Shown here: positions 1 to 64,000 of the stretch, in pieces
Position numbering within the stretch: the first letter of the stretch is position 1
Layout: the number at the start of each line of letters is the position of its first letter
Assembly: GCF_900101475.1 (NCBI RefSeq)
Contig: NZ_FMZV01000016.1
Span: 1 to 64,000 of the forward strand
DNA from: Ruegeria marina
Lineage (GTDB): Bacteria; Pseudomonadota; Alphaproteobacteria; Rhodobacterales; Rhodobacteraceae
DNA: 64,000 bases
Reading direction: 5' to 3'
Program-made: the position numbers and the translations under genes
Notes under the pieces: model-generated
Database searches by the model: none
What the model saw: only the letters and a program-made list of their open reading frames with translations
What the model was told of the DNA's origin: nothing

Positions 1-335
1 CGATTATACCGGGGCAGCGGCGCTGCTGGGCAGCTTGCCGAAAGCTGACTGGTTGCTCGCGGATCGCGGTTATGATGCCGATTGGTACCGAGAAGCATTG
101 AAAGACAAGGGGATAAAGGTCTGCATCCCGGGCCGAAAGTCCCGCAAGAAGACGGTCAAGTACGACAAGCGCCGATACAAACGCCGGAACCGGATCGAGG
201 TCATGTTTGGACGCCTGAAAGACTGGAGACGCGTCGCGACCCGATACGACCGATGCCCGGAAACCTTCTTCTCAGCCATCGCTCTCGCCGCAACCGTTTT
301 GTTCTGGCTATGAAAAAGAACGAGTCTGGAGCCTA
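1..335 (+). mobile_element. IS5-like insertion sequence, right end
   Basis: This is the right part of the insertion sequence that carries the transposase fragment. The likely terminal inverted repeat lies just after the transposase stop, around 322-335 (GAGTCTGGAGCCTA). The left end is outside the window, so the repeat cannot be matched and the exact boundary is a guess. Confidence 0.5.
2..313 (+). CDS. IS5-family transposase, C-terminal fragment (cut by window edge)
   Basis: The frame is open from the window edge to the stop at 311-313, so only the last ~103 residues are present. The fragment carries the end of the DDE domain: LLADRGYDAD holds the middle Asp, and NRIEVMFGRLKDWRR is the conserved C-terminal Y/N-R-E-x6-K-like block carrying the catalytic Glu. 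A C-terminus of the form ATVLFWL is typical of IS5-family (IS427-like group) enzymes. Members of that group often need a frameshift between two ORFs, which cannot be judged here because the 5' half is missing. The element would catalyse its own cut-and-paste movement. Confidence 0.85.
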   Translation, partial: DYTGAAALLGSLPKADWLLADRGYDADWYREALKDKGIKVCIPGRKSRKKTVKYDKRRYKRRNRIEVMFGRLKDWRRVATRYDRCPETFFSAIALAATVLFWL

Positions 336-1114
336 ATCGAGACTAGGCAGGCAAGCGAAAACCAGGACTCAGCCCTTGCGATTTCCGCGACGAGGGCCTC
401 TCATGTCGCGGAAGTCGCAATTGTCGCAACCCCTCTGCCACGAAAACAAGAAATTGCGAGTGCTGACACTGCTAGCTTGGATGCTTCGTTGTACTGCGTA
501 TCCGTTGTAGTAGGGAATCCAATCATCTGCTTGCACCTATCTGCGCAACTATGCGCTGCTCAGCGCGACGGGAAGCTATAGACCAGCCCGACTCGACACC
601 ACGTGTTGGTCGATAATACCGCCGCCTCGGGAGGGGGAGCCCCATTAATCACACCCACTGGCAACCGCTTCATAGATAGGCGGCTGGCGTCCCTGCTTGA
701 ACAGCTGGGTAAGACCACGCCCGGAATTTAGACTCGCGTACGAGTGAACGACCATGGTTCCGCACTTCGAACTGCGACAAAAGTCCGTCAAGAAGTGTGC
801 TGCCTGAGTGAATTTCGAGTCACTTACGAGAAAAGGGCCCGCGCAAGCGACCGGTGTATCGAGGGCCAACACCGGGCCGTAGCAGAAAGCGTGAGGCGCG
901 AGAGTGGCTGAAAGCTCGGAAGGAACTGGCGTACCGAACCTGATTGCCTTTCAATCACGGCTGATCATTTACAGGCGCGTTTCTTGGGATCGCTATCCAG
1001 GCAAGTTCCGTGAAAATCCGAGGTAAGCCGCGTCAATGTGGGGGATTTAGTGGGGGATGCATTCAATTATTTCGCCGAATTTCCATTATAATTCAATAAT
1101 ATATAAAGAAATGG
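336..1114. other. Gene-poor stretch between IS end and tRNA-Ser
   Basis: No convincing gene is present. The longest open frame is a 75-codon minus-strand frame (645-872) with no recognisable domain and no clear ribosome-binding site. Base composition looks lower in GC than the rest of the window, especially 1060-1112, which is AT-rich. With an IS on one side and a tRNA 3' end on the other, this is most likely the decayed end of an integrated element. Confidence 0.5.
1038..1058. repeat. Tandem GTGGGGGAT repeat beside tRNA-Ser
   Basis: Two identical 9-bp units (1038-1046 and 1050-1058) are separated by TTA, giving a 12-bp period. They lie about 57 bp from the tRNA-Ser 3' end. Such direct repeats can be recombinase or regulator arm-type sites of an integrated element. 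That role is inferred; the repeat itself is plainly visible. Confidence 0.5.
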
Positions 1115-1204
1115 TGGCGGAGCCGATGGGATTCGAACCCACGAGACGGTTTCCCGCCTACTCCCTTAGCAGGGGAGCGCCTTCGACCACTCGGCCACAG
1201 CTCC
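1115..1204 (-). tRNA. tRNA-Ser (anticodon GCU)
   Basis: Read on the minus strand, the 90-nt sequence folds as a class II tRNA. The acceptor strand GGAGCTG pairs with CGGCTCC (one G-U pair). The D-arm GCCGAGTGGTCGAAGGC is followed by an anticodon stem CTCCC/GGGAG around loop CTGCTAA, then a long variable arm and the T-arm GGGTTCGAATCCC. The anticodon GCT reads AGC/AGU serine codons. The 3' CCA is genome-encoded (complement at 1115-1117). The 3' end faces the gene-poor, IS-bearing side, as expected for a tRNA used as an integration site. Confidence 0.97.
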
Positions 1205-1279
1205 GCTGACCCGTTTATGGATTTCGTGGGATGAGGACAAGGGCGAATTTGGTGACAATCCGGTCGCGCTGCAAAAATC

Positions 1280-2197
1280 TCACCTTTCGGGCGACTCTTC
1301 CCCCGGGACCGCAAGCGTCGACATGCTGGCCGAGACCTGCTCCAGAAATTGCGCCCCGATGGCCGAGATCGGGCGGCCACGTGCGGTCACGATGATGATA
1401 TCCAGCAGGATGCGCGGAACGAAACGGCGCAGCACATATCCCTGCTGCGGATCGGTCGCGACCGTGAACGGGTCGACCAGCGTGACCCCCAACCCCTGTT
1501 TCACCAGGTTCAGCGCATTTCGGAACAGATCGGTCTGGCAGCGGATGCGCAAGGTCGCACCCTCGTTGTGAAAGGCTTCGCGGACGCGCCGGGTGACCAT
1601 GTGGTCGGCGCCCATCACGATGAAGGACTGATCGTCCAGCAGAGAGGGCGTCAGCATCTCGTGCCTCGCCAGCGGGCTGTGTTCGGGCAGGGCGCAGAGG
1701 ATCTCGAAGGAAAACGGCTTGGCTTCCAGCCCGTCGTGGCGCAGGGGAAGCTCGCAGATGCCGATCTCGAACAGGCCCGCCATCACCCATTCCTGGATCT
1801 TGGCGGAGTATTGCGACTGAAAGGCCACCGTCAGGTTCGGCTTGCCGGCGGCGAAACGCGCGATCTCACCGGGCATGAAGCCGAAGGCCATCGCGTGATT
1901 GGTGGCCACCTGCAACTGCCCGGCCTTCTGGTTTTGCAGGTCGACCACCGCCTGGTTCACATGCACCAGCCCGCGCATCACGGTATCGATCTCGTCGTAA
2001 AGCACCATCGCCTCGGGTGTCGGCAGCAGCCGGCCACGGTTGCGTTCGAACAGCTTCAGCCGTGTGCGCCGTTCCAGTTGGGCCAGGAGGTTCGAGATCG
2101 CCGGCTGCGACACGCCCAGCAACTCGGCGGCGCCGGTTACGGTGCCGGTCTCGATGATGGCATGAAAGGCCTGATAGTGGCGGAAATACGAGGTCAT
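1280..2197 (-). CDS. LysR-family transcriptional regulator
   Basis: This 305-residue protein has the standard LysR length. The N-terminal winged helix-turn-helix (about residues 5-62, with the helix GAAELLGVSQPAISNLLAQL) is followed by a periplasmic-binding-protein-like effector domain (about 90-290). ATG at 2197 is preferred over an upstream TTG because the protein then starts directly before the HTH. The gene diverges from the enolase-superfamily gene at 2300, the usual layout for a LysR protein controlling its neighbour. The coinducer is probably the substrate or a product of that pathway. Confidence 0.92.
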   Translation of the reverse strand: MTSYFRHYQAFHAIIETGTVTGAAELLGVSQPAISNLLAQLERRTRLKLFERNRGRLLPTPEAMVLYDEIDTVMRGLVHVNQAVVDLQNQKAGQLQVATNHAMAFGFMPGEIARFAAGKPNLTVAFQSQYSAKIQEWVMAGLFEIGICELPLRHDGLEAKPFSFEILCALPEHSPLARHEMLTPSLLDDQSFIVMGADHMVTRRVREAFHNEGATLRIRCQTDLFRNALNLVKQGLGVTLVDPFTVATDPQQGYVLRRFVPRILLDIIIVTARGRPISAIGAQFLEQVSASMSTLAVPGEESPER

Positions 2198-2206
2198 ATT
2201 ACCCAA

Positions 2207-2224
2207 ATCATCACCTGAAATGAT
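2207..2224. promoter_or_regulatory. Dyad ATCAT-N8-ATGAT, possible LysR operator
   Basis: In the 102-bp divergent region an inverted repeat ATCAT/ATGAT with an 8-bp spacer sits just upstream of the lysR start. Its size and place fit an autoregulatory LysR box. Arms are only 5 bp, so it could be chance. Confidence 0.4.
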
Positions 2225-2299
2225 ACCTTATGCAAATATTAGTATTGGAAATGATGAAAAACCTCTCGCACACTTCCCATAGGTCATCGGGGAGATCGC

Positions 2300-3427
2300 A
2301 TGAGCGCGCTTGACCAGAAAATCATTGGTTTCGATCTGTGGCAGCTTGCCTTGCCGGTGGTTTCCGCCCGGGATCATGGGATCGGACGAGTCGAAGGAGC
2401 CTGCGAGATTGTCGTCCTGCGCCTGACCGCCGAAGGCGGCGCCGAAGGGTTCGGCGAGGCGTCCCCCTGGTCCGTCTTCACCGGCACGCCCGAGGCAAGT
2501 CATGCCGCACTCGACCGGTACCTGCGGCCCCTGGTTCTGGGGCGCCGGGTCGGCGACCGCGCCCTGATCATGGAGCAGGCGGCCCAGGCCGTCGCCCATT
2601 GCACCGAGGCCAAGGCGGCGCTTGAGAGCGCGTTGCTCGACCTGATCGGACAGATCTCGGCTCTGCCGGTATGGGCGCTGCTGGGCGGCAAGTGTCGTGA
2701 CACCATTCCGCTCAGTTGTTCCATCGCCAATCCGGATTTCGATCAGGATATCGCCCTGATGGAACGTCTGCGGGACGATGGCGTCGGGTTGATCAAGCTC
2801 AAGACCGGATTCAGGGACCATGCTTTCGACATCATGCGACTGGAACGGATCGCCCGCGACTTTCCCGAATTCGGGGTGCGCGTGGACTACAATCAGGGTC
2901 TGGGCATCGAACAGGCGATCCCGCAGGTGCTGGATGTCGCCCGTTTCCGCCCCGACTTCATCGAGCAGCCGGTGCGGTTTCATCATTTCGACATGATGGC
3001 GCGGCTGCGCGGCCTGATCGACGTGCCGCTGCTGGCCGACGAAAGCGTGTTCGGCCCCGAGGATATGGTGCGCGCGGCGCGCGAGGGCATTTGCGATGGC
3101 GTTTCGGTCAAGATCATGAAATCCGGCGGCCTGTCACGCGGACAGACGGTGGCGCGCATCGCCGGGGCAAACGGGCTGATGGCCTATGGCGGCGACATGT
3201 TCGAAGCGGGGCTTGCGCATCTGGCCGGCACCCACATGATCGCCGCGACGCCCGAGATCACGCTGGGCTGCGAGTTTTACCAGGCCAGCTATTACCTGAA
3301 GGAGGATATCCTGGAGACTCCGTTCCAGGTTCGAAACGGGCAGGTCGTGGTGCCCGATGGCCCCGGACTGGGCGCGCGGCCTGATCTGGGCAGGCTCGAC
3401 CATTACGCGGTAAGGAAACCGGGATGA
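2300..3427 (+). CDS. Enolase-superfamily enzyme, MLE subgroup (cis-3-hydroxy-L-proline dehydratase-like)
   Basis: The 375-residue protein has the mandelate racemase/muconate lactonizing capping and barrel domains. Visible active-site residues follow the MLE-subgroup pattern: K166-x-K168 (LIKLKTGF), metal ligands D196, E222 (EQPV) and D247 (ADES), and a second-side lysine at K271 in VKIMKSGG. Such enzymes abstract an alpha-proton from a carboxylate substrate with Mg2+. The pairing with a DadA-like oxidoreductase, TRAP transporter and 5-oxoprolinase makes a cyclic amino acid substrate likely, hence cis-3-hydroxyproline dehydratase. Dipeptide epimerase or another cycloisomerase activity remains possible. 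A LysR gene diverges upstream; the winged-helix regulator converges downstream with an 11-bp gap. Confidence 0.8.
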
Positions 3428-3438
3428 CAGCGCCGCGT

Positions 3439-3954
3439 TCAATACGCCGTGGCGGCGCGGGCGGCCTGGTCGTACTGGCCCGACATCAGTCGCAGCATGG
3501 CCGAAAGACGGCTCATCTGGTCGGGCTCGATGCCCGCATCCTTCATCGCAGCCAGCAACAGGTCCTCGCGGATCTCGCGGTAGCGGTCGCAGGCCGCGCG
3601 GCCCTCGTCCGTGGTCTCGACTGTCTTTTCCTTGCCCAGCCGTCCTTCGGTGACCAGCCCCAGCTTGCTGAGCTTCTTGATCGCGTAGTTGACGGTATGG
3701 GTGTCCTCGACATTCAGCACCAGGCAGATGTCGGCCAGCTTCTTGGGGCGGTCGCGGTGCCGCACCGTGTGCAGCACCAGCACGTCCAGCGAAGACAGTT
3801 CGGGATAACCCGACGCCGCCATCGCCCGCACCGTCCAGCGGCCAAAGGCGTGGCCCGCGATGATCAGGCCGAATTCGAATTCGGAAACTTCCGGAAAGCT
3901 GCCCGCCGCCAGATGTGCCGAAGAGACTACCGGACCAAGATTGGAGTGTGACAT
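3439..3954 (-). CDS. MarR-like winged-helix transcriptional regulator
   Basis: This 171-residue protein has a MarR-type core. Helices around residues 50-80 (SSLDVLVLHTVRHRDRPKK) lead into a recognition region (IKKLSKLGLVTEGRLG) and a wing ending in TDEGRAACDRYREIRED. Family members bind palindromic operators as dimers and usually repress. It diverges from the FAD-oxidoreductase/TRAP/pxp genes, and a perfect 17-bp palindrome lies 30 bp upstream of its start, so it probably controls itself and that operon. No ribosome-binding site is obvious. Confidence 0.85.
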   Translation of the reverse strand: MSHSNLGPVVSSAHLAAGSFPEVSEFEFGLIIAGHAFGRWTVRAMAASGYPELSSLDVLVLHTVRHRDRPKKLADICLVLNVEDTHTVNYAIKKLSKLGLVTEGRLGKEKTVETTDEGRAACDRYREIREDLLLAAMKDAGIEPDQMSRLSAMLRLMSGQYDQAARAATAY

Positions 3955-3983
3955 GGGGCAAGACTACCTGACGATAAAAACAT

Positions 3984-4000
3984 GTCAACAATTTGTTGAC
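3984..4000. promoter_or_regulatory. Perfect palindrome, likely operator of the MarR-like regulator
   Basis: GTCAACAA-T-TTGTTGAC has 8-bp arms around a single central base. It sits in the 120-bp divergent region, 30 bp from the regulator start and 75 bp from the FAD-oxidoreductase start. Size and symmetry are typical for MarR dimers. A half-site-like ATTTGTCA follows at 4002-4009. Confidence 0.7.
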
Positions 4001-4074
4001 GATTTGTCATTGTGTGTCATGCTTCCACGAATGGAATCGGTCAGCCGCTCTTTGGGTAAGGGTCGGGAGGCGAA

Positions 4075-5340
4075 ATGAACGAGACCGCAAAGACCATCGC
4101 TATCATCGGCGCCGGCATTGTCGGCGTATCAACCGCGATCTGGCTGCAACGCGACGGCCACCGGGTGATCCTGATCGACCGCGCCGGCCCGGCCGAGGGC
4201 ACATCCTTTGGCAACGGCGGCGTGCTGGCCTCTTGCTCGATCGTGCCGGTGACAGGGCCGGGCCTGATCGCCAAGGCGCCGGGCATGCTGTTCAGCCCGA
4301 ACCAGCCCCTGTTCCTGCGGTGGGGGTATCTGCCGCGCCTGGCGCCGTGGTTGATCAAGTATCTTGGCCATGCCAATGCCGCCGCCGCCACCCACACTGC
4401 GACAGCGATGGCGCAAATCGTCGGAGACAGCCTGGCCGACCACCTTGCGCTGGCGCAGGGGACGGGGGCCGAGAAATGGGTGGTGCCGTCGGATTACCTG
4501 TTCATCTACAACGACCGTGCCCATTACCATGACGATGCCTTTGGCTGGGGTCTGCGGCGGCAGAACGGGTTTGTCTGGGACGAGATGGAGGGAGCCGAGT
4601 TCCGCGCCTATGACCCGGTGTTCTCAGACGATCTGCGGTTTGCCGTGCGGCTCAAGGATCATGGCCGCATCGCCGATCCGGGCCAGTACGTCAAGGATCT
4701 TGCCGCCCATGTGGTGGCGCAGGGCGGGCAGCTGATCACTGCGGCGGTCGAGGATATCGTGCGCGAGAATGGCCGCGTCACCGGCGTGCGGGCCGGGGGG
4801 CAGACCATCGCCTGTGATGCCGCCGTAGTGGCCACCGGCGTCTGGTCCGGGCCGCTGGCCAAGAAACTGGGCCTCGACGTGCCGCTCGAATCCGAGCGCG
4901 GTTATCATATCGAATTCTGGAACCCGAATTTCATGCCGAAATCGCCGGTCATGGTGGCAGCGCGCAAATTTGTCGCCACTCCGATGGAGGGACGTTTGCG
5001 GCTGGCCGGTGTCGTCGAGTTCGGAGGTCTTGACAACGGCCCGTCCAAGGCGCCGATCGACCTGCTCAAACGCAGCGCCGCCGCTGTTTTCCCAGGCCTC
5101 AAGGCCGATGAGGTGACCGAATGGATGGGGCATCGCCCCGCGCCTGCGGATTCGATTCCGGTGATCGGCGAGTTGCCGCATATCAAAGGCGCCTATACCG
5201 GCTTTGGCCACCATCACGTGGGGCTGACCGGCGGGCCGAAAACAGGCCGCATCCTGGCTCAACTGATCTCGGGTCGACAACCGAATGTTGACCTGACCGC
5301 CTATTCCCCGGCACGCTATGCGAAGTCGGGGCAACAATAA
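4075..5340 (+). CDS. DadA-like FAD-dependent amino acid oxidoreductase
   Basis: The 421-residue protein belongs to the DAO fold. An N-terminal Rossmann dinucleotide site (IAIIGAGIVGVSTA, residues ~8-21) ends in the ribose-binding acid LIDR. The C-terminal FAD/substrate region contains GYHIEF, GHRPAPADSIPVIG and GFGHHHVGLTGGPKTG. DadA-type enzymes oxidise D-amino acids or cyclic imino acids such as D-proline and pass electrons to the respiratory chain. It heads the run with the TRAP genes (37-bp gap to dctP) behind the MarR-type palindrome. The substrate is inferred only; sarcosine or hydroxyproline oxidation is an alternative. Confidence 0.85.
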   Translation: MNETAKTIAIIGAGIVGVSTAIWLQRDGHRVILIDRAGPAEGTSFGNGGVLASCSIVPVTGPGLIAKAPGMLFSPNQPLFLRWGYLPRLAPWLIKYLGHANAAAATHTATAMAQIVGDSLADHLALAQGTGAEKWVVPSDYLFIYNDRAHYHDDAFGWGLRRQNGFVWDEMEGAEFRAYDPVFSDDLRFAVRLKDHGRIADPGQYVKDLAAHVVAQGGQLITAAVEDIVRENGRVTGVRAGGQTIACDAAVVATGVWSGPLAKKLGLDVPLESERGYHIEFWNPNFMPKSPVMVAARKFVATPMEGRLRLAGVVEFGGLDNGPSKAPIDLLKRSAAAVFPGLKADEVTEWMGHRPAPADSIPVIGELPHIKGAYTGFGHHHVGLTGGPKTGRILAQLISGRQPNVDLTAYSPARYAKSGQQ

Positions 5341-5377
5341 GAAACCAAACCGATCCAACAAAAACAGGGAGACTGAA

Positions 5378-6355
5378 ATGCTGAAAATGAAACACCTGCT
5401 GGCGGCAACCGCCCTGACTGCGGCCTCGGCCCTGTCGGCGAGCGCCGAAACCTGGGACATGCCGCTGGCCTATGCGGCGTCCAACTTCCATTCCGAAAAC
5501 GCGGCTGAGTTTGCCACCTGCGTCAAGGACAAGACCGGCGGCGCGATGGAGATCGTGACCCATCCGTCCGGCTCGCTGTTCGCCGGCAATGACATCAAGC
5601 GCGCGATCCAGACCGGCCAGGCGCCGATTGGCGAACGCCTGATCTCGGCGCACCAGAACGAGAACCCGATCTTCGGTATCGATTCGATCCCGTTCCTGGC
5701 TACCTCCTTTGGCGCGCACGAGCAGCTGTGGGAAGTCGCAGGTCCAAAAGTGGCCGAGATCCTGGCACAGCAGAACCTCGTTTATCTCTACTCGGTGCCC
5801 TGGCCGCCGCAGGGCCTCTATTTCAAGAAGCCGGTCGAAAGCGTGGCCGACATGAAGGGGATCAAGTTCCGCTCCTATTCGACCGCAACCGCCCGCATGG
5901 CGGAACTGACCGGCATGTTGCCGGTGCAGGTCGAAGCGGCCGAACTCAGCCAGGCGCTGGCAACCGGCGTGGCCGAAAGCTTCATCTCGTCGGGTGCGAC
6001 CGGCTATGACCGCAAGGTCTGGGAACACCTGACCCATTTCTACGAAGTGGATGCCTGGTTGCCGCGCAACATCGTGTTTGCCAACAAGGATGCCTGGGAT
6101 GGGCTGAGTGTCGAAACCCAGTCGGCGATGCGGGATTGTGCCGCCACCGCCAAGGCCAACGGTCTGCAACGGTCCAAGGACTATACCCAGTTCACGCTGG
6201 ACGGTCTGAAAGCTGGCGGCATGACCGTGGGTCCGGCTGGTGCCAACCTCGTCGCCGAACTGAAGGCGATCGGCGAGACCATGACCGCCGAGTGGCTGGA
6301 AAGCGCGGGCGATGAAGGCCGTGCTGTCGTCGACGCGTACAAGGCGAAAAATTAA
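5378..6355 (+). CDS. TRAP transporter solute-binding protein (DctP family)
   Basis: This 325-residue periplasmic protein starts at the ATG at 5378, preceded by AGGGAGACTGAA. An upstream in-frame ATG at 5318 lies inside the previous gene and would spoil the signal peptide. The first ~23 residues are a Sec signal ending in SASA-ETW. The region GIKFRSYSTATARM carries the conserved Arg that contacts the substrate carboxylate in DctP proteins, followed by GTGVAESFISS-like ligand-site text. It delivers an organic acid or amino acid to the DctQ/DctM permease just downstream. A strong hairpin follows the stop. Confidence 0.92.
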   Translation: MLKMKHLLAATALTAASALSASAETWDMPLAYAASNFHSENAAEFATCVKDKTGGAMEIVTHPSGSLFAGNDIKRAIQTGQAPIGERLISAHQNENPIFGIDSIPFLATSFGAHEQLWEVAGPKVAEILAQQNLVYLYSVPWPPQGLYFKKPVESVADMKGIKFRSYSTATARMAELTGMLPVQVEAAELSQALATGVAESFISSGATGYDRKVWEHLTHFYEVDAWLPRNIVFANKDAWDGLSVETQSAMRDCAATAKANGLQRSKDYTQFTLDGLKAGGMTVGPAGANLVAELKAIGETMTAEWLESAGDEGRAVVDAYKAKN

Positions 6356-6366
6356 CCTCCAACGGG

Positions 6367-6391
6367 CGGAGGCCGCATCCCGCGGCCTCCG
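6367..6391 (+). promoter_or_regulatory. Intercistronic stem-loop between TRAP dctP and dctQ
   Basis: CGGAGGCCGC and GCGGCCTCCG form a perfect 10-bp stem around ATCCC, starting 11 bp after the dctP stop. There is no T-run, so it is probably an mRNA-stabilising or partial attenuating element that keeps binding-protein mRNA more abundant than permease mRNA. Confidence 0.6.
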
Positions 6392-6420
6392 ATCTGCTGA
6401 AACCACAAGGGGGCAGGGGC

Positions 6421-6942
6421 ATGGGTTCTTTGCGCCGCGGGCTTGACGCGCTCTACACAGCCGGGGGTGTCGTCGCCGCTTTCTTCACAATCACGATCCT
6501 GGCGATCATCGTGCTACAGATGCTGGCACGCTGGACCGGGTCCACCTTTCCGGGCGCGGCTGACTATGCCGGCTATTGCATGGCGGGCGCGTCGTTCTTT
6601 GCCTTTGCCTATGCGCTCAACCATGGCGCCCATATCCGCGTGTCGCTGTTGCTGAGCAAGATGGGCCGCTGGCGGTACTGGGGTGAGCTGTGGTGCTTCG
6701 CCGTCGGGACTGCCGCCTCTACCTTCCTGGCGCGCTACGCCATCAAGGTGACGGTGGAAAGCCACCGCTTCAAGGACGTGAGCCAGGGCCAGGACGCAAC
6801 CCCGCTATGGATTCCGCAGTCCATCATGGCGATCGGCGCGGTGCTGCTGGCGATCTGCTTCTGGGATCACCTGATCCGTCTGATCTTCACCGGAAACCAC
6901 GGGATCCGCGAAGATCTCGTGGACCAGAGCCACGCGGAGTAG
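6421..6942 (+). CDS. TRAP transporter small permease (DctQ family)
   Basis: The protein has 173 residues and four predicted membrane segments (about 15-40, 52-70, 88-110 and 135-160), with the family-typical short charged C-terminus. DctQ proteins bind the large permease and are needed for Na+-coupled uptake. It is preceded by AAGGGGGCAGGGGC, a good ribosome-binding site. It lies between dctP and dctM, 4 bp before the dctM start. Confidence 0.92.
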   Translation: MGSLRRGLDALYTAGGVVAAFFTITILAIIVLQMLARWTGSTFPGAADYAGYCMAGASFFAFAYALNHGAHIRVSLLLSKMGRWRYWGELWCFAVGTAASTFLARYAIKVTVESHRFKDVSQGQDATPLWIPQSIMAIGAVLLAICFWDHLIRLIFTGNHGIREDLVDQSHAE

Positions 6943-6946
6943 GGAC

Positions 6947-8257
6947 ATGGAACAACTGATCCCGATTGCACTGTTTCTCTTCGTCCTGTTCCTGCTTCTG
7001 GGGTCCGGCGTCTGGGTTGGCCTCGCGCTGCTGGGCGTCGCCTATGTGGGGATGGAACTCTTCACCTCGCGCCCAACGGGCGACGCGATGATCACGGTGA
7101 TCTGGCGCTCGGCCTCCAGCTGGACGCTGACTGCCCTGCCGCTCTTCATCTGGATGGGCGAGATACTCTATCGAACGCGATTATCCGAGGACATGTTCCG
7201 CGGCCTGTCGCCCTGGATGGCGCGTTTGCCGGGCGGGCTGGTACATACCAACATCGTGGGTTGCACGGTCTTTGCCGCGGTCTCGGGCTCCTCGGCGGCG
7301 ACGTTGACCACCGTGGGCAAGATGTCGATCCCCGAGTTGCGCAAGCGGCAATACCCCGAGCGCATGGTGATCGGCACGCTGGCGGGCGCGGCCACGCTGG
7401 GGCTGATGATCCCGCCGTCGCTGACGCTGATTGTCTACGGCGTCACCATCAATGAATCCATCACCAAGCTGTTCTTCGCGGGCATCCTGCCCGGGCTGGT
7501 GCTGGCACTGATGTTCATGACCTATGTGGCGATCTACTCCAGGGTGTCGTCGAGCTGGAACCCTTCGCCCGAACCGCGGATGAGTTTCTGGGAAAAGGTG
7601 CAGAACTCGCGCTTCCTGATCCCGGTCATGCTGCTGATCATCGTCGTGATCGGCTCCATGTACCTGGGCTTTGCCACTGCGACAGAAGCGGCGGCCTTCG
7701 GCGTGATTGGCGCGCTGGTGCTGGCGGCGGGGCAGGGGTCGCTCAACTGGGGGACCTTTACCGAAAGCCTGATGGGCGCGGTGCGCACGTCGGCGATGAT
7801 CGCGCTGATCCTCGCGGGCGCGGCCTTCCTCTCGCTCAGCATGGGGTTCACCGGCCTGCCACGCGGCCTGGCCGACCTGATCGCCAGTTTCGAACTCACC
7901 CGGTTCGAACTCCTCATGGTGCTCTTGGTGTTCTACATCATCCTGGGCTGTTTCCTCGACGGTATCTCCTCGGTGGTGCTGACCATGGCGGTGGTCGAGC
8001 CGATGATCCGCGAGGCGGGGATCGACCTGATCTGGTTCGGCATTTTCATCGTGGTGGTGGTCGAGATGGCGCAGATCACGCCGCCGATCGGGTTCAACCT
8101 GTTCGTGCTGCAAGGCATGACCGAGCATCAGATGGGGTTCATCGCCCGCGCCGCGATCCCGATGTTCCTGATCATGGTGTTGATGGTCTTCGTGCTCATC
8201 GCCTTCCCGGACCTGGCCACATGGCTACCCGAGAACATCAGGTCCCGACCCAGCTGA
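6947..8257 (+). CDS. TRAP transporter large permease (DctM family)
   Basis: This 436-residue protein is hydrophobic throughout with about 12 membrane segments. It shows DctM landmarks such as GCTVFAAVSGSSAAT, IPELRKRQYPERMVIG and GLMIPPSLTLIVYG in the first repeat, and GCFLDGISSVVLTMAVVEP and ITPPIGFNLFVLQG in the second. It is the inner-membrane Na+-coupled translocation subunit working with the two proteins encoded upstream. Confidence 0.95.
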   Translation: MEQLIPIALFLFVLFLLLGSGVWVGLALLGVAYVGMELFTSRPTGDAMITVIWRSASSWTLTALPLFIWMGEILYRTRLSEDMFRGLSPWMARLPGGLVHTNIVGCTVFAAVSGSSAATLTTVGKMSIPELRKRQYPERMVIGTLAGAATLGLMIPPSLTLIVYGVTINESITKLFFAGILPGLVLALMFMTYVAIYSRVSSSWNPSPEPRMSFWEKVQNSRFLIPVMLLIIVVIGSMYLGFATATEAAAFGVIGALVLAAGQGSLNWGTFTESLMGAVRTSAMIALILAGAAFLSLSMGFTGLPRGLADLIASFELTRFELLMVLLVFYIILGCFLDGISSVVLTMAVVEPMIREAGIDLIWFGIFIVVVVEMAQITPPIGFNLFVLQGMTEHQMGFIARAAIPMFLIMVLMVFVLIAFPDLATWLPENIRSRPS

Positions 8258-8284
8258 CGATAGTGGCCCAAGGGGAACGGCAGG

Positions 8285-9205
8285 ATGCAACAGGCGCTGG
8301 CCTTCATCGCCCGGCATGGCAAGCTCGGCCTCATCGCGGGTCTGGTTGCCGGGCTTGCCCTGCCGGGGGTGGCGGCCGCTATGCGGCCGTGGATTCCGGA
8401 ACTGGTGGCCTTCCTGCTGTTCCTCACCGCCTTTCGCATCGGCCCGGTCGATGCGGCGGGCAAGCTCAACGATCTGACCCGCACCGCCCGCGCGGTGCTG
8501 GTCCTGCAACTGGCGCTGCCGCTGGGATTCCTGCTGCTGCTCAAGCTCTTCGGCCTGCCGATGACGCCGCTGGCACTGGCCGCCGCGCTGGTGCTGGCGG
8601 CCCCGTCGGTCACCGGCTCGGCGAATTTCACCATCCTGCTGGGTCATGACCCGGCCCCGGCGCTGCGGCTTCTGATCCTTGGCACCGCGCTGTTGCCGCT
8701 GACGTCGATCCCGGTGTTCTGGCTGCTGCCCGAGTTCGGCGACCTGGCCGCTGTTCTGGGCGCCGCGCTGCGGTTGCTGGGGGTGATAATGGCCGCTGCG
8801 GGCTTGGGTTTTGTCCTGCGTCACTGGGGCGCGCGTCATCTCTCGGATCTCAACCGCCGGGCTGTCGACGGGCTGACGGTCATTGCGCTCGCCGTGGTCG
8901 TCGTGGCGCTGATGTCGGCGATCCGGCCCGCGCTGGCCGAGCGTCCGGCCGAACTGGCCTTCTGGCTGGCCGCGGCCTTCGGGATCAATTTCGGCTCGCA
9001 GCTCCTGTGTTACACTGTGCTGCGCGCCACCGGACGGCCCGACCCGGTGCCGACCTCGATCGTGGCGGGCAACCGCAACTTCGCGCTGTTTCTCGTGGCC
9101 CTGCCACCCGAGGCGACCGACCCGCTCCTGATCTTCCTGGGATGCTACCAGTTTCCCATGTACCTGACCCCGACCCTGATGCGAAGGCGCTATGACCTGC
9201 TCTGA
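8285..9205 (+). CDS. BASS-like integral membrane transporter
   Basis: The 306-residue protein has about nine or ten membrane helices and resembles the bile acid:sodium symporter/arsenite permease fold. Support includes APSVTGSANFTILLG in the middle and a second-half helix with IVAGNRNFALFLVALP, matching the family's crossover GNRN-type motif. The start at 8285 has GGGGAACGGCAGG upstream. It sits between a full TRAP system and pxpB and overlaps pxpB by 14 bp, so it is co-expressed. It may move a related substrate or export a product. The family call is moderate; the substrate is unknown. Confidence 0.7.
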   Translation: MQQALAFIARHGKLGLIAGLVAGLALPGVAAAMRPWIPELVAFLLFLTAFRIGPVDAAGKLNDLTRTARAVLVLQLALPLGFLLLLKLFGLPMTPLALAAALVLAAPSVTGSANFTILLGHDPAPALRLLILGTALLPLTSIPVFWLLPEFGDLAAVLGAALRLLGVIMAAAGLGFVLRHWGARHLSDLNRRAVDGLTVIALAVVVVALMSAIRPALAERPAELAFWLAAAFGINFGSQLLCYTVLRATGRPDPVPTSIVAGNRNFALFLVALPPEATDPLLIFLGCYQFPMYLTPTLMRRRYDLL

Positions 9206-9941
9206 TCCCTTTCCCCTGATCCGCACCGTCGGCCTCGATGGCATGCTCGTCACTTTTGCCGACACCATGACCGAGCCGTCGAACCGCGCAGCGCTGGCCT
9301 TTCGCGGCGCGCTGCATGAGGCCGGGTGGGAGGGCGTGGTGGAAAGCTCGACTTCGCTTGCGTCGGCCTATCTGCGCTTCGATCCGCTGCGCCTGAGCCA
9401 TGCAGAGCTGCGGGAACGCCTTGCCGCCCTGCTGGCCGAGCGTGACTGGTATGCCGCGCCGCTGCCGTCGGGCCGCAGGTTGTGGCGGGTGCCCACGGTC
9501 TACGGCACCGATCTCGCCCCGCAACTCGAAGATGCCGCCGCCGCCGCCGGTCTGGACCCGGACGAGGCGGTGCGCCGCCTGAGCCAGTCCCGCGTGCGGG
9601 TGCTAACCATCGGCTTTGCGCCCGGCCAGCCCTATCTTGGCCCGCTTGCGCCCGAGTTCGACATACCCCGCCTGCAACAGCTGACCCCGATGGTGCCCGA
9701 GGGCGCGCTGGTCTGCGCCATTCGCCAGCTCATCGTCTTTGCCGGGCCCACGCCCACCGGCTGGCGCCATATCGGCCAGACCGCGTTCCGCTGCTTCCGT
9801 CCGGGGATGGAGCCGACATTCGCGCTCAATCCCGGCGACGAGATGATATTCGAACCCATCGAACGCGCCGAGCTGGACCATATCCGCGCCCATGACGAGG
9901 ACGGCACCGGCGGCGCCACGGTCGAGGAGATCGCGGCATGA
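9192..9941 (+). CDS. pxpB: 5-oxoprolinase subunit B (KipI-like)
   Basis: The 249-residue protein matches the KipI/PxpB family in length and in the conserved loop IGFAPGQPYLG (around residues 138-148), the family's GFxPGFxYLG signature. Position supports this: it overlaps pxpC by 4 bp (ATGA) and pxpA follows. PxpA, PxpB and PxpC together form the ATP-dependent prokaryotic 5-oxoprolinase converting 5-oxo-L-proline to glutamate. The homologue KipI in Bacillus also inhibits a sporulation kinase, which is not expected here. Confidence 0.92.
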   Translation: MTCSDPFPLIRTVGLDGMLVTFADTMTEPSNRAALAFRGALHEAGWEGVVESSTSLASAYLRFDPLRLSHAELRERLAALLAERDWYAAPLPSGRRLWRVPTVYGTDLAPQLEDAAAAAGLDPDEAVRRLSQSRVRVLTIGFAPGQPYLGPLAPEFDIPRLQQLTPMVPEGALVCAIRQLIVFAGPTPTGWRHIGQTAFRCFRPGMEPTFALNPGDEMIFEPIERAELDHIRAHDEDGTGGATVEEIAA

Positions 9942-10936
9942 GCCTGATCGTCCGCCGCATCGGCCCGGCCTGCACGATCCAGGACCAGGGGCGCGAAGGG
10001 TACCTGGACCAGGGCCTGTCCCGCTCGGGCGCGGCCGACCTGCGCGCGCTCTACGAAGGGGCCGCGCTGCTCCGCCAGACACCCGACCTCGCCGCGTTGG
10101 AAATGGCCGGCATGGGCGGTGAGTTCGAGGCCACCGCCCCCCTGCGCATCGCGCTGACCGGCGCGCCGATGCAGGCCAGCATCGATGGCAGCCCGGTCGC
10201 CTGGAACGCCTCGCACGCGCTGGCCAAGGGGCAGCGGCTGAGCATCGGCGCGGTGCTGCGCGGCGGCTATGGCTACCTCCACCTGGGCGGCGGTATCGCG
10301 ACCGAGCCCTTCCTCGGCTCGCGCTCGACCCATCTGGCGGCCCGCGTCGGCCGCGCTGTGGCGGTGGGCGATGCGCTGGAGGCCGGCCCGGACAAGGGCG
10401 AGGCGGGCATGAAGATCGCCGCTGACGACCGGTTCGGCGGCGGCACCTTGCGGGTGGTAGCCAGTTTCCAGACTGCGCTTTTCGATGCTGAAACCCTGGC
10501 CCGGTTCGAGGCGACCGGGTTCCGCCGTGGCCCGCGCGCCAATCGGATGGGCATGCAGCTCGACAGCGACGGGCCGGGCTTTGCCGCCAAGGGTCAGCTC
10601 AACATCCTGTCCGAGGTGATCTCTCCCGGCGACATCCAGATGACCGGCACCGGCAACCCGTTCATCCTGCTGCCCGAATGCCAGACCACCGGCGGCTATC
10701 CCCGCATCGCGACCGTGCTGCCCTGCGACTTGCCGCGCGCGGCGCAGACACCGCCGGGCGGTGCGGTGCGCTTTCATTTCGTGCCGCTCGACGAGGCGGT
10801 CGCCCTGCACGCCGCCTGGCTCAAGGATCTCGGCCGGTTGCCCACCCGCGTCGAGCCGCTGGTGCGGGACCCGGATGACATTCCAGACCTTCTGTCCTAC
10901 CAACTGATCGGCGGCGTCGTGTCCGCCAACGACTGA
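9938..10936 (+). CDS. pxpC: 5-oxoprolinase subunit C (KipA-like, biotin-dependent carboxylase family)
   Basis: The 332-residue protein opens with the KipA signature QDQGREGY followed by GLSRSGAAD (residues ~14-35). It also has the conserved GGYGYLHLGGGI and the late block QMTGTGNPFILLPECQTTGG. It is the partner of PxpB in the 5-oxoprolinase complex. Start and stop overlap or nearly touch the neighbours (4 bp with pxpB, 10-bp gap to pxpA), so the three genes are translationally linked. Confidence 0.93.
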   Translation: MSLIVRRIGPACTIQDQGREGYLDQGLSRSGAADLRALYEGAALLRQTPDLAALEMAGMGGEFEATAPLRIALTGAPMQASIDGSPVAWNASHALAKGQRLSIGAVLRGGYGYLHLGGGIATEPFLGSRSTHLAARVGRAVAVGDALEAGPDKGEAGMKIAADDRFGGGTLRVVASFQTALFDAETLARFEATGFRRGPRANRMGMQLDSDGPGFAAKGQLNILSEVISPGDIQMTGTGNPFILLPECQTTGGYPRIATVLPCDLPRAAQTPPGGAVRFHFVPLDEAVALHAAWLKDLGRLPTRVEPLVRDPDDIPDLLSYQLIGGVVSAND

Positions 10937-10946
10937 GGAGCATACC

Positions 10947-11708
10947 ATGACCCGAGTGGACCTGAACGCCGACATGGGCGAAAGCTTTGGCCCCTGGAAA
11001 ATGGGTGATGACGACAGTCTGCTGAAGATCATCACCTCGGCCAATATCGCCTGTGGCTTTCACGCCGGCGACCCGGATGTGATGGCGAAAACCATGGCGC
11101 TTGCGGCGGAAAACGGGGTGGGCATCGGTGCGCATCCCGGGTTTCCCGACCTGCAAGGTTTCGGTCGGCGCAACATGAAGGTGCCGCATGCCTCTCTGCG
11201 CAACATGGTGCGCTACCAACTGGGCGCGGCGCTGGGCATGGCCCGCGCGGTGGGGGCCGAAGTTCGGCATCTGAAATTGCACGGGGCGCTTGCCAACATG
11301 TGCTCGGTCGATCAGGACATGGCGCGCGCCTGTTACCAGGGCGCGCTGGACGTGGACCCGGACATCATCATCATGGTGCTGGCGGTCACCAAACAGGAAC
11401 AAGCTGCGCGCGAACTGGGCTGCAAATGGGTCGGCGAGATCTTTGCCGACCGCGCCTATAACGACGATGGAACGCTGGTCGACCGGTCACTGCCCGGCGC
11501 GGTGATCCATGATCCAGAGGTGGCCGGGCCGCGCATTCTCGAGATGGTAAGCGCCGGCGCCATCATCACCGAAAGCGGCAGGCACCTGGAAACCTCGATC
11601 GACACGATCTGCCTGCACGGCGACGGGCCGACCGCCGTCCAGATCGCCCGCTCTGTCCGCAGCTGTCTCGAAGAGGGCGGGGTCGAGGTAAAGGTTTTCG
11701 AAAGATAA
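10947..11708 (+). CDS. pxpA: 5-oxoprolinase subunit A (LamB/YcsF family)
   Basis: This 253-residue protein begins with the LamB/YcsF signature DLNADMGESFGPW and continues with the family blocks SANIACGFHAGDP, GIGAHPGFPDLQGFGRR and LKLHGALANM. The start has TGAGGAGC upstream. It completes the PxpABC set that hydrolyses 5-oxoproline to glutamate, the likely last step of the catabolic locus beginning at 2300. It is the final gene of the run; a hairpin lies 48 bp downstream. Confidence 0.95.
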   Translation: MTRVDLNADMGESFGPWKMGDDDSLLKIITSANIACGFHAGDPDVMAKTMALAAENGVGIGAHPGFPDLQGFGRRNMKVPHASLRNMVRYQLGAALGMARAVGAEVRHLKLHGALANMCSVDQDMARACYQGALDVDPDIIIMVLAVTKQEQAARELGCKWVGEIFADRAYNDDGTLVDRSLPGAVIHDPEVAGPRILEMVSAGAIITESGRHLETSIDTICLHGDGPTAVQIARSVRSCLEEGGVEVKVFER

Positions 11709-11755
11709 GGAATTTCGGGAAATACCGAAAAAGCCCGAGTTCCACCAAATGAAAA

Positions 11756-11778
11756 GGCCGTGGCTTGGGTCCACGGCC
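11756..11778 (-). terminator. Intrinsic terminator for the D,D-carboxypeptidase gene
   Basis: GGCCGTGG and CCACGGCC form a perfect 8-bp stem around a 7-nt loop. On the minus strand it is followed by TTTTC, so it terminates the leftward gene ending at 11805. It lies between two convergent genes and may also slow rightward pxpA transcripts, although that side has no T-run. Confidence 0.65.
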
Positions 11779-11804
11779 AATTCACGAGGTAATCGGTCTT
11801 TGGT

Positions 11805-13286
11805 CTACGAAGGTCCGATCATGAAACAGGGTACATTCCTTGCGGTGAGGCGGCGGCAGGCCAGATCGGCCTGATCCCGGGTCATGCCCTGAAAGGTGGC
11901 CTCGAACCCCTTGGAGGATTGGTTGACCTTGCGCAGGGTTCCGTCGAGCGTGTTGATCTCGGCCAGAGCGGTACGCAACAGCACCTTTTCCGCATCATAA
12001 CGGCTGGAATAACGTCCAATGTTGATGCCCCAAAGGTGGCCGCCGGAGGTGGACAGGCGGGTGACGACCTCGCGTTCGGCCTCGGCGGTTTCGATCTCGG
12101 CCAAGTCCGTTGTGGCAGATGCCATGACCAGGTTCTCGGGTCGCATTGTCGGGCGGACATCGGGCGCGGCTGCGGAACGCCGTTCGATTTCTGCTGCGGT
12201 TGTCTCGGCGGTGACACCCTTTGCCTCGGCCATCGCTGCGCTGATCCCGGCCTGGATGCGGTTTTCGTCCTGGCGCGCGGTTTCCGCGACGGCCTGGGCG
12301 ACCACGGTCGCGATCTGGCCGCCGGGGCGGGCCATCGGCCGCAGGCTGCTGCCGGGCGCGCCGGCGACACGCACGGTTTTCGAACCGGTCTCGGCGGCTG
12401 GAAGGTTGTCGTTCCCGGCATAGAGCGGAATGCCGGGTGCACGGATCGGGGCGCGTGCGGGGGCCTTGCGGAACCCGAGATCGAGCAATTCGGCCACCTT
12501 GGCGTTGCGCGCCGTGCTTGACTTGCCGCCGAACACGGTGGCGATCACCCGCTTGTCGCCACGCTTGGCCGAGGCCACGAGGTTGAAACCCGCCGCCTGG
12601 GTATAGCCGGTCTTGATCCCGTCCGCGCCTTCGTAGGCGTCCAGCAGGCGGCGGTTGGTATTGGCTACCGTCTTGATGCCGGCGCTGGTCTCGCGCCGCG
12701 AGAACAGGTTGTAATATTGCGGATAGTCGTACAGCAGATGCCGCCCGAGAATGGTCATGTCCTGGGCGGTGCTGAGGTGGCCTGCCTCGGTCAGGCCGTG
12801 GGCGTTCTTGAACGTGGTGCGTGTCATGCCCATCGCCGCTGCGGTCCGGGTCATGCGGCGGGCAAAGGCGGCCTCAGACCCCGATATCGCGATGCCGATG
12901 GCGGTGGCGGCGTCATTGGCGGACTTGATCGCCGCCGCCCGCACCAGGTAGCGGAAGGCGATCTTCTGCCCAGCCCGGAGTCCCAGCTTCGACGGCGGCT
13001 CGTTGGCGGCCTGCTGGGGGATCCGGATCTCGGTGTCCATGGTCAGTTCGCCGTTCCGCACCGCCTCGAACGCGATGTAGAGCGTCATCATCTTCGTCAG
13101 CGACGCCGGGTGCAGCTGGGTGTTTGCGTTCTGGGAGTGCAGCACCTCTCCCGTTCGGGCGTCCATCACCATGGCCGCATAGGGCGCGGCGCGTGCAAAC
13201 GAAGCCAGCGACAGCATCACGACTACCGCAAGGAAAAGGAGTAAGCCCATAAGGGCCGGCATTTTTTGCCGAACCTGCACGATCAT
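11805..13286 (-). CDS. D-alanyl-D-alanine carboxypeptidase (PBP5/6 type) with C-terminal SPOR domain
   Basis: From the ATG at 13286 the protein has 493 residues. A signal/anchor segment (about 10-32) precedes the transpeptidase-like domain with S62-L-T-K65 (SxxK), SANDAA (SxN) and GIKTGY (KTG), all active-site motifs of serine D,D-peptidases. It trims the terminal D-Ala of peptidoglycan stem peptides in the periplasm. The last ~75 residues look like a SPOR domain, which binds denuded glycan at the septum. A long Ala/Arg/Pro-rich linker joins the two. An upstream in-frame ATG at 13328 would add 14 polar residues before the signal and is less likely. Confidence 0.9.
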   Translation of the reverse strand: MIVQVRQKMPALMGLLLFLAVVVMLSLASFARAAPYAAMVMDARTGEVLHSQNANTQLHPASLTKMMTLYIAFEAVRNGELTMDTEIRIPQQAANEPPSKLGLRAGQKIAFRYLVRAAAIKSANDAATAIGIAISGSEAAFARRMTRTAAAMGMTRTTFKNAHGLTEAGHLSTAQDMTILGRHLLYDYPQYYNLFSRRETSAGIKTVANTNRRLLDAYEGADGIKTGYTQAAGFNLVASAKRGDKRVIATVFGGKSSTARNAKVAELLDLGFRKAPARAPIRAPGIPLYAGNDNLPAAETGSKTVRVAGAPGSSLRPMARPGGQIATVVAQAVAETARQDENRIQAGISAAMAEAKGVTAETTAAEIERRSAAAPDVRPTMRPENLVMASATTDLAEIETAEAEREVVTRLSTSGGHLWGINIGRYSSRYDAEKVLLRTALAEINTLDGTLRKVNQSSKGFEATFQGMTRDQADLACRRLTARNVPCFMIGPS

Positions 13287-13550
13287 TGCCTCTGTCTGCC
13301 TCGGGCCGCCGGTTTCCGGCTGGCGCATTTTTCTCTTTGGAACAGGCTAACACAGCATATTCGCAAAATAAACCCGCCAGCTTTGCCCTTTGGCAGATTT
13401 TCCTGAAGGGGTATGACCCAGATCTAGCGGTCGGTTCGACGGTAGCCGCGATACAGGCGATTTTCCCAAGAATGTAGCCCGGCCGACAGGAGTCTAACGG
13501 TCCTGTCTCGTGACTCGGTTCATGCGCGGTGCAGTTTCGCGACCAGGCGG

Positions 13551-14252
13551 TCAGCCAATGGCCGTGACCAGTTCAGCCAGGGCGCCAAGATCGGGCAGGC
13601 TGTGAAAGCGGCGTTTGTCTCCGGGTGGATCAGCCTTTTCGATCTCCCATTCCAGCCCGTGCGGCACATGCACGCCCCAACTGCCGGCCTCGATCGGCGC
13701 CAGCACGTCCGAGCGCATGGAATTGCCCACCATCATCGCGCGTTCCGCCCCCTCGCCATGGCGGTCAAAGACGGTGCGATAGGTGCGGGCGGTCTTTTCC
13801 GAGACGATCTCGACCCCGTGGAACAGGTCACCCAGGCCCGATTGCGCCAGCTTGCGTTCCTGGTCGATCAGGTCGCCCTTGGTGATCAGCAGCACGCGGT
13901 GGGTTTCGGCCACCGCCTCGACCGCGGCGCGTGCGTGCGGCAACAACTCGATCGGATGCGCCAGCATCTCTTGCCCGGCGGCGATCAGTTGCCGGATCAC
14001 GGCGGCGGGCACCCGGTCCTCGGTCACCTCGATGGCGGTTTCGATCATCGACAGGGTAAAGCCCTTTACCCCATAGCCATAGTGGCGGATGTTGCGACGC
14101 TCGGCGGCAAGAAGCCGATCCATCAGATGGTCGGACTCGGCGAAATCGGCCAGCAGACCGGCGAAATGCGCCTGGGTCATCTGGAAGAACCGTTCGTTGT
14201 GCCAGAGCGTGTCGTCGGCGTCGAAACCGACCGTCGTCAGATTTCGGTTCAT
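13551..14252 (-). CDS. HAD-superfamily hydrolase
   Basis: The chosen start gives 233 residues beginning just before the first HAD motif, D11-A-D13-D-T15 (VGFDADDTLW). Motif II is the LLITKG block near the middle. Motif III/IV is MVGNSMRSDVLAPIEAG, with the acidic pair that binds Mg2+. A cap of about 90 residues lies between motifs I and II. The likely activity is phosphatase on a small phosphorylated metabolite; the substrate cannot be read. A start 27 bp upstream (14279) would add a Lys/Arg-rich tail. It diverges from clpS. Confidence 0.88.
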   Translation of the reverse strand: MNRNLTTVGFDADDTLWHNERFFQMTQAHFAGLLADFAESDHLMDRLLAAERRNIRHYGYGVKGFTLSMIETAIEVTEDRVPAAVIRQLIAAGQEMLAHPIELLPHARAAVEAVAETHRVLLITKGDLIDQERKLAQSGLGDLFHGVEIVSEKTARTYRTVFDRHGEGAERAMMVGNSMRSDVLAPIEAGSWGVHVPHGLEWEIEKADPPGDKRRFHSLPDLGALAELVTAIG

Positions 14253-14342
14253 CTGTCGCGTTTTCTTTCTCTTTTCCATTTCTGCGCTAAGATTATATAA
14301 GCTTGCGACCCAACCGAAGCCGGAATCGGATATGCGACCCCT

Positions 14343-14684
14343 ATGACCGCACTACCGCACATGATGTCGGACAAGCACGATCAGGACAACGATGCCTCGG
14401 TCCTGCTGGAAACGCGCCCTAAGACCAAGCGCCCGCCGCTCTACAAGGTGCTGCTGCTGAACGACGATTACACGCCGATGGAATTCGTCGTGCATGTGCT
14501 GGAGCGGTTCTTTGGCATGAACCACGCACAGGCGTTCGAGATCATGCTGACCGTGCACAAGAAAGGCGTTGCGGTGGTCGGCGTGTTCAGTCACGAGATT
14601 GCCGAGACCAAGGTGGGGCAGGTGATGGATTTCGCCCGCCGCCACCAGCACCCGTTGCAATGCACCATGGAGAAAGAGGACTGA
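14343..14684 (+). CDS. clpS: ATP-dependent Clp protease adaptor ClpS
   Basis: This 113-residue protein contains the complete ClpS fold: [19 protein letters not shown] with the N-degron-binding Asn/Asp pair, then [20 protein letters not shown] and [11 protein letters not shown]. ClpS delivers N-end-rule substrates to ClpAP. The ~35-residue flexible N-terminal extension is the usual tail that engages ClpA. The length is family-typical. Confidence 0.96.
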
Positions 14685-14723
14685 CGGCCAAGGCCGCCTG
14701 CCCCTCGGGAACGGAAATCAACC

Positions 14724-15689
14724 ATGTCCTCTCGTCTCGAGTTGGCCCTTGCCTCGGGTCTTGTCCTGAGCCCGCCCCTGTCGGTTCTGGGGCCGACCCC
14801 TGCGCAAGACCTGTCGGCCCTGCCCGATGGCACGCAGGTGGTGCAGCCGTTCCGACCCCATCACGACCATTTCGCGGGCCAGGGCTTTGACACGGTGGCG
14901 CGGTCGGACGCGCCCTGTGCGGACGCTATCGTGTTCCTTCCGCGTGCCAAGGCGCAGGCGCGCGCGATGGTGGCCGACGCCTGCCGCCGGGCCTCGGGTC
15001 TGGTGGTGGTGGACGGGGCCAAGACCGATGGCATCGACAGCCTGCTCAAGGACATCCGCAAGCGGGTGACGGTCGAGGGGCCGCTGTCCAAGGCGCATGG
15101 CAAGATCTTCTGGTTCCGGGCCGACGAGGCCGATTTTTCCGACTGGGCCGCGCCCGAGGCGCAGGACGTGGGCGGGTTCCGCACCGCGCCCGGCGTGTTT
15201 TCCGCCGACGGGATCGACCCGGCCTCGGCCCTGCTGCTGGCCGCGCTGCCGAAGAAGCCCGGCAAGGTGATTGCCGATCTGGGGGCCGGATGGGGGTATC
15301 TCTCGGCCGGGCTGCTGGCGCGCGAGGGGGTCAGGACCGTGCATCTGGTCGAGGCCGATCATGCGGCGCTGGACTGCGCCCGGGCGAATGTGGACGACTC
15401 GCGCGCGCAGTTTCACTGGGCCGACGCGCTGACGTGGAAAGCGCCCGAGAATATCGACACGGTGGTGATGAACCCGCCGTTTCACACCGGCCGCGCCGCC
15501 GAGCCGGAACTGGGCCAAGGATTTATCGCGGCCGCGGCGCGGGTGCTGGTCGCCTCGGGTCAGTTGTGGATGGTGGCCAACCGGCACCTGCCTTACGAGG
15601 CGGCGCTGTCACGGTATTTCACGCAGGTGGCGGAGGTGGCCGGCGACAACCGGTTCAAGGTGCTCCATGCCTCTCGCCCCCGCCGGTGA
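14724..15689 (+). CDS. rsmC: Class I SAM-dependent methyltransferase, RsmC-like
   Basis: The 321-residue protein has two tandem modules, as in RsmC: an N-terminal domain without motifs and a C-terminal methyltransferase with the SAM-binding loop IADLGAGWGYLSAGLL and the catalytic motif VVMNPPFHTGR (NPPF for guanine/adenine N-methylation). RsmC methylates G1207 of 16S rRNA at N2; other members are general small-domain methyltransferases, so the exact rRNA site is inferred. It lies 39 bp after clpS and before an SDR gene in the same direction. Confidence 0.82.
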   Translation: MSSRLELALASGLVLSPPLSVLGPTPAQDLSALPDGTQVVQPFRPHHDHFAGQGFDTVARSDAPCADAIVFLPRAKAQARAMVADACRRASGLVVVDGAKTDGIDSLLKDIRKRVTVEGPLSKAHGKIFWFRADEADFSDWAAPEAQDVGGFRTAPGVFSADGIDPASALLLAALPKKPGKVIADLGAGWGYLSAGLLAREGVRTVHLVEADHAALDCARANVDDSRAQFHWADALTWKAPENIDTVVMNPPFHTGRAAEPELGQGFIAAAARVLVASGQLWMVANRHLPYEAALSRYFTQVAEVAGDNRFKVLHASRPRR

Positions 15690-15726
15690 TCCCGGTTAAG
15701 TTGCGCCCCGAGTCAGGAGGAAGTGC

Positions 15727-16527
15727 ATGTCCTTTTCCATAGCCGGCAAGACCGCCATCGTGACCGGGGCCGCCAACGGTATCGGCCTCGCCATCGCCCG
15801 CCAGTTTGCCTCGGCCGGGGCGAATGTCATGTTCGCCGATATTGATGAAAAAGGGCTGGTTGAGGAACTGGGTGACCTGGGCGAAGAGGGCAAGATCCGG
15901 TATTTCGCCGGCGATCTGCGCGAGCGCCTGACCATCGCCAACCTTTTGTCAGCGACGATCGACGCCTTCGAGCAGATCGACATCCTGGTCAATGGTGCAC
16001 GGCAGGTTGTCACCACCGATCCGCTCGACCCTGACGATGACACCATCCGCACCCTGCTGAACCAGAACCTGTTCCCGGCCTACCGCCTGAGCCAGGCGGT
16101 GGCAAAGCGGATGATCAGGCGGGCCGGCGAGAATGGCGAAGGCCCTGCGGGCGCTATCATCAACATTTCCTCAGTGGCGGCCCGGCGCACCCATCCCGAC
16201 CTGATGGCCTATTCGGTATCGACCGCGGCGCTCGACCAGATGACCCGCTCGCTGGCGGTGGCGCTGGCGCCGCACCGGATCCGGGTGAACGCCATCGCCA
16301 TTGGTTCGGTGCTGAGTGCTTCCTTGCAGGCGACACTGAAGGACAACCGCGAGTTCCGCCAGGATATCGAGCGGCATACGCCGCTGGGCCGGGTCGCTGC
16401 CGCCAACGAGCTGGTTGAAACCGCGCAATACCTGGCCTCGGATGCGTCGGGCTTCATGACCGGGCAGATCCTGACCGTGGATGGCGGCCGCACCCTGCTG
16501 GACCCCGTGGCCGCCCCCGCCCATTGA
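15727..16527 (+). CDS. SDR-family protein with altered catalytic motif
   Basis: The 266-residue protein has the classical SDR layout: cofactor loop TGAANGIGLA (14-23), acidic residue ADID for NAD(H) preference, NISSV with the active serine, and GQILTVDGGRTLL near the C-terminus. The YxxxK motif is changed: Y162-S-V-S-T166 has Thr in place of Lys, and the NNAG motif reads VNGAR. The protein may have weak or no oxidoreductase activity, or use another general acid. It starts after AGTCAGGAGGAAGTGC, an excellent ribosome-binding site, and ends 10 bp before hemF. Confidence 0.85.
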   Translation: MSFSIAGKTAIVTGAANGIGLAIARQFASAGANVMFADIDEKGLVEELGDLGEEGKIRYFAGDLRERLTIANLLSATIDAFEQIDILVNGARQVVTTDPLDPDDDTIRTLLNQNLFPAYRLSQAVAKRMIRRAGENGEGPAGAIINISSVAARRTHPDLMAYSVSTAALDQMTRSLAVALAPHRIRVNAIAIGSVLSASLQATLKDNREFRQDIERHTPLGRVAAANELVETAQYLASDASGFMTGQILTVDGGRTLLDPVAAPAH

Positions 16528-16537
16528 GAAAGATCAG

Positions 16538-17422
16538 ATGTTCGAGACCGAGAAATCCACAGCATCCGCCTGGTTCCGTGACTTGCGCGACCAGATCGTC
16601 GCCGCTTTTGAAGGGCTGGAGGACAGTCATGCCGAAGGACCGTTCTCGGACATGCATCCGGGCCGGTTCGAGGTGACGCAGACCACGCGCCAATCCGACG
16701 ATGGGTCGGATGCCGGCGGCGGGCTGATGAGCGTGATGCGCGGCGGCCGGGTGTTCGAGAAGGTCGGTGTGAACATCTCGACCGTCTACGGCACGCTGGG
16801 CGAGCGGGCGCAGGCGGCGATGGCCGCGCGCAAGGGCATTCCGGGAATGAAGGAAGACCCGCGGTTCTGGGCCTCTGGCATCAGCCTGGTGGCGCATATG
16901 CAAAACCCGCATGTGCCGGCGGTGCACATGAACACGCGGATGTTCTGGACCCCGCATGCCTGGTGGTTCGGCGGCGGGTCCGACCTGAACCCCTGTATCG
17001 AGTATGACGCGGACACCGCGCACTTCCACGCCACGCAGAAGGCGCATCTCGACCCGCACGGGGAGGCGTTGTATCCCCGGCTGAAGGCCTGGGCGGACGA
17101 GTATTTCTATATCCCGCATCGCAAACGGGCGCGCGGCGTCGGCGGCATCTTCATGGATGACCTCTGCAGTGGCGACTGGCAGGCGGATTTCGCCCTGACG
17201 CAGGATATCGGGCGGGCCTTCCTTCCGGCCTATCTGCCGCTGGTCGAACGGCGCCGGGTGCAGCCGTTCACCGAGGCTGAAAAGGACGTGCAACTGGTCC
17301 ATCGTGGGCTTTATGCCGAGTACAACTTGGTCTACGACCGGGGCACCAGGTTCGGCCTGGAAACCGGGCACGACGCGAACGCGGTGCTGATGAGCTTGCC
17401 GCCGATGGCTAAGTGGGTGTGA
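16538..17422 (+). CDS. hemF: Oxygen-dependent coproporphyrinogen III oxidase
   Basis: The 294-residue protein is nearly collinear with HemF. It shows FEKVGVNISTVYG, the strongly conserved HMNTRMFW-x-WWFGGGSDLNP region (residues ~127-150), and GGIFMDDL. It performs the aerobic oxidative decarboxylation of coproporphyrinogen III in haem and bacteriochlorophyll synthesis, in the cytoplasm as a dimer. The start at 16538 has AGAAAGATC upstream; an in-frame ATG at 16481 lies in the preceding gene. hemC and hemE are 3-4 kb away. Confidence 0.97.
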   Translation: MFETEKSTASAWFRDLRDQIVAAFEGLEDSHAEGPFSDMHPGRFEVTQTTRQSDDGSDAGGGLMSVMRGGRVFEKVGVNISTVYGTLGERAQAAMAARKGIPGMKEDPRFWASGISLVAHMQNPHVPAVHMNTRMFWTPHAWWFGGGSDLNPCIEYDADTAHFHATQKAHLDPHGEALYPRLKAWADEYFYIPHRKRARGVGGIFMDDLCSGDWQADFALTQDIGRAFLPAYLPLVERRRVQPFTEAEKDVQLVHRGLYAEYNLVYDRGTRFGLETGHDANAVLMSLPPMAKWV

Positions 17423-17471
17423 TCCGGGCAAGCCGTACAAAGGGGGCTCTCCTCGTCACCTGCCGTGACTA

Positions 17472-17496
17472 CCCCGGAGTATTTCGAAAAAGATGA
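17472..17496 (+). repeat. Intergenic GAGTATTT motif, copy A
   Basis: CCCCGGAGTATTTC (17472-17485) is identical over 14 bp to the copy at 22136 and is followed by a similar purine-rich tail (GAAAAAGATGAAGG). A small hairpin GTCAC/GTGAC (17455-17469) lies just before it. It sits between the convergent hemF and 17530 genes. Confidence 0.6.
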
Positions 17497-17529
17497 AGGG
17501 GCGGGCCGCGTCTTGCGAAGGGGTCCGGA

Positions 17530-17949
17530 TCAGGGCCGGAGCCAGAAATCGTCTTCGAGCCGGTCGTAGCAGTAGTTCTGCGCCATCGAGGCGGTCATGT
17601 TGTCGCCGACTTTCTTGACGCTGACCGAAAAGCCCGGCGTGGTATCGGCGCCCGGCGGCGGTTGCAGCGCGAAATGCACGCCCTTTCGGCCCTGGACCGT
17701 CACCGATGGGCCGACCGGACGGACAAGGTAAATTCTCTGGGTGGCGCTGGTGCGCAGGACGCGGATGGCGTAGTCGCCCGCGCCACACCAGAAATCCTTG
17801 GGTGCCGAGCCGTAGCGGTTGACCACCTCGATCACGCCCTGGCTGACCGGGTAGACCTCGAACCGGTTGAACGCCTGAAACCCGAGCGCCATGCCGGGGG
17901 CCAGAAGGCCCGCGCCCAGCAGCGCCAGTACCGTCTTGCGCCGTGTCAT
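17530..17949 (-). CDS. Hypothetical secreted protein
   Basis: The start at 17949 has AGGAGATTTCCC upstream. The 139-residue product begins with MTRRKTVLALLGAGLLAPG, a plausible signal peptide. The mature part has two cysteines (DFWCGAGDYA and AQNYCYDR) that could form one disulfide, and a beta-rich sequence. The pattern resembles small conserved periplasmic proteins of Rhodobacterales, but I do not recognise a named family. It follows the desaturase gene on the same strand with a 90-bp gap. Confidence 0.75.
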   Translation of the reverse strand: MTRRKTVLALLGAGLLAPGMALGFQAFNRFEVYPVSQGVIEVVNRYGSAPKDFWCGAGDYAIRVLRTSATQRIYLVRPVGPSVTVQGRKGVHFALQPPPGADTTPGFSVSVKKVGDNMTASMAQNYCYDRLEDDFWLRP

Positions 17950-18039
17950 GGGAAATCTCCTGTGCGACAATGCATTACCTGTGGCAAGGATAAACGGATT
18001 CCGGCCATGAGCCAGAAAAATCCTGCGGCAGGCGAAAGG

Positions 18040-18984
18040 TCAGGCGCTGCGCCAGCCGGCCTCGCGCAGGGCGGCGCCGTAGCTGGGGGCGGTTTTCATC
18101 CGGACCCCCAACCCCTTGTCCAGCAGCAGCCTGTGCATCCGGGGTAAGTTGTAGCAGGGCACATGCATGATCATGTGATGTTCGAGGTGGTAATTCACCC
18201 AGTACGGCGCGACCAGCAGGCGGGCGAGCGGCCCGGCATGGGTGGTGCGCACGTTCCGGAACGGGTCCTCGGACTGTTCGGTGGCGCCGTGTTCGGCGAT
18301 ATTGCGGATGCGCAGGACGAACTGGAACCAGGTGAGATAGGGCAGCACCCAGAACGCCAGCCCCCACCACCAGTCGCCGACAAGGCTGATCAGCAGGGCC
18401 ACGCCGAGAAACACCGGTAACGATTTCCACAGCTGCGGTGCCTTGAAGCTTTGCGCGAAGTCCGAGGCGGCGGCCTTGATCGCCTCGTCATCCCCGGCAA
18501 GACGGAACGACATCAGGATCTGGCCCGTCAGTTGCTTGATCCCGGTGCGCCCGGTCAGGTCACGGGCGAATTTACGCTTCATCGAGGCATGAGAGGTGGG
18601 GAATTTCGACGACAGGACCAGATCGGGGTCCTTGTCGGTCTGGGTAAAGCGGTGGTGGGTCAGGTGGTAATGGCGATAGGCCGCCAGTTCCGCCAGGATC
18701 GGGCGACCACAGAGCCATTCGCCGACCAGATCGTTGAGCCGCCGGTTGCGGAACAGCGCGTTATGCGCCGCCTCGTGCATCAGTATGGCAAGACCCAGTT
18801 GGCGCGAGCCGATCACGACAACCGCCAGTGCAAAGGTCAGCGGGTTGGGCCAGAGGCCGAACAATGCCACCGCCAGCGCGATGGTGCCCCAGCAATGCAG
18901 GACCAGCCATGCGCCCATGGCGTCGGAGCGTTCCGCCAGCGGGCGAATTTCCTCGGTGCTGAGATAGGCCTTGCCCGGTGTCAT
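18040..18984 (-). CDS. Membrane fatty acid desaturase family protein
   Basis: The 314-residue protein has four to five hydrophobic stretches and the three histidine boxes of membrane diiron desaturases: HEAAH (70-74), HYHLTHH (105-111) and HLEHH (about 260). These bind a diiron centre that inserts double bonds or hydroxyl groups into acyl chains or carotenoids. Which lipid is acted on cannot be read from the sequence; the gene has no lipid-synthesis neighbours. It is transcribed leftward, toward the secreted-protein gene. Confidence 0.88.
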   Translation of the reverse strand: MTPGKAYLSTEEIRPLAERSDAMGAWLVLHCWGTIALAVALFGLWPNPLTFALAVVVIGSRQLGLAILMHEAAHNALFRNRRLNDLVGEWLCGRPILAELAAYRHYHLTHHRFTQTDKDPDLVLSSKFPTSHASMKRKFARDLTGRTGIKQLTGQILMSFRLAGDDEAIKAAASDFAQSFKAPQLWKSLPVFLGVALLISLVGDWWWGLAFWVLPYLTWFQFVLRIRNIAEHGATEQSEDPFRNVRTTHAGPLARLLVAPYWVNYHLEHHMIMHVPCYNLPRMHRLLLDKGLGVRMKTAPSYGAALREAGWRSA

Positions 18985-19046
18985 GTGTGGTCCTCCCGGA
19001 CCTATGGTCTCAGGTCGGGGGTGGGTCTGTCAAACGAAGCGCTGCG

Positions 19047-19930
19047 TCATTCCGCGGTCAGGCCCAATTCGATCAGGACCTGCAACCAGGATTCGTCCGC
19101 CTCGACCCAATGCGCCCAAAAGGGAAACCGGAACGCCTGTCGCCAGATTGCCGCCGTCAGGGCCGGATACCTGTCCAGCGTCTGTGCCAGGTCCTGCACG
19201 GCCTTGTCCCAGTTCCCCGGTTTCCCGTGACCCCCGGCTGTCGCGATCGATACGAAGTAATCGGCATTTGCAAAACGGCAGGCGGTCTCGCAGGCGGCCA
19301 GCGCCTCGGGGGGGCGACGCTCATGTCGCGGAACGTGAAGGAATTGCCAAGCTGGAACCAGAGCCACAGGCTATCGGGTCCTTGGATTTCAGGCAGAGCG
19401 CGGTCCGCGCGGCTCGTTCCAGCCAGTCGCAATCGGGCTGTTGCTGAAACAGGCAGGCATGGCAGCGGCCGAAGTGCAGAACCGCGTTGTGGGGGTTCAG
19501 CGCCTCGGCCTTGTCCAGCGCGTCGGCTGCATCCTGTTCCCGCACCGCCAAGGCCAGAAGGACGCCAAGCGCGACATGGCTGAGTTCGAGCCGGTCATCG
19601 CCGCGCCGGACCGGGCCTTCGACCACTTGGAGCACGCCTGGTTCGGCAGCGATCTGGCGCACGTCCTTGTGGCTGCCCTTGTAGGCAAAGGCCGAGTTGC
19701 GGGCGATCACGGTCAGGGCGCGAAAGCGGCTGAGCTCGATGGTCGCCTCCTCGACGATACCATCGACCAGGAATTCCTGATCCGGGGTCCGGGGCCATGT
19801 TGTTGAAGGGCAGGATCACCTCGGCGAAGATCCGCCGCAGCCGGGCGACGGTGCCTTCCTTGTCACCCGCCACCAGCCTCGAATAGCCGGTGACATCGGC
19901 GGCAACGATAGTGGTCAGGCGGCGGTCCAT
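19047..19930 (-). pseudogene. Degraded adenylate/guanylate cyclase with TolB/TPR-like C-terminus
   Basis: The minus strand starts with MDRRLTTIVAADVTGYSRLV, the N-terminus of a class III cyclase domain. After ~39 residues (RRIFAEVI) it jumps straight to LPFNNMAPDP, which in intact homologues lies several hundred residues later, so most of the catalytic domain is deleted. One extra base near 19784 then shifts the frame; DQEFLVDGIVEEATIELSRF and ARNSAFAYKGSHKDVRQ continue in the next frame. Further frame changes near 19385 and 19310 connect to the C-terminal TPR-like part ending LQVLIELGLTAE. Three or more frame changes plus the deletion make a functional product very unlikely. Confidence 0.85.
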
Positions 19931-20002
19931 GCGGGGTTTCCGGACGGGTCAGGCTGCCCTTCCAGTATGCCGGCCCTTGCCGTTGCGGCAAAGCGGAAAG
20001 GC

Positions 20003-20962
20003 TCAGCCGCGCCAGTCGAAGAAGCCCGGTCCCGCCTGTGCCAGCAGGTCGCGCGCCATCTCGGTGCCCAGCGCCGGGCCGTCGGCCACGTCGCAGGTGC
20101 GGTCCAGCGCGATCGCCTCGGACCCGTCGGGGCGCAGCACCTCGCCGCGCAGGCGCAGGGTGGTGCCGTCCAGCTCGGCCAAGCCGGCGATGGGGGTTTC
20201 GCAGGACCCGTCGAGCGCGGCCAGCAGCGCCCGTTCGGCGGCCAGCCGCTGACCGGTCTCAGCATGGTGGATGGCGGCCAGCATGTCAGCGGCGCGGTTG
20301 TCATCTGCGCGCCGCTCGATCCCGATGGCGCCCTGCGCGATGGCGGGCAGCATGTCATCGGGCGAGATCGCGGTGGCGGGCACGTCGGCCATGTTGAGCC
20401 GCCGGATGCCTGCCATGGCCAGGAAGGTGCATTCGGCCACGCCCTCGGACAGTTTGCGCAGGCGGGTCTGCACATTGCCCCGGAACTCGACAACCTTGAG
20501 ATCGGGGCGGCGATTCAAGAGCTGCGCCCGGCGGCGCAGCGACGAGGTGCCGACAACGGCGCCCTGCGGCAGGTCGCGGATTGCCGAATGGCCGGGCGAG
20601 ATGAAGGCGTCGCGCACATCCTCGCGCGGCAGGAAGGTGTCGAGCACCAGGCCTGCGGGCTGTTCCACCGGCATGTCCTTGGTCGAATGCACCGCGATGT
20701 CGATGTCGCCGCGCAGCATCGCCTCTTCGATCTCCTTGGTGAAGAGGCCCTTGTTGCCGATCTCCTTCAAGGGCCGGTCGGCTTCGATCATCGCGCGATT
20801 GTCACCGGTGGTGGTGATCACAACGATATCGAACGCATCTTCGGGCAGGTCGAAGGCGGCGCCGAGGCGGCGGCGGGTTTCGAAGGCCTGCGCCAGCGCC
20901 AGCGGCGAGCCACGGGTGCCGATCTTCAGCGGCGATGCGGGAGAGGGAAGCGAGATTTTCAT
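20003..20962 (-). CDS. hemC: Porphobilinogen deaminase (hydroxymethylbilane synthase)
   Basis: The 319-residue protein has the expected length and motifs: KIGTRGSPLALAQA at the start, HSTKDMP, VGTSSLRRRAQLL and EFRGNVQTRLRKL, plus the dipyrromethane cofactor cysteine C254 in LDGSCETPIAG. It polymerises four porphobilinogens into hydroxymethylbilane. The ATG at 20962 is chosen because it begins just before the first conserved strand; a longer open frame to 21121 runs across hemE upstream sequence. It diverges from hemE with a 106-bp shared region, suggesting common control. Confidence 0.97.
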   Translation of the reverse strand: MKISLPSPASPLKIGTRGSPLALAQAFETRRRLGAAFDLPEDAFDIVVITTTGDNRAMIEADRPLKEIGNKGLFTKEIEEAMLRGDIDIAVHSTKDMPVEQPAGLVLDTFLPREDVRDAFISPGHSAIRDLPQGAVVGTSSLRRRAQLLNRRPDLKVVEFRGNVQTRLRKLSEGVAECTFLAMAGIRRLNMADVPATAISPDDMLPAIAQGAIGIERRADDNRAADMLAAIHHAETGQRLAAERALLAALDGSCETPIAGLAELDGTTLRLRGEVLRPDGSEAIALDRTCDVADGPALGTEMARDLLAQAGPGFFDWRG

Positions 20963-21068
20963 GGACGCCAGCTTTAGTCGCGTCACATTGCCCTGACAAT
21001 GGGGGCTGCGCTTGACAAATTGCCGCCGAACGCCGACCCGTGGCGCAAAGTGAAGGATGAGGGCGGAT

Positions 21069-22103
21069 ATGGCCGAGACGAAGAAACTGCTGCGGACACT
21101 GGCGGGCGAGGTGCTGGACACCCCGCCGATCTGGATGATGCGGCAGGCCGGACGCTACCTGCCGGAGTACCGCGCCACCCGCGCGCAGGCAGGCGATTTC
21201 CTGTCGCTGTGCTATAACCCGGAACTGGCCGCCGAAGTGACGTTGCAGCCGATCCGGCGCTACGGGTTCGACGCGGCGATCCTGTTTGCCGATATCCTGC
21301 TGGTGCCGCAGGCGCTGGGGGCCGACCTGTGGTTCGAGACCGGCGAGGGGCCGCGCCTGTCGACCATCGGGGCGCAGGCGGATTTCGACCGGCTGAAGCC
21401 GGTGGAAGCGATCCACGAGACGCTGGCGCCGGTCTATGAGACGGTGCGCATCCTGACCCGCGAATTGCCTGCCGAGACGGCGCTCATTGGCTTTGCCGGG
21501 GCGCCCTGGACCGTGGCGACCTACATGATCGCCGGGCGCGGTACCCCGGACCAGGGCCCGGCGCATGCGCTGCGCGAAGGCAACCCGGCACTGTTCGACG
21601 CGCTGATCGCGCGGCTGACGGCGGCCACCATCGAATACCTGAGCGCGCAGATCGAGGCGGGGGCCGAAGTGGTCAAGATCTTTGACAGCTGGGCCGGGTC
21701 GCTGAAGGGCGAGGCGTTCACCAGATACGCGCTGGAACCCTGCCGCGAGATCACCCAGGCGCTGAAGGCCCGGCATCCCGGTATCCCGGTGATCGGCTTT
21801 CCGCGCGAGGCGGGTGAGGGCTATGTCGGGTTCGCCAAGGCCACCGGCGTCGATTGTGTGGCTCTCGACAATTCGGTGACGCCGGATTGGGCGGCGGCGC
21901 ATGTGCAGGTGGATGGCTGCGTGCAGGGCAACCTGGCCTCGTCCCATATGGTGACCGGTGGGCAGGCGCTGGTGGACGAGACCCGGCGCATTGTCGAGGC
22001 GTTCTCCAAGGGGCCGCATATCTTCAACCTGGGTCATGGCATCACGCCGGATGCCGACCCCGAGAACGTGCAACTGATGATCGACACGGTGCGTAAGGGG
22101 TAA
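21069..22103 (+). CDS. hemE: Uroporphyrinogen decarboxylase
   Basis: The 344-residue protein has the UroD signatures [18 protein letters not shown] near the N-terminus and [16 protein letters not shown] in the middle, plus the late [15 protein letters not shown]. It converts uroporphyrinogen III to coproporphyrinogen III, feeding HemF encoded nearby. The start at 21069 follows GAGGGCGG; an in-frame ATG 12 bp upstream is possible. It is divergent from hemC and followed by a strong hairpin. Confidence 0.97.
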
Positions 22104-22111
22104 GTGCGGGA

Positions 22112-22132
22112 GCGAGGGGCGCTGCCCCTCGC
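22112..22132 (+). terminator. Stem-loop after hemE
   Basis: GCGAGGGGC-GCT-GCCCCTCGC is a perfect 9-bp stem with a 3-nt loop, 8 bp after the hemE stop. No T-run follows directly; instead a conserved GAGTATTT motif starts 3 bp later. It probably acts as a transcript 3' end or stability element between the two convergent genes. Confidence 0.55.
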
Positions 22133-22135
22133 GCT

Positions 22136-22166
22136 CCCCGGAGTATTTCAGACCAGAAAGAAGCGG
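22136..22166 (+). repeat. Intergenic GAGTATTT motif, copy B
   Basis: CCCCGGAGTATTTC is followed by AGACCAGAAAGAAGCGGG. The first 14 bp match copy A exactly, and the ACCAGAAAGAAGC tail matches copy C (30550-30578, minus strand). It lies directly after the hemE hairpin and before the stop of the convergent racemase gene. Confidence 0.65.
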
Positions 22167-22167
22167 G

Positions 22168-23262
22168 TCAGGCTTTGTTGGCCTCTGCCAGTTCGGCCAG
22201 GATTTCGGCCGTGTGTTCGCCGCGCGCGGGGCTGCGCTTGGGTAGCCAATCGCGACCTGCGAAGCGCGGGGCGGGGGCGGCCTGAAGCGTGCCGTCGATC
22301 TCGGCCCAGGTGTGACGGGCGGCGTTCATCGGGTGATGCTGCGCCTCTTGCGGGCTGAGCACCGGGGCGACGCAGGCATCGGTGCCGAGAAATAGGTCGG
22401 CCCAATGGGCGCGCGGCTGGGTCGCGAAGAGCGCGGCGAGGCGGGCGGTGAGCGCGGGCCAGAGTTTCGGGGTGAACTGCTGCTGGAACTCGGGGTCGCC
22501 GGTGAGGCCGAGCCGATCGAGGAAGAGCGCGTAGAACTTGGGCTCCAGACATTGCACGGTGATATGGCCGCCATCGGCACAGGTATAGGTGCGGCTCCAA
22601 TGCGGACCGTCGAGCAGGCTCTGGCCGCGGGTCTCGGACAGACTGCCGGTCTGGCCGAGGCTCATCAGCAGGTTCATCATATGGGCCGAGCCATCATAGA
22701 TCGCGGCATCGACCACGGTGCCCTGTCCGGTGGCGCGGGCGTTCAGCAGGCCCGCGAGCAGGCCGGTTACGAGGTACATGGCTCCGCCGCCGATATCGCC
22801 CACCAGCGTGGCGGGCGTCTGCGGCGCGTCGCCGGGGGCCGAGCCGTACCAGAGCGCGCCCGAGAGCGAGATATAGTTGAGGTCATGCCCGGCGGCATGG
22901 GCGAGCGGTCCGTCCTGGCCCCAGCCGGTCATCCGGCCATAGACCAGCGCGGGATTGAGCGCATGACAGTCCTCGGGGCCGAGGCCGAGTTTCTCCATCA
23001 CGCCGGGGCGGAACCCTTCGATCAGCGCGTCGGCGGTGGCGATCAGGGCGCGGGCGGTGGCGATATCGGCCGCATCCTTGAGATCAAGCGCGATGGAGCG
23101 TTTCCCGCGATCCAGAAGCGAGCGTTCCGGCATGCCGGGTGTTACCGCGCCGCCCTTGCGGTGCACGGTGATCACGTCGGCGCCCAGATCCGCCAGCAGC
23201 ATGGCGGCAAAGGGTCCGGGACCCAGCCCCTCGATCTCGACGATGCGGATGCCGTTCAGCAT
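22168..23262 (-). CDS. CaiB/BaiF-family protein, alpha-methylacyl-CoA racemase-like
   Basis: The 364-residue protein starts with MLNGIRIVEIEGLGPGPFAAM, the nucleotide/CoA-binding start of class III CoA transferases, behind GAGGGAGAG. The blocks GRMTGWGQDGPLAHAAGHDLNYISL and VGDIGGGAMYLVTG match the AMACR branch, which racemises 2-methylacyl-CoA using a His/Asp pair, rather than CoA transferases. The divergent crotonase gene points to branched-chain or fatty acyl-CoA breakdown. The intergenic gap is 137 bp. Confidence 0.85.
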   Translation of the reverse strand: MLNGIRIVEIEGLGPGPFAAMLLADLGADVITVHRKGGAVTPGMPERSLLDRGKRSIALDLKDAADIATARALIATADALIEGFRPGVMEKLGLGPEDCHALNPALVYGRMTGWGQDGPLAHAAGHDLNYISLSGALWYGSAPGDAPQTPATLVGDIGGGAMYLVTGLLAGLLNARATGQGTVVDAAIYDGSAHMMNLLMSLGQTGSLSETRGQSLLDGPHWSRTYTCADGGHITVQCLEPKFYALFLDRLGLTGDPEFQQQFTPKLWPALTARLAALFATQPRAHWADLFLGTDACVAPVLSPQEAQHHPMNAARHTWAEIDGTLQAAPAPRFAGRDWLPKRSPARGEHTAEILAELAEANKA

Positions 23263-23399
23263 GATGCTCTCCCTCTTTTCTGCCGCAGGTTTCCGGCCCG
23301 GCGCGCCGAATGCAAGCGCGGTGGCGCCGCGTGACGTGGCGTTGCGTTTTGTCCGCGCGCTTTCGCGTGCTCTGCTGGGATGCAATCAGGGAGGAAGAC

Positions 23400-24260
23400 A
23401 TGTCCGTTGTCGCATATGAAAAGGACGGGCGCATTGCCCGGATCACGCTGAACCGGCCCGAGGTGATGAACGCCATCAATGACGAACTGCCCGGCGCGCT
23501 GGCCGCTGCCGTGGCGCGGGCCGACGCGGACCCGGGCGTGCATGTGATGGTGCTGTCGGGGGCGGGGCGCGCGTTTTGCGCCGGTTATGACCTGACCTAT
23601 TACGCCGAGGGCAACGGGGCGGGCGACGTGACCCAGCCGATGCCCTGGGACCCGATCAAGGATTACCGGTTCATGTGGGCCAATACCCAGCATTTCATGT
23701 CGCTCTGGCGTGCGATGAAGCCGGTGGTGTGCAAGGTACACGGGTTTGCGGTGGCGGGTGGGTCGGATATCGCGCTGTGTGCCGATATGACGATCATGGC
23801 CGAGGAGGCGCAGATCGGGTACATGCCGACGCGGGTCTGGGGCTGTCCCACCACGGCGATGTGGGTCTATCGGCTGGGGGCCGAACGGGCCAAGCGAATG
23901 CTGTTCACCGGCGACAAGATCACTGGGCGTCAGGCGGCGGAAATGGGGCTGGTGCTGGAGGCGGTGCCGGCGGAGTATCTGGACGACCGGGTCGAAGAGT
24001 TGGCCGCGCGCATGGCGACGGTGCCGATCAACCAGTTGGCGATGCAGAAACTGGTGATCAACCAGGCCATCGAGCAGACCGGGTTGATGCAGACGCAGCG
24101 GCTGGCGACAATCTTCGACGGCATCACCCGGCACAGCCCCGAAGGCATCCATTTCAAGGAACGGGCCGAGGCGATGGGCTGGAAACAGGCGGTGGACGAG
24201 CGCGATCAGGGCACCTGGGACTGGACCGCGAACGAGGAAATCCCAAAGCGCAACCGCTAG
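23400..24260 (+). CDS. Crotonase-family enoyl-CoA hydratase/isomerase
   Basis: The start at 23400 follows CAGGGAGGAAGAC. The 286-residue protein has the crotonase core: ITLNRPEVMNAIND, the oxyanion-hole segments GAGRAFCAGYDL and CKVHGFAVAGGSDIALCAD, and the family C-terminal helix. The acidic catalytic position around GYMPTRVWG differs from the canonical hydratase Glu pair, so isomerase or another crotonase chemistry is possible. It is divergent from the AMACR-like gene and ends with a 4-bp tail-to-tail overlap with the HxlR regulator. Confidence 0.87.
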   Translation: MSVVAYEKDGRIARITLNRPEVMNAINDELPGALAAAVARADADPGVHVMVLSGAGRAFCAGYDLTYYAEGNGAGDVTQPMPWDPIKDYRFMWANTQHFMSLWRAMKPVVCKVHGFAVAGGSDIALCADMTIMAEEAQIGYMPTRVWGCPTTAMWVYRLGAERAKRMLFTGDKITGRQAAEMGLVLEAVPAEYLDDRVEELAARMATVPINQLAMQKLVINQAIEQTGLMQTQRLATIFDGITRHSPEGIHFKERAEAMGWKQAVDERDQGTWDWTANEEIPKRNR

Positions 24261-24697
24261 GTTCGTCGGAGCCGCATCGTCTCGTAGGTGAGGGGTGCGC
24301 CGGTGGTGCGGTCGACCACAACCGGGTCAACCTCGCGCCCGTTCGCATGCGAGACAACGCGGATCGGCGGCGGCAGATCGCTGGGCAGGTTGCCGGTGGC
24401 CCAATCGACCAGCATCAGCATCACCGGCCCAAAGGCGCGTCCCGCCGAGGTCAGCCGGTATTCATGCCTGAGGGGCCGCTCCTGATAGGGAACGCGGTGC
24501 ATCAGGCCTAGCGTCTCAAGTTTCTTGAGCCGTTCCGCCAGAAGGTGGCGGGTTATGCCGAGGCGGTCCTGGAACCCGTCGAAACGGCGGGTGCCCAGAA
24601 ACGCCTCGCGCAGAATGAGCAGCGTCCAACGGTCACCCACGACCGACATGGCGCGGGCGACCGGGCAGGAATCGTGATCAAGATCGCTCCATTTCAT
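24257..24697 (-). CDS. HxlR-family transcriptional regulator
   Basis: This 146-residue protein has the HxlR winged helix: SCPVARAMSVVGDRWTLLIL, then RFDGFQDRLGITRHLLAERL and the wing YQERPLRHEYRLTSAG. A single N-terminal cysteine (C11) occupies the position that senses thiol stress in several HxlR proteins. It diverges from an alpha/beta hydrolase gene, and a 9-bp-arm inverted repeat typical of HxlR operators lies between them. Confidence 0.92.
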   Translation of the reverse strand: MKWSDLDHDSCPVARAMSVVGDRWTLLILREAFLGTRRFDGFQDRLGITRHLLAERLKKLETLGLMHRVPYQERPLRHEYRLTSAGRAFGPVMLMLVDWATGNLPSDLPPPIRVVSHANGREVDPVVVDRTTGAPLTYETMRLRRT

Positions 24698-24736
24698 GCC
24701 CCCAGTCTTAGCATGAAACTTGCGGGTTCCAAATGG

Positions 24737-24761
24737 GAACTTACTCAGGCATAGTAAGTTC
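24737..24761. promoter_or_regulatory. HxlR operator-like inverted repeat
   Basis: GAACTTACT-CAGGCAT-AGTAAGTTC has perfect 9-bp arms and a 7-bp spacer. It lies 40 bp from the hxlR start and 29 bp from the hydrolase start. ACTTAC/GTAAGT-type arms are characteristic of HxlR family operators. Confidence 0.75.
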
Positions 24762-24789
24762 TGTTTTAGAACTCATAAGGGAATCAGGA

Positions 24790-25710
24790 ATGTCTATTGC
24801 AGATTCGTCCGGCCCGCTTGACCGGCCCGCCCGTCCCGACCCGTTGGCGATACGATTGACAAGGGTGGCCGCCGGCCTCGCGTCACGCGGGGCTCCGGGG
24901 CTCTCGTCGTGGTTTCTGGAGCGCCTGTTCACAACACCGCGCCGGTATTCGGTTCCTGTGCGCGAACGGGATTGGATGGCCGGCGCGCGGACCTATCATT
25001 TGGAACTGGCGGGGAACATGCGCATTCCACTCTATCGCTGGGGGAGCGGGCCGACGGTGCTTTTGATCCACGGCATGAGCGGGCGCGGCAGCCAGATGGC
25101 GATCCTGGCGGCGCCCCTGGTTGCGGCCGGGTTCAGCGTTGTCGCCTTTGACGCGCCCGGACACGGCGCGGCGCCAGGCAGTCGGTTCTCGTTGCCCGAA
25201 TATGCGCAGGTCATCATGCAGGTCGCGGGCCATCTCGGCCCCCTGGCCGGAGCCGTGGCGCATTCCGTCGGCGCCGCGGCGGCGACAGTGGCCCTGGGCC
25301 AAGGTGCCGAGATCAGCCGCCTCGTCTATTTCGCGCCGCCCGAGGACATGGCGGACCAGTTGTTCCGGCTTGCGGGGTTCCTGGGTTTCTCGACGCGGGT
25401 CGCGGGCAGAACGCAACATCGTCTGGAAACGCGGTTGGGGGTTCCGATGGAGGCGCTGCGCGGGCGCGACATCGCGCGGCGCCTGACGAACCCCCTGCTG
25501 GTGTTTCATGATCACGGCGATGGCATCGTGCCTTTCCGAGACGGTGCCACCCTGGCGCGCTACTGGCCCGGCGCCCGCCTGATCGCGACCGAGGGCTTGG
25601 GACATGCCCGGATCCTGCGCGACCCTGAGGCGCTGGACCGGACGGTCCGCTTTCTGTCCGGGCGGCCGACGGGGCAGGACACAGGCTGCGCGCAAGATGT
25701 GGCGGCCTAA
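24790..25710 (+). CDS. Alpha/beta hydrolase
   Basis: From the ATG at 24790 (GGAATCAGGA upstream) the protein has 306 residues. It has the oxyanion loop LLIHGMSGRG, the strand FDAPGHGAAPGS, a nucleophile elbow AHSVGAA (Ser in a G/A-x-S-x-G turn), FHDHGDGIVPF with the acid, and GLGHARIL with the catalytic His. No signal peptide is seen. The HxlR operator suggests induction by an electrophile or aromatic compound; the substrate is unknown. A longer start at 24733 would run through the operator and is unlikely. Confidence 0.87.
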   Translation: MSIADSSGPLDRPARPDPLAIRLTRVAAGLASRGAPGLSSWFLERLFTTPRRYSVPVRERDWMAGARTYHLELAGNMRIPLYRWGSGPTVLLIHGMSGRGSQMAILAAPLVAAGFSVVAFDAPGHGAAPGSRFSLPEYAQVIMQVAGHLGPLAGAVAHSVGAAAATVALGQGAEISRLVYFAPPEDMADQLFRLAGFLGFSTRVAGRTQHRLETRLGVPMEALRGRDIARRLTNPLLVFHDHGDGIVPFRDGATLARYWPGARLIATEGLGHARILRDPEALDRTVRFLSGRPTGQDTGCAQDVAA

Positions 25711-25792
25711 CCTTGGGCAAGCCGAAAAGCTTGTCATGCCCGGTCCGGGCCAATAGCGTCGTGCCGGATTGTGTCATGCTGTTGGGGAAGCG

Positions 25793-27082
25793 ATGCGCGC
25801 CTGGCTACTGATATGTTGTGCGGTTGTCGTCGCGATTTTATGGGCGATCTTTGCGCATCTGCATCCCACCGACCGGATCGTGATGGCCGCCGGGCCCGAA
25901 ATTGGCGCCTATGCGCAAATCGCCGGGAAATACAAAGAGGTGCTGGCGCGGGACGGCATACATCTGGAGATCGCCTATACCGCCGGTTCTGCCGAAAACG
26001 CCCGGCTGATCGCCGAGGGCAAGGTTGACGCCGCGCTTTTGCAGGGTGGCATTGCTGTGCCCAGCGACACGGTCGAGGCGGTCGGCACGATTTTCTATGA
26101 ACCAGTGGTGTTTCTGATCCGGCGCGATGCGCCGATCCCGCGCAATCCGGCCAACTGGTCCGGGCTGCGGATCGCAAGCGGTATGCCCGGATCCGGGACC
26201 GAGGCCGCGTTTCGCGATTTCGAAGCGGCGGTCGGTCTGCGCCACGATGCGAACACCCATATACAGATTCCCTATTCGGAAGCCGCCGGTGCGGTTCTGC
26301 GCAACGAGATCGACATCGCCATTTTCGTGGCTCCGGTCGACGCGCCCTATTTGATCGAGGCTTATGGCCACCTGTCGCTGGGGGTGCTGCCGCTGGATCA
26401 TGTCGAGGCGATCTCGCGCCGGATGGAATATGCCGAAGTGGTGACGGTGCCCGCGGGCGGCATGTCGCTGGCGCCGGTTCTGCCGCCGGTGGCGCGCACG
26501 CTGGTCGCGCTGGAGGCCCGGCTGGCGGTGCAGGACGAATTGCACCCGGCACTGGTCAACCGGTTGGCGATGGCCGCGATCGAGCTGCACGGCGGCCGGG
26601 GCATCATTACCGATCCGGGTCGGTTCCCCTCGATCGAAGGGACTGGGCTGGCGGTCAACAACACCGCCCGCCAGCTGATCCTGGAAGGGCCATCGACCTG
26701 GCATGACTGGTTGCCCTACTGGGTGGCGGCACAGATCAACCGGGTGCTTCTTCTTGTTCTGCCGTTCTTCTTCATCGTGGTGCCGCTGTTGCGGCTGATA
26801 CCGGCGGCCTATGCCTATGTGATGCGCTGGCGGGTCTGGCGCTATTATCCCGAGATCCGGCGCATCGAGGACGAGCTTTCGAACGATCCCACGCCCGAGG
26901 GGCTCTCGGCGATGCGGGCGCGGCTGGCCGAGGTCGAGGAACGGCTGGCGGCCATGCGCCTGCCCACCGCATATCGGCAAAGCCAGTATGACGCGCGCCT
27001 GCATCTGGAGCTGGTACAGAAACGGCTGAGCGAGATCAGGGGCGACCGCGTGAACTCGGAAAGCGTTAGTACCGCGCCTTGA
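25793..27082 (+). CDS. TAXI-type TRAP solute-binding protein, membrane-tethered with C-terminal coiled coil
   Basis: The 429-residue protein begins with an uncleaved-looking membrane segment (5-25). The periplasmic domain carries the TAXI features: a VMAAGPEIGAYAQIAG start for a GxxxGxY-like ligand loop, YTAGSAENARLIAEGKVDAALLQGG, and GMPGSGTEA. A second membrane segment (about 313-340) is followed by a ~75-residue charged, heptad-like tail with RLAEVEERLAAM. Ordinary TAXI proteins end after the binding domain. No DctM-type permease gene is adjacent, so it may sense rather than transport. It converges on the EamA gene with a 17-bp overlap. Confidence 0.82.
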   Translation: MRAWLLICCAVVVAILWAIFAHLHPTDRIVMAAGPEIGAYAQIAGKYKEVLARDGIHLEIAYTAGSAENARLIAEGKVDAALLQGGIAVPSDTVEAVGTIFYEPVVFLIRRDAPIPRNPANWSGLRIASGMPGSGTEAAFRDFEAAVGLRHDANTHIQIPYSEAAGAVLRNEIDIAIFVAPVDAPYLIEAYGHLSLGVLPLDHVEAISRRMEYAEVVTVPAGGMSLAPVLPPVARTLVALEARLAVQDELHPALVNRLAMAAIELHGGRGIITDPGRFPSIEGTGLAVNNTARQLILEGPSTWHDWLPYWVAAQINRVLLLVLPFFFIVVPLLRLIPAAYAYVMRWRVWRYYPEIRRIEDELSNDPTPEGLSAMRARLAEVEERLAAMRLPTAYRQSQYDARLHLELVQKRLSEIRGDRVNSESVSTAP

Positions 27083-28046
27083 CTTCGGCCCGGGCAATCA
27101 CGCGCGCCTTGGTCCGTTCGCGGAAGAACACGAACAGGCCGGCCCCCGCGATCAGCGCCATGCCGGCCCAGACCTCCCAGTCCGGCAGGTCGCTCCAGAT
27201 CAGCCAGCCCCAGAGAACGGCCAGCGGCAGTCCGATGTATTCGAACGGCGCCACCGTGGCGGCATCGGCCAGCCGGTAGGCCTGGGCGAGGCAATAGCCG
27301 ATCACCGCCGAGTTCAGCCCCAGTCCGATCAGGTAGAACCAGTCGCCTTCGCTCGGCCAGACCCAGGCGCGCAGCAGGAAGATCAGGCTGGCGTCCGTTA
27401 CTCCATCGGTATAGCGCCCGTCGCCCGCGACGATGAAGAACAGCGCCGAGACCAGGATGAACATCGCCTGGATATAGACCGCGAGCACCGAGGCGCGGGT
27501 TGTCGCGCCCAGCTTGCGCGTCATCAGCTGCAACAGCGCATAGGTCAGCGCCGAGATCACCGGCAGCAGCAGGACAAGACGGCTGACCTCGAGCGACCCT
27601 GCCCCCTCCCAAGGGCGCTGCATCAGGATCACGCCGCCGAACCCGACAACCACCGCCCCCATCCGCATCGGTCCCACACGCTCGCCCAGGACCGGGATCG
27701 ACAGGAGCGTGATGAAGAGCGGCGCGGCAAAGAACAGCGCCGTGGCGTCGGCCAGCGGCATCACCGCGAGCGCCACGAAATAGGTCATGTTGGACACCAC
27801 CACCAGAAGCCCGCGCAGCAGGTGGAGGAAGGGTTGACGGGTTTTCAGGATCGACAAGCCCCCCTCGGCCTGCACCAGAATCAGCGAGAACAGGATCCCC
27901 ACGCCCGAGCGGACAAAGACGATCTGATGCAGAGGGTAGTTCCCGGACAGTTGCTTGATCAGCATGTCGTTGACCGAGATCGCCGTCATCCCCGCAAGGA
28001 TGTACAGGATTCCTGCCGTCCCCATGCCTGTCCTTGCCTCGCTCAT
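27066..28046 (-). CDS. EamA/DMT-family transporter
   Basis: The protein has 326 residues, ten predicted membrane helices and the two EamA repeats (10+TMS drug/metabolite transporter). Examples are VFVRSGVGILFSLILV in the first half and PFEYIGLPLAVLWGWLIW in the second, the latter a conserved motif of S-adenosylmethionine/RhaT-like members. The start at 28046 has CGGGATG context; the open frame to 28220 adds an Arg-rich tail and is rejected. The substrate is unknown. It diverges from the CoxG-like gene. Confidence 0.88.
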   Translation of the reverse strand: MSEARTGMGTAGILYILAGMTAISVNDMLIKQLSGNYPLHQIVFVRSGVGILFSLILVQAEGGLSILKTRQPFLHLLRGLLVVVSNMTYFVALAVMPLADATALFFAAPLFITLLSIPVLGERVGPMRMGAVVVGFGGVILMQRPWEGAGSLEVSRLVLLLPVISALTYALLQLMTRKLGATTRASVLAVYIQAMFILVSALFFIVAGDGRYTDGVTDASLIFLLRAWVWPSEGDWFYLIGLGLNSAVIGYCLAQAYRLADAATVAPFEYIGLPLAVLWGWLIWSDLPDWEVWAGMALIAGAGLFVFFRERTKARVIARAEVKARY

Positions 28047-28203
28047 CCCGCGGTCTCGCCTGTTTCTGCCAGTAGCCCGCCTCAGGGGTATCACGGGACC
28101 GCGGGCGCGCAATTGCGAAATTCGATCACAGGGCATGTTGCCTGCGCGGCGCGGTGCGACTAGGTCTGGAGTAGTGTGACCCGTTCGACAAGGAGACCGC
28201 CCG

Positions 28204-28713
28204 ATGCAGATGAGCGACACCCGCGAGATCGCGGCGGAGCCGGCTGCCGTCTACGCTGCGCTGCTTGACCCTGTGGTGTTGCGGGCCTGCGTGCCCGGTG
28301 CCCAGGAAGTGACGGGCAACCCCGAGGAAGGCTATACCGCGACCGTCGTGCAGAAGGTCGGGCCGGTCAAGGCGACCTTCAAGGGCGTGGTCACCATGTC
28401 GGACATGGTGACGGGCGAGAGCCTCACCATCACGGGCGAGGGCAAGGGGGGGGCCGCAGGGTTCGCCAAGGGCGGCGCTCGCGTGCGCCTTGCGCCTTCC
28501 GAAAGCGGCGGCACGCTGCTGAGCTATGATGTCGAGGCGAAGGTGGGCGGCAAGCTCGCGCAGCTGGGCAGCCGGCTGATCGACGGTTTCGCCAGGAAGA
28601 TGGCCGACCAGTTCTTCGACAGCCTTCAGGCACAATTCGCCCCGCCGGCCGAGGACGAGGCCGCGCCGGAGGAAAAGAAAGGCTGGTTGGGCCGGCTCAC
28701 CGGCCGCGACTGA
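28204..28713 (+). CDS. CoxG-family SRPBCC protein
   Basis: The 169-residue protein matches the carbon-monoxide-dehydrogenase subunit G fold: a REIAAEPAAVYAALLDPVVL start, then CVPGAQEVTG, GPVKATFKG and LSYDVEAKVGGKLAQLGSRLIDG. CoxG proteins link Cox/xanthine-oxidase-type molybdoenzymes to the membrane, usually through a C-terminal segment; here the tail is only PEEKKGWLGRLTGRD, without a membrane helix. No molybdenum hydroxylase genes are adjacent, so its partner is elsewhere. ABC exporter genes follow. Confidence 0.85.
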   Translation: MQMSDTREIAAEPAAVYAALLDPVVLRACVPGAQEVTGNPEEGYTATVVQKVGPVKATFKGVVTMSDMVTGESLTITGEGKGGAAGFAKGGARVRLAPSESGGTLLSYDVEAKVGGKLAQLGSRLIDGFARKMADQFFDSLQAQFAPPAEDEAAPEEKKGWLGRLTGRD

Positions 28714-28805
28714 CGGGACGCGCCAGCGCACGGACCCTTGTAACATTCGGCCTGTTCCTGCCCGCATCCAGCTTGTAGGTTCGCCGCAAGAACGGGGTCA
28801 GGCGC

Positions 28806-29735
28806 ATGAACACCATACTTTCGATCCGGGATCTGCGAAAATCCTATGCCGACGGGTTCGAGGCGCTGAAGGGCGTGTCGCTCGATATCCGCGAAGGCGA
28901 GATCCTGGCGCTGCTCGGCCCCAACGGGGCGGGCAAGACCACGCTGATCTCGACCGTCTGCGGCATCACCACGCCGACCTCGGGCAGCGTTACCGTGGGC
29001 GGCCACGACATCCAGGCCGATTTTCGCGCCGCCCGCCGGATGATCGGGCTGGTGCCGCAAGAGATCGCGCTGGAACCCTTTGAAAAGGTGATGAACACCG
29101 TCCGTTTCTCGCGCGGGCTGTTCGGCAAGCGCGCCGATGACGGCCGGATCGAGGAGGTGCTGCGCAAACTGTCGCTCTGGGACAAGCGCCGCAATGCGAT
29201 CAAGGAACTGTCGGGCGGCATGAAGCGCCGGGTGCTGATCGCCAAGGCGCTGGCGCATGACCCGCGCGTGCTGTTCCTGGACGAACCCACCGCAGGCGTC
29301 GACGTGGAACTGCGCAAGGACATGTGGGACATCGTGGCCGAGCTGAAGGCCGCAGGCGTCACCATCATCCTGACCACCCATTACATCGAAGAGGCCGAGG
29401 CCATCGCCGACCGGATAGGCGTGATCAACAAGGGCGAGCTCTTGCTGGTCGAGGACAAGGCCAACCTGATGGCGCGCATGGGCAAGAAACACCTGTCGGT
29501 GATGCTGTCGCGCCCGATCACGGTCATTCCCCCGGCATTGGCCCGCCACAATCTGGAGCTGAACGGCGCGGGTGACGAACTGCTTTACACCTATGACACC
29601 CACGCCGACCGCACCGGCATCACCAAGCTCTTGAACGATGTGGCCGAGGCCGGGCTGGTGCTGCGCGACGTGGCGACCCGGCAATCGAGCCTGGAAGAGA
29701 TATTCGTCACCCTGGTCAAGGGAGAAACACCATGA
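28806..29735 (+). CDS. ABC-2 type exporter, ATP-binding protein
   Basis: The 309-residue ATPase has Walker A at 38-46 (GPNGAGKTT), signature LSGGMKRR at 135-142, Walker B VLFLDEPT at 155-162 and the switch His in [11 protein letters not shown]. The ~85-residue C-terminal extension is typical of DrrA/NodI-like ABC-2 exporters. It overlaps the permease gene by 4 bp (ATGA). Substrate candidates are lipids, polysaccharides or drugs. Confidence 0.94.
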
Positions 29736-30493
29736 ACTGGGCCGCCATTGCCGCCATCTACCGGTTCGAGATGGCGCGGTTCTTTCGCACTCTGGCGCAG
29801 AGCTTCTTCTCGCCGGTGCTCAGCACCTCGCTCTATTTTGTGGTCTTCGGTACCGCCATCGGCAGCCGTATCCAGGAGATCGAGGGCGTCAGCTATGGCG
29901 CCTTCATCGTGCCGGGGCTGGTCATGCTGTCCGTTGTGATGCTGGCGATCTCGAATGCCTCCTTCGGCATCTATTTCCCGAAATTCCTGGGTACGATCTA
30001 TGAACTGCTCTCGGCGCCGGTGAATTTCATTGAGATCGTAGTGGGTTATGTCGGCGCGGCGGCGACCAAGGCGCTGTTTGTGGGCGTGGTGATCCTGGTG
30101 ACCGCCAGTTTCTTCGTCGAGCTGCGCATCCAACATCCTTTCGCCATGGCGGCCTTCCTGGTCCTGACCTGTCTGAGTTTCTCGCTGCTGGGCTTCATCA
30201 TCGGCATCTGGGCCAGCAATTTCGAACAGATGTCGCTGGTGCCGCAGCTGGTGGTGACCCCGCTGATCTTCCTGGGCGGCACGTTCTACAGCATCTCGAT
30301 GCTGCCGCCGGTCTGGCAGACGGTGACGCTGTTCAATCCCGTGGTCTACCTGATCTCCGGCTTCCGATGGTCGTTCTACGGGCTGGCGGATGTCCCGATC
30401 GCGCTCAGCCTCCTGGCCATCGCCGCCTTTACCGGCCTGTGCCTGGCGGTGATCGGCTGGATCTTCCGCACCGGCTGGCGGATCCGCAACTGA
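29732..30493 (+). CDS. ABC-2 type exporter permease
   Basis: This 253-residue protein has six membrane segments and the ABC-2 C-terminal motif region ([20 protein letters not shown], then [12 protein letters not shown]), as in NodJ/YadH-like permeases. It forms an exporter with the ATPase encoded immediately upstream. No third gene is linked; a 218-bp non-coding gap follows, containing copy C of the GAGTATTT motif. Confidence 0.93.
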
Positions 30494-30549
30494 ACCGCTC
30501 CCGCCTGACGCCCGCTGCACCCACTCCCCTCCACCGGATGCGGCCGCCT

Positions 30550-30578
30550 GCTTCTTTCTGGTCGAAAATACTCTCGCC
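30550..30578 (-). repeat. Intergenic GAGTATTT motif, copy C
   Basis: On the minus strand this reads GGCGAGAGTATTTT, then CGACCAGAAAGAAGC. It matches copy B in GAGTATTT and in the ACCAGAAAGAAGC tail. It lies in the 218-bp gap between the ABC permease and S49 peptidase genes and points opposite to both. Confidence 0.6.
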
Positions 30579-30711
30579 GAAGGCATCGCGCACGGCGCGA
30601 TATCCCGCTCAGCCGTCGCGATGCCGTCCGGTGTGGGAAATTTGTGTCCGTGGCGTTTCTGTTCCCGCCTGCGTCTTGTTTGTCGCGCGGTGGCGCTCTA
30701 CATCGGCTGCC

Positions 30712-31509
30712 ATGACACTCGCCCTGCCTTTTCTGAAAAAGCCGCCGCTGGTGGCCGTGGTCCGCCTGTCCGGCGCTATCGGCATCACCGGGCGCGGGTC
30801 GCTCAATGATACCTCGCTGGCCCCCGTGCTGGAGCGCGCCTTTCGCAAGGGCAAGCCGGCCGCCGTCGCGTTGGAGATCAATTCGCCCGGCGGCTCGCCG
30901 GTGCAAAGCGCGCTGATCGGCGCGCGCATCCGCCGGCTTGCGGACGAGCTGGACGTGCCGGTCTACGCCTTTGTCGAGGATGTGGCGGCTTCTGGCGGCT
31001 ACTGGCTGGCCTGCGCCGCCGACGAGATATGGGCTGACGACAGTTCCATCCTTGGTTCGATCGGGGTGATTTCGGCCGGCTTCGGCGCGCATGTGTTCCT
31101 TGCGCGGCAAGGGATCGAGCGGCGGGTGCACACGGCCGGCAAGTCGAAGTCGATGCTGGACCCGTTCAGCCCGGAAAAGGACGAGGATATCGCCCGGCTC
31201 AAGGGGCTGCTCGGCGATATACACAAGAATTTCATCGACCATGTGAAGACGCGGCGCGGGACACGTCTGGATCTGTCCGAGGACCTCTTTACCGGCGAGA
31301 TCTGGCTGGGCGCGCGGGCGCGCGACCTGGGACTGATCGACGGCCTGGGCCATCTGAAACCCAGGATGAAGGAACGGTTCGGCGACAAGGTGAGGTTCCG
31401 CCGCTACGGGCTGCCCCGGCCGTTCTGGTTGCGCTTCGGCCTGTCTCTGGCCGAGGATGTGCTGGGCGGCATCGAGGAGCGGACCGCATTCGCGCGGTTC
31501 GGACTCTGA
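30712..31509 (+). CDS. S49-family signal peptide peptidase (SppA/SohB-like)
   Basis: The ATG at 30712 gives 265 residues. The fold markers are VALEINSPGGSP (oxyanion strand), the nucleophile S94 in VAASGGYWLA, SILGSIGVIS, and the catalytic lysine, probably K146, in TAGKSKSMLDPF. S49 serine-lysine proteases degrade cleaved signal peptides or membrane proteins. The size is that of the short single-domain type, but no N-terminal membrane anchor is evident, so it may be cytoplasmic or peripheral. It ends 1 bp before a small zinc-ribbon protein gene. Confidence 0.9.
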   Translation: MTLALPFLKKPPLVAVVRLSGAIGITGRGSLNDTSLAPVLERAFRKGKPAAVALEINSPGGSPVQSALIGARIRRLADELDVPVYAFVEDVAASGGYWLACAADEIWADDSSILGSIGVISAGFGAHVFLARQGIERRVHTAGKSKSMLDPFSPEKDEDIARLKGLLGDIHKNFIDHVKTRRGTRLDLSEDLFTGEIWLGARARDLGLIDGLGHLKPRMKERFGDKVRFRRYGLPRPFWLRFGLSLAEDVLGGIEERTAFARFGL

Positions 31510-31510
31510 C

Positions 31511-31681
31511 ATGCTGGTAAAGATCGTCACTCTTTTTCTTGTCGCCATCGCGGTGCTTGCCATATTCGGCCGGCTGCGATTCCCCGGTGCAAAACGGCTG
31601 AGTTCGGCCAGATGTCCGCGCTGTGGGCGTTACAGGATCGGCAAGGGTCCCTGCGCCTGCGGACATGGAGGCCGGGGATGA
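31511..31681 (+). CDS. Small membrane protein with zinc ribbon (56 aa)
   Basis: This short gene is squeezed between the S49 peptidase gene (1-bp gap) and the exchanger gene, whose start overlaps its stop by 4 bp (ATGA). The product has one membrane helix (residues ~4-21, IVTLFLVAIAVLAIFGRL) and a C-terminal zinc ribbon with four cysteines, CPRCGRY then CACGHG. Codon use follows the neighbours and the spacing implies translational coupling. It might help the peptidase or bind nucleic acid or metal at the membrane; the function is unknown. Confidence 0.75.
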   Translation: MLVKIVTLFLVAIAVLAIFGRLRFPGAKRLSSARCPRCGRYRIGKGPCACGHGGRG

Positions 31682-32637
31682 TGGCGTGGACCCTTTCGGG
31701 CCTGGGCCTGCTGATCCTGCTTCTCGCTGGCGATGCGCTGGTGCGCGGCGCGGTGAACCTCAGCCTGCGGCTGGGGGTGCCGGCGCTGATCGTCAGCCTG
31801 ACGATCGTGGCCTTCGGCACCTCGGCTCCGGAACTGCTGATCTCGATCAAGGCGGTGCAGGAGAATGCGCCCGGCATCGCGCTGGGCAATGTCGTGGGGT
31901 CGAACACCGCCAACATCCTGCTGGTTCTTGGCTTGCCTGCGCTGCTGGCGACGATACACACCAGCGAATGCAACACACGGCGGAACTACGTGCTGATGCT
32001 GCTGGCGTCGGTCCTGTTCATCGGCCTGGCTTTCTGGGGCACATTCACGGTGATCAGCGGTCTGATCCTGCTGACGGGTCTGGCGCTGATGCTGGCCAAC
32101 GCGTTCCGCGAGGCCCATGCCCATCGCAAGGGCTGCAATGACTCCAGTACGGATGACCTTCTGGAAGACCTGGAAGAAGCCGATCCCGACATGCCCTGGT
32201 GGCGGATCGGCATGTTTCTGGTGCTGGGCCTTGTGGGCCTGCCGATGGGGGCGCATCTGCTGGTCGACAATGCCTCGATCATCGCGCGCACCTATGGGGT
32301 CACCGAGACGGTGATCGGCCTGACGCTGGTGGCGGTTGGAACCTCGTTGCCGGAACTGGCGACCACGGTGATGGCCGCGCTGCGCCGCCAGGCCGACGTG
32401 GCGCTGGGCAATGTCATCGGGTCGAACATGTTCAATCTGCTGGCGATCATCGGCATTGCAACCCTGTTCGGCCCGATCCCGGTCGATCCCGCCTTTCTGG
32501 TGTTCGATCTGTGGGTGATGCTGGCCGCCTCCTTGCTGCTGATCCCCTTCGTGTTCCTCAAGATGGACATCAACCGGTACTGGGGCTCGGCCCTGACGGG
32601 GCTGTACCTCTTCTATGTGGTGATCGTTCTGGGTTAG
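31678..32637 (+). CDS. Calcium/sodium antiporter (YrbG-like)
   Basis: This 319-residue protein has the two inverted repeats of the Na/Ca exchanger family. The alpha-1 motif is TIVAFGTSAPELLISI with GNVVGSNTANILLVLG; the alpha-2 motif is LVAVGTSLPELATTV with GNVIGSNMFNLLAIIG. Ten membrane segments are expected, with an acidic cytoplasmic loop (DDLLEDLEEADPD) in the middle. It exchanges Ca2+ for Na+ or H+ across the inner membrane. Its start overlaps the preceding small gene. Confidence 0.95.
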   Translation: MMAWTLSGLGLLILLLAGDALVRGAVNLSLRLGVPALIVSLTIVAFGTSAPELLISIKAVQENAPGIALGNVVGSNTANILLVLGLPALLATIHTSECNTRRNYVLMLLASVLFIGLAFWGTFTVISGLILLTGLALMLANAFREAHAHRKGCNDSSTDDLLEDLEEADPDMPWWRIGMFLVLGLVGLPMGAHLLVDNASIIARTYGVTETVIGLTLVAVGTSLPELATTVMAALRRQADVALGNVIGSNMFNLLAIIGIATLFGPIPVDPAFLVFDLWVMLAASLLLIPFVFLKMDINRYWGSALTGLYLFYVVIVLG

Positions 32638-32656
32638 AAGACAGGTAGGACAGCCT

Positions 32657-33436
32657 ATGGCGCGTGCATTGGTTACCGGAGCCGGACAAAGACTGGGCAA
32701 GGCGATGGCTCTTTACCTCGCCGGACGCGGGTATGACGTTGCCGTGCACTATGCCACTTCGGGTGGGGCCGCACGGGACGTGGTCGCACAGATCCGGGCA
32801 ATGGGCCGCACGTCCGAGGCCCTTCAGGCCGACCTGCTGGACGAGGCACAGGTACAGGCGCTCTTGCCGTGCGCGAACCAGGCGCTGGGCGGCCCGATCA
32901 CCTGCCTTGTGAACAACGCTTCGATCTTTGAATACGACAACCTGTCCAGCGCCACCCGGCAAAGCTGGGACCGGCATATGGAAAGCAACCTGCGTGCGCC
33001 TTTCGTGCTGACCCAGGCCATGGCAGCGCAGGGTCTGGAGGCCGCCAGGGACGAGAATGGCGAACCGCTTGCGACAGGTCTCATCGTCAACATGATCGAC
33101 ATGCGTGTGCGCAAGCTGACGCCCGAATTCATGACCTACACGCTGGCCAAGGCGGGTCTCTGGGCATTGACCCGCACCAGCGCCCAGGCGTTGACACCCG
33201 CGATCCGGGTCAACGCGATCGGGCCCGGACCGACGCTGAAGGGCCACCGCCAGTCGCACGAGCACTTTGCCGCGCAGCGGGCCAACACCATTTCCGGACG
33301 GGGCGCAAATCCGCACGATATCACCGCCGCTTTGGGATATTTCCTCGATGCCCCAGGGGTGACCGGGCAGTTGCTTTGCGTCGATGGAGGGCAGCACCTG
33401 GGGTGGAAAACACCCGACGTGCTGGGGGTTGAATAA
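32657..33436 (+). CDS. SDR-family oxidoreductase, pteridine-reductase/FolM-like
   Basis: The 259-residue protein has the NADPH loop VTGAGQRLGKAMALYLA with the TGAxxRLG pattern of pteridine reductases, VNNASIFEYD, and the catalytic Y-T-L-A-K motif (EFMTYTLAKAGLW). The C-terminus GQLLCVDGGQHLGW is characteristic of FolM-like dihydromonapterin/dihydrofolate reductases. A location just upstream of uvrC is common in Rhodobacterales. The substrate assignment is by motif likeness only. Confidence 0.85.
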   Translation: MARALVTGAGQRLGKAMALYLAGRGYDVAVHYATSGGAARDVVAQIRAMGRTSEALQADLLDEAQVQALLPCANQALGGPITCLVNNASIFEYDNLSSATRQSWDRHMESNLRAPFVLTQAMAAQGLEAARDENGEPLATGLIVNMIDMRVRKLTPEFMTYTLAKAGLWALTRTSAQALTPAIRVNAIGPGPTLKGHRQSHEHFAAQRANTISGRGANPHDITAALGYFLDAPGVTGQLLCVDGGQHLGWKTPDVLGVE

Positions 33437-33493
33437 GTATCGGCTGGTCAAGTTTTGCACCGCGCCGGATTTCGTTTCGAAAGCGTTACAGAA

Positions 33494-33522
33494 TTGTCTT
33501 ATATTTCATGCACTTGTATACA
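33494..33522 (+). promoter_or_regulatory. Candidate sigma-70 promoter upstream of uvrC
   Basis: TTGTCT and TATACA are separated by exactly 17 bp in the AT-rich gap before uvrC. Transcription would start near 33530, leaving a leader of about 200 nt with two small hairpins (GCCTA/TAGGC at 33564-33578 and TCGGG/CCCGA at 33582-33596). It may serve uvrC or an unannotated small RNA. Confidence 0.45.
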
Positions 33523-33640
33523 ACCCATTTTTTAATTAATAAAAATCAGAGACTTATGTGGGAGCCTATTTTTTAGGCAAATCGGGAAAAGCCCGAAGTT
33601 TCAAGGGAGAATCCCGCCCGTCTGGAACTTATCGGCAGAG

Positions 33641-33661
33641 TTATCCACAGAAGTCGTGGAT
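33641..33661 (+). promoter_or_regulatory. Perfect DnaA box inside an inverted repeat
   Basis: TTATCCACA (33641-33649) matches the DnaA consensus exactly. The core ATCCAC pairs with GTGGAT (33656-33661) around 7 nt. It is in the AT-rich 290-bp gap that precedes uvrC, about 80 bp before the start codon, so DnaA may act there as a regulator. A second perfect box was not found nearby. Confidence 0.5.
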
Positions 33662-33726
33662 TTGTTTCCTCTTGATCCGGCGGTCGGAAGATTGCAGCCA
33701 AGGGTGAAGAATCATATCTCGGTACC

Positions 33727-35598
33727 ATGGCTGGCCTGACCCCAAACATTCCCGACGCTCCTGTCACCGGATATGCCTGTATCCAAGGGTATCTGCGCAC
33801 GCTGAGCGGGGCACCGGGGGTTTACCGGATGCTCGATGCGCAGGCGAGGGTGCTCTACGTGGGCAAGGCCCGCAATCTCAAGGCGCGGGTGTCGAACTAT
33901 GCCCGGCCGGGCCACAGCCCGAGGATCGAGCGGATGATCCGCGAGACCGCCTCGATGATGTTTCTGACCACCCGCACCGAGACCGAGGCGCTGCTCCTGG
34001 AGCAGAATCTGATCAAGCAGCTCAAGCCCAAGTACAACGTGCTGCTCCGCGATGACAAAAGCTTTCCCAACATCCTTGTGGCCAAGGACCATCCGTTTCC
34101 GCAGATCAAGAAACACCGGGGCGCGAAGAAGGAAAAAGGTACCTATTTCGGGCCCTTCGCCAGCGCTGGCGCGGTCAACCGCACCCTGAACCAGTTGCAA
34201 AAGGCGTTCCTGCTGCGCAACTGCACGGATGCAGTGTTCGAAAGCCGTACCCGGCCCTGCCTGCTCTACCAGATCAAGCGCTGTTCCGGGCCATGTGTCG
34301 GGCTGATCTCCGAGGCGGATTATGCCGGCAGCGTCAAGGATGCCGAACGCTTCCTGTCGGGCCGCTCGACCCGTGTGCAGGAGGAGTTGGCCGAACAGAT
34401 GATGGCGGCGTCAGAGGCGATGGAATTCGAGCGCGCCGCCGCGCTGCGCGACCGGATCCGGGCACTGACGATGGTGCAGGGCAGCCAGGGGATCAACCCG
34501 CGCGGCGTTGCCGAGGCGGATGTGGTGGCTTTGCATATGGAAAGCGGTCAAGCCTGCGTTCAGGTGTTCTTCATCCGCGCCAACCAGAACTGGGGCAACC
34601 GCGATTTCTACCCCCGCGTAGCCGAGGATGTATCGGCGGCCGAGGTGATGGAGGCGTTCCTGGGCCAGTTCTACGACAACAAGGAACCGCCGCGTCAGCT
34701 GATCCTCTCGGACGCGATCGAGAATGCCGACCTGATGACGGAGGCGCTGAGCGAGAAGGCCGGGCGCCGGGTCGAACTGCTGGTGCCCCAGCGCGGAGAA
34801 AAGGCCGAGCTGGTCTCGGGCGCGTTGCGCAACGCGCGCGAGTCGCTGGCCCGCCGGATGTCGGAAAGCGCCACCCAGACAAAGCTGTTGCGCGGTCTGG
34901 CCGAGGCGTTTGACCTCGACGGTCCGCCACAGCGGATCGAGGTCTATGACAACAGCCATATCCAGGGCACCAATGCCGTGGGCGGAATGATCGTGGCGGG
35001 GCCGGACGGGTTCATGAAGAATCAATACCGCAAGTTCAACATCCGCGGCGACGAGCTGACCCCCGGCGACGATTTCGGCATGATGAAAGAGGTGCTGACC
35101 CGCCGGTTCACCCGCCTGTTGAAAGAGGACCCCGACCGCGACAAGGGATTGTGGCCCGATCTGCTGCTGATCGATGGCGGGGCAGGGCAGGTCAGCGCCG
35201 TGCACGAGATCATGCAGGCGTACGGGGTCGAGGATATTCCGATGGTCGGCGTGGCCAAGGGCATCGACCGCGATCACGGCAAGGAAGAGTTCCACCGCAT
35301 CGGCCAGCACCCCTTTGCCCTGAAACGCAATGACCCGGTACTCTATTTCATCCAGCGGCTCCGGGACGAGGCGCACCGTTTTGCCATCGGCACCCATCGC
35401 GCCAAGCGGGCAAAGGCGGTGGGCGCTACCCCGCTCGACGACGTTCCCGGTGTCGGCGCCGCACGCAAACGCGCGCTGCTGGCGCATTTCGGCAGCGCCA
35501 AGGCGGTGAGCCGCGCCAATCTGGCCGACCTGACGGCCGTCGAAGGCGTATCCGAAGGGCTGGCGCAGAAAATCTACGATTTCTTCCACGAAAGCTGA
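33727..35598 (+). CDS. uvrC: Excinuclease ABC subunit C
   Basis: This 623-residue protein has the full UvrC layout. The GIY-YIG nuclease (about 25-110) shows [21 protein letters not shown] split around its two motifs. A UVR helical hairpin (about 225-255, [20 protein letters not shown]) binds UvrB. The RNase H-like 5' nuclease domain carries [10 protein letters not shown] and LLIDGGAGQ. The last ~60 residues hold the helix-hairpin-helix DNA-binding domain ([20 protein letters not shown]). It makes both incisions in nucleotide excision repair. A long AT-rich leader with a DnaA box lies upstream. Confidence 0.97.
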
Positions 35599-35647
35599 CT
35601 TGCCTTTCCTCTCTGCCTGGGGTTGGCTCGGGCAAGGAGGAGAGCAG

Positions 35648-36808
35648 ATGAAACTCATGCAGGGATTTCCACCGGCTACGGCCGACCAAGCGACCTTGGC
35701 CAACTGGCGTACGCAGCCCTATTCGTCCTGGGCGTTTCACCATGTGCGCGAAATTGTGCCTTCGGCCGAGATTGCCAACGCGCCGGCTGACGTCTGGGCA
35801 CTGGAGCATTGCGCCCCGTTGCTGTCCGAGGCGGTCATCGACGACATCCTCGCCCCCACCCTCACCGATGCACTGGTGGTGTTGCACAAGGGGCGGGTGG
35901 CGCACGAGGTCTATCGCAACGGCATGGTGGCCGACGACCCCCATATTCTTATGTCGGTGTCGAAATCCATGCTGGGCCTGCTGGCCGGCATCCTCGCGGG
36001 CAAGGGGCTGCTGGACCTTGAGGCCGGTCTTACCGACTACATTCCGGAACTGGCGCCCACAGCCTACGCAGGTGCAACGGTGCGGCAGGCGCTGGACATG
36101 CGGGTGGGCGTGGAGTTTTCCGAGGACTACACCGCTACCTCGGGTCCGATCATCGCCTATCGCAAGGCGGCCAACTGGAACGTGGTCGAGCCGGGCGACA
36201 GTGTGCCCGACCTGCGCAGTTTTCAGTTGATGTTGACCAAAGGCGATGGCCCGCACGGCGGGCGGTTCCATTATGTCTCGCCGGTGACCGACCTTCTGGC
36301 CTGGGTGATCGAGCGGGCAGCAGGGCGGCGCTATTCCGACCTGATGTCCGAGCATCTGTGGCAGCCGATGGGTGCCGAAAAGGCGGGCTATATCACCGTG
36401 GACCGAATCGGCGGGGCGCGCGCGGCGGGCGGCATGTGCGTCACCGCCCGCGACCTGGCACGAGTGGGGCAGCTGATCTGCCAGGGCGGCGCGCGCGAGG
36501 ACGGGCGACAGGTGATCCCCGCCGGCTGGTTGCAGGATATCGCAACGGCGGGCGATCGCGATGCCTGGGCCACCGGCGATTTTGCGGACCGGTTTACCGG
36601 GTACGACATGGTCTACCGGGCGAAATGGTACGTTCATCCGGGCGACGCGCCGCTGATCCACGGAATGGGCATCCATGGCCAGTACGTCTTTGCCGATCCG
36701 GCGCGCGAACTGGTCGTCGCCTGGATGTCGTCCGAGGCGGAGGCCGCCAGCGAACACGCCTTCGGTCTGCGATACAGGCTGATAGAAGCCCTGCGCGCGG
36801 CGATCTGA
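35648..36808 (+). CDS. Serine hydrolase, beta-lactamase/class C-like family
   Basis: The start at 35648 has a strong AAGGAGGAG. The 386-residue protein carries S103-V-S-K106 (SxxK; MSVSKSMLGLLAGIL), the Y-x-S/N-like tyrosine in FHYVSPVTDLLAWV, and a late HGMGIHGQYVF segment in place of KTG, as in esterase/6-aminohexanoate-hydrolase members. No signal peptide is seen, which argues against a true beta-lactamase and for a cytoplasmic esterase or amidase. It sits between uvrC and pgsA in the same direction. Confidence 0.86.
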   Translation: MKLMQGFPPATADQATLANWRTQPYSSWAFHHVREIVPSAEIANAPADVWALEHCAPLLSEAVIDDILAPTLTDALVVLHKGRVAHEVYRNGMVADDPHILMSVSKSMLGLLAGILAGKGLLDLEAGLTDYIPELAPTAYAGATVRQALDMRVGVEFSEDYTATSGPIIAYRKAANWNVVEPGDSVPDLRSFQLMLTKGDGPHGGRFHYVSPVTDLLAWVIERAAGRRYSDLMSEHLWQPMGAEKAGYITVDRIGGARAAGGMCVTARDLARVGQLICQGGAREDGRQVIPAGWLQDIATAGDRDAWATGDFADRFTGYDMVYRAKWYVHPGDAPLIHGMGIHGQYVFADPARELVVAWMSSEAEAASEHAFGLRYRLIEALRAAI

Positions 36809-36865
36809 GCAATGCGGCGCGACTGGCCTCTTTTCCAGACGCCCGGAGCAGGATAAACCCGTGCC

Positions 36866-37537
36866 ATGAAGTGGAACCTGCCCAATATTTTGACCCTGCT
36901 GCGCTTGCTGGCCGCGCCCGGTCTGGCCGTGATGTTTCTGTATTTCACTCGGCCCTATGCCGACTGGTTCGCGCTGTTGTTGTTCGTGTCGGCGGCGGTG
37001 ACCGACTGGTTCGACGGCTATCTGGCCCGCACCTGGAAACAGGAAACCAAGATGGGCGCGATGCTGGACCCGATCGCCGACAAGGCGATGGTGGTGATCG
37101 CCCTGATGATCCTTGTTGGCTATTCCACCGAACACTGGACGCCCTGGCTGGTTCTGCCGGCCACGGTGATCCTGTTCCGCGAGGTGTTCGTGTCCGGCCT
37201 GCGCGAATACCTGGGCGATGTGGCCGGGACGCTGAAGGTCACCAAGCTGGCCAAGTGGAAGACCACGGCTCAGATGATCGCTATCGCGGTGCTGTTCAGC
37301 CAGGGCATCTTCGAACACTATCTGGTGATGTCGTCCTTTGGCATGGATCAGGCGATGGTCGATCAGATACTGGCGGGCGAGGTCGCGGACCTGCGCGGGC
37401 TGCGCTGGAAACTCGAAGGCATGGTCTGGTCGGGGCGTGTTGGCCTGTGGCTCTTGTGGATCGCGGCTGCGCTGACATTGATCACGGGCTACGACTACTT
37501 ACGTAAGGCCATGCCGCACCTGAGGGAGACGCGCTGA
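36866..37537 (+). CDS. pgsA: CDP-diacylglycerol-glycerol-3-phosphate 3-phosphatidyltransferase
   Basis: The 223-residue membrane protein has the CDP-alcohol phosphotransferase motif with D50-G-x2-A54-R55-x8-G64-x3-D68-x3-D72 (TDWFDGYLAR, then GAMLDPIADK) and about five membrane segments. It makes phosphatidylglycerol phosphate, the committed step to anionic phospholipids. N-terminal WNLPNILTLLR is typical of PgsA. Its stop overlaps the moaD start by 1 bp (TGATG). Confidence 0.95.
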   Translation: MKWNLPNILTLLRLLAAPGLAVMFLYFTRPYADWFALLLFVSAAVTDWFDGYLARTWKQETKMGAMLDPIADKAMVVIALMILVGYSTEHWTPWLVLPATVILFREVFVSGLREYLGDVAGTLKVTKLAKWKTTAQMIAIAVLFSQGIFEHYLVMSSFGMDQAMVDQILAGEVADLRGLRWKLEGMVWSGRVGLWLLWIAAALTLITGYDYLRKAMPHLRETR

Positions 37538-37782
37538 TGGATATACTCTATTTCGCCTGGGTCCGTGAACGGATCGGCCTGCCGCGCGAGCGGGTCGAGA
37601 CCGGGGCCGAGACCGTGGCCCAACTGGTCGAGGAACTGCGCGGACGCGAGCCGCGCTACGAGGCTGCATTCGCCGATCTTTCCGCCCTGCGGGTGGCGCT
37701 CGACCAGGAACTGGCCGATTTCGACGCGCCCTTGTCCGGCGTGCGCGAGGTGGCCTTCTTTCCGCCGATGACCGGGGGCTGA
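37537..37782 (+). CDS. moaD: Molybdopterin synthase small subunit
   Basis: The 81-residue ubiquitin-like protein ends in the required Gly-Gly (FFPPMTGG), which is converted to a thiocarboxylate to supply sulfur for molybdopterin. The start YFAWVRERIG is a common alphaproteobacterial MoaD N-terminus. It is coupled to pgsA upstream and moaE 5 bp downstream. Confidence 0.95.
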   Translation: MDILYFAWVRERIGLPRERVETGAETVAQLVEELRGREPRYEAAFADLSALRVALDQELADFDAPLSGVREVAFFPPMTGG

Positions 37783-37787
37783 TCCCG

Positions 37788-38231
37788 ATGCGCGTGGTGG
37801 TCCAGCAGGAACCTTTCGATCTGGGCGCCGAGGCCAATGCCTTTGCCGAGGCGGATACAGGCATGGGCGCCATCGTCACTTTTACCGGCGTGGTGCGCGA
37901 CCTTGCGCGCGGCGATCTCGACGTGATGGAGATCGAGCATTATCCGGGGATGACCGAAAAGGCGCTGGGCAAGATCGCGGCCGAGGCGAAAGAGCGCTGG
38001 TCGCTGGGCGATGTGCTGGTTATACACCGGTACGGCCGCCTTGCCCCCGGCGACCGGATCATGATGGTCGCGACGGCGGCGCCGCATCGAAAGGATGCGT
38101 TCGAAGCCGCCGAATTCCTGATGGATTACCTCAAATCCCGCGCCCCGTTCTGGAAGAAGGAAATCACCCGTGATGGCGCCGACTGGGTCGCTGCCCGGGA
38201 CGAGGATGAAGCGGCACTGACCCGTTGGTAG
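37788..38231 (+). CDS. moaE: Molybdopterin synthase catalytic subunit
   Basis: The 147-residue protein has the MoaE core GAIVTFTGVVRD, EIEHYPGMTE, IHRYGRLAPGD and the lysine-rich active-site block PFWKKEIT. It inserts two sulfurs into precursor Z with MoaD to form molybdopterin. moaD lies directly upstream. The product ends 178 bp before a convergent gene. Confidence 0.97.
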   Translation: MRVVVQQEPFDLGAEANAFAEADTGMGAIVTFTGVVRDLARGDLDVMEIEHYPGMTEKALGKIAAEAKERWSLGDVLVIHRYGRLAPGDRIMMVATAAPHRKDAFEAAEFLMDYLKSRAPFWKKEITRDGADWVAARDEDEAALTRW

Positions 38232-38409
38232 GGTGCACGGGGTCCGCATTGACCCTCGAAGATTTCATTTTCCTGCCGTCCAGGCTGCTTTGCCGGAGGC
38301 CGACAAGGAAATTGCGCCGCTGGAACAGAGCTGTTCGGAAGTTCCTGAAACAAACAGCATTGCCAATGTCGCGGCGACGCGCGGTTTGTACGAAACGGTT
38401 CGGCTTGGC

Positions 38410-38730
38410 TCAGCGCTGCACGGTCATGTGCTGACGCAACTCTTCCGCTTCCTGCCGGGCAGCGCGAAGCCCGTCCATTGCGGCGGCAAGTTCGGCCTCG
38501 GTCTGGGTCAGCTGGTTGGTCAGCTCCGCTTCGCGCTGCTGCAGGTAGGTGATCGCCTGGTCACGGGCTTCCTCCGCTTCATGCAACTCCTGGCTCATCC
38601 GGTCCAGATCGGCCACGTCGCTCTGGCGTACCCGGGTAAAGCGGTGGACCAGCCAGTTGGCGAACCAGCCCATGGCAAAGGCGACGAACAGGATGATGGC
38701 GGTGGTGATGATGAATTCGGTTCTGTTCAT
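38410..38730 (-). CDS. Small membrane-anchored coiled-coil protein
   Basis: The 106-residue protein has one N-terminal membrane helix (7-28, ITTAIILFVAFAMGWFANWL) and a long predicted coiled coil (about 40-103) rich in Glu, Gln, Ala and Arg in heptads (QELHEAEEARDQAITYLQ). The start codon directly follows the stop of the OmpA-family gene (TAAATG), so the two are coupled. It probably partners that envelope protein; no named family is recognised. Confidence 0.85.
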   Translation of the reverse strand: MNRTEFIITTAIILFVAFAMGWFANWLVHRFTRVRQSDVADLDRMSQELHEAEEARDQAITYLQQREAELTNQLTQTEAELAAAMDGLRAARQEAEELRQHMTVQR

Positions 38731-40662
38731 TTACTGATCCTCCCCGGCGGCTTCGGACGCCCCCACTGCACCGGAATCTGCATCTGCATCCGTGGCGCTG
38801 TCCGTGCTCGTCGCCTCGATCTCTTCCAGCGCAGTCGTTTCCTCATCCAGCAACTCGGGCCGGATAAGGTGGAATTCGATCCGCCGGTTTGCCTCGCGCC
38901 CTTCCTCGGTCTCGTTGTCGGCGATCGGCTGGCTCTCGCCATAGCCGACCGCCGAATAGGTCGAGGTCAGCACCCGCCGCGCCCTGAGTTCGTTCAGAAC
39001 CGACTGGGCGCGCGCCTGGCTCAGTTGCTTGTTCATTTCCTCGCGGCCCTGGCTGTCGGTATGGCCCTGGATTTCCAGCCGCAGCGGCCCGCAGTTCTGC
39101 AACAGTTCCGCGATCCGGTCCATGATCCCGGCCGAGCTTGCCATGATGGTCGCCGAACCGGGCTCGAAATTGATCTTCTCGGCCTTCTGGATCTCGACCA
39201 GCTGTGCCTCGCACAGGTCGGGGTCGGGCGCCGCATCCTCGGTCTGCGGGGGCTCCTCATAAGCGATGTCCAGCTCGAAGCTCTGCGATTCCCCCAGTTT
39301 CTCGGCCAGGTGGCGGGCGATGCTGGCGGCGGCCTCCTCGTCGTGGCTGGTGCCACGCAGCCGCAGGTTGTCGGGTGTCACCACCAGCGCTCCGTTTTTC
39401 AGCGTCGCCAGCGCCTCGATGCCCGCCATTACCCGTAAGGGCCAGTCGGCGGGCAGTTCCGGCACGATCCGGGTCGCGGTATAGACCGAGGCCGAGCCAA
39501 AGGCCGCCTTGGCGAAACTGTCGACCATGTAGCGCATGTCCTCGCTGCCCAGCCGGCCGCGCAGCTGAACCTGTCCCTCGGGGCTCAGCGTCGCGGTGAA
39601 CTCGGGAGGCCCCGCGGTCGTGGTCTTCTCCGGCACCGGCAGCACCGCGTGCAGGGCAAAGACGTCGGGCAATTCGGTCTGCAACTCGCCGACCACCCGG
39701 TCGAACAGCGCCTGGTCGGTGCCCTCGGCGGCGATCAGGGTAATGTCGGCATCCGCGATGGTCACCGAGCCCGCGCCCAGTTGCGCCACCGCCCCGATGC
39801 TCAACTCGGCCGCCCGCGCCCAGCGGGGCGAGGGCACGCCCATGCCGATGATGCAGCCGGGGCTGCCTTTCGCGCCCGCGGATTTCGCCGCCGCCAGGAT
39901 GCGCGCGCGCGAGGTCGCCGTCTCTGCCGTGCAGGCGTCGAACCGCGCGCCTTCCTCGTCGATCAGGAACCGCAAGGTAAAGGGCGTGATCACCGGGCGC
40001 GGCGCGGCGATATCAAGCCCGATCCGGATCGAGGGCGGCGCCGCCCGCGTCAACGCGTCTTCCAGCCGTTTCTTGTCGGCGCCGCTGTCCGAGATCGCCT
40101 TGACCGTCACCCGCCCCGCGCTCACGGAAATCTTCGAGCGGGGCAGCATGTCCAGCGCCTTGACGCCGAACCCCAGCGCATCGTTCCATCCTTCCGGCAC
40201 CGGATAGCTGGCGGTTTCCAGCAGGTCGGTCACGTTTTCGTTCTGGGCCAGCCGGCCCAGCGAGGCGATCAGCGCCTGCCGGTCCATTTTGGCCGGCACC
40301 AGCCCGATCACCGATATGCCGCTGTCGTTACGCAGGATCTCGATCGAGAAATGCGGCGGCGCCAGCCCGGCCGAGGGCCGGATCTGCATCCGGTCGATCA
40401 CCCGCGAGGGATCCACCTCGCCCCCCACGACCGACAGCGCGTTGAACCGCGTCGCCTCGTCCGGGGCCATGCCGGTCAGTTTCACCTGCAACCCGTCCGC
40501 CTCGACCTCGGCCCAGTCATGGCCATTCAGGTCCAGTGCCCGGCGCACGGCGATTTCCGAGTTTTCCTCCATCGCGGTCACCGCGAAACTGGCCGCTACG
40601 CCGCACAGGGCCGCGGCGAGGACAAAGGTCAGCGCGACCACGAGGGTCAGGGGAAGTCGCAT
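38731..40662 (-). CDS. OmpA-family protein with BON-like repeats
   Basis: The 643-residue protein starts with a hydrophobic signal/anchor (about 5-32). A long middle part follows with repeating alpha/beta units resembling BON domains, for example VTVKAISDSGADKKRLEDAL. The C-terminal OmpA/MotB domain (about 500-610) shows INFEPGSATI, the peptidoglycan-binding GHTDSQG, LSQARAQSVLNEL, and GYGESQPIADN, then NRRIEF. It should bind diaminopimelate in the cell wall while anchored in the inner membrane. An acidic, Ala-rich tail follows. ubiA lies upstream and the coiled-coil gene directly downstream. Confidence 0.9.
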   Translation of the reverse strand: MRLPLTLVVALTFVLAAALCGVAASFAVTAMEENSEIAVRRALDLNGHDWAEVEADGLQVKLTGMAPDEATRFNALSVVGGEVDPSRVIDRMQIRPSAGLAPPHFSIEILRNDSGISVIGLVPAKMDRQALIASLGRLAQNENVTDLLETASYPVPEGWNDALGFGVKALDMLPRSKISVSAGRVTVKAISDSGADKKRLEDALTRAAPPSIRIGLDIAAPRPVITPFTLRFLIDEEGARFDACTAETATSRARILAAAKSAGAKGSPGCIIGMGVPSPRWARAAELSIGAVAQLGAGSVTIADADITLIAAEGTDQALFDRVVGELQTELPDVFALHAVLPVPEKTTTAGPPEFTATLSPEGQVQLRGRLGSEDMRYMVDSFAKAAFGSASVYTATRIVPELPADWPLRVMAGIEALATLKNGALVVTPDNLRLRGTSHDEEAAASIARHLAEKLGESQSFELDIAYEEPPQTEDAAPDPDLCEAQLVEIQKAEKINFEPGSATIMASSAGIMDRIAELLQNCGPLRLEIQGHTDSQGREEMNKQLSQARAQSVLNELRARRVLTSTYSAVGYGESQPIADNETEEGREANRRIEFHLIRPELLDEETTALEEIEATSTDSATDADADSGAVGASEAAGEDQ

Positions 40663-40724
40663 GGGCAGGTCGTGTCTCTCCGGTCGTTGACAGGTTTCTT
40701 AACGGCCACCGCCGCCGGGCGCAA

Positions 40725-41687
40725 TCACGCGAACAGGGCGGCGCCGAAGAAGATGAGCGGAATAAGGCCGGTGTCGCGGTTGGCCCGGAACAGCTGCAAC
40801 AGCTTGCCATTGTCGTTCAGGTCCAGCCCGCGCAACTGCCACGCCATGTGCCAGCCCATCGCCCAGGGCCCCGCCAGCGCCAGCACCAGCGCCAGAATCG
40901 AGGCATCGGGCAGCGCCGCCTCGATCACCGCCACCCCCATCAGGCTGACGGTCCCGGCCAGGAAATACATCATCCAGCGCGGGGTCTGGTCCCCGAACAG
41001 CCGGGCGGTTGATTTTACCCCGATCAGCGCGTCGTCCTCGGTGTCCTGGTGGGCATAGATCGTGTCGTAGAACAGCGTCCAGCAGATGCCGGCGAGGTAC
41101 AGGAACACCGCGCCCCAGCCCAGCGACCCCGAATGCGCCGTCCAGGCCAGCAGCGCCCCCCAGTTGAACGCCAGCCCCAGGAACACCTGCGGCCACCAGG
41201 TGAACCGTTTGGCAAAGGGATAGACCGCCACCGGCAACAGCGACAGCACGCCCAGCGCGATGGCGGCCCGGTTGAACGTCAGCAGGATCAGCAGCGCCAG
41301 CAGCGCCTGCACCACCATCCAGGCCACCGCCATCCGCACGCTCACCTGCCCCGACGGGATCGGGCGCGAGCGGGTGCGTTCCACCCGGCCGTCGAAGTCG
41401 CGGTCGGTGATGTCGTTCCAGGTGCAGCCCGCCCCCCGCATCAGGAACGCGCCGATGCCGCAGCCTGCGGCGATCCACAGATCGCCCCAGCGCGCGTCCT
41501 GCCCGTCGAGCATCGCCAGCATCAGCCCCCACCAGCACGGCAGCAGCAACAGCCAGGTGCCGATCGGTCGGTCGGCGCGGCTCAGCCGCAAATAGGGCCG
41601 CGACCAGGCCGGGGCGTACAGGTCGACCCAGTTGCCGGTCACCGCATCGGCAACCTGACCATCTGGCGTTGGGGCTTGGCCTTGCAT
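40725..41687 (-). CDS. ubiA: 4-hydroxybenzoate polyprenyltransferase
   Basis: The ATG at 41687 gives 320 residues with about eight membrane segments. The first Asp-rich motif is NDITDRDFDGRVERTRSRP and the second is YDTIYAHQDTEDD; both bind Mg-diphosphate of the prenyl donor. UbiA attaches the polyprenyl chain to 4-hydroxybenzoate in ubiquinone synthesis. The open frame continues to 42332, but that extension lies antisense to rsmE. It diverges from rsmE with only 12 bp between start codons, so the promoters overlap the opposite genes. Confidence 0.95.
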   Translation of the reverse strand: MQGQAPTPDGQVADAVTGNWVDLYAPAWSRPYLRLSRADRPIGTWLLLLPCWWGLMLAMLDGQDARWGDLWIAAGCGIGAFLMRGAGCTWNDITDRDFDGRVERTRSRPIPSGQVSVRMAVAWMVVQALLALLILLTFNRAAIALGVLSLLPVAVYPFAKRFTWWPQVFLGLAFNWGALLAWTAHSGSLGWGAVFLYLAGICWTLFYDTIYAHQDTEDDALIGVKSTARLFGDQTPRWMMYFLAGTVSLMGVAVIEAALPDASILALVLALAGPWAMGWHMAWQLRGLDLNDNGKLLQLFRANRDTGLIPLIFFGAALFA

Positions 41688-41699
41688 ATGTAGTCTTTC

Positions 41700-42425
41700 A
41701 TGAGTGCAAAGATCAGGCTGTATGTAGATCACCCGCTGGCCCCGGGGCAACCGGTCGCGGTGTCGCGCGAGCAGGCGCATTACCTTTTCGGGGTGATGCG
41801 GCTTGATGCGGGCGCGCCCGTGGCGCTGTTCAACGGGCGCGACGGCGAATGGTGCGCGCATGTGACCGAGGCCGGCAAGCGCGGCGGCACGCTGGTCTGC
41901 GAGACGCAGACCAGACCGCTGCAGATGCCGCCCGATCTCTGGCTGCTGTTTGCCCCGATCAAGAAGGCGCGCACCGATTTCATCGTCGAGAAGGCGGCCG
42001 AGATGGGCGCCGCGCGCATCCTGCCGGTGCAGACCGATTTCACCAATTCCGAACGCATCCGCCAGGACCGGCTGCAGGCCCATGCGGTCGAGGCGGCGGA
42101 ACAATGCGGCGGCACCTTCGTGCCCGAGGTAGCGGACCTTCAGAAACTCTCCCGCCTGCTCGACACCTGGCCCGCCGACCGGCAACTGATGTTCTGCGAC
42201 GAGGCCGAGGCTGGGTCCGCCCTGCGCCTTGCCACCGGCGGCCGGGGCAAACCCTGGGCCATCCTGATCGGCCCCGAGGGCGGCTTTTCCGAGACCGAAC
42301 GCAAACGTCTGCACGCGATGGAGCAGGCCCATGTCGTCAGCCTCGGCCCTCGCATCCTGCGCGCCGACACTGCCGCCGTGGCCGCGCTGACCCTCTGGCA
42401 GCAGGCACTGGGGGACTGGTCATGA
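41700..42425 (+). CDS. rsmE: 16S rRNA (uracil-1498-N3)-methyltransferase
   Basis: The 241-residue SPOUT-class protein shows the RsmE motifs KKARTDFIVEKAAEMGA, IGPEGGFSETE and LGPRILRADTAAVAAL that form the trefoil SAM knot. The N-terminal PUA-like domain covers the first ~70 residues. It methylates U1498 in the 30S decoding region. Its stop overlaps the next gene by 4 bp. Confidence 0.95.
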   Translation: MSAKIRLYVDHPLAPGQPVAVSREQAHYLFGVMRLDAGAPVALFNGRDGEWCAHVTEAGKRGGTLVCETQTRPLQMPPDLWLLFAPIKKARTDFIVEKAAEMGAARILPVQTDFTNSERIRQDRLQAHAVEAAEQCGGTFVPEVADLQKLSRLLDTWPADRQLMFCDEAEAGSALRLATGGRGKPWAILIGPEGGFSETERKRLHAMEQAHVVSLGPRILRADTAAVAALTLWQQALGDWS

Positions 42426-42949
42426 GCTTCATCCGACCCGAGGCGCGCGCCGCGCTCTGGCGCTGGCGCGAGGTGCTGGCGGGGCTCGCCATAGTGCTGG
42501 TGGGCCTCAGCTGGATCACCGGTCCGGGTGGTCTCTTGGGCTGGGTTGGCTGGCCTACGCTGCTGGCCGGTACGGCACTCACCGTGGTCGGCCTCCAGCG
42601 CGGCCGCTTCCGCACCGGGTCCGGCGGACCCGGCGTGGTCACGCTGGACGAGGGCGAGATCACCTATATGGGTCCGCTCACCGGCGGCTCGGTCGCCGCC
42701 GCTGATATCGAACGGCTCACCCTCGACCCCGCCCTTGAGCCCGCCCATTGGGTGCTCGATCGCCCCGGCCAGCCGCCGCTGCTGATCCCGGTCAACGCCG
42801 AGGGCGCCGAGGCGCTCTTCGACGTCTTCGCCAGCCTGCCCGGTTTGCGCACGGAACGCATGCTGGCCGAGCTGAACGGCACCCCCCGGCACGCGGTGGT
42901 GATCTGGGAACGCACCCCTACGCGCCCCCCCACGCAATGGCTGCACTGA
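42422..42949 (+). CDS. Conserved membrane protein, unknown function
   Basis: The 175-residue protein overlaps rsmE by ATGA. It has two close membrane helices (about 17-36 and 40-57) followed by a soluble beta-rich domain of ~110 residues (GVVTLDEGEITYMGPLTGG, then RLTLDPALEPAHWVL), which looks like a small PH-like or barrel module. Neighbouring rsmE and gshA give no strong functional hint. Confidence 0.8.
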   Translation: MSFIRPEARAALWRWREVLAGLAIVLVGLSWITGPGGLLGWVGWPTLLAGTALTVVGLQRGRFRTGSGGPGVVTLDEGEITYMGPLTGGSVAAADIERLTLDPALEPAHWVLDRPGQPPLLIPVNAEGAEALFDVFASLPGLRTERMLAELNGTPRHAVVIWERTPTRPPTQWLH

Positions 42950-43104
42950 CCGCCGAATCGACCGATCGCGCCCTCGCGCTCGCAGCTACCGGGATCCGAC
43001 CGGCCAACACATCCGCGTGAGCTTCTTGCAGCCCATGCATTGACACCCGCGTGAAATATGCCACTTGTCGGCGGACGCAGCACAGCCAAGACGGAGCCCG
43101 AGCC

Positions 43105-44475
43105 ATGTCCATTCCCCAGTCCGGCGGCGGACCGATCGAACGCCACGAACAGCTGGCCGAATACCTTGCTTCGGGCTGCAAGCCGAAGGCAGATTGGCGC
43201 ATCGGCACCGAGCACGAGAAATTCGGCTACTGCAAGGACACGCTGAAACCGCTCCCCTACGAGGGCGAGCGCTCGATTCTCGCCGTGCTTCAGGGCCTGC
43301 GCGACCAGCACGGCTGGGCGCCGCTGGAAGAGGGCGGCAAGCTCATCGGCCTGACCAAGGACGGCGCCAATGTCAGCCTCGAGCCGGGCGGCCAGCTGGA
43401 ACTCAGCGGCGCGCCGGTGGAAACCATCCACCAGACCTGCGACGAGGTGAACGACCACCTGCGCGACGTCAAGGACATCGCCGACAAGATCGGCGTCGGC
43501 TTCATCGGCCTCGGCGCCGCGCCGATCTGGACGCATGACCAGATGCCGCTGATGCCCAAGGGCCGTTACAAGCTGATGGACGGCTACATGCAAAAGGTGG
43601 GCACATCCGGCACCACCATGATGCGGCGCACCTGCACCGTGCAGGTGAACCTCGATTTCGCCTCCGAGGCGGACATGGTGCAGAAACTGCGCGTGGCCAT
43701 CGCGCTGCAACCGGTCGCCACCGCGCTCTTTGCCAATTCCCCCTTCCTCGAAGGAAAGCCCAACGGCCACAAGAGCTGGCGCGCCCGCGTCTGGCGGCAT
43801 CTCGACGACGACCGCACCGGCATGGTGCCCTTCGTGTTCGAAGACGGGTTCGGGTTCGAGGCATGGGTGCAATACGCGCTCGATGTGCCGATGTATTTCG
43901 TCTACCGAGATGGGAAATACATCAACGCGCTGGGCCAGTCCTTCCGCGATTTCCTAAAGGGCGAACTGCCCGCGCTGCCGGGCGAGACGCCGACGCTTTC
44001 CGACTGGGCCGACCACCTGACCACGCTCTTCCCCGAGGCGCGGATCAAGAAATTCATCGAGATGCGCGGCGCCGACGGCGGCCCGTGGCGCCGGCTCTGC
44101 GCGCTGCCCGCTTTCTGGGTCGGGTTGATGTACGATCAGTCGGCGCTCGATGCCGCCTGGGACCTGGTCAAGGGCTGGGATGCCGAGACCCGCGAGACCC
44201 TGCGCATCGAGGCCAGCCGCCAGGGCCTCCAGGCGCGGGCGGGTGATGTCGACATGCACGCGCTGGCGCGCGAGGTGCTGGCGATCTCCGAGGCCGGGCT
44301 CAAATCCCGCGCCCGCCCCGGCGCCGGCGGCTTGGTGCCTGACGAGACCCATTTCCTGAGCGCCCTCAAGGACAGCGTCGAGTCGGGCAAGACCCCCGCC
44401 GACGAGCTGCTCGATCACTATAACGGCGACTGGAACGGAGACCTGACCCGGATTTACCGGGAATTCAGCTACTGA
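43105..44475 (+). CDS. gshA: Glutamate-cysteine ligase, plant/alphaproteobacterial type
   Basis: The 456-residue protein belongs to the GCS2-like plant-type family rather than the E. coli type. Support: WRIGTEHEKFGY near residues 31-42, NVSLEPGGQLELSGAP, MMRRTCTVQVNLDF and KKFIEMRGADGGPWRRLCALP. It makes gamma-glutamylcysteine, the first step of glutathione synthesis. The ATG at 43105 starts just before the conserved GGPIERHEQL; an in-frame ATG at 43051 lacks a good ribosome site. Confidence 0.96.
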   Translation: MSIPQSGGGPIERHEQLAEYLASGCKPKADWRIGTEHEKFGYCKDTLKPLPYEGERSILAVLQGLRDQHGWAPLEEGGKLIGLTKDGANVSLEPGGQLELSGAPVETIHQTCDEVNDHLRDVKDIADKIGVGFIGLGAAPIWTHDQMPLMPKGRYKLMDGYMQKVGTSGTTMMRRTCTVQVNLDFASEADMVQKLRVAIALQPVATALFANSPFLEGKPNGHKSWRARVWRHLDDDRTGMVPFVFEDGFGFEAWVQYALDVPMYFVYRDGKYINALGQSFRDFLKGELPALPGETPTLSDWADHLTTLFPEARIKKFIEMRGADGGPWRRLCALPAFWVGLMYDQSALDAAWDLVKGWDAETRETLRIEASRQGLQARAGDVDMHALAREVLAISEAGLKSRARPGAGGLVPDETHFLSALKDSVESGKTPADELLDHYNGDWNGDLTRIYREFSY

Positions 44476-44809
44476 CCGGGACGCCCCGCCTACGCTGCGA
44501 ATGATGCGGATTGGCTCGTTTGGTTTGAAGTTGGACCGGGTGGAAAGCGATCGGGCGTGGGTTTGACAGCCCACTCCGGTCATTCAAGCCGGAGCGCAGC
44601 GCAGGACGGACTGGAGCCCAGTCCGGACATCAATCAACTGTCTCGGCCGGCGGCGCGCCGGGCACCGCCCGCCCCTTCCTTCGGGCGCGCGCATTGCGTG
44701 CGCTCGCCCAGAGTCTGGCGCGGTCCCACCGATCACGTTCAAAGCAACTCGACTTGAGCCTGCGCCTGAGCAGATGCGATGTGCAGGAATGGGGGATTGG
44801 CGGACCGGG
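44476..44809. other. Non-coding gap with GC-rich hairpins
   Basis: No credible gene is present in these 334 bp. CTCCGG/CCGGAG (44574-44594) forms a small stem after gshA. A strong imperfect hairpin, GGGCGCGCGCA with TGCGCTCGCCC (44683-44709, one mismatch, 5-nt loop), lies between the two convergent transcription units. The region may hold a bidirectional transcript end or an interspersed repeat. Confidence 0.5.
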
Positions 44810-45076
44810 TCAGCCCGCGCTCTCCCTCTCCAGATCGGCCAGAAAGGTAATGACCCTCGCAACCGGCATCTCGCAGGGAACCAGCCGTGCCCCGCCTGTC
44901 AGATCATAGAGGTTCAGGCTGATGTAATCGCTGCCGCCCAACTCGGTCGCCACCAGCTTGACCGACCGCCCCCCGGCGAACACGGACTTGCACACCATGT
45001 AGCGCCGCCCGCCAGAGCGGCCGATCGTGGTGCCCGGTGGCCAGGCGCGCAGCCGCACCAGTGCCCGATCTCTCAC
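44810..45076 (-). CDS. Small conserved protein at end of pyr-plsY operon (88 aa)
   Basis: The start overlaps the plsY stop by 4 bp, so it is translated with the operon. The product is compact and beta-rich: GGRRYMVCKSVFAGGRSVKLVATELGG split around conserved glycines, then YISLNLYDL and RLVPCEMPVARVITFLADL. Two cysteines are present and no membrane segment. I recognise no family; the pattern resembles a small Rhodobacterales hypothetical protein. Confidence 0.75.
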   Translation of the reverse strand: MRDRALVRLRAWPPGTTIGRSGGRRYMVCKSVFAGGRSVKLVATELGGSDYISLNLYDLTGGARLVPCEMPVARVITFLADLERESAG

Positions 45077-45687
45077 GCCGATTTCTGGCCGATTTTAGGT
45101 TCGGTTCCTGCCTTCAGCCGGGCGATATTGGCCCGGTGGCGCCAGAACACCATCAGCGTCAGCACGATACCCAGCACAAAGCCGGTGCCATGGCCCAGGA
45201 ATACGACCCAGAAGGTCGAGCTTGCCGCCGCCACCAGCGCCCCCATGGACGAGATGCGTGTCACCGCCGCCCCCACAAGCCAGCTCAGGCAGCAGGCGAT
45301 CCCGACAGGCCAGGCCAGCGCAAGCCACAGGCCCAGAAAGGTGGCAACCCCCTTGCCACCCTTGAAGCCCAGCCAGATGGGATAGCAATGGCCCAGGAAG
45401 GCGGCCAATGCAGCCACCTGCGCCGCATCCTCGCCGGCAAGCGTGCGCGCCAGCAGCACCGCCACAGCGCCCTTGCCGCCATCCAGCAGCAGGGTCAGCG
45501 CCGCCGCCCCCTTGTTGCCGGTGCGCAGCACATTGGTGGTCCCGATATTGCCCGATCCGATCTTGCGCAAATCGCCCAAGCCCATGGCGCGGGTCAGGAT
45601 CAGGCCAAAGGGGACTGATCCCAGCCCGTAGCCGATCACGGCCCAGAGGATCAGCAGCATAAGCGGTGTATCGAATGCGGGCATCAC
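45073..45687 (-). CDS. plsY: Glycerol-3-phosphate acyltransferase PlsY
   Basis: The 204-residue membrane protein has five hydrophobic segments and the PlsY motifs GYGLGSVPFGLI (motif 1, Ser), GSGNIGTTNVLRTGNKG, and FKGGKGVATFLGL (motif 3). It transfers acyl groups from acyl-phosphate to glycerol-3-phosphate, starting phospholipid synthesis. It is joined to pyrC' and the 88-residue gene by 4-bp overlaps. Confidence 0.96.
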   Translation of the reverse strand: MMPAFDTPLMLLILWAVIGYGLGSVPFGLILTRAMGLGDLRKIGSGNIGTTNVLRTGNKGAAALTLLLDGGKGAVAVLLARTLAGEDAAQVAALAAFLGHCYPIWLGFKGGKGVATFLGLWLALAWPVGIACCLSWLVGAAVTRISSMGALVAAASSTFWVVFLGHGTGFVLGIVLTLMVFWRHRANIARLKAGTEPKIGQKSA

Positions 45688-46964
45688 GGTCTCCGGTAAA
45701 CGGCCTTTCCGGCCACATAGGTCGCCAGCACCCTACCCTGCATCCTCTGGCCGTCAAACGGGGTGTTCTGCGATTTCGACTTTAACGTGAACCGGTCCAG
45801 AACAAAGGGCACATCCGGGTCGAACAGCACCAGATCGGCGGGCGCGCCCGCGCTCAGCCGCCCGGCCTCCAGCCCCAGCCGCCGCGCCGGGTTCAGCGCC
45901 ATGGCGCGGAACAGGGTGGGAAGGTCCAGCTGCCCAGCATGGTATAGCCGCAGCGCCGCCGGCAGCAGCGTTTCCAGCGCCACCGCACCGCTTGCCGCCT
46001 CTTCGAACGGCAGCCGCTTGCTTTCCTCGTCCTGCGGCGTGTGCATGGAGCTGATCGTGTCGATCAGGCCCGTGCGTACCGCTTCGATTACCGCCTGCCG
46101 GTCATCCTCAGACCGCAAAGGCGGCTTGACCTTGAAGAAGGTGCGATAACCCGAAACATCCAGTTCGTTCAGCGTCAGATGGTGGATCGAGGTTCCGGCG
46201 GTGATGTCCAGCCCGTTGCGTTTGGCGCGTTCCAGCGCGGGCAGGGCGCGCGCGGTGGTGATCTGGTCCGCGTGGTACCTGGCCCCGGTCATCTCCAACA
46301 GCGCGATGTCGCGGTCCAGCCCCATCCGTTCGGCCATGGGTGAGACGGCCGGCAGGCCATAGAGCGCCGCGAACTTGCCGCTGGTGGCCGCCGCCCCCTC
46401 GCTCAGCCCCGGTTCCTGCGGATGCGCGATGACCAGCGCGCCACAGGACTTGGCATAGGTCAGCGCGCGGGAAAACACCTTGGTATTGGCGACCACATGG
46501 TCGCAATCGGTAAACGCCACCGCGCCCGCATCCAGCAGAAAGCCGATCTCGGTCATCTCGCGGCCCTGCCGCCCCTTGGTCAGCGCCGCCATCGGCAGCA
46601 CGTTGACCGGCGTGTCGGCCTGCGCCCGGCGGGTGACAAACTCCAGCGCTTCGGGCGTGTCGATGGCCGGGTTGGTGTCGGGTCGGGTGACGATGGTGGT
46701 CACTCCGCCCGCCGCCGCCGCCTGTCCTGCGGATTTATAGCTCTCCTTGTGGCGCTCGCCCGGCTCGCCCACCTTGACGCCGATATCGGCGATACCGGGG
46801 GCCAGGCACTTGCCGCCGCAATCGACCACCTCGACATGGTCCGGGACACCGATCTCGTGGCCTTGCGCCACGATCCGCCCGCCCTCGACCAGTAGCGCGC
46901 CGCGCTCAACGGTGCCCGCCTCGGGGTCGATCAGCCGGGCATTGGTGAAAAGGATGTTGCTCAT
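45684..46964 (-). CDS. pyrX: Dihydroorotase-like pseudoenzyme PyrC' (PyrX), predicted inactive
   Basis: The 426-residue protein has the dihydroorotase fold: a LAPGIAD strand and AAAGGVTTIVTRPDTNP, then VIAHPQEP and GTSIHHLTLNEL. The metal-binding HxH is lost: D60-I-G62-V-K64 replaces DxHxH. The catalytic TDHAPH segment reads S-M307-H-T-P-Q311, so the general-base Asp is gone. This matches the inactive DHOase homologues (PyrC'/PyrX) that support aspartate transcarbamoylase in Pseudomonas and relatives. It shares an operon with pyrB. An active PyrC must exist elsewhere. The start overlaps the preceding gene by 4 bp. Confidence 0.88.
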   Translation of the reverse strand: MSNILFTNARLIDPEAGTVERGALLVEGGRIVAQGHEIGVPDHVEVVDCGGKCLAPGIADIGVKVGEPGERHKESYKSAGQAAAAGGVTTIVTRPDTNPAIDTPEALEFVTRRAQADTPVNVLPMAALTKGRQGREMTEIGFLLDAGAVAFTDCDHVVANTKVFSRALTYAKSCGALVIAHPQEPGLSEGAAATSGKFAALYGLPAVSPMAERMGLDRDIALLEMTGARYHADQITTARALPALERAKRNGLDITAGTSIHHLTLNELDVSGYRTFFKVKPPLRSEDDRQAVIEAVRTGLIDTISSMHTPQDEESKRLPFEEAASGAVALETLLPAALRLYHAGQLDLPTLFRAMALNPARRLGLEAGRLSAGAPADLVLFDPDVPFVLDRFTLKSKSQNTPFDGQRMQGRVLATYVAGKAVYRRP

Positions 46965-47347
46965 GTCATCGCCCTTTCGATGGCGGCCCTGGTGGCGGCC
47001 GGGTCCGCCTGGTGTTTGATCAGGTGCTTGTCACCGCCCTTGGTGATCACCTGCACATAGCTGCCCATGGTGCGCACGGTCTCGATCTGGCTCAGCGGCA
47101 CCCGCCGCCCCGCGCCGCTCAGCACGCCGTCCGAGATTTCCCAGACCACCGCCAGTTCCTCGGACGCGAGGTACCAGCCGCGCAGCGCTATCGCCGCCAG
47201 CCCCGCTGGAGCGCCGGTCCAGACATAGGGGTTGCCCATCGCCCAGAGTACCGCCATCGCACCCGCCATGGCGATCGCCGCCATCCAGGTGTGGTTGCGG
47301 ATATAGGCCTGCCGGTCGGCGGGAAAGCGATGTGTCGTGTCGGTCAT
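46961..47347 (-). CDS. Membrane protein with PH-like domain, unknown function
   Basis: The start at 47347 follows CGGGAGGTGGGC. The 128-residue product has two membrane segments (about 20-36 and 42-58) and a C-terminal strand-rich domain (RRVPLSQIETVRTMGSYVQ, then HLIKHQADP) resembling small bacterial PH domains. It overlaps pyrC' by 4 bp and so is expressed with the pyrimidine genes. Confidence 0.8.
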   Translation of the reverse strand: MTDTTHRFPADRQAYIRNHTWMAAIAMAGAMAVLWAMGNPYVWTGAPAGLAAIALRGWYLASEELAVVWEISDGVLSGAGRRVPLSQIETVRTMGSYVQVITKGGDKHLIKHQADPAATRAAIERAMT

Positions 47348-47477
47348 GCCCACCTCCCGGTGAGCGGTGTCAGGCGGCCGGAACTCCTAACAATTCGCAA
47401 AGTTCCCAATGTACAAAACGGCACATTCGCCCCGTGGGGCCGGTGCAAAACGGTCAAAACGGCCCGTGCACCGCAGG

Positions 47478-48002
47478 TCAAAGGATCAGCCATGTCAGCC
47501 CCCCGATGATCAGCGCCATCACCACGATGAACAGCGAAAACCCGATGTTGCGCGCCTTGCGGCGCGCCTCGCGCGGCGACAGGCGCGGCGCGGAATGGGG
47601 TAGGGCGCTTGCGGTCTCGATCGGCGATCCAGACCAGTCGGTGCCCGCTTCACGATATTCTCCCACCCGCTCAACCGTGTCCGGCAAGGCGGTTTCAACC
47701 GGTTTTTCGCCGAACGCGCGGCTGCGCAGCAGCAGCATCCAGCCCTTGTGCGCGGCCAGCGCGGCTCGATCCAGCTGATCCTCGGAGATCCCGCAACCCT
47801 CTGTCAGATAACCATAAAGACCAAGTTCTTCGAGATCGGAGACCGGGAAGACCTCGACATGATCCATGTCGAGCGCATCGAGACCCAGAAGCTGCGCCAC
47901 CGCGCCCGGCTCACGCAGGAACCGCGCTTCCTCGGGTCGCATGTTCAGGGCGTAAAGGCGGATCAGGCCGCGCTCGTTCTGGGGGACGCTCAGCCGGGTC
48001 AT
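47478..48002 (-). CDS. Tail-anchored conserved protein, unknown function
   Basis: The 174-residue protein overlaps pyrB by 4 bp. The soluble N-terminal ~125 residues ([19 protein letters not shown] start) are followed by an Arg/Ser-rich linker and a C-terminal membrane helix (about 152-173, [20 protein letters not shown]), a tail-anchor arrangement. I do not recognise the domain. Its place between pyrB and pyrC' suggests a role linked to pyrimidine or membrane synthesis. A 130-bp gap follows before the next gene. Confidence 0.82.
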
Positions 48003-48934
48003 GCCGCCCCGCGCAGGTTGCGGGCCAACAGCTCCATCGCCGCCATGCGCACGGCGACACCCATCTCAACCTGCTCCTGGATCACCGACCGGTTGATGTC
48101 ATCCGCCAGGGTCCCATCAATCTCGACTCCCCGATTCATCGGCCCCGGATGCATCACGATCGCATCCGCCTTGGCCAGTCCCAGCTTCTCGCGGTCGAGC
48201 CCGTAGCGGTGGTAATACTCGCGTTCGGACGGGATGAAACCGCCATCCATCCGCTCTTTCTGAAGCCGCAGCATCATTACCACATCGACGTCTTTCAGGC
48301 CCTCGCGCATGTCGTCATAGACCTCGGCGCCGAACTCGGCGAACTGTCCGGGAACCAGCGTCGGCGGGCCGATCAGGCGAATGCGGTTTTCCATTTTTCC
48401 CAGCAAAATCAAGTTTGAACGCGCCACCCGGCTGTGCGCGATGTCACCGCAGATGGCGATGTTCAGCCGGTGCAGCCGCCCCTTGGCGCGGCGGATCGTC
48501 AGCGCGTCGAGCAAAGCCTGGGTCGGATGCTCGTGCCGCCCGTCGCCCGCGTTCAGCACCGCGCAATTGACCTTTTGCGCCAGCAGGTCCACCGCGCCCG
48601 AATGCGGGTGCCGCACCACCAGCAGGTCGGGATGCATGGCGTTCAGCGTCATCGCCGTGTCGATCAGCGTCTCGCCCTTCTTGATCGAACTGGCCTGCAT
48701 CGACATGTTCATCACGTCGGCGCCGAGCCGCTTGCCCGCCAGTTCGAAACTGGCCTGCGTGCGGGTGGAGTTTTCGAAGAACATGTTGATCTGGGTTAGC
48801 CCCGACAGCACGTCGGAATGCTTGGCCGATTGCCGGTTCAGGTCCACATAGGTTTCGGCCAGGTCCAGAATGGCGGTGATATCGGCGGGAGACAGCTGTT
48901 CGATGCCAAGCAGGTGTCGGTGGGCAAATGACAT
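47999..48934 (-). CDS. pyrB: Aspartate carbamoyltransferase catalytic subunit
   Basis: The 311-residue protein has the carbamoyl-phosphate loop with S56-T57-R58-T59 ([15 protein letters not shown]), the second-site K/H pair region [28 protein letters not shown] and the aspartate-loop MLRLQKERM. It catalyses the first committed step of pyrimidine synthesis. It heads the leftward overlapping operon that includes pyrC'. A pyrI regulatory gene is absent, consistent with the class that uses PyrC' instead. Confidence 0.97.
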
Positions 48935-49004
48935 GGGCGGCTCCGGTCAGGCGATTGTGCCGCTTATAGAAAGCACGCGGGCCGGGGGCAATATGGCTAT
49001 GACC

Positions 49005-49589
49005 TCAGTCGGCGGGGGCGCATCCGCCCTCGGGCAGGCAGGTCTCGCCCGGCTTGCACCATTTGCCGCGCCCGCAATCGACCGCCAGTTGTGGCACACA
49101 GCCCCGTTCGGCCGAGCATTTGAAACCGGGCCGGCATTGCGAGCCGGTCTCTTCGCACAGGAACCACCCGACCCGACTGCACCCGCCACCCGGCAGGCAT
49201 TGGGTGCCGGCCGGGCAGATCCGCCCGTCCTTGCAGGGCGGGTTTTCGGGTAGGGTCAGCTCCGGTTTCGGCAGGGGGACACATTCGCCAGAAACGGAAC
49301 AGGTCATGCCAGGCCCGCAGGTCAGGCCGGTCTGGCATTTGCCGCTTCCCTTGGGGGCGCATCTGGTGCCCCCGGCGACGCAGTCCTCGAACGGTCCGCA
49401 AGAGCGTCCGCCGCCGCAATAGGTGCCGCCCAGAGGGATGCAATAGCCATCCCAGCTACAGGTTTGCGACAGGCCACAGCAGTTCGAAGCTCCGCATTGG
49501 GTGGTGCCCGCCGGACATTCCGCCGCCCGGGCACCATGAAACGGGGCGACAAGCAACGCGATCAGGAAAAGGCGCAGGAGATGGATCAT
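49005..49589 (-). CDS. Secreted cysteine-rich repeat protein
   Basis: From ATG at 49589 (GGGGC upstream) the product has 194 residues. A signal peptide (MIHLLRLFLIALLVAPFHGA) precedes a mature part with 26 cysteines. At least five tandem modules follow a C-x5/6-C-x4/5-C-x4/6-C pattern, for example CKDGRICPAGTQCLPGGGC and CGRGKWCKPGETCLPEGGC. Such dense disulfide modules usually fold without a hydrophobic core and resist proteases. The sequence resembles eukaryotic-style EGF/granulin-like repeats only in spacing. The function is unknown. Confidence 0.82.
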   Translation of the reverse strand: MIHLLRLFLIALLVAPFHGARAAECPAGTTQCGASNCCGLSQTCSWDGYCIPLGGTYCGGGRSCGPFEDCVAGGTRCAPKGSGKCQTGLTCGPGMTCSVSGECVPLPKPELTLPENPPCKDGRICPAGTQCLPGGGCSRVGWFLCEETGSQCRPGFKCSAERGCVPQLAVDCGRGKWCKPGETCLPEGGCAPAD

Positions 49590-49671
49590 GCCCCTATGCT
49601 CGACGGCCCGGCCCTCGCTGTCCAGCGGCAATCCGCTTTCCCTTGCCGCGCAGACGGTTAGATTGGAGGGT

Positions 49672-50448
49672 ATGGAATCGGCACTTGATCCTCATGCGGC
49701 GCTGGCCCTGCTGGAATGGCAGGTCGAACTGGGCGTGACCGATGCGATCGGTGACACGCCGGTGGACCGCTATGCCCTGCCGGATACCGCGCCCCGCCCT
49801 GAGCGGCCCGTTGCAGCGGTGGCCACCCAGGCTGTACCGCCGCAAAAGGCACCGGAGACCGACCCGGTGCAAGAGGCCCGCAAGTCGGCAGTGCGCGCGG
49901 CGTCCTTGCCCGCGCTGCGCGAGGCAATGGCTGGTTTCGACCATTGCGAGTTGAAGAAGGGGGCGCGCAACCTGGTTTTCGCTGACGGGATTCCGGGGGC
50001 GCGCGTGATGATCATCGGCGAGGCTCCAGGCCGGGAAGAGGATCGCGAAGGCAGGCCGTTTGTCGGCCGCGCGGGCCAGTTGCTCGACCGGATGCTGGCG
50101 GCGATCGGCCTCGACCGCGAGCAGAATGTCTATATCACGAACGTCCTGCCCTGGCGGCCGCCGCAGAACCGTGACCCGTTGCCCATCGAGATCGCGATGA
50201 TGAAGCCTTTCCTGGAGCGTCACGTCGCTTTGGCGCAACCACAGGTGCTGGTGCTGATGGGCAAGATCAGTTGCGATGCCGTATTGGGAAGGCAGAGCAT
50301 AACCCGTCTGCGGGGCCAGTGGACACAGGCGATGAATCTGCAGGTTCTGCCGACGTTTCACCCCGCTTACCTCTTGCGTCAGCCACATATGAAGCGGCTG
50401 GCCTGGGCTGATCTTCTGGAACTCAAGGCAAAACTGAGGGAACAATGA
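49672..50448 (+). CDS. Uracil-DNA glycosylase family 4/5-like protein
   Basis: The 258-residue protein has a ~85-residue variable N-terminal part and a UDG fold with GEAPGREED (117-125), FVGRAGQLLDRML, TNVLPWRPPQNR and HPAYLLRQ (230-237). Family 4 enzymes carry four cysteines for a 4Fe-4S cluster; here only C92 and C201 exist, so the cluster is probably absent. Function as a glycosylase is inferred. GGAGGGT precedes the start, and the stop overlaps the phosphoesterase gene by 4 bp. Confidence 0.87.
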   Translation: MESALDPHAALALLEWQVELGVTDAIGDTPVDRYALPDTAPRPERPVAAVATQAVPPQKAPETDPVQEARKSAVRAASLPALREAMAGFDHCELKKGARNLVFADGIPGARVMIIGEAPGREEDREGRPFVGRAGQLLDRMLAAIGLDREQNVYITNVLPWRPPQNRDPLPIEIAMMKPFLERHVALAQPQVLVLMGKISCDAVLGRQSITRLRGQWTQAMNLQVLPTFHPAYLLRQPHMKRLAWADLLELKAKLREQ

Positions 50449-51047
50449 TGCGCATACTGGCCTTTTCCGATCTGCACATGGACCGTGCCCGGGCCGCCGA
50501 CCTTGTCGCGGCGAGCCTTGAGGCCGATATCGTGATCGGAGCCGGGGATTATTGCAATGCGCGTCAAGGGCTGGATCAGGCGATGGCGATGCTGGCCGGG
50601 ATCATGGTGCCACTGGTGCTGGTGCCCGGAAATGCCGAAAGCGCCGCCGAACTGGAAGCCGCAGCCCCCGAGGGTGTGCATGTGCTGCATGGATCCTCGG
50701 CCACGGTGGACGGGATAAGGATGTTCGGGCTGGGCTATGGCGTGCCACCCACGCCCTTTGGCGCCTGGTCCTGCGACATGACCGAGGGCGAGGCGGCCGA
50801 GATGCTGGCGCGTTGCAAATCCGCCGATATCCTGATCAGCCACTCTCCCCCCAAGGGATTCGGCGATGTCACCTCGGAGGGGAAATCGGTCGGTTCCACC
50901 GCGATCCGCGACGCAATCGAGCGGCTGCAACCGCGTCTGGCGCTCTGTGGCCATATCCACGACAGCTGGGGCGCGCGGGGCACCATGGGGCGGACGCGCC
51001 TGGCCAACCTTGGTCCCAAGGTGAACTGGTTCGAGTGGCCTGAATGA
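50445..51047 (+). CDS. Calcineurin-like metallophosphoesterase
   Basis: The 200-residue protein has the metallophosphoesterase set FSDLHMD (DxH), GAGDYCN (GDxx), GNAES (GNxE, replacing GNHE) and ISHSPP, then CGHIHDSWG (GHxH). The family hydrolyses phosphoesters such as cyclic nucleotides or nucleotides with two metals. It overlaps both neighbours by 4 bp, forming a translationally linked UDG-phosphoesterase-LysE unit. Start could be this ATG or the adjacent one 3 bp later. Confidence 0.9.
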   Translation: MMRILAFSDLHMDRARAADLVAASLEADIVIGAGDYCNARQGLDQAMAMLAGIMVPLVLVPGNAESAAELEAAAPEGVHVLHGSSATVDGIRMFGLGYGVPPTPFGAWSCDMTEGEAAEMLARCKSADILISHSPPKGFGDVTSEGKSVGSTAIRDAIERLQPRLALCGHIHDSWGARGTMGRTRLANLGPKVNWFEWPE

Positions 51048-51664
51048 TCGAACCTGTAACGCTGCTGACTTTTTTGCCCGCAGCGCTGGCGCTGAACCTG
51101 ACACCGGGGGCGGACATGATGTTCTGCCTCGGACAGGGGCTTCGGTCGGGGCCGCGCGCGGCCTGGGCGGCAAGTGCGGGCATCTCGGCGGGCGGCATGG
51201 TGCATGTCACGCTCGCCGGGCTGGGTCTGGGCGCGGCGGTGCAGGCGATGCCCTGGCTTTTCGATGTCATCCGCTGGGTCGGGGTCGCCTATTTGCTCTG
51301 GTTGGCCTTTGGCGCCCTACGGCAGGGCGCGGTTCCGCCCGAAGCCCCGCCGCGCGCCGTGCGTCATGCCTTTCGCGACGGGATGTTGGTCAACCTGACC
51401 AATCCAAAGGTGATCCTGTTCGTGCTCGCCTTCATCTCTCAGTTCGTGTCGCCCGAGGCTGGCCCGATCCTGCCGCAGTTTCTGGTCTTTGGCGCCATCA
51501 TCGGGCTGGGCGGGTTCGTCATCAACGGGCTTGTGGGGCGCTTTGCCGGCGGGCTTGGCCGATACCTGACTACCGCCCCGCGCCTGGGCCGCATTCTGGG
51601 CCGCGTGTCGGCAGGCATCTTTGCCGCGCTGGCGTTGCGTCTCGCCATTCTTGAAAGGACCTGA
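51044..51664 (+). CDS. LysE/RhtB-family amino acid exporter
   Basis: The 206-residue protein has about six membrane helices and the family start NLTPGADMMFCLGQGLRSG, the typical N-terminal motif of RhtB/LysE proteins, and a VNLTNPKVILFVLAFISQF segment. It likely exports a neutral or basic amino acid or homoserine lactone. It overlaps the phosphoesterase gene by 4 bp and precedes moaB by 6 bp. Confidence 0.93.
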   Translation: MIEPVTLLTFLPAALALNLTPGADMMFCLGQGLRSGPRAAWAASAGISAGGMVHVTLAGLGLGAAVQAMPWLFDVIRWVGVAYLLWLAFGALRQGAVPPEAPPRAVRHAFRDGMLVNLTNPKVILFVLAFISQFVSPEAGPILPQFLVFGAIIGLGGFVINGLVGRFAGGLGRYLTTAPRLGRILGRVSAGIFAALALRLAILERT

Positions 51665-51670
51665 TCGGAT

Positions 51671-52213
51671 ATGTCGCGCATCGACGAAAGCCTCGATTTC
51701 ATTCCTGTCCGCATCGCGGTGTTGACGGTCTCGGATACCCGCTCCATCGAGGAGGACCGTTCCGGCCAGACGCTGGTCGACCGGATCGCGCGCGCAGGCC
51801 ATGTGCTGGCCGACCGTCGAATAATCCGCGACGAACGCGCCCAGATCGCCGACCAGCTGCGCGCCTGGGTTGTGGATCCCGATGTTGATGTCATCATCTC
51901 GACCGGTGGTACCGGGCTGACCGGGCGCGACGTGACGGTCGAGGCGCATCGCGACGTCTATGAAAAGGAGATCGAGGCTTTCGCGACCGTCTTTACCCTG
52001 ATCTCGATGGAAAAGATCGGCACCTCGGCCGTGCAGTCACGCGCCACGGGCGGCGTGGCGGGCGGCACCTATCTGTTCGCCTTGCCTGGCAGCCCCGGCG
52101 CCTGCAAGGATGCCTGGGACGGTATTCTCGAGAAACAGCTCGATTACCGGCATCGCCCCTGCAATTTTGTGGAAATCATGCCGCGATTGGACGAACACTT
52201 GCGACGGAAATAG
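51671..52213 (+). CDS. moaB: Molybdenum cofactor biosynthesis protein MoaB
   Basis: The 180-residue MoCF-domain protein has VLTVSDTRSIEEDRSGQTL and the conserved ISTGGTGLTGRDVT and ALPGSPGACKDAWDG. MoaB/MogA-type enzymes adenylate molybdopterin before Mo insertion. The moaD and moaE genes lie 14 kb away. GATATG spacing and 6 bp from lysE suggest shared transcription. Confidence 0.95.
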   Translation: MSRIDESLDFIPVRIAVLTVSDTRSIEEDRSGQTLVDRIARAGHVLADRRIIRDERAQIADQLRAWVVDPDVDVIISTGGTGLTGRDVTVEAHRDVYEKEIEAFATVFTLISMEKIGTSAVQSRATGGVAGGTYLFALPGSPGACKDAWDGILEKQLDYRHRPCNFVEIMPRLDEHLRRK

Positions 52214-52309
52214 GCCCCGCTCACGTTCTAGCGTCTCAGGCTTGGTAATTTTCCAGGTTCTCCTAGTTCTGTTATGATGCGGATCCAATCGATCGGAGTG
52301 CGGAAGACG

Positions 52310-53767
52310 ATGCGATTTCTGCGGCAAAGCCTGTTCGGTGTGTTCCTCGCCTCCGTGGCTCTTGCCCTGCTGATATGGGCGGGCGAGCTGGTGAAGGATG
52401 CTGTCCAGGCGCGGTTGACGGCTGACAAGAAAGTGCCGTCGGCGAACGAGCGCGTCTTTGCCGTCAATGTGCAACTTGCCGAGAGTGGCACCGTCGTTCC
52501 GGTGCTCGAAGCATTCGGGCAGGTCAAGAGCCGGCGCACACTGGAATTGCGCAGCGCGATGGGTGGCCGGGTCGTCGGATTGTCGGAGAATTTTGTCGAG
52601 GGCGGTGTGGTTCGAGAGGGTGAGGTGCTGGTGCGCATCGACCCCGCGAAAGCACAGACCGAGCTGGACAGGGCCCGGTCGGACCTGATGGATGCCGAAG
52701 CCGAGGAACGCGATGCGGCACGGGCCCTGGTCCTTGCCCGGGACGAGTTGCAGGCGGCACAAGACCAGGCTGCCTTGCGTGCGCAGGCGATGAAGCGGCA
52801 GCAGGATCTGGTCGAGCGCGGCGTCGGCAGCGCGGCCACCGCCGAAACCGCCGAACTGGCCTATGCGCAGGCGCGCCAGGCCGTTCTGGCACGGCGTATA
52901 GCCGTGGCCCAGGCCGAGGCGCGCGTGGATCAGGCGGCGACACGACTGTCGCGGGCGCATCTTGCGCTGGATCTGGCAGAGCGTGATCTGGCCGAAACCG
53001 AAATCCTGGCAGGCTTTGATGGCACGCTCAGCGGTGTGACGCTGGTCGAGGGGCGGTTGGTTTCCGTCAATGAAAAACTGGCCGAGCTGGTGGACCCCGA
53101 TGCGCTGGAGGTGGCCTTCCGTGTCTCGACCGCGCAATATTCGCGGTTGCTCGACGCATCCGGGCAGCTTGTCGGTGCACCTGTGATGGTGCACCTTGAC
53201 GTCGCCGGTGCCGATCTGGTCGCCGAAGGCAGTATCAGCAGGGACAGCGTCGCCGCCGGCGAAGGGCAATCCGGCCGTGTCATTTATGCCCGGTTGACTT
53301 CGGCCCGGGGTTTCAAGCCTGGCGACTTCGTGACGGTTCAGGTCGATGAGCCGGCAATCGAGGATGTGGTTCGGTTGCCCGCTTCCGCGTTGGACGCGGC
53401 GGGTACGGTTCTTGTTCTGGATGCAGAGGACCGGCTGGAGGTGTTGCCCGTCACCCTGCTTCGGCGGCAGGAGGACAGCGTTCTGGTGCGCGGCGAAGGG
53501 CTTGAGGGCCGGGAAGTCGTGGTTGGCCGCACCCCCCTGCTGGGACCGGGGGTGAAGGTGAGGCCGCTTCGGATCGAAGCGCAGGCCAGGGAACCCGACC
53601 TGTCGTTGCTTGAATTGTCCGACGAGCGCAGGGCGCGGCTGGTGGCCCTTGTCGAAGACAACGACCGGATGCCGGCCGATGTCAAGGAACGGCTTTTGGG
53701 GCAGCTTGCGGAAACCCGCGTTCCGGCCCGTCTCGTGCAACGGCTGGAAGACCGGGCGGGGGGCTGA
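52310..53767 (+). CDS. RND efflux periplasmic adaptor subunit
   Basis: The start at 52310 follows GCGGAAGACG; an earlier ATG at 52274 lacks a ribosome site. The 485-residue protein has a membrane anchor (about 8-25), a biotinyl-lipoyl half motif (RRTLELRSAMGGRVVGL), a long alpha-helical hairpin (about 105-195), then the second half motif ETEILAGFDGTLSG and beta-barrel domains. It bridges the inner-membrane RND pump to an outer-membrane channel. A C-terminal helical extension of ~70 residues is unusual. The pump gene starts 6 bp downstream. Confidence 0.92.
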   Translation: MRFLRQSLFGVFLASVALALLIWAGELVKDAVQARLTADKKVPSANERVFAVNVQLAESGTVVPVLEAFGQVKSRRTLELRSAMGGRVVGLSENFVEGGVVREGEVLVRIDPAKAQTELDRARSDLMDAEAEERDAARALVLARDELQAAQDQAALRAQAMKRQQDLVERGVGSAATAETAELAYAQARQAVLARRIAVAQAEARVDQAATRLSRAHLALDLAERDLAETEILAGFDGTLSGVTLVEGRLVSVNEKLAELVDPDALEVAFRVSTAQYSRLLDASGQLVGAPVMVHLDVAGADLVAEGSISRDSVAAGEGQSGRVIYARLTSARGFKPGDFVTVQVDEPAIEDVVRLPASALDAAGTVLVLDAEDRLEVLPVTLLRRQEDSVLVRGEGLEGREVVVGRTPLLGPGVKVRPLRIEAQAREPDLSLLELSDERRARLVALVEDNDRMPADVKERLLGQLAETRVPARLVQRLEDRAGG

Positions 53768-53773
53768 CCGGCG

Positions 53774-56700
53774 ATGGTCCGCGACATTCCCCAGGCGGCG
53801 GGCGGGTTGCTCAGCTACTTCACCCGGCACCGGACGGCGGCCAATCTCTTGCTGGTGATCCTGCTGGTGCTCGGAGCAGCCGCCATCCCCAACATGCGGG
53901 CGCAGTTCTTCCCGGACGTGATCGTGCAGAATGTCACGGTATCCGTGGAATGGGAGGGCGCGGGTCCCGAGGATGTCGACAGCGCCATCGTGCAGGTGCT
54001 GGAACCGGCGCTTCTGGCGGTCGATGGCGTGGAAAGCTCTTCCGCGGCCTCGCGCGAAGGCCGGGCACTGGTGACGCTCGAATTCGAACCGGGCTGGGAC
54101 ATGGCGCAGGCCGCGGATGATGTGCAGTCTGCGGTGGACGCGATAACGAACTTGCCGGACGATGCCGAAGAGCCGTCCGTCAGGCGTGGCGCCTGGCGGG
54201 ACCGGGTGACTGACGTCGTGATCACCGGCCCGGTGTCACCCGGCCAATTGGCGCTTTATACCGACGAATTGATTGTCCGCCTGTTCGAAATCGGCGTGAC
54301 CCGGACCACGATCCGGGGCCTTGCCGCGCCGCGCACGGTTGTCGAAGTGCCCTCGGCCAGGCTGATCGCCAATGATGTCACATTGTCCGAGATCGCCGAG
54401 GCGATTGCCGCGGAAGTGAATGCCGATCCGGCTGGCGACGTGAGCGGAGCCAACGCCCGGATTCGCACCGGCAGCGAAAAGCGGAGCCCCGAGGATCTCG
54501 CGGGGATCGTGCTGCGTTCAAACCCCGACGGATCGAAGCTGCGGATCTCCGACGTGGCGACGATCCGGGTCGAGGGGGTAACCCGGATCCGGTCTTACTG
54601 GGTCGGCGACCAGCCGGCGATGTCGATCCGTGTCGACCGCTCGGACCTGGGTGATGCGATCAAGGTTCAGCATGAGGTGGCCGAGGTCGTCGAGCGCATG
54701 CAGGCAAGCCTGCCTCCGGGCGTGACCATGGACCTGATCCGCACCCGCGCCGAAGCAATCACCGACCGCCTGAACATCCTGGTGGACAATGGGCTGATGG
54801 GGCTGGTCCTCGTGGTGCTTCTGCTGTTCCTGTTCCTGAACGCACGGATCGCCTTCTGGGTTGCGGCGGGAATACCCGCGTCGATGTTCGCTGCTATCGC
54901 TCTGATGTACGCCGCGGGTCTTACCATCAACATGGTTTCATTGTTCGGGCTGATCATCACGCTTGGGATCGTGGTGGACGATGCCATCGTTGTGGGCGAG
55001 CATGCCGATTTCCGGGCCCGGCGCTTGCGGGAACATCCCGTCGTCGCCGCGGAAACGGCCGCGCGGCGCATGGCGATGCCGGTCTTCGCCGCGACCCTGA
55101 CCACCATCATCGCTTTCTTTGGTCTGACCTCCGTCGGCGGCCGGTTCGGCGAGTTGATCCGTGATATCCCCTTCACCGTGATCGCCGTACTGGCGGCTTC
55201 GCTGGTGGAATGTTTCCTGATCCTGCCCAACCACATGGCGCATGCAATCGCGCATTCGGCAAAGGAGCATTGGTACGACTGGCCCAACCGGATGGTGAAC
55301 AGGGGGTTTCGCTGGATCCGCGACCACCTGTTCCGGCCTTTCGTCGGATGGGTCCTTAGGGCGCGCTATGTGGTTCTTGCCGGTACGGTTGCGGTACTTG
55401 CCAGCCAGGTGGCGCTGTTCATCAGCGGCGATGTGAACTGGCGGTTCTTCAACGCGCCCGAACGCGGTTCGGTGACCGGCAACTTCATCATGGTCGAAGG
55501 CGCGACCCGCGACGACACCATGGCGATGATGCGCGAATTGCAACGCGCAACCGAGGAATTGGGACGTGCCTACGAACAACACTATGGCCGGAACCCGGTC
55601 GACTACGTGTTGGCCGAGCTGGGCGGCAACGCCGGTCGCGATTTGCCGGGGGCGGACACAAAGGACGCGGACCTGCTTGGTGGCATCTCGATCGAATTGA
55701 TCGATGCCGACGAGCGGCCATATTCGAGTTTTGCCTTTGTCGGCGAGTTGCAGGAAACGGTGAACCGTCATCCCAAGGTCGAAGCGCTCAGTTTCCGTGG
55801 GTGGCGCTCGGGTCCAGGCGGAGACGCGCTGGACGTGCAATTCTATGGCGCATCGGCTCAGGTCCTGAAATCCGCGTCCGAGGACCTTCAGGCCGCCCTG
55901 CTGCGCTATCCCGAAGTTTCGGCGGTCGAGGACGACCTCAGTTACGACAAGGAAGAAGTGGTACTGGACCTGACAGCGCAAGGGCATGCGCTGGGCTTTA
56001 CCGTGGATACGCTCGGACGGGCCCTGAGGGCGCGGTTGAACGGGATCGAGGCCGCGACCTATCCCGATGGTCCGCGCAGCGCCGAAATACGCGTCGAATT
56101 GCCCGAGAACGAACTGACCGCTGATTTTCTGGAACGAACGCTGATGCGGGCGCCAGGCGGCATCTATGTGCCGCTGGCCGATATCGTCTCGGTCTCGCAG
56201 CGCACCGGATTTTCGACGGTCAAACGTGAAAACGGCATTCGTCTGATCTCGGTCACGGGCGATGTCTCGGAAGACGATCCCGCCCGCGCCGAGGAGATTT
56301 CCAGGGTTTTGGAAAACGAAATCCTGCCAAGAATCGCCAGCGAACGGCAGGTCGAATGGCGAATGTCTGGACTGAGCGAGCAGGAGGATACATTTCTGGC
56401 TGAGGCCGGAACCGGGCTGGTCCTTTGTCTGACAGGCATCTACCTCGTTCTGGCCTGGGTCTTTGCCAGCTGGACGCGGCCACTGGTGGTGATGGCGATC
56501 ATCCCCTTCGGCCTCGTCGGAGCGATCTGGGGTCACTACATATGGGAGGTGCCGCTCAGCATGTTCACCGTGGTCGGACTCCTGGGCATGACGGGCATCA
56601 TCATCAACGATTCCATCGTGCTGGTGACCACGATCGACGAATATGCCGAAACCCGGGGGCTAATGCCGTCTATCATCGACGCGACAGCGGACAGGTTGCG

Positions 56701-57166
56701 TCCTGTCCTGTTGACCTCTCTGACCACGGTCCTGGGGCTGGCCCCGCTGCTCTATGAAAGCTCTCAACAGGCGCAATTCCTGAAGCCAACCGTGATCACG
56801 CTCGTCTACGGCCTGGGTTTCGGGGTGATTCTGGTGTTGCTGGTGGTCCCGGCCCTTCTGGCCGTGCAGCGGGATCTGTCGCGCCCGATGGTAGCTTTGC
56901 GGCGGGCCTTGCGCGGGTCGGACCGGCTGGCGCGCTGGGCCGTGCTGGCGAGCGGACTTGCGACACTCGTCCTGCTTGCCGTGACCGTTGGGTGGGTGGC
57001 TGTCACCGGCGCGCTGCCTGACAGGCTGGTTCAGGCTGTTCCCGCTTTGGCGGAGAAGGCGGCGATGCCTGTGGGAGTGGGATTGTTCATTGCCGGGGCA
57101 TTTGTGGTCTGTCTGCTGGCGATGGCGATCTCGGCGGTTTTGCTGTCCCGGCGCGCCCGCCATTAG
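53774..57166 (+). CDS. RND efflux pump inner-membrane transporter
   Basis: The 1130-residue protein has the AcrB/MexF-like 12-helix plan: TM1 at about 22-40, the first periplasmic loop, a TM2-6 cluster with the GIVVDDAIVVGE segment (charged Asp pair of the proton relay), a second loop, and a matching GMTGIIINDSIVLVTTIDE segment. It uses the proton gradient to export drugs, lipids or metals. No outer-membrane TolC-like gene is linked, so a shared channel is expected. A C-terminal extra pair of membrane helices makes it slightly longer than usual. Confidence 0.95.
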   Translation: MVRDIPQAAGGLLSYFTRHRTAANLLLVILLVLGAAAIPNMRAQFFPDVIVQNVTVSVEWEGAGPEDVDSAIVQVLEPALLAVDGVESSSAASREGRALVTLEFEPGWDMAQAADDVQSAVDAITNLPDDAEEPSVRRGAWRDRVTDVVITGPVSPGQLALYTDELIVRLFEIGVTRTTIRGLAAPRTVVEVPSARLIANDVTLSEIAEAIAAEVNADPAGDVSGANARIRTGSEKRSPEDLAGIVLRSNPDGSKLRISDVATIRVEGVTRIRSYWVGDQPAMSIRVDRSDLGDAIKVQHEVAEVVERMQASLPPGVTMDLIRTRAEAITDRLNILVDNGLMGLVLVVLLLFLFLNARIAFWVAAGIPASMFAAIALMYAAGLTINMVSLFGLIITLGIVVDDAIVVGEHADFRARRLREHPVVAAETAARRMAMPVFAATLTTIIAFFGLTSVGGRFGELIRDIPFTVIAVLAASLVECFLILPNHMAHAIAHSAKEHWYDWPNRMVNRGFRWIRDHLFRPFVGWVLRARYVVLAGTVAVLASQVALFISGDVNWRFFNAPERGSVTGNFIMVEGATRDDTMAMMRELQRATEELGRAYEQHYGRNPVDYVLAELGGNAGRDLPGADTKDADLLGGISIELIDADERPYSSFAFVGELQETVNRHPKVEALSFRGWRSGPGGDALDVQFYGASAQVLKSASEDLQAALLRYPEVSAVEDDLSYDKEEVVLDLTAQGHALGFTVDTLGRALRARLNGIEAATYPDGPRSAEIRVELPENELTADFLERTLMRAPGGIYVPLADIVSVSQRTGFSTVKRENGIRLISVTGDVSEDDPARAEEISRVLENEILPRIASERQVEWRMSGLSEQEDTFLAEAGTGLVLCLTGIYLVLAWVFASWTRPLVVMAIIPFGLVGAIWGHYIWEVPLSMFTVVGLLGMTGIIINDSIVLVTTIDEYAETRGLMPSIIDATADRLRPVLLTSLTTVLGLAPLLYESSQQAQFLKPTVITLVYGLGFGVILVLLVVPALLAVQRDLSRPMVALRRALRGSDRLARWAVLASGLATLVLLAVTVGWVAVTGALPDRLVQAVPALAEKAAMPVGVGLFIAGAFVVCLLAMAISAVLLSRRARH

Positions 57167-57177
57167 CGTGGTAGCCT

Positions 57178-57597
57178 TCAGCCCCTGCGCCGCGCGAGGT
57201 CGAGCAGCTCTCCCACGCGATCAAGCAGCGGCAAGGCGCCGTTGAGAACTTCGGCCACCGGCAACCACCGCGCATCCATGGCATCGTCGCCCGCACGGGG
57301 AGCGCCATCGACATATCGGCACAGAACGCTGACCAACAGGTAATGCGCCAGTGTTTCGCCTGCATCGTCGCGCCGTATCAGGTCGAAATGAGTCAGGTAG
57401 CGCTGCGGCCGGGCCAGGATACCGGTTTCCTCGAACAGTTCCCGCACTGCCGCATCGCGAACCGTTTCGCCCCATTCCACATGGCCACCGGGAAAACCCC
57501 ACAGTCCGCGCCCTGGATCCTTGCCGCGCTGCGCGAGCAGGACATGGTCGTCATGGATGACAACGGCGAGAGCGCCGATCAGCGGCCGTTGATCCAT
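57178..57597 (-). CDS. NUDIX hydrolase
   Basis: This 139-residue protein contains a perfect NUDIX box, G38-x5-E44-x7-R52-E-L-x-E56-E57-x-G59-I60 (GGHVEWGETVRDAAVREL). The extension at the C-terminus DRVGELLDLARRRG is short. It hydrolyses a nucleoside diphosphate linked to another moiety; ADP-ribose or 8-oxo-dGTP are common. It lies 3 bp after the DsbD-domain gene on the same strand. Confidence 0.95.
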   Translation of the reverse strand: MDQRPLIGALAVVIHDDHVLLAQRGKDPGRGLWGFPGGHVEWGETVRDAAVRELFEETGILARPQRYLTHFDLIRRDDAGETLAHYLLVSVLCRYVDGAPRAGDDAMDARWLPVAEVLNGALPLLDRVGELLDLARRRG

Positions 57598-57600
57598 AAG

Positions 57601-58413
57601 TCACCCCGGCAGGCAACCTTGGATATCGACGGCGTGTTTGCTGCCGAGCACCGTTATCCGCATCTGCGACCGGTCCAGAGCGAACGCGCCACCTGCGGCG
57701 TTCAGTATCTCGGAGCGCGCATAGAGCGTGTTTCCCTGCCGGCGGGTCTCGGCCTCGGTGACCCATAATGTTGGATCGCTCGGTTCGAATACGGCAAGCT
57801 CATCGCTGCCGGCAGATGGCACGGTGATCTCGGCCTCGATCTGCATGCCGTTGCGTGTTGGCGTCAGACGGCAGGTTGCCGACCTGACACCCGCTTCGGC
57901 CGCCGAATAGGGGCGCTGCGCCAGGGCTGCGGCAATCGCCGGGTGGCGCGGAGCATCGGCATTCAGGGTATGATCTATGCCGCGGCTTGCGGGCACGCAG
58001 ATATCCTTGCAGACGCCGAAGTCCATTTCGCCCTTCAGGTGAACGGGCCGCCCCGCGTTTTCCGGCGTGATCTCGATGGGCAGAATCAGTTGGTCCTTGT
58101 ACCCGATCGAACGCAGGCCACTTTGTTCGAACACATGCGGGACAGGCCAGGTAATGGACAGTTCGCCGACATTGCGCGATCCGCGCCAATCAAAGCTGGG
58201 TGGTATTCCCGCCTCGCCCGGGGCGCGCCAGTAGGTTTTCCAGCCATCGGCAAGAGTCATCCGGATCGCGCCCAGGAAGGTGCCCCGTGCCGTCATGCCG
58301 CCATCCAGGATCTCGATCTGAACAAGGTCATCCAATCCACCCGCGGCGACCGGGGCGGCAACCGGGGAGGTCAGGGCGACAAGGGCAAGTGCCTGGATCA
58401 TGCTTCGGGTCAT
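57601..58413 (-). CDS. Secreted DsbD N-terminal-domain protein
   Basis: The 270-residue protein has a signal peptide (about 1-24) and a single DsbD-alpha-like immunoglobulin fold: GWKTYWRAPGEAGIPPSFDW and FGVCKDICVP with cysteines C135 and C139. In DsbD this domain receives electrons from the membrane part; here the membrane and thioredoxin domains are missing. Two more cysteines occur later. It probably transfers reducing power in the periplasm together with a separate CcdA/DsbD-like membrane protein. It may share a transcript with the NUDIX gene. Confidence 0.87.
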   Translation of the reverse strand: MTRSMIQALALVALTSPVAAPVAAGGLDDLVQIEILDGGMTARGTFLGAIRMTLADGWKTYWRAPGEAGIPPSFDWRGSRNVGELSITWPVPHVFEQSGLRSIGYKDQLILPIEITPENAGRPVHLKGEMDFGVCKDICVPASRGIDHTLNADAPRHPAIAAALAQRPYSAAEAGVRSATCRLTPTRNGMQIEAEITVPSAGSDELAVFEPSDPTLWVTEAETRRQGNTLYARSEILNAAGGAFALDRSQMRITVLGSKHAVDIQGCLPG

Positions 58414-58554
58414 TTCATATAGATGCGCCCGCCGCAGCCATTTGCCAAGTCACGATCGGTTCAGAATGCGCAATTTCAATGCGACGGCGGGGCAATCGCT
58501 TGCACCTTGCGGCGCCGAACCCCATTGTTGAGGGACAAGGAGACAAGAGGCCCA

Positions 58555-59112
58555 ATGTTAGACCTGACCGGAAAGCTGTTGATCGCCATGCCCGGCATGG
58601 GCGACCCCCGCTTTGATCGTGCCGTCATCTTCATGTGCAGCCATGGCGAGGACGGTGCCATGGGACTGATCGTGAACAAACCCGCCGATCTGCGCCTTTC
58701 GGCGCTCCTGTCCCAGATGGATATCGCCTGCGATATCCAATCGGTAGCCGACTCGCGGGTCCGGTTCGGCGGACCAGTCGAAATGGGCCGGGGATTCGTG
58801 CTGCATTCCTCCGACTACTCGGCAAGCCTGCATTCGCTGAAAGTGTCGGAAGCGTTCAGCATGACCGCGACGCTCGACATTCTCGAAGACATAGCCAGCG
58901 GGCAGGGGCCGATGCGCCGCTCCCTGATGCTGGGATACTCGGGATGGGGCCCCGGGCAACTCGAGAGCGAGATCGGGGAAAATGGCTGGCTCACGGCTGA
59001 CGCCGATCCAGATCTGGTATTCGACACACCGGACGAGGAGAAATGGGACGCGGCGCTGAAGTCTCTGGGTATCGACCCGCTCCTGTTGTCGGCCAGCGCT
59101 GGCCACGCCTGA
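58555..59112 (+). CDS. YqgE/AlgH family protein
   Basis: The 185-residue protein follows AGGAGACAAGAGGCCCA. It has YqgE hallmarks: [48 protein letters not shown] and [17 protein letters not shown]. The family is widespread in proteobacteria, with unsettled function (often near ruvX). Longer in-frame starts upstream are rejected because they run through the divergent promoter region. Confidence 0.94.
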
Positions 59113-59180
59113 ACCGCGGGCCGGCGGTGCCAGCTTGTTCTTGCTCCTCCAAGCCGGGTTTGACACTGGAAACCGTTCGG

Positions 59181-59927
59181 TCACATTTCATCGGAGAGTG
59201 CGAGGTTCAACGCAGCCGCGACATGGGCCGCTGACGGATTGACGAACAGATGTCCGCCAGCGCTGAAGGTCTCTTCGTCCACATGGTCCGGAAAGGCGAG
59301 GGGCAGTTCGGTGCAGGCCAGCAGAATTGCCGTACCCGGCGCAGCATGCCTGTCGCAGAATGCCAGAAGCCTGTCCCGCGCACGGGGTGAGACTCCGGCA
59401 TAAAGGTCTTCGTCGATCAGCGCCTGCATCTCGGTTATCTCGTCGTCATCAAGCCTGTCGTTGGCCGCAATCCCGTGGCGGGACAGCGATTGCGCATAGT
59501 CGCTGGCCTGCATGGTCACGGCTGTACCAAGAACCAGCGCGTGCGTGGCGCCGGTCAGCGCCGTGGCCTCGGCCGTCGCATCGAATATCGACAGGATTGG
59601 CATCCTTACGCCTTGCCGGATCGCGTGCAGTCTTGCGTGGGGTGTGTTCGAGGCGATGACCGCGAAATCGCAGCCGGCGGTCTGAAGTGTGAGCAACGCG
59701 TCGCGGAAAATGGCGTCGAAACCGGACCAGCTGCGTTCGTCTCCGAACCTGCCGCGCAGGGCACGTGTCTGGGCCTGAGTAACGGATTCGATGGTCATTC
59801 GCGGCACCGGCAACGGCGGAACATGTCCCCGCTCTGCAAAGAACCGCCCGGCACCCTGCGCAATGGCGCGATAGTAGTCGATTGTCGACGGCCAGCCGAC
59901 GCCACCCAGAATGCCGATTTTCTTCAT
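59181..59927 (-). CDS. Asp/Glu/hydantoin racemase family protein with altered first catalytic site
   Basis: The start at 59927 has AAAGGA upstream and gives 248 residues starting MKKIGILGGVGWPSTIDYY. Family members use two cysteines, one in a C-N-T motif of the N-terminal half and one in the C-T-E motif. Here the first reads A-S93-N-T-P-H97 (no Cys), while C205-T-E207 is intact. A two-base racemase is thus unlikely; a one-Cys decarboxylase/isomerase or an altered racemase are options. The next gene upstream on the strand is azoR. Confidence 0.85.
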   Translation of the reverse strand: MKKIGILGGVGWPSTIDYYRAIAQGAGRFFAERGHVPPLPVPRMTIESVTQAQTRALRGRFGDERSWSGFDAIFRDALLTLQTAGCDFAVIASNTPHARLHAIRQGVRMPILSIFDATAEATALTGATHALVLGTAVTMQASDYAQSLSRHGIAANDRLDDDEITEMQALIDEDLYAGVSPRARDRLLAFCDRHAAPGTAILLACTELPLAFPDHVDEETFSAGGHLFVNPSAAHVAAALNLALSDEM

Positions 59928-59994
59928 GTCGCGTCCTTTCTGTACATCTGCGCCGCGGTTGATCCTCGCGCGCGGCGCAGGCAATTGCCAGAAA

Positions 59995-60576
59995 TCAGGC
60001 CGCGAGGCTGTCGATTTGCGCCTGGGCGGTGCCAAGGGCCTCTTCGGGGGCGATTGCCATCCGGTCGGCGGCAACGATGGCGACATCGGAAATGCCGACG
60101 AAACCAAGAACATGTTGCACATAGCGCGTGGCAAAGTCGATCTCGGATCCGACTGGCGTTCCGCCCGAGGCCACTGCAAGGATGGCCCTTTTGCCCGAAA
60201 GCAGGCCGCGGGGTCCGTTCTCGGAATAGGCGAAGGTGACACCCGCGCGCGCGATAAGGTCGATCCAGGCCTTGAACGCGGCGGGAACCGAAAAGTTGTA
60301 GATCGGCAATCCGATCACGATGGTGTCGGCGTCTTTCAACTCCTGAACCAACTGATCCGAAAGCGCGAGTGTCTGGCGCTGCTCCTCGGTGCGGGCATCC
60401 GTAGCGGTAAAGTTCGCGCTGACCCAGGCTTCGGTCAGCAAGGGCAGCGGCGTGGCAAGGTCGCGACGGATGATGCGGGCCGGATTGAGTCGCTGGACGA
60501 TACCGTCCGACAACTCTCGGGTTGTCGACCCTTGGCGCCGCGCCGAGGCGTCGATGTGCAATACTGTCTGAGGCAT
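59995..60576 (-). CDS. azoR: FMN-dependent NADH-azoreductase
   Basis: The 193-residue flavodoxin-like protein shows LHIDASARRQGSTTREL (phosphate loop of FMN), LPIYNFSVPAAFKAWID and LAVASGGTPVGSE, as in AzoR. It reduces azo bonds and quinones with NADH, serving as a detoxifying quinone reductase. The start has AAGGAGTTCCC. It diverges from a LysR gene, a common control arrangement for azoreductases. Confidence 0.94.
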   Translation of the reverse strand: MPQTVLHIDASARRQGSTTRELSDGIVQRLNPARIIRRDLATPLPLLTEAWVSANFTATDARTEEQRQTLALSDQLVQELKDADTIVIGLPIYNFSVPAAFKAWIDLIARAGVTFAYSENGPRGLLSGKRAILAVASGGTPVGSEIDFATRYVQHVLGFVGISDVAIVAADRMAIAPEEALGTAQAQIDSLAA

Positions 60577-60692
60577 GGGAACTCCTTCGATGCGATGATG
60601 CGATGGAGTGAAAATGGTCATTGCAAATTTGAACTCAACATTGGAAAAATCACATCTATTGTTGACTGATGCACAATAAGGGCGGGTTCCAA

Positions 60693-61571
60693 ATGGACAA
60701 CTGGGACGAAGTTCGCACCGCTTTCCAGGTGGCGCGGATGGGGACGGTAAGCGGTGCGGCCGAGGTCTTGGGCGTGCATCATGCCACGGTGATCCGCCAT
60801 ATCGACTCTCTCGAAGGCCGGCTGAACGTCAAGCTGTTCCAGCGACACGCGCGGGGATATACGCCGACAGAGGCCGGGCTGGACCTTCTGCGCGTGGCCC
60901 AGGCTACGGATGACCAGTTCAATCAGCTGGTCGGCCGGCTGAAAGGGATCGGGGATGATGTTTCGGGCGAACTGGTCCTGACCTCGCTGGAGGCGCTTGC
61001 GCCCCTGGTGGTCCCGGTGCTGGCCGCGTTTCAGCGCCAGCATCCGGGACTTGTCGTCCGGTACCTGACAGGAGCCCGGCTGTTCCGTCTGGAATACGGT
61101 GAGGCGCATGTCGCGATCCGTGCCGGGCGTGTACCGGATCAGCCGGACAATGTGGTTCAGCCCTTCGTGTCGCAGGAGATGGGCTTTTACGCCAGCGCGG
61201 ATTATGTCGAGCGTTACGGCAGGCTGGATGGGGTCGAAGACATGAAAAACCATGTCTTTGTCGGCAGCGACGATGAAAACAGCCGCGCGCCCTTCCACAT
61301 CTGGCTGAGACAGAATGCCCCGGCCGAGGCGATCGTGTTCCGCTGCTCGGACAATATTTCGGTCCAACAGGCCGTGCTTGCAGGAGCGGGGATCGGTTTT
61401 ATCTCGCGCTGGGAAGCGGCGCAACATTCACAGTTGGTCGAGATGTTGCCGCCACTTGAGGAATGGGCAGGCAAGTTGTGGCTGGTAACGCATGTCGATT
61501 TGCACAGGACACCAAAGGTCCAGAGTTTCCTCAAGTTTCTGAAACAGGCGGCGCGTTCATGGTCGGCCTGA
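60693..61571 (+). CDS. LysR-family transcriptional regulator
   Basis: The 292-residue product (start at 60693; an in-frame ATG at 60669 is weaker) carries a winged HTH (GAAEVLGVHHATVIRHIDSL) and an effector domain. It diverges from azoR over a 116-bp region, so it probably controls azoR by binding a quinone or aromatic inducer. It overlaps the EamA transporter gene by 13 bp and may co-express with it. Confidence 0.92.
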   Translation: MDNWDEVRTAFQVARMGTVSGAAEVLGVHHATVIRHIDSLEGRLNVKLFQRHARGYTPTEAGLDLLRVAQATDDQFNQLVGRLKGIGDDVSGELVLTSLEALAPLVVPVLAAFQRQHPGLVVRYLTGARLFRLEYGEAHVAIRAGRVPDQPDNVVQPFVSQEMGFYASADYVERYGRLDGVEDMKNHVFVGSDDENSRAPFHIWLRQNAPAEAIVFRCSDNISVQQAVLAGAGIGFISRWEAAQHSQLVEMLPPLEEWAGKLWLVTHVDLHRTPKVQSFLKFLKQAARSWSA

Positions 61572-62476
61572 GCCCGGAGGGACGCGGGCATCTTGCGATG
61601 CTGTGCTTCTCGGCATTGGTGGCGGGCAGTTTCTCCCTGGGTTCACTGGTCGCCAACGAGATCGCCCCGGCGGCCCTGAACGCGGCGCGGTTCGCCGTTG
61701 CCGCACTCGTGATCGGCGCCGTTGTCGCTGTCACGGGCGGAGTGCCGCGCAGCGCGCTGCGCGCACCTTGGAGGTATTTTGTCCTGGGTGGGCTTTTCGC
61801 CACCTATTTCGTGATGATGTTCGCAGGGTTGAAAACCGCGCCGCCGGTCAGTGCGGCGGCGGTCTTTACCCTGACACCGATCCTGTCGGCCATTGCCGGA
61901 TGGCTCCTGTTGAAACAGGTTACAACTGCCCGGATGGCGCTGGCCCTTGCGATTGGCGGAATCGGGGCGCTCTGGGTGATCTTCCGGGCCGACTGGTCCG
62001 CCTTCCGCGCGTTCGAGATCGGGCGGGGCGAGATCATCTATTTCTGGGGATGCATCGCGCATGCGGTCTATACGCCGATGGTCCGCAGGCTGAACCGGGG
62101 CGAACCGGCGGTTGTCTTTACCCTGGGCACGCTGCTGGCCGGCTGCGTGGTCCTGACAGTCTACGGCTGGGCGGATATCCGCACGACCGATTGGGTTAAT
62201 CTGCCCGGTATCGTTTGGGTCGGACTTCTCTATGTCGCGATCTGCGCCAGTGCGATGACCTTTGTCCTGCTGCAATATGCATCGCTACGGCTGCCATCGG
62301 CCAAGGTGATGGCCTACACCTACCTGACGCCTACCTGGGTCATATTCTGGGAGATCGCCCTGGGCAATGGCGTTCCGTCCGGTCTGATTCTGGTAGGGGT
62401 TACGCTGACGGTGACAGCTCTGGTGATCCTGTTGAAACCCGAAGACCGTCATCAGCCCTTCACGCAAGCGCAGTAG
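61559..62476 (+). CDS. EamA/DMT-family transporter
   Basis: The 305-residue protein has ten membrane helices with two EamA repeats (NAARFAVAALVIGAVVAV; TLTPILSAIAGWLLLKQ; YTYLTPTWVIFWEIALG). The start codon lies inside the last codons of the LysR gene in another frame, a 13-bp overlap implying coupling. The substrate is unknown; the regulator link suggests a metabolite exporter. Confidence 0.92.
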   Translation: MVGLSPEGRGHLAMLCFSALVAGSFSLGSLVANEIAPAALNAARFAVAALVIGAVVAVTGGVPRSALRAPWRYFVLGGLFATYFVMMFAGLKTAPPVSAAAVFTLTPILSAIAGWLLLKQVTTARMALALAIGGIGALWVIFRADWSAFRAFEIGRGEIIYFWGCIAHAVYTPMVRRLNRGEPAVVFTLGTLLAGCVVLTVYGWADIRTTDWVNLPGIVWVGLLYVAICASAMTFVLLQYASLRLPSAKVMAYTYLTPTWVIFWEIALGNGVPSGLILVGVTLTVTALVILLKPEDRHQPFTQAQ

Positions 62477-62485
62477 CAGGAACCG

Positions 62486-63310
62486 ATGCAAAAAGATATC
62501 TCGCTGACCGTTGATTTCCCCGCAGTTCCCGACGCGCTTCTGCTGGCGCCCGTCGGGCTGTCCACGCCGCAATCCGCACCAGTCTCCGTCGATACCCAAG
62601 GGGCGGCACAGAGAATGGTCGCGGACCCGCGGTCGGCGCAACATGCGCTGGTACTTACACCGGCGGAGGCGCAGATTCGCCTGGCATGGTCCTATGTCCT
62701 GGGCGGCGCCGATTACTGCGAAGCGATGTTTCAGCCGCGCAACAGCCGGTATACGCGTGCGGCAGCCAAGCTTGCCGACGAAGCACGGGAGTTTGCGCAC
62801 CGCAGCGTAAAGGATATTGCCGATCATGTCGCCGCGCTGTTTGCCTATGGTCACCCCGAAACCCGGTTTTATGACGCGGAGGACGAAATCCCGCAGCTAT
62901 GTTCCATGACCGAAGGCTCGTGCGTGGATATCAACGCCTATTTCATCGCGTTCTGCCGGGCCGCCGGGATCGAGGCCGGCTACATTACCGGCTATTTCAT
63001 TCCCGAAGAAAAACGTACGCATTGCGCCGACATGCATTGCTGGGTCGTGACGCGCGGACCGCAGGGTGTACAGGAATGGGATATCGCGCATCATCTGAAG
63101 ATGGGAACGCGCGATATTCGCCCCGGCCTGAACCCGAAGCCGGGGGTGCGGGTCGCGATGGCGCATTCCATGGGGCTGGAATTTCCGTCGCTTGGCCTGC
63201 GCGATCTCAAGCTGATCGGCGAGCCGATGTGGTTGTTTCCCGATGGCAGTTGGGCACGACCGGAAATGACGATCACGCTTCGGGGCTATGATCGCCTGGC
63301 GCAGTGTTGA
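62486..63310 (+). CDS. Transglutaminase-like cysteine hydrolase
   Basis: The 274-residue cytoplasmic protein has a transglutaminase-core triad: C146 (EGSCVDINAYF), H184 (DMHCWVV) and D199 (QEWDIAHHL). The N-terminal ~100 residues resemble a small beta domain found before bacterial transglutaminase cores. Likely a peptidase or amidase rather than a crosslinker. It starts 9 bp after the EamA gene; its 3' end overlaps the convergent ArsR gene by 38 bp. Confidence 0.85.
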   Translation: MQKDISLTVDFPAVPDALLLAPVGLSTPQSAPVSVDTQGAAQRMVADPRSAQHALVLTPAEAQIRLAWSYVLGGADYCEAMFQPRNSRYTRAAAKLADEAREFAHRSVKDIADHVAALFAYGHPETRFYDAEDEIPQLCSMTEGSCVDINAYFIAFCRAAGIEAGYITGYFIPEEKRTHCADMHCWVVTRGPQGVQEWDIAHHLKMGTRDIRPGLNPKPGVRVAMAHSMGLEFPSLGLRDLKLIGEPMWLFPDGSWARPEMTITLRGYDRLAQC

Positions 63311-63623
63311 ATTCGCTTTCCAGAAACCTTTCGAACGCATCGAGGTTCACGGGTTCGAACTGGCCGAATCCCTGCATCCAGACGCTGGCACCGCGCAGGG
63401 CATCGGGTTCCAGCTTGCACCATTTTACCCGACCGCGTTTCTCCTGGCTGATCAGCCCGGCGCGGGTCAGGATGGCGAGGTGTTTCGAGATGGCGGCCAG
63501 GGACATCTCGAAGGGTTCGGCAACGTCGGTCACGGCCATGTCATCCTCGAGCAGCATGGCGAGGATGGTGCGCCGGGTGGGGTCGGCGAGGGCGGCAAAG
63601 ACGTCATCGAGCGGATCGGACAT
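63273..63623 (-). CDS. ArsR-family transcriptional regulator
   Basis: The 116-residue protein has the ArsR winged helix (FAALADPTRRTILAMLL, then MSLAAISKHLAILTRAGLI and EKRGRVKWCKLEP). It lacks the usual metal-binding cysteine pair in the recognition helix, so it is not an arsenic sensor. A 7-bp-arm palindrome lies 32 bp upstream of the start, likely its own operator. No SRPBCC partner gene is next to it. An upstream in-frame start at 63662 would cover the operator. Confidence 0.9.
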   Translation of the reverse strand: MSDPLDDVFAALADPTRRTILAMLLEDDMAVTDVAEPFEMSLAAISKHLAILTRAGLISQEKRGRVKWCKLEPDALRGASVWMQGFGQFEPVNLDAFERFLESEFNTAPGDHSPEA

Positions 63624-63654
63624 GTTTCGCCAGAACCATATGGTGAAACGATCG

Positions 63655-63670
63655 TCAACCATTTGGTTGA
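63655..63670. promoter_or_regulatory. Palindrome, likely ArsR operator
   Basis: TCAACCA-TT-TGGTTGA has perfect 7-bp arms around two bases. It lies 32 bp upstream of the arsR start. AACCA/TGGTT arms recur in operators of ArsR regulators of this branch. It could also affect the atpI upstream region, but that start is 184 bp away. Confidence 0.65.
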
Positions 63671-63795
63671 ATATGCTTCATCCGGCCATTTGGCGCTAAC
63701 GGCGCCTGCGACCCGAGCGCGCGCCTTGTCGCGCCATTGAAAAAAATATTGGAAAACAACAACATGATCCAGTTCTGAGGGTTGCCATTGCAGCG

Positions 63796-63824
63796 TTGAC
63801 TCTGTGACCGTTGCCCCTTAGCAG
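63796..63824 (+). promoter_or_regulatory. Candidate promoter of the atpI operon
   Basis: TTGACT and TAGCAG are separated by 17 bp, ending 29 bp before the atpI GTG. The -35 hexamer is near consensus; the -10 is weak. The location suits transcription of the ATP synthase F0 genes. Confidence 0.35.
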
Positions 63825-63853
63825 AGTGCCAAGACTGCGTGGGGGTTCTGCCC

Positions 63854-64000
63854 GTGACCGAAGACGACCAAAAGCAGCGGCTGACGCAGCTGGAGGCGCG
63901 GATCGCGGCGGCCAAGAAGGCCGAAAGCAAGGGCGAGAAACGCGCGGATGCAAGCCATGCCCAGGGCGAGTTGGCCTGGCGCATGGTGATCGAGATGGTA
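63854..64000 (+). CDS. atpI: ATP synthase protein I (AtpI), N-terminal part
   Basis: The gene starts with GTG after GGGGGTTCTGCCC and runs off the window. The visible 49 residues (DQKQRLTQLEARIAAAKKAE and on, then HAQGELAWRMVIEMV) match the charged amphipathic N-terminus of alphaproteobacterial AtpI, which precedes the membrane helices. AtpI assists c-ring assembly and Mg2+ uptake. The F0 genes atpB, atpE and atpF are expected downstream, outside the window. Confidence 0.88.
   Translation, partial: MTEDDQKQRLTQLEARIAAAKKAESKGEKRADASHAQGELAWRMVIEMV

What the first reader, a model, noticed from the sequence alone, without database searches (positions are those of the whole stretch)
2300..11708. 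Putative cyclic amino acid catabolic locus: enolase-type enzyme, DadA-like oxidase, TRAP, BASS-like permease and PxpBCA
An MLE-subgroup enzyme, an FAD amino-acid oxidoreductase, two transport systems and the full 5-oxoprolinase sit together under LysR and MarR-type regulators. 5-Oxoprolinase turns 5-oxoproline into glutamate. The other enzymes act on proline-like rings (hydroxyproline or D-amino acids). The combination suggests a route feeding a proline-, hydroxyproline- or pyroglutamate-like compound to glutamate, but no single known pathway uses exactly this set.
Basis: partly seen in the sequence, partly recalled or inferred. Interest (0 to 1): 0.55.

Follow-up and report, generated by a model that had tools for sequence, protein, structure and literature searches.

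The report
Pyroglutamate uptake and breakdown gene cluster
A marine Ruegeria-type bacterium carries a gene cluster that probably imports pyroglutamate (a ring-shaped form of glutamate) and turns it into glutamate, with an unassigned enolase-family enzyme that may flip the molecule between its mirror-image forms; the parts are known kinds but the combination is not.

Summary
The best-supported substrate is 5-oxoproline (pyroglutamate). The TRAP binding protein belongs to the pyroglutamate-binding DctP subfamily (57% identical to 6wgm, "specific for pyroglutamate"). Its relatives lie near a 5-oxoprolinase in 9 of 20 loci, against 0 of 40 control DctP loci. The enolase-family enzyme (ENO) keeps six expected catalytic residues in 100 of 100 sequences and misses the cut-offs for muconate cycloisomerase, cis-3-hydroxyproline dehydratase and DgcA. 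It is followed by DadA in 78 of 78 assessable close loci, but 8 of 11 distant ENO loci show no DadA. PxpA is in 27 of 27 ENO genomes and 110 of 171 others. A palindrome, probably the MarR operator, precedes dadA in 14 of 14 MarR loci. My reading: a 5-oxoproline catabolic locus handling both enantiomers, with ENO a possible 5-oxoproline racemase and DadA a possible D-glutamate dehydrogenase. Both substrates are inferred, not shown. Hydroxyproline or proline betaine is not supported. New variant of a known kind.

The parts
1280..2206 (-). LysR-family regulator, divergent from ENO
   Evidence: Pfam HTH_1 and LysR_substrate over cut-off; present in 73 of 80 named ENO loci
2300..3427 (+). ENO: MLE-subgroup enolase-superfamily enzyme; proposed 5-oxoproline (pyroglutamate) racemase
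   Evidence: Pfam MR_MLE_N/C; K166/K168, D196, E222, D247, K271 in 100 of 100 sequences; best solved relatives 3i6e, 3i6t, 3my9
3439..3954 (-). MarR-type regulator (Pfam HTH_27)
   Evidence: relatives in 8 of 20 DctP-subfamily loci against 0 of 40 control DctP loci
3984..4000 (.). 17-bp palindrome GTCAACA-ATT-TGTTGAC in the MarR/dadA divergent promoter; proposed MarR operator
   Evidence: at most 2 mismatches upstream of dadA in 14 of 14 MarR-bearing named loci
4075..5340 (+). DadA-like FAD oxidoreductase; proposed D-amino-acid (D-glutamate) dehydrogenase
   Evidence: Pfam DAO 194 bits; NCBIfam D-amino acid dehydrogenase 198.5 bits, under its cut-off of 383; follows ENO in 78 of 78 assessable named loci
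5378..6355 (+). DctP: TRAP solute-binding protein, pyroglutamate-binding subfamily
6421..6942 (+). DctQ: TRAP small permease
   Evidence: Pfam DctQ
6947..8257 (+). DctM: TRAP large permease
   Evidence: Pfam DctM; NCBIfam dctM over cut-off
8285..9205 (+). BASS-fold permease, no Pfam hit; role unknown
   Evidence: no family; AlphaFold2 model pLDDT 91.4; ASBT fold Z 26.1; found in 64 of 80 named loci
9192..9941 (+). PxpB-type subunit (overlaps the BASS gene by 14 nt)
   Evidence: Pfam CT_C_D 170 bits; TIGR00370 81.3 bits, under its cut-off of 145.55
9938..10936 (+). PxpC-type subunit (4-nt overlap with PxpB)
   Evidence: Pfam CT_A_B 220 bits; NF045499 160.2 bits, under its cut-off of 500
10947..11708 (+). 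PxpA: 5-oxoprolinase subunit, the only PF03746 match in the genome
   Evidence: NF003814 359 bits, over its cut-off of 226

Best explanation
This is a 5-oxoproline (pyroglutamate) uptake and catabolism locus that handles both mirror-image forms. The TRAP system imports 5-oxoproline. PxpBCA opens the lactam with ATP to give glutamate. ENO removes and returns the proton at the carbon bearing the carboxylate and so interconverts D- and L-5-oxoproline, acting as a racemase. DadA oxidises the D-amino acid on the D-branch, most simply D-glutamate, to 2-oxoglutarate and ammonia. MarR represses the dadA-to-pxpA operon through the 17-bp palindrome, and LysR controls ENO. Supported here by sequence and context: TRAP ligand class, operon, candidate operator, ENO-DadA coupling in the TRAP-type loci, catalytic residues. 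Inferred: the substrates of ENO and DadA, the stereochemistry used by PxpBCA, the regulation, and the role of the BASS permease. Rough odds: TRAP carries 5-oxoproline 0.85; PxpBCA hydrolyses it 0.75; ENO is a racemase/epimerase of any substrate 0.7; ENO's substrate is 5-oxoproline 0.4; DadA acts on D-glutamate 0.4.
For: Binding protein: E 4.5e-112, 3.1e-82 and 2.8e-77 to 6wgm, 2pfz and 2pfy; titles 'specific for pyroglutamate' and 'binding pyroglutamic acid'; the Bordetella ligand is confirmed in passages of PMC12344293, PMC13274462 (DctP7 KD 0.3 uM) and PMC5812351. Subfamily members away from ENO lie near OPLAH or PxpABC in 9 of 20 fetched loci against 0 of 40 control DctP loci (Fisher p 1.1e-5); annotated examples on Acidovorax and Azospirillum plasmids. 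ENO: six catalytic residues and a W57/V59-G62 loop in 100 of 100. The ENO-dadA gap is at most 113 nt (between tblastn hits) in 64 of 64 named loci without MarR. A DadA relative also follows a 45-49% ENO behind an amino-acid ABC transporter in Tistrella, Thioclava and Shinella plasmids, the three of ten ENO plasmid records of that type that I opened. In G074, G313 and G228, which are not among the ENO matches, DadA and DctPQM are kept with an Asp/Glu/hydantoin-racemase-family gene, in G074 together with BASS and PxpBCA. PxpA in 27 of 27 ENO genomes against 110 of 171 others (p 2.6e-5). The window's genome lacks D-glutamate cyclase, so a D-5-oxoproline route would need another enzyme.
Against: A racemase is not needed to use L-5-oxoproline, and DadA should not act on 5-oxoproline itself (no free amine), so the two need an unproven link through D-glutamate. 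Of 11 distant (46-52%) ENO loci fetched from genomes, 8 show no DadA and only one (L123) has it as the next gene, so the pairing is not a property of the whole ENO family. PxpBCA is adjacent in only 15 of 80 named loci and its presence changes only 3 times on the ENO tree, so locus-level statistics are few independent events. PxpB and PxpC miss their equivalog cut-offs. Many loci carry both ENO and the Asp/Glu-racemase-family gene (62 of 80), so the two are not simply interchangeable. A thiamine-diphosphate enzyme tracks ENO more strongly than PxpA does (21 of 27 against 15 of 171, p 9e-14), and a simple 5-oxoproline-to-glutamate route does not explain it. Eleven of 27 ENO genomes do have D-glutamate cyclase.
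Confidence: 0.5

Rival explanations
1. ENO and DadA form a racemase plus D-amino-acid-dehydrogenase module (like DadX-DadA) for a free amino or imino acid other than 5-oxoproline. The 2-oxo acid made goes to the thiamine-diphosphate enzyme. PxpBCA joined the operon only because the transporter also carries 5-oxoproline.
For: ENO-DadA coupling in 78 of 78 assessable named loci. The pair also occurs behind amino-acid ABC transporters in three plasmids opened, with a thiamine-diphosphate enzyme in two of them. That enzyme tracks ENO at genome level (21 of 27 against 15 of 171). PxpBCA is local in only 15 of 80.
Against: The TRAP binding protein sits in the pyroglutamate subfamily whether or not PxpBCA is adjacent: the 19 other aligned DctP rows, some with and some without PxpBCA, are 65-79% identical to the window's. 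PxpBCA, BASS, the TRAP, DadA and the thiamine enzyme lie in one run in G203 (L187). PxpA is in 27 of 27 ENO genomes.
Confidence: 0.3
2. ENO is a known MLE-subgroup activity: muconate cycloisomerase, dipeptide epimerase, N-acylamino-acid racemase or cis-3-hydroxyproline dehydratase.
For: Best curated family is muconate/chloromuconate cycloisomerase (214.6 bits), and solved relatives are labelled muconate cycloisomerase. One distant ENO locus (L113) has an M20-type hydrolase-like ORF next to the thiamine enzyme and ENO (by eye), which would fit an N-acylamino-acid substrate.
Against: Curated cut-offs are missed: 214.6 against 334.95; cis-3-hydroxyproline dehydratase 96.8 against 500; DgcA 68.4 against 400; L-Ala-D/L-Glu epimerase 93.1 against 500. 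I recognised no catechol genes next to ENO in the loci whose neighbours I listed.
Confidence: 0.1
3. L-5-oxoproline is deaminated through a D-branch. ENO turns L-5-oxoproline into D-5-oxoproline, PxpBCA or D-glutamate cyclase opens it to D-glutamate, DadA feeds electrons to respiration and yields 2-oxoglutarate, and the thiamine-diphosphate enzyme decarboxylates that to succinate semialdehyde.
For: Uses every enzyme. In Shinella the ENO-DadA-thiamine-enzyme run is followed by an SDR and then, on the other strand, a GMC oxidoreductase and an annotated succinate-semialdehyde dehydrogenase. 2-Oxoglutarate decarboxylase is a known thiamine-diphosphate activity in cyanobacteria (PMC10418658, start of abstract and passages).
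Against: Energetically odd beside ordinary glutamate deamination. The window's genome has no D-glutamate cyclase, so PxpBCA would have to accept the D-form, which was not tested. Resemblance of the thiamine enzyme to 2-oxoglutarate decarboxylases was not tested.
Confidence: 0.15

Closest known systems
pxpTABC of Corynebacterium glutamicum (growth on 5-oxo-L-proline; PMC13274462, part of abstract and passages)
   Same: Dedicated 5-oxoproline transporter plus PxpABC in one regulated cluster; product glutamate
   Different: APC-type transporter and GntR regulator; the words 'enolase' and 'racemase' do not occur in its main text
Bordetella DctP6/DctP7 TRAP receptors with a eukaryotic-type 5-oxoprolinase gene nearby (Rucktooa 2007, known here only through passages of citing papers)
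   Same: Same binding-protein subfamily; a 5-oxoprolinase gene in the vicinity
   Different: OPLAH-type rather than PxpBCA-type enzyme; no ENO-DadA pair mentioned in the passages read
DgcN-DgcA D-glutamate pathway (NCBIfam names DgcA an N-acetyl-D-Glu racemase; PMC12363236 passages on dgcN; enzymology otherwise recalled)
   Same: Enolase-superfamily racemase acting on an N-acylated glutamate; 5-oxoproline is an internal N-acyl glutamate
   Different: ENO is far below the DgcA cut-off (68.4 against 400); a DgcN partner was not searched for
DadX-DadA and hydroxyproline 2-epimerase/D-hydroxyproline oxidase pairs (recalled)
   Same: Racemase or epimerase beside a FAD D-amino-acid dehydrogenase
   Different: Unrelated racemase folds (recalled); different transporter; no lactam hydrolase

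Membership tests
Pyroglutamate-binding DctP (TRAP) subfamily | Homology to DctP6, DctP7 and 6wgm over the whole chain | tested here: met
   E 4.5e-112, 3.1e-82, 2.8e-77; profile E 3.2e-132, 6.6e-99, 4.4e-86, the only three hits at 1e-20; Z 37.1-37.5 against at most 32.5 for the other TRAP proteins listed
Pyroglutamate-binding DctP (TRAP) subfamily | Carboxylate-binding arginine of DctP proteins | tested here: met
   R165 invariant in 20 of 20 rows and aligned with Arg in 6wgm, 2pfz and 2pfy; that this is the equivalent of SiaP Arg-147 (PMC4646407 passage) is my reading
Pyroglutamate-binding DctP (TRAP) subfamily | Binds pyroglutamate | not testable with these tools
   needs a binding assay
PxpABC 5-oxoprolinase | PxpA family cut-off | tested here: met
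   NF003814 359.1 against 226
PxpABC 5-oxoprolinase | PxpB and PxpC equivalog cut-offs | tested here: not met
   TIGR00370 81.3 against 145.55; NF045499 160.2 against 500; Pfam CT_C_D and CT_A_B well over cut-off. Called PxpABC-type only
PxpABC 5-oxoprolinase | ATP-dependent hydrolysis of 5-oxoproline | not testable with these tools
   needs an enzyme assay
Enolase superfamily, MLE subgroup | KxK, three metal ligands and the second Lys (positions from recall of the subgroup) | tested here: met
   K166, K168, D196, E222, D247, K271 in 100 of 100
Muconate cycloisomerase (TIGR02534) | Curated cut-off | tested here: not met
   214.6 against 334.95
cis-3-hydroxy-L-proline dehydratase (NF043002) | Curated cut-off | tested here: not met
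   96.8 against 500
N-acetyl-D-Glu racemase DgcA (NF042940) | Curated cut-off | tested here: not met
   68.4 against 400
D-amino acid dehydrogenase DadA (NF001933) | Curated cut-off | tested here: not met
   198.5 against 383; Pfam DAO met, so DadA-like only
Bile acid:sodium symporter (BASS) fold | ASBT-like fold | tested here: met
   3zuy Z 26.1, 299 residues, rmsd 3.6
Bile acid:sodium symporter (BASS) fold | Pfam sequence match | tested here: not met
   no Pfam or NCBIfam family at E 0.001

The most novel reading that the evidence does not exclude
ENO is a 5-oxoproline (pyroglutamate) racemase, a function of the enolase superfamily not found in print in my searches. With DadA, an Asp/Glu-racemase-family protein and a thiamine-diphosphate enzyme elsewhere in the genome, it forms a pathway that lets marine Rhodobacterales burn both enantiomers of 5-oxoproline.
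Probability: 0.35. Interest if true: 0.65.

Novelty: new variant of a known kind. Interest (0 to 1): 0.48.

Why it matters
5-Oxo-D-proline is made from D-glutamate by D-glutamate cyclase and is excreted by humans in larger amounts than the L-form (PMC5339696, abstract and passages), yet I found no named racemase for it: 0 papers with any of six such terms in the library searched. If ENO is that enzyme, it gives a function to solved structures that carry only a muconate label (3i6e, 3i6t), suggests how marine bacteria recycle lactam derived from D-glutamate, and supplies a racemase for DL-pyroglutamate. Short of that, the cluster is a clear candidate for TRAP-type 5-oxoproline use with a testable operator.

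Tried and rejected
Hydroxyproline, D-proline, proline betaine: cis-3-hydroxyproline dehydratase cut-off missed; binding protein falls with pyroglutamate receptors. Not formally excluded for ENO and DadA.

Muconate cycloisomerase: cut-off missed; no catechol genes recognised in the neighbours listed.

Literature. No paper holds two of the four terms '3I6E', '3I6T', '3MY9', 'enolase superfamily' (a paper with only one of them would be missed). No paper joins pyroglutamate with Ruegeria pomeroyi. The racemase/epimerase term search gave 0. An earlier, broader search found 31 papers and listed 20; in those 20 every match was to '5-oxo-D-proline'. Rucktooa 2007, Niehaus 2017 and one paper looked up by DOI (10.1021/bi501388y) are not held, so what I say of the first comes from citing papers. 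The library is openly licensed papers only.

ENO always pairs with DadA: rejected for the family as a whole. Among the 11 distant ENO loci L113-L123, DadA is the next gene in L123, is in the same locus in L122, lies 3.7 kb away at 36% in L119, and is not found in the other 8.

Replacement of the Asp/Glu-racemase module by PxpBCA: within the 80 loci the two look mutually exclusive (1 of 15 PxpA loci against 61 of 65 others carry c6), but PxpA status changes only 3 times on the ENO tree and independent pairs number 2, and the window's own genome keeps the module on another contig. So this is a change of linkage, not loss, and the Fisher values inside the 80 loci are pseudoreplicated. The family-wide tests (198 genomes, 197 genera) are less so but not tree-corrected. 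Absence calls there rest on the best 4 to 9 first-look candidates scored per genome.

MarR operator in distant OPLAH loci: with 3 mismatches allowed the control loci hit in 27 of 40, so only the 2-mismatch result near dadA is claimed. One of 64 assessable loci without MarR also had a 2-mismatch match near dadA.

Choice of neighbourhood sample: of 54 genomes with a DctP relative, 20 loci were fetched, chosen by hand down the ranking, leaving out ENO-type loci. Controls were rows 1-45 of the table without rows 16, 37, 38, 40 and 44 (some overlapped others; one was simply not taken), from 18 of the same 20 genomes. Two control stretches (L161, L173) were cut short by me so as not to touch subfamily loci, and several end at contig ends: 11 of 40 controls but 3 of 20 test stretches are shorter than 19,001 bases. 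This lowers the control's chance of showing a neighbour somewhat.

Plasmids: of 52 records with a DctP match I opened four through DctP hits: Acidovorax and Azospirillum show a 5-oxoprolinase, Thermus and Sulfitobacter do not.

Structure search listings cover only families that Foldseek ranks highest; absence from them was not used as evidence.

Full report
WHAT IS THERE. Order: LysR 2206-1280(-); ENO 2300-3427(+); MarR-type 3954-3439(-); DadA-like 4075-5340(+); DctP 5378-6355; DctQ 6421-6942; DctM 6947-8257; a permease 8285-9205; PxpB-type 9192-9941; PxpC-type 9938-10936; PxpA 10947-11708. From dadA to pxpA all genes are on the + strand with gaps of at most 65 nt or overlaps (BASS/PxpB 14 nt, PxpB/PxpC 4 nt), so one operon is likely. 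The permease has no Pfam or NCBIfam hit, but its AlphaFold2 model (pLDDT 91.4) has the bile-acid-symporter fold (3zuy, Z 26.1, rmsd 3.6, 299 residues, 17% identity). PxpA is the only PF03746 match in the genome.

THE TRANSPORTER. The DctP sequence finds 6wgm (E 4.5e-112), 2pfz (3.1e-82) and 2pfy (2.8e-77), then drops to 6e-19; a 20-row profile hits only those three at 1e-20. The PDB titles are 'TRAP solute binding protein specific for pyroglutamate' (6wgm, 57% identity) and 'extracytoplasmic solute receptor binding pyroglutamic acid' (DctP6 and DctP7, 41% and 40%). Passages in PMC12344293, PMC13274462 and PMC5812351 confirm pyroglutamate in both Bordetella proteins, a DctP7 KD of 0.3 uM, and a eukaryotic-type 5-oxoprolinase gene nearby. 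Rucktooa 2007 itself was not held.

A TEST OF THE TRANSPORTER READING. From 54 of 398 phylum genomes with a DctP relative I fetched 20 loci, none with ENO in the stretch; their DctP is 44-81% identical to the window's. A 5-oxoprolinase, OPLAH-type in 8 and PxpABC in 1, lies within the stretch in 9 of 20. In 40 loci around other DctP genes, from 18 of the same 20 genomes, it is 0 of 40 (Fisher p 1.1e-5). A relative of the window's MarR is in 8 of 20 against 0 of 40 (p 4.9e-5). Four annotated plasmids were opened through DctP hits, of 52 records: Acidovorax has two such binding proteins, the permeases, 'hydantoinase B/oxoprolinase' and a 'putative hydro-lyase' together; Azospirillum has the TRAP genes followed by PxpB and a biotin-dependent carboxyltransferase; Thermus and Sulfitobacter show no 5-oxoprolinase. 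Association with two kinds of 5-oxoprolinase is the best evidence here for the substrate.

ENO AND DadA. The sample leans on Ruegeria. Lysines on both faces fit a racemase or epimerase but also cycloisomerases. Curated cut-offs are missed for muconate cycloisomerase (214.6/334.95), cis-3-hydroxyproline dehydratase (96.8/500), L-Ala-D/L-Glu epimerase (93.1/500) and DgcA (68.4/400). Nearest solved relatives 3i6e, 3i6t and 3my9 carry a muconate label; my one search for papers on them found none. DadA is a DAO-family flavoprotein below the DadA cut-off (198.5/383).

CONSERVATION. A scan of the 84,980-species collection with a 10-row ENO profile gave 312 relatives, of which the best 80 loci were kept. 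Counts out of 80: DadA 78, DctP/Q/M 77, LysR 73, BASS 64, an Asp/Glu/hydantoin-racemase-family gene (c6; Pfam 37.9 bits against a cut-off of 31) 62, a thiamine-diphosphate enzyme (c7) 49 (45 at 55% identity or more), PxpABC 15, MarR 14. The two loci without DadA (L032, L068) end at ENO, so DadA is present in 78 of 78 where it can be seen. Without MarR the ENO-dadA gap between tblastn hits is 3-113 nt in 64 of 64; with MarR inserted it is 642-687 nt in 14 of 14. Further out the pairing loosens. In three genomes not among the ENO matches (G074, G313, G228) DadA and DctPQM are kept with c6 instead; in G313 that gene is only 31% identical to the c6 query. c6 has two cysteines in the places typical of that racemase family (sequence; motif from recall).

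GENOME-LEVEL LINKS. Among 198 family genomes ENO (E up to 1e-60) is in 27, 26 genera, five of them at 45-51% identity. PxpA is in 27 of 27 of these and 110 of 171 others (p 2.6e-5). D-glutamate cyclase is in 11 of 27 and 30 of 171 (p 0.01) but not in the window's genome. c7 is in 21 of 27 and 15 of 171 (p 9e-14). In the window's genome c6 and c7 sit on another contig (C21: 7710-8408(-), 9219-10907(+)) with a GntR-like ORF (by eye) between them. R. pomeroyi DSS-3 has the same trio annotated on its megaplasmid. Of 30 ENO genomes searched, 28 have c6 and 24 a c7 of 58% or more. In G203 the set c6 / c7-DadA-DctPQM-BASS-PxpBCA is one run, with ENO elsewhere. These tests are not tree-corrected. Within the 80 loci PxpA status changes only 3 times on the ENO tree, so p-values there should not be read as independent.

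REGULATION. Between MarR and dadA lies GTCAACA-ATT-TGTTGAC (3984-4000), the only exact match to that arm pair in the window. The site occurs within about 300 nt upstream of dadA in 14 of 14 MarR-bearing named loci (9 exact, 4 with one mismatch, 1 with two), in 1 of 64 assessable loci without MarR (two mismatches), and at two or fewer mismatches anywhere in 2 of 40 control loci. It is most likely the MarR operator of a divergent promoter; binding is untested.

MECHANISM. Import by TRAP; lactam opening by PxpBCA; ENO interconverting 5-oxoproline enantiomers; DadA oxidising a D-amino acid of the branch, D-glutamate the simplest. 5-Oxoproline is an internal N-acyl glutamate, and an enolase-superfamily enzyme that racemises N-acetyl-glutamate (DgcA) is known (NCBIfam name; enzymology recalled), so the proposed chemistry has a precedent. 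Weak points: DadA should not use the lactam itself; PxpB and PxpC are divergent; distant ENO relatives often lack DadA; c6 and c7 imply more chemistry than 5-oxoproline to glutamate. The rival that ENO and DadA serve another amino acid is therefore kept at 0.3.

NOVELTY AND VERDICT. 5-Oxoproline catabolism and TRAP uptake of it are known; the enolase-DadA-TRAP-BASS-PxpBCA set under LysR and MarR is a new variant. No paper in the library searched names a 5-oxoproline or pyroglutamate racemase or epimerase; that covers only the openly licensed papers held. Interest 0.48; if ENO proves to be that racemase, 0.65.

Noticed in passing
G000:C21:7710-10907 (same coordinates in L181): Asp/Glu/hydantoin-racemase-family gene, GntR-like ORF and acetolactate-synthase-like thiamine-diphosphate enzyme, unlinked to the window; the thiamine enzyme tracks ENO across genomes (21 of 27 against 15 of 171). 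Substrate unknown.
   Followed up: partly
L181 4550-7290 and R. pomeroyi megaplasmid L130 1404-5022: A xanthine-dehydrogenase-type molybdenum enzyme (annotated in L130, recognised by eye in L181) lies next to that trio in both genomes.
   Followed up: no
L134, L135, L136 (Tistrella, Thioclava, Shinella plasmids): A 45-49% ENO relative and a DadA relative follow an amino-acid ABC transporter; a thiamine enzyme in two, and an annotated succinate-semialdehyde dehydrogenase further along on the other strand in Shinella.
   Followed up: partly
G005:C10, G091:C54, G169:C1, G212:C16: D-glutamate cyclase (PF07286) lies within 6 kb of PxpA in at least these four genomes (the PxpA table was cut short), pointing to 5-oxo-D-proline as a regular metabolite beside 5-oxoprolinase.
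   Followed up: no
L132 279-8692 (Leisingera aquaemixtae plasmid): Racemase-family gene, DadA relative, TAXI-type TRAP transporter and LysR beside the same thiamine enzyme: the module with a different transporter and no ENO hit in the stretch.
   Followed up: no
L185 16-1939: By eye, a D-threonine-aldolase/D-serine-deaminase-like ORF and an ornithine-cyclodeaminase-like ORF lie a few kb from the c6/c7 pair in one genome.
   Followed up: no
window 8285-9205: BASS-fold permease with no Pfam match; its counterpart is annotated only as 'hypothetical protein' in a Ruegeria plasmid. It overlaps pxpB.
   Followed up: yes
window 35-313 and 1115-1204: A transposase-like short ORF (judged by eye) and a tRNA-Ser(GCT) gene lie just upstream of the locus.
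   Followed up: no
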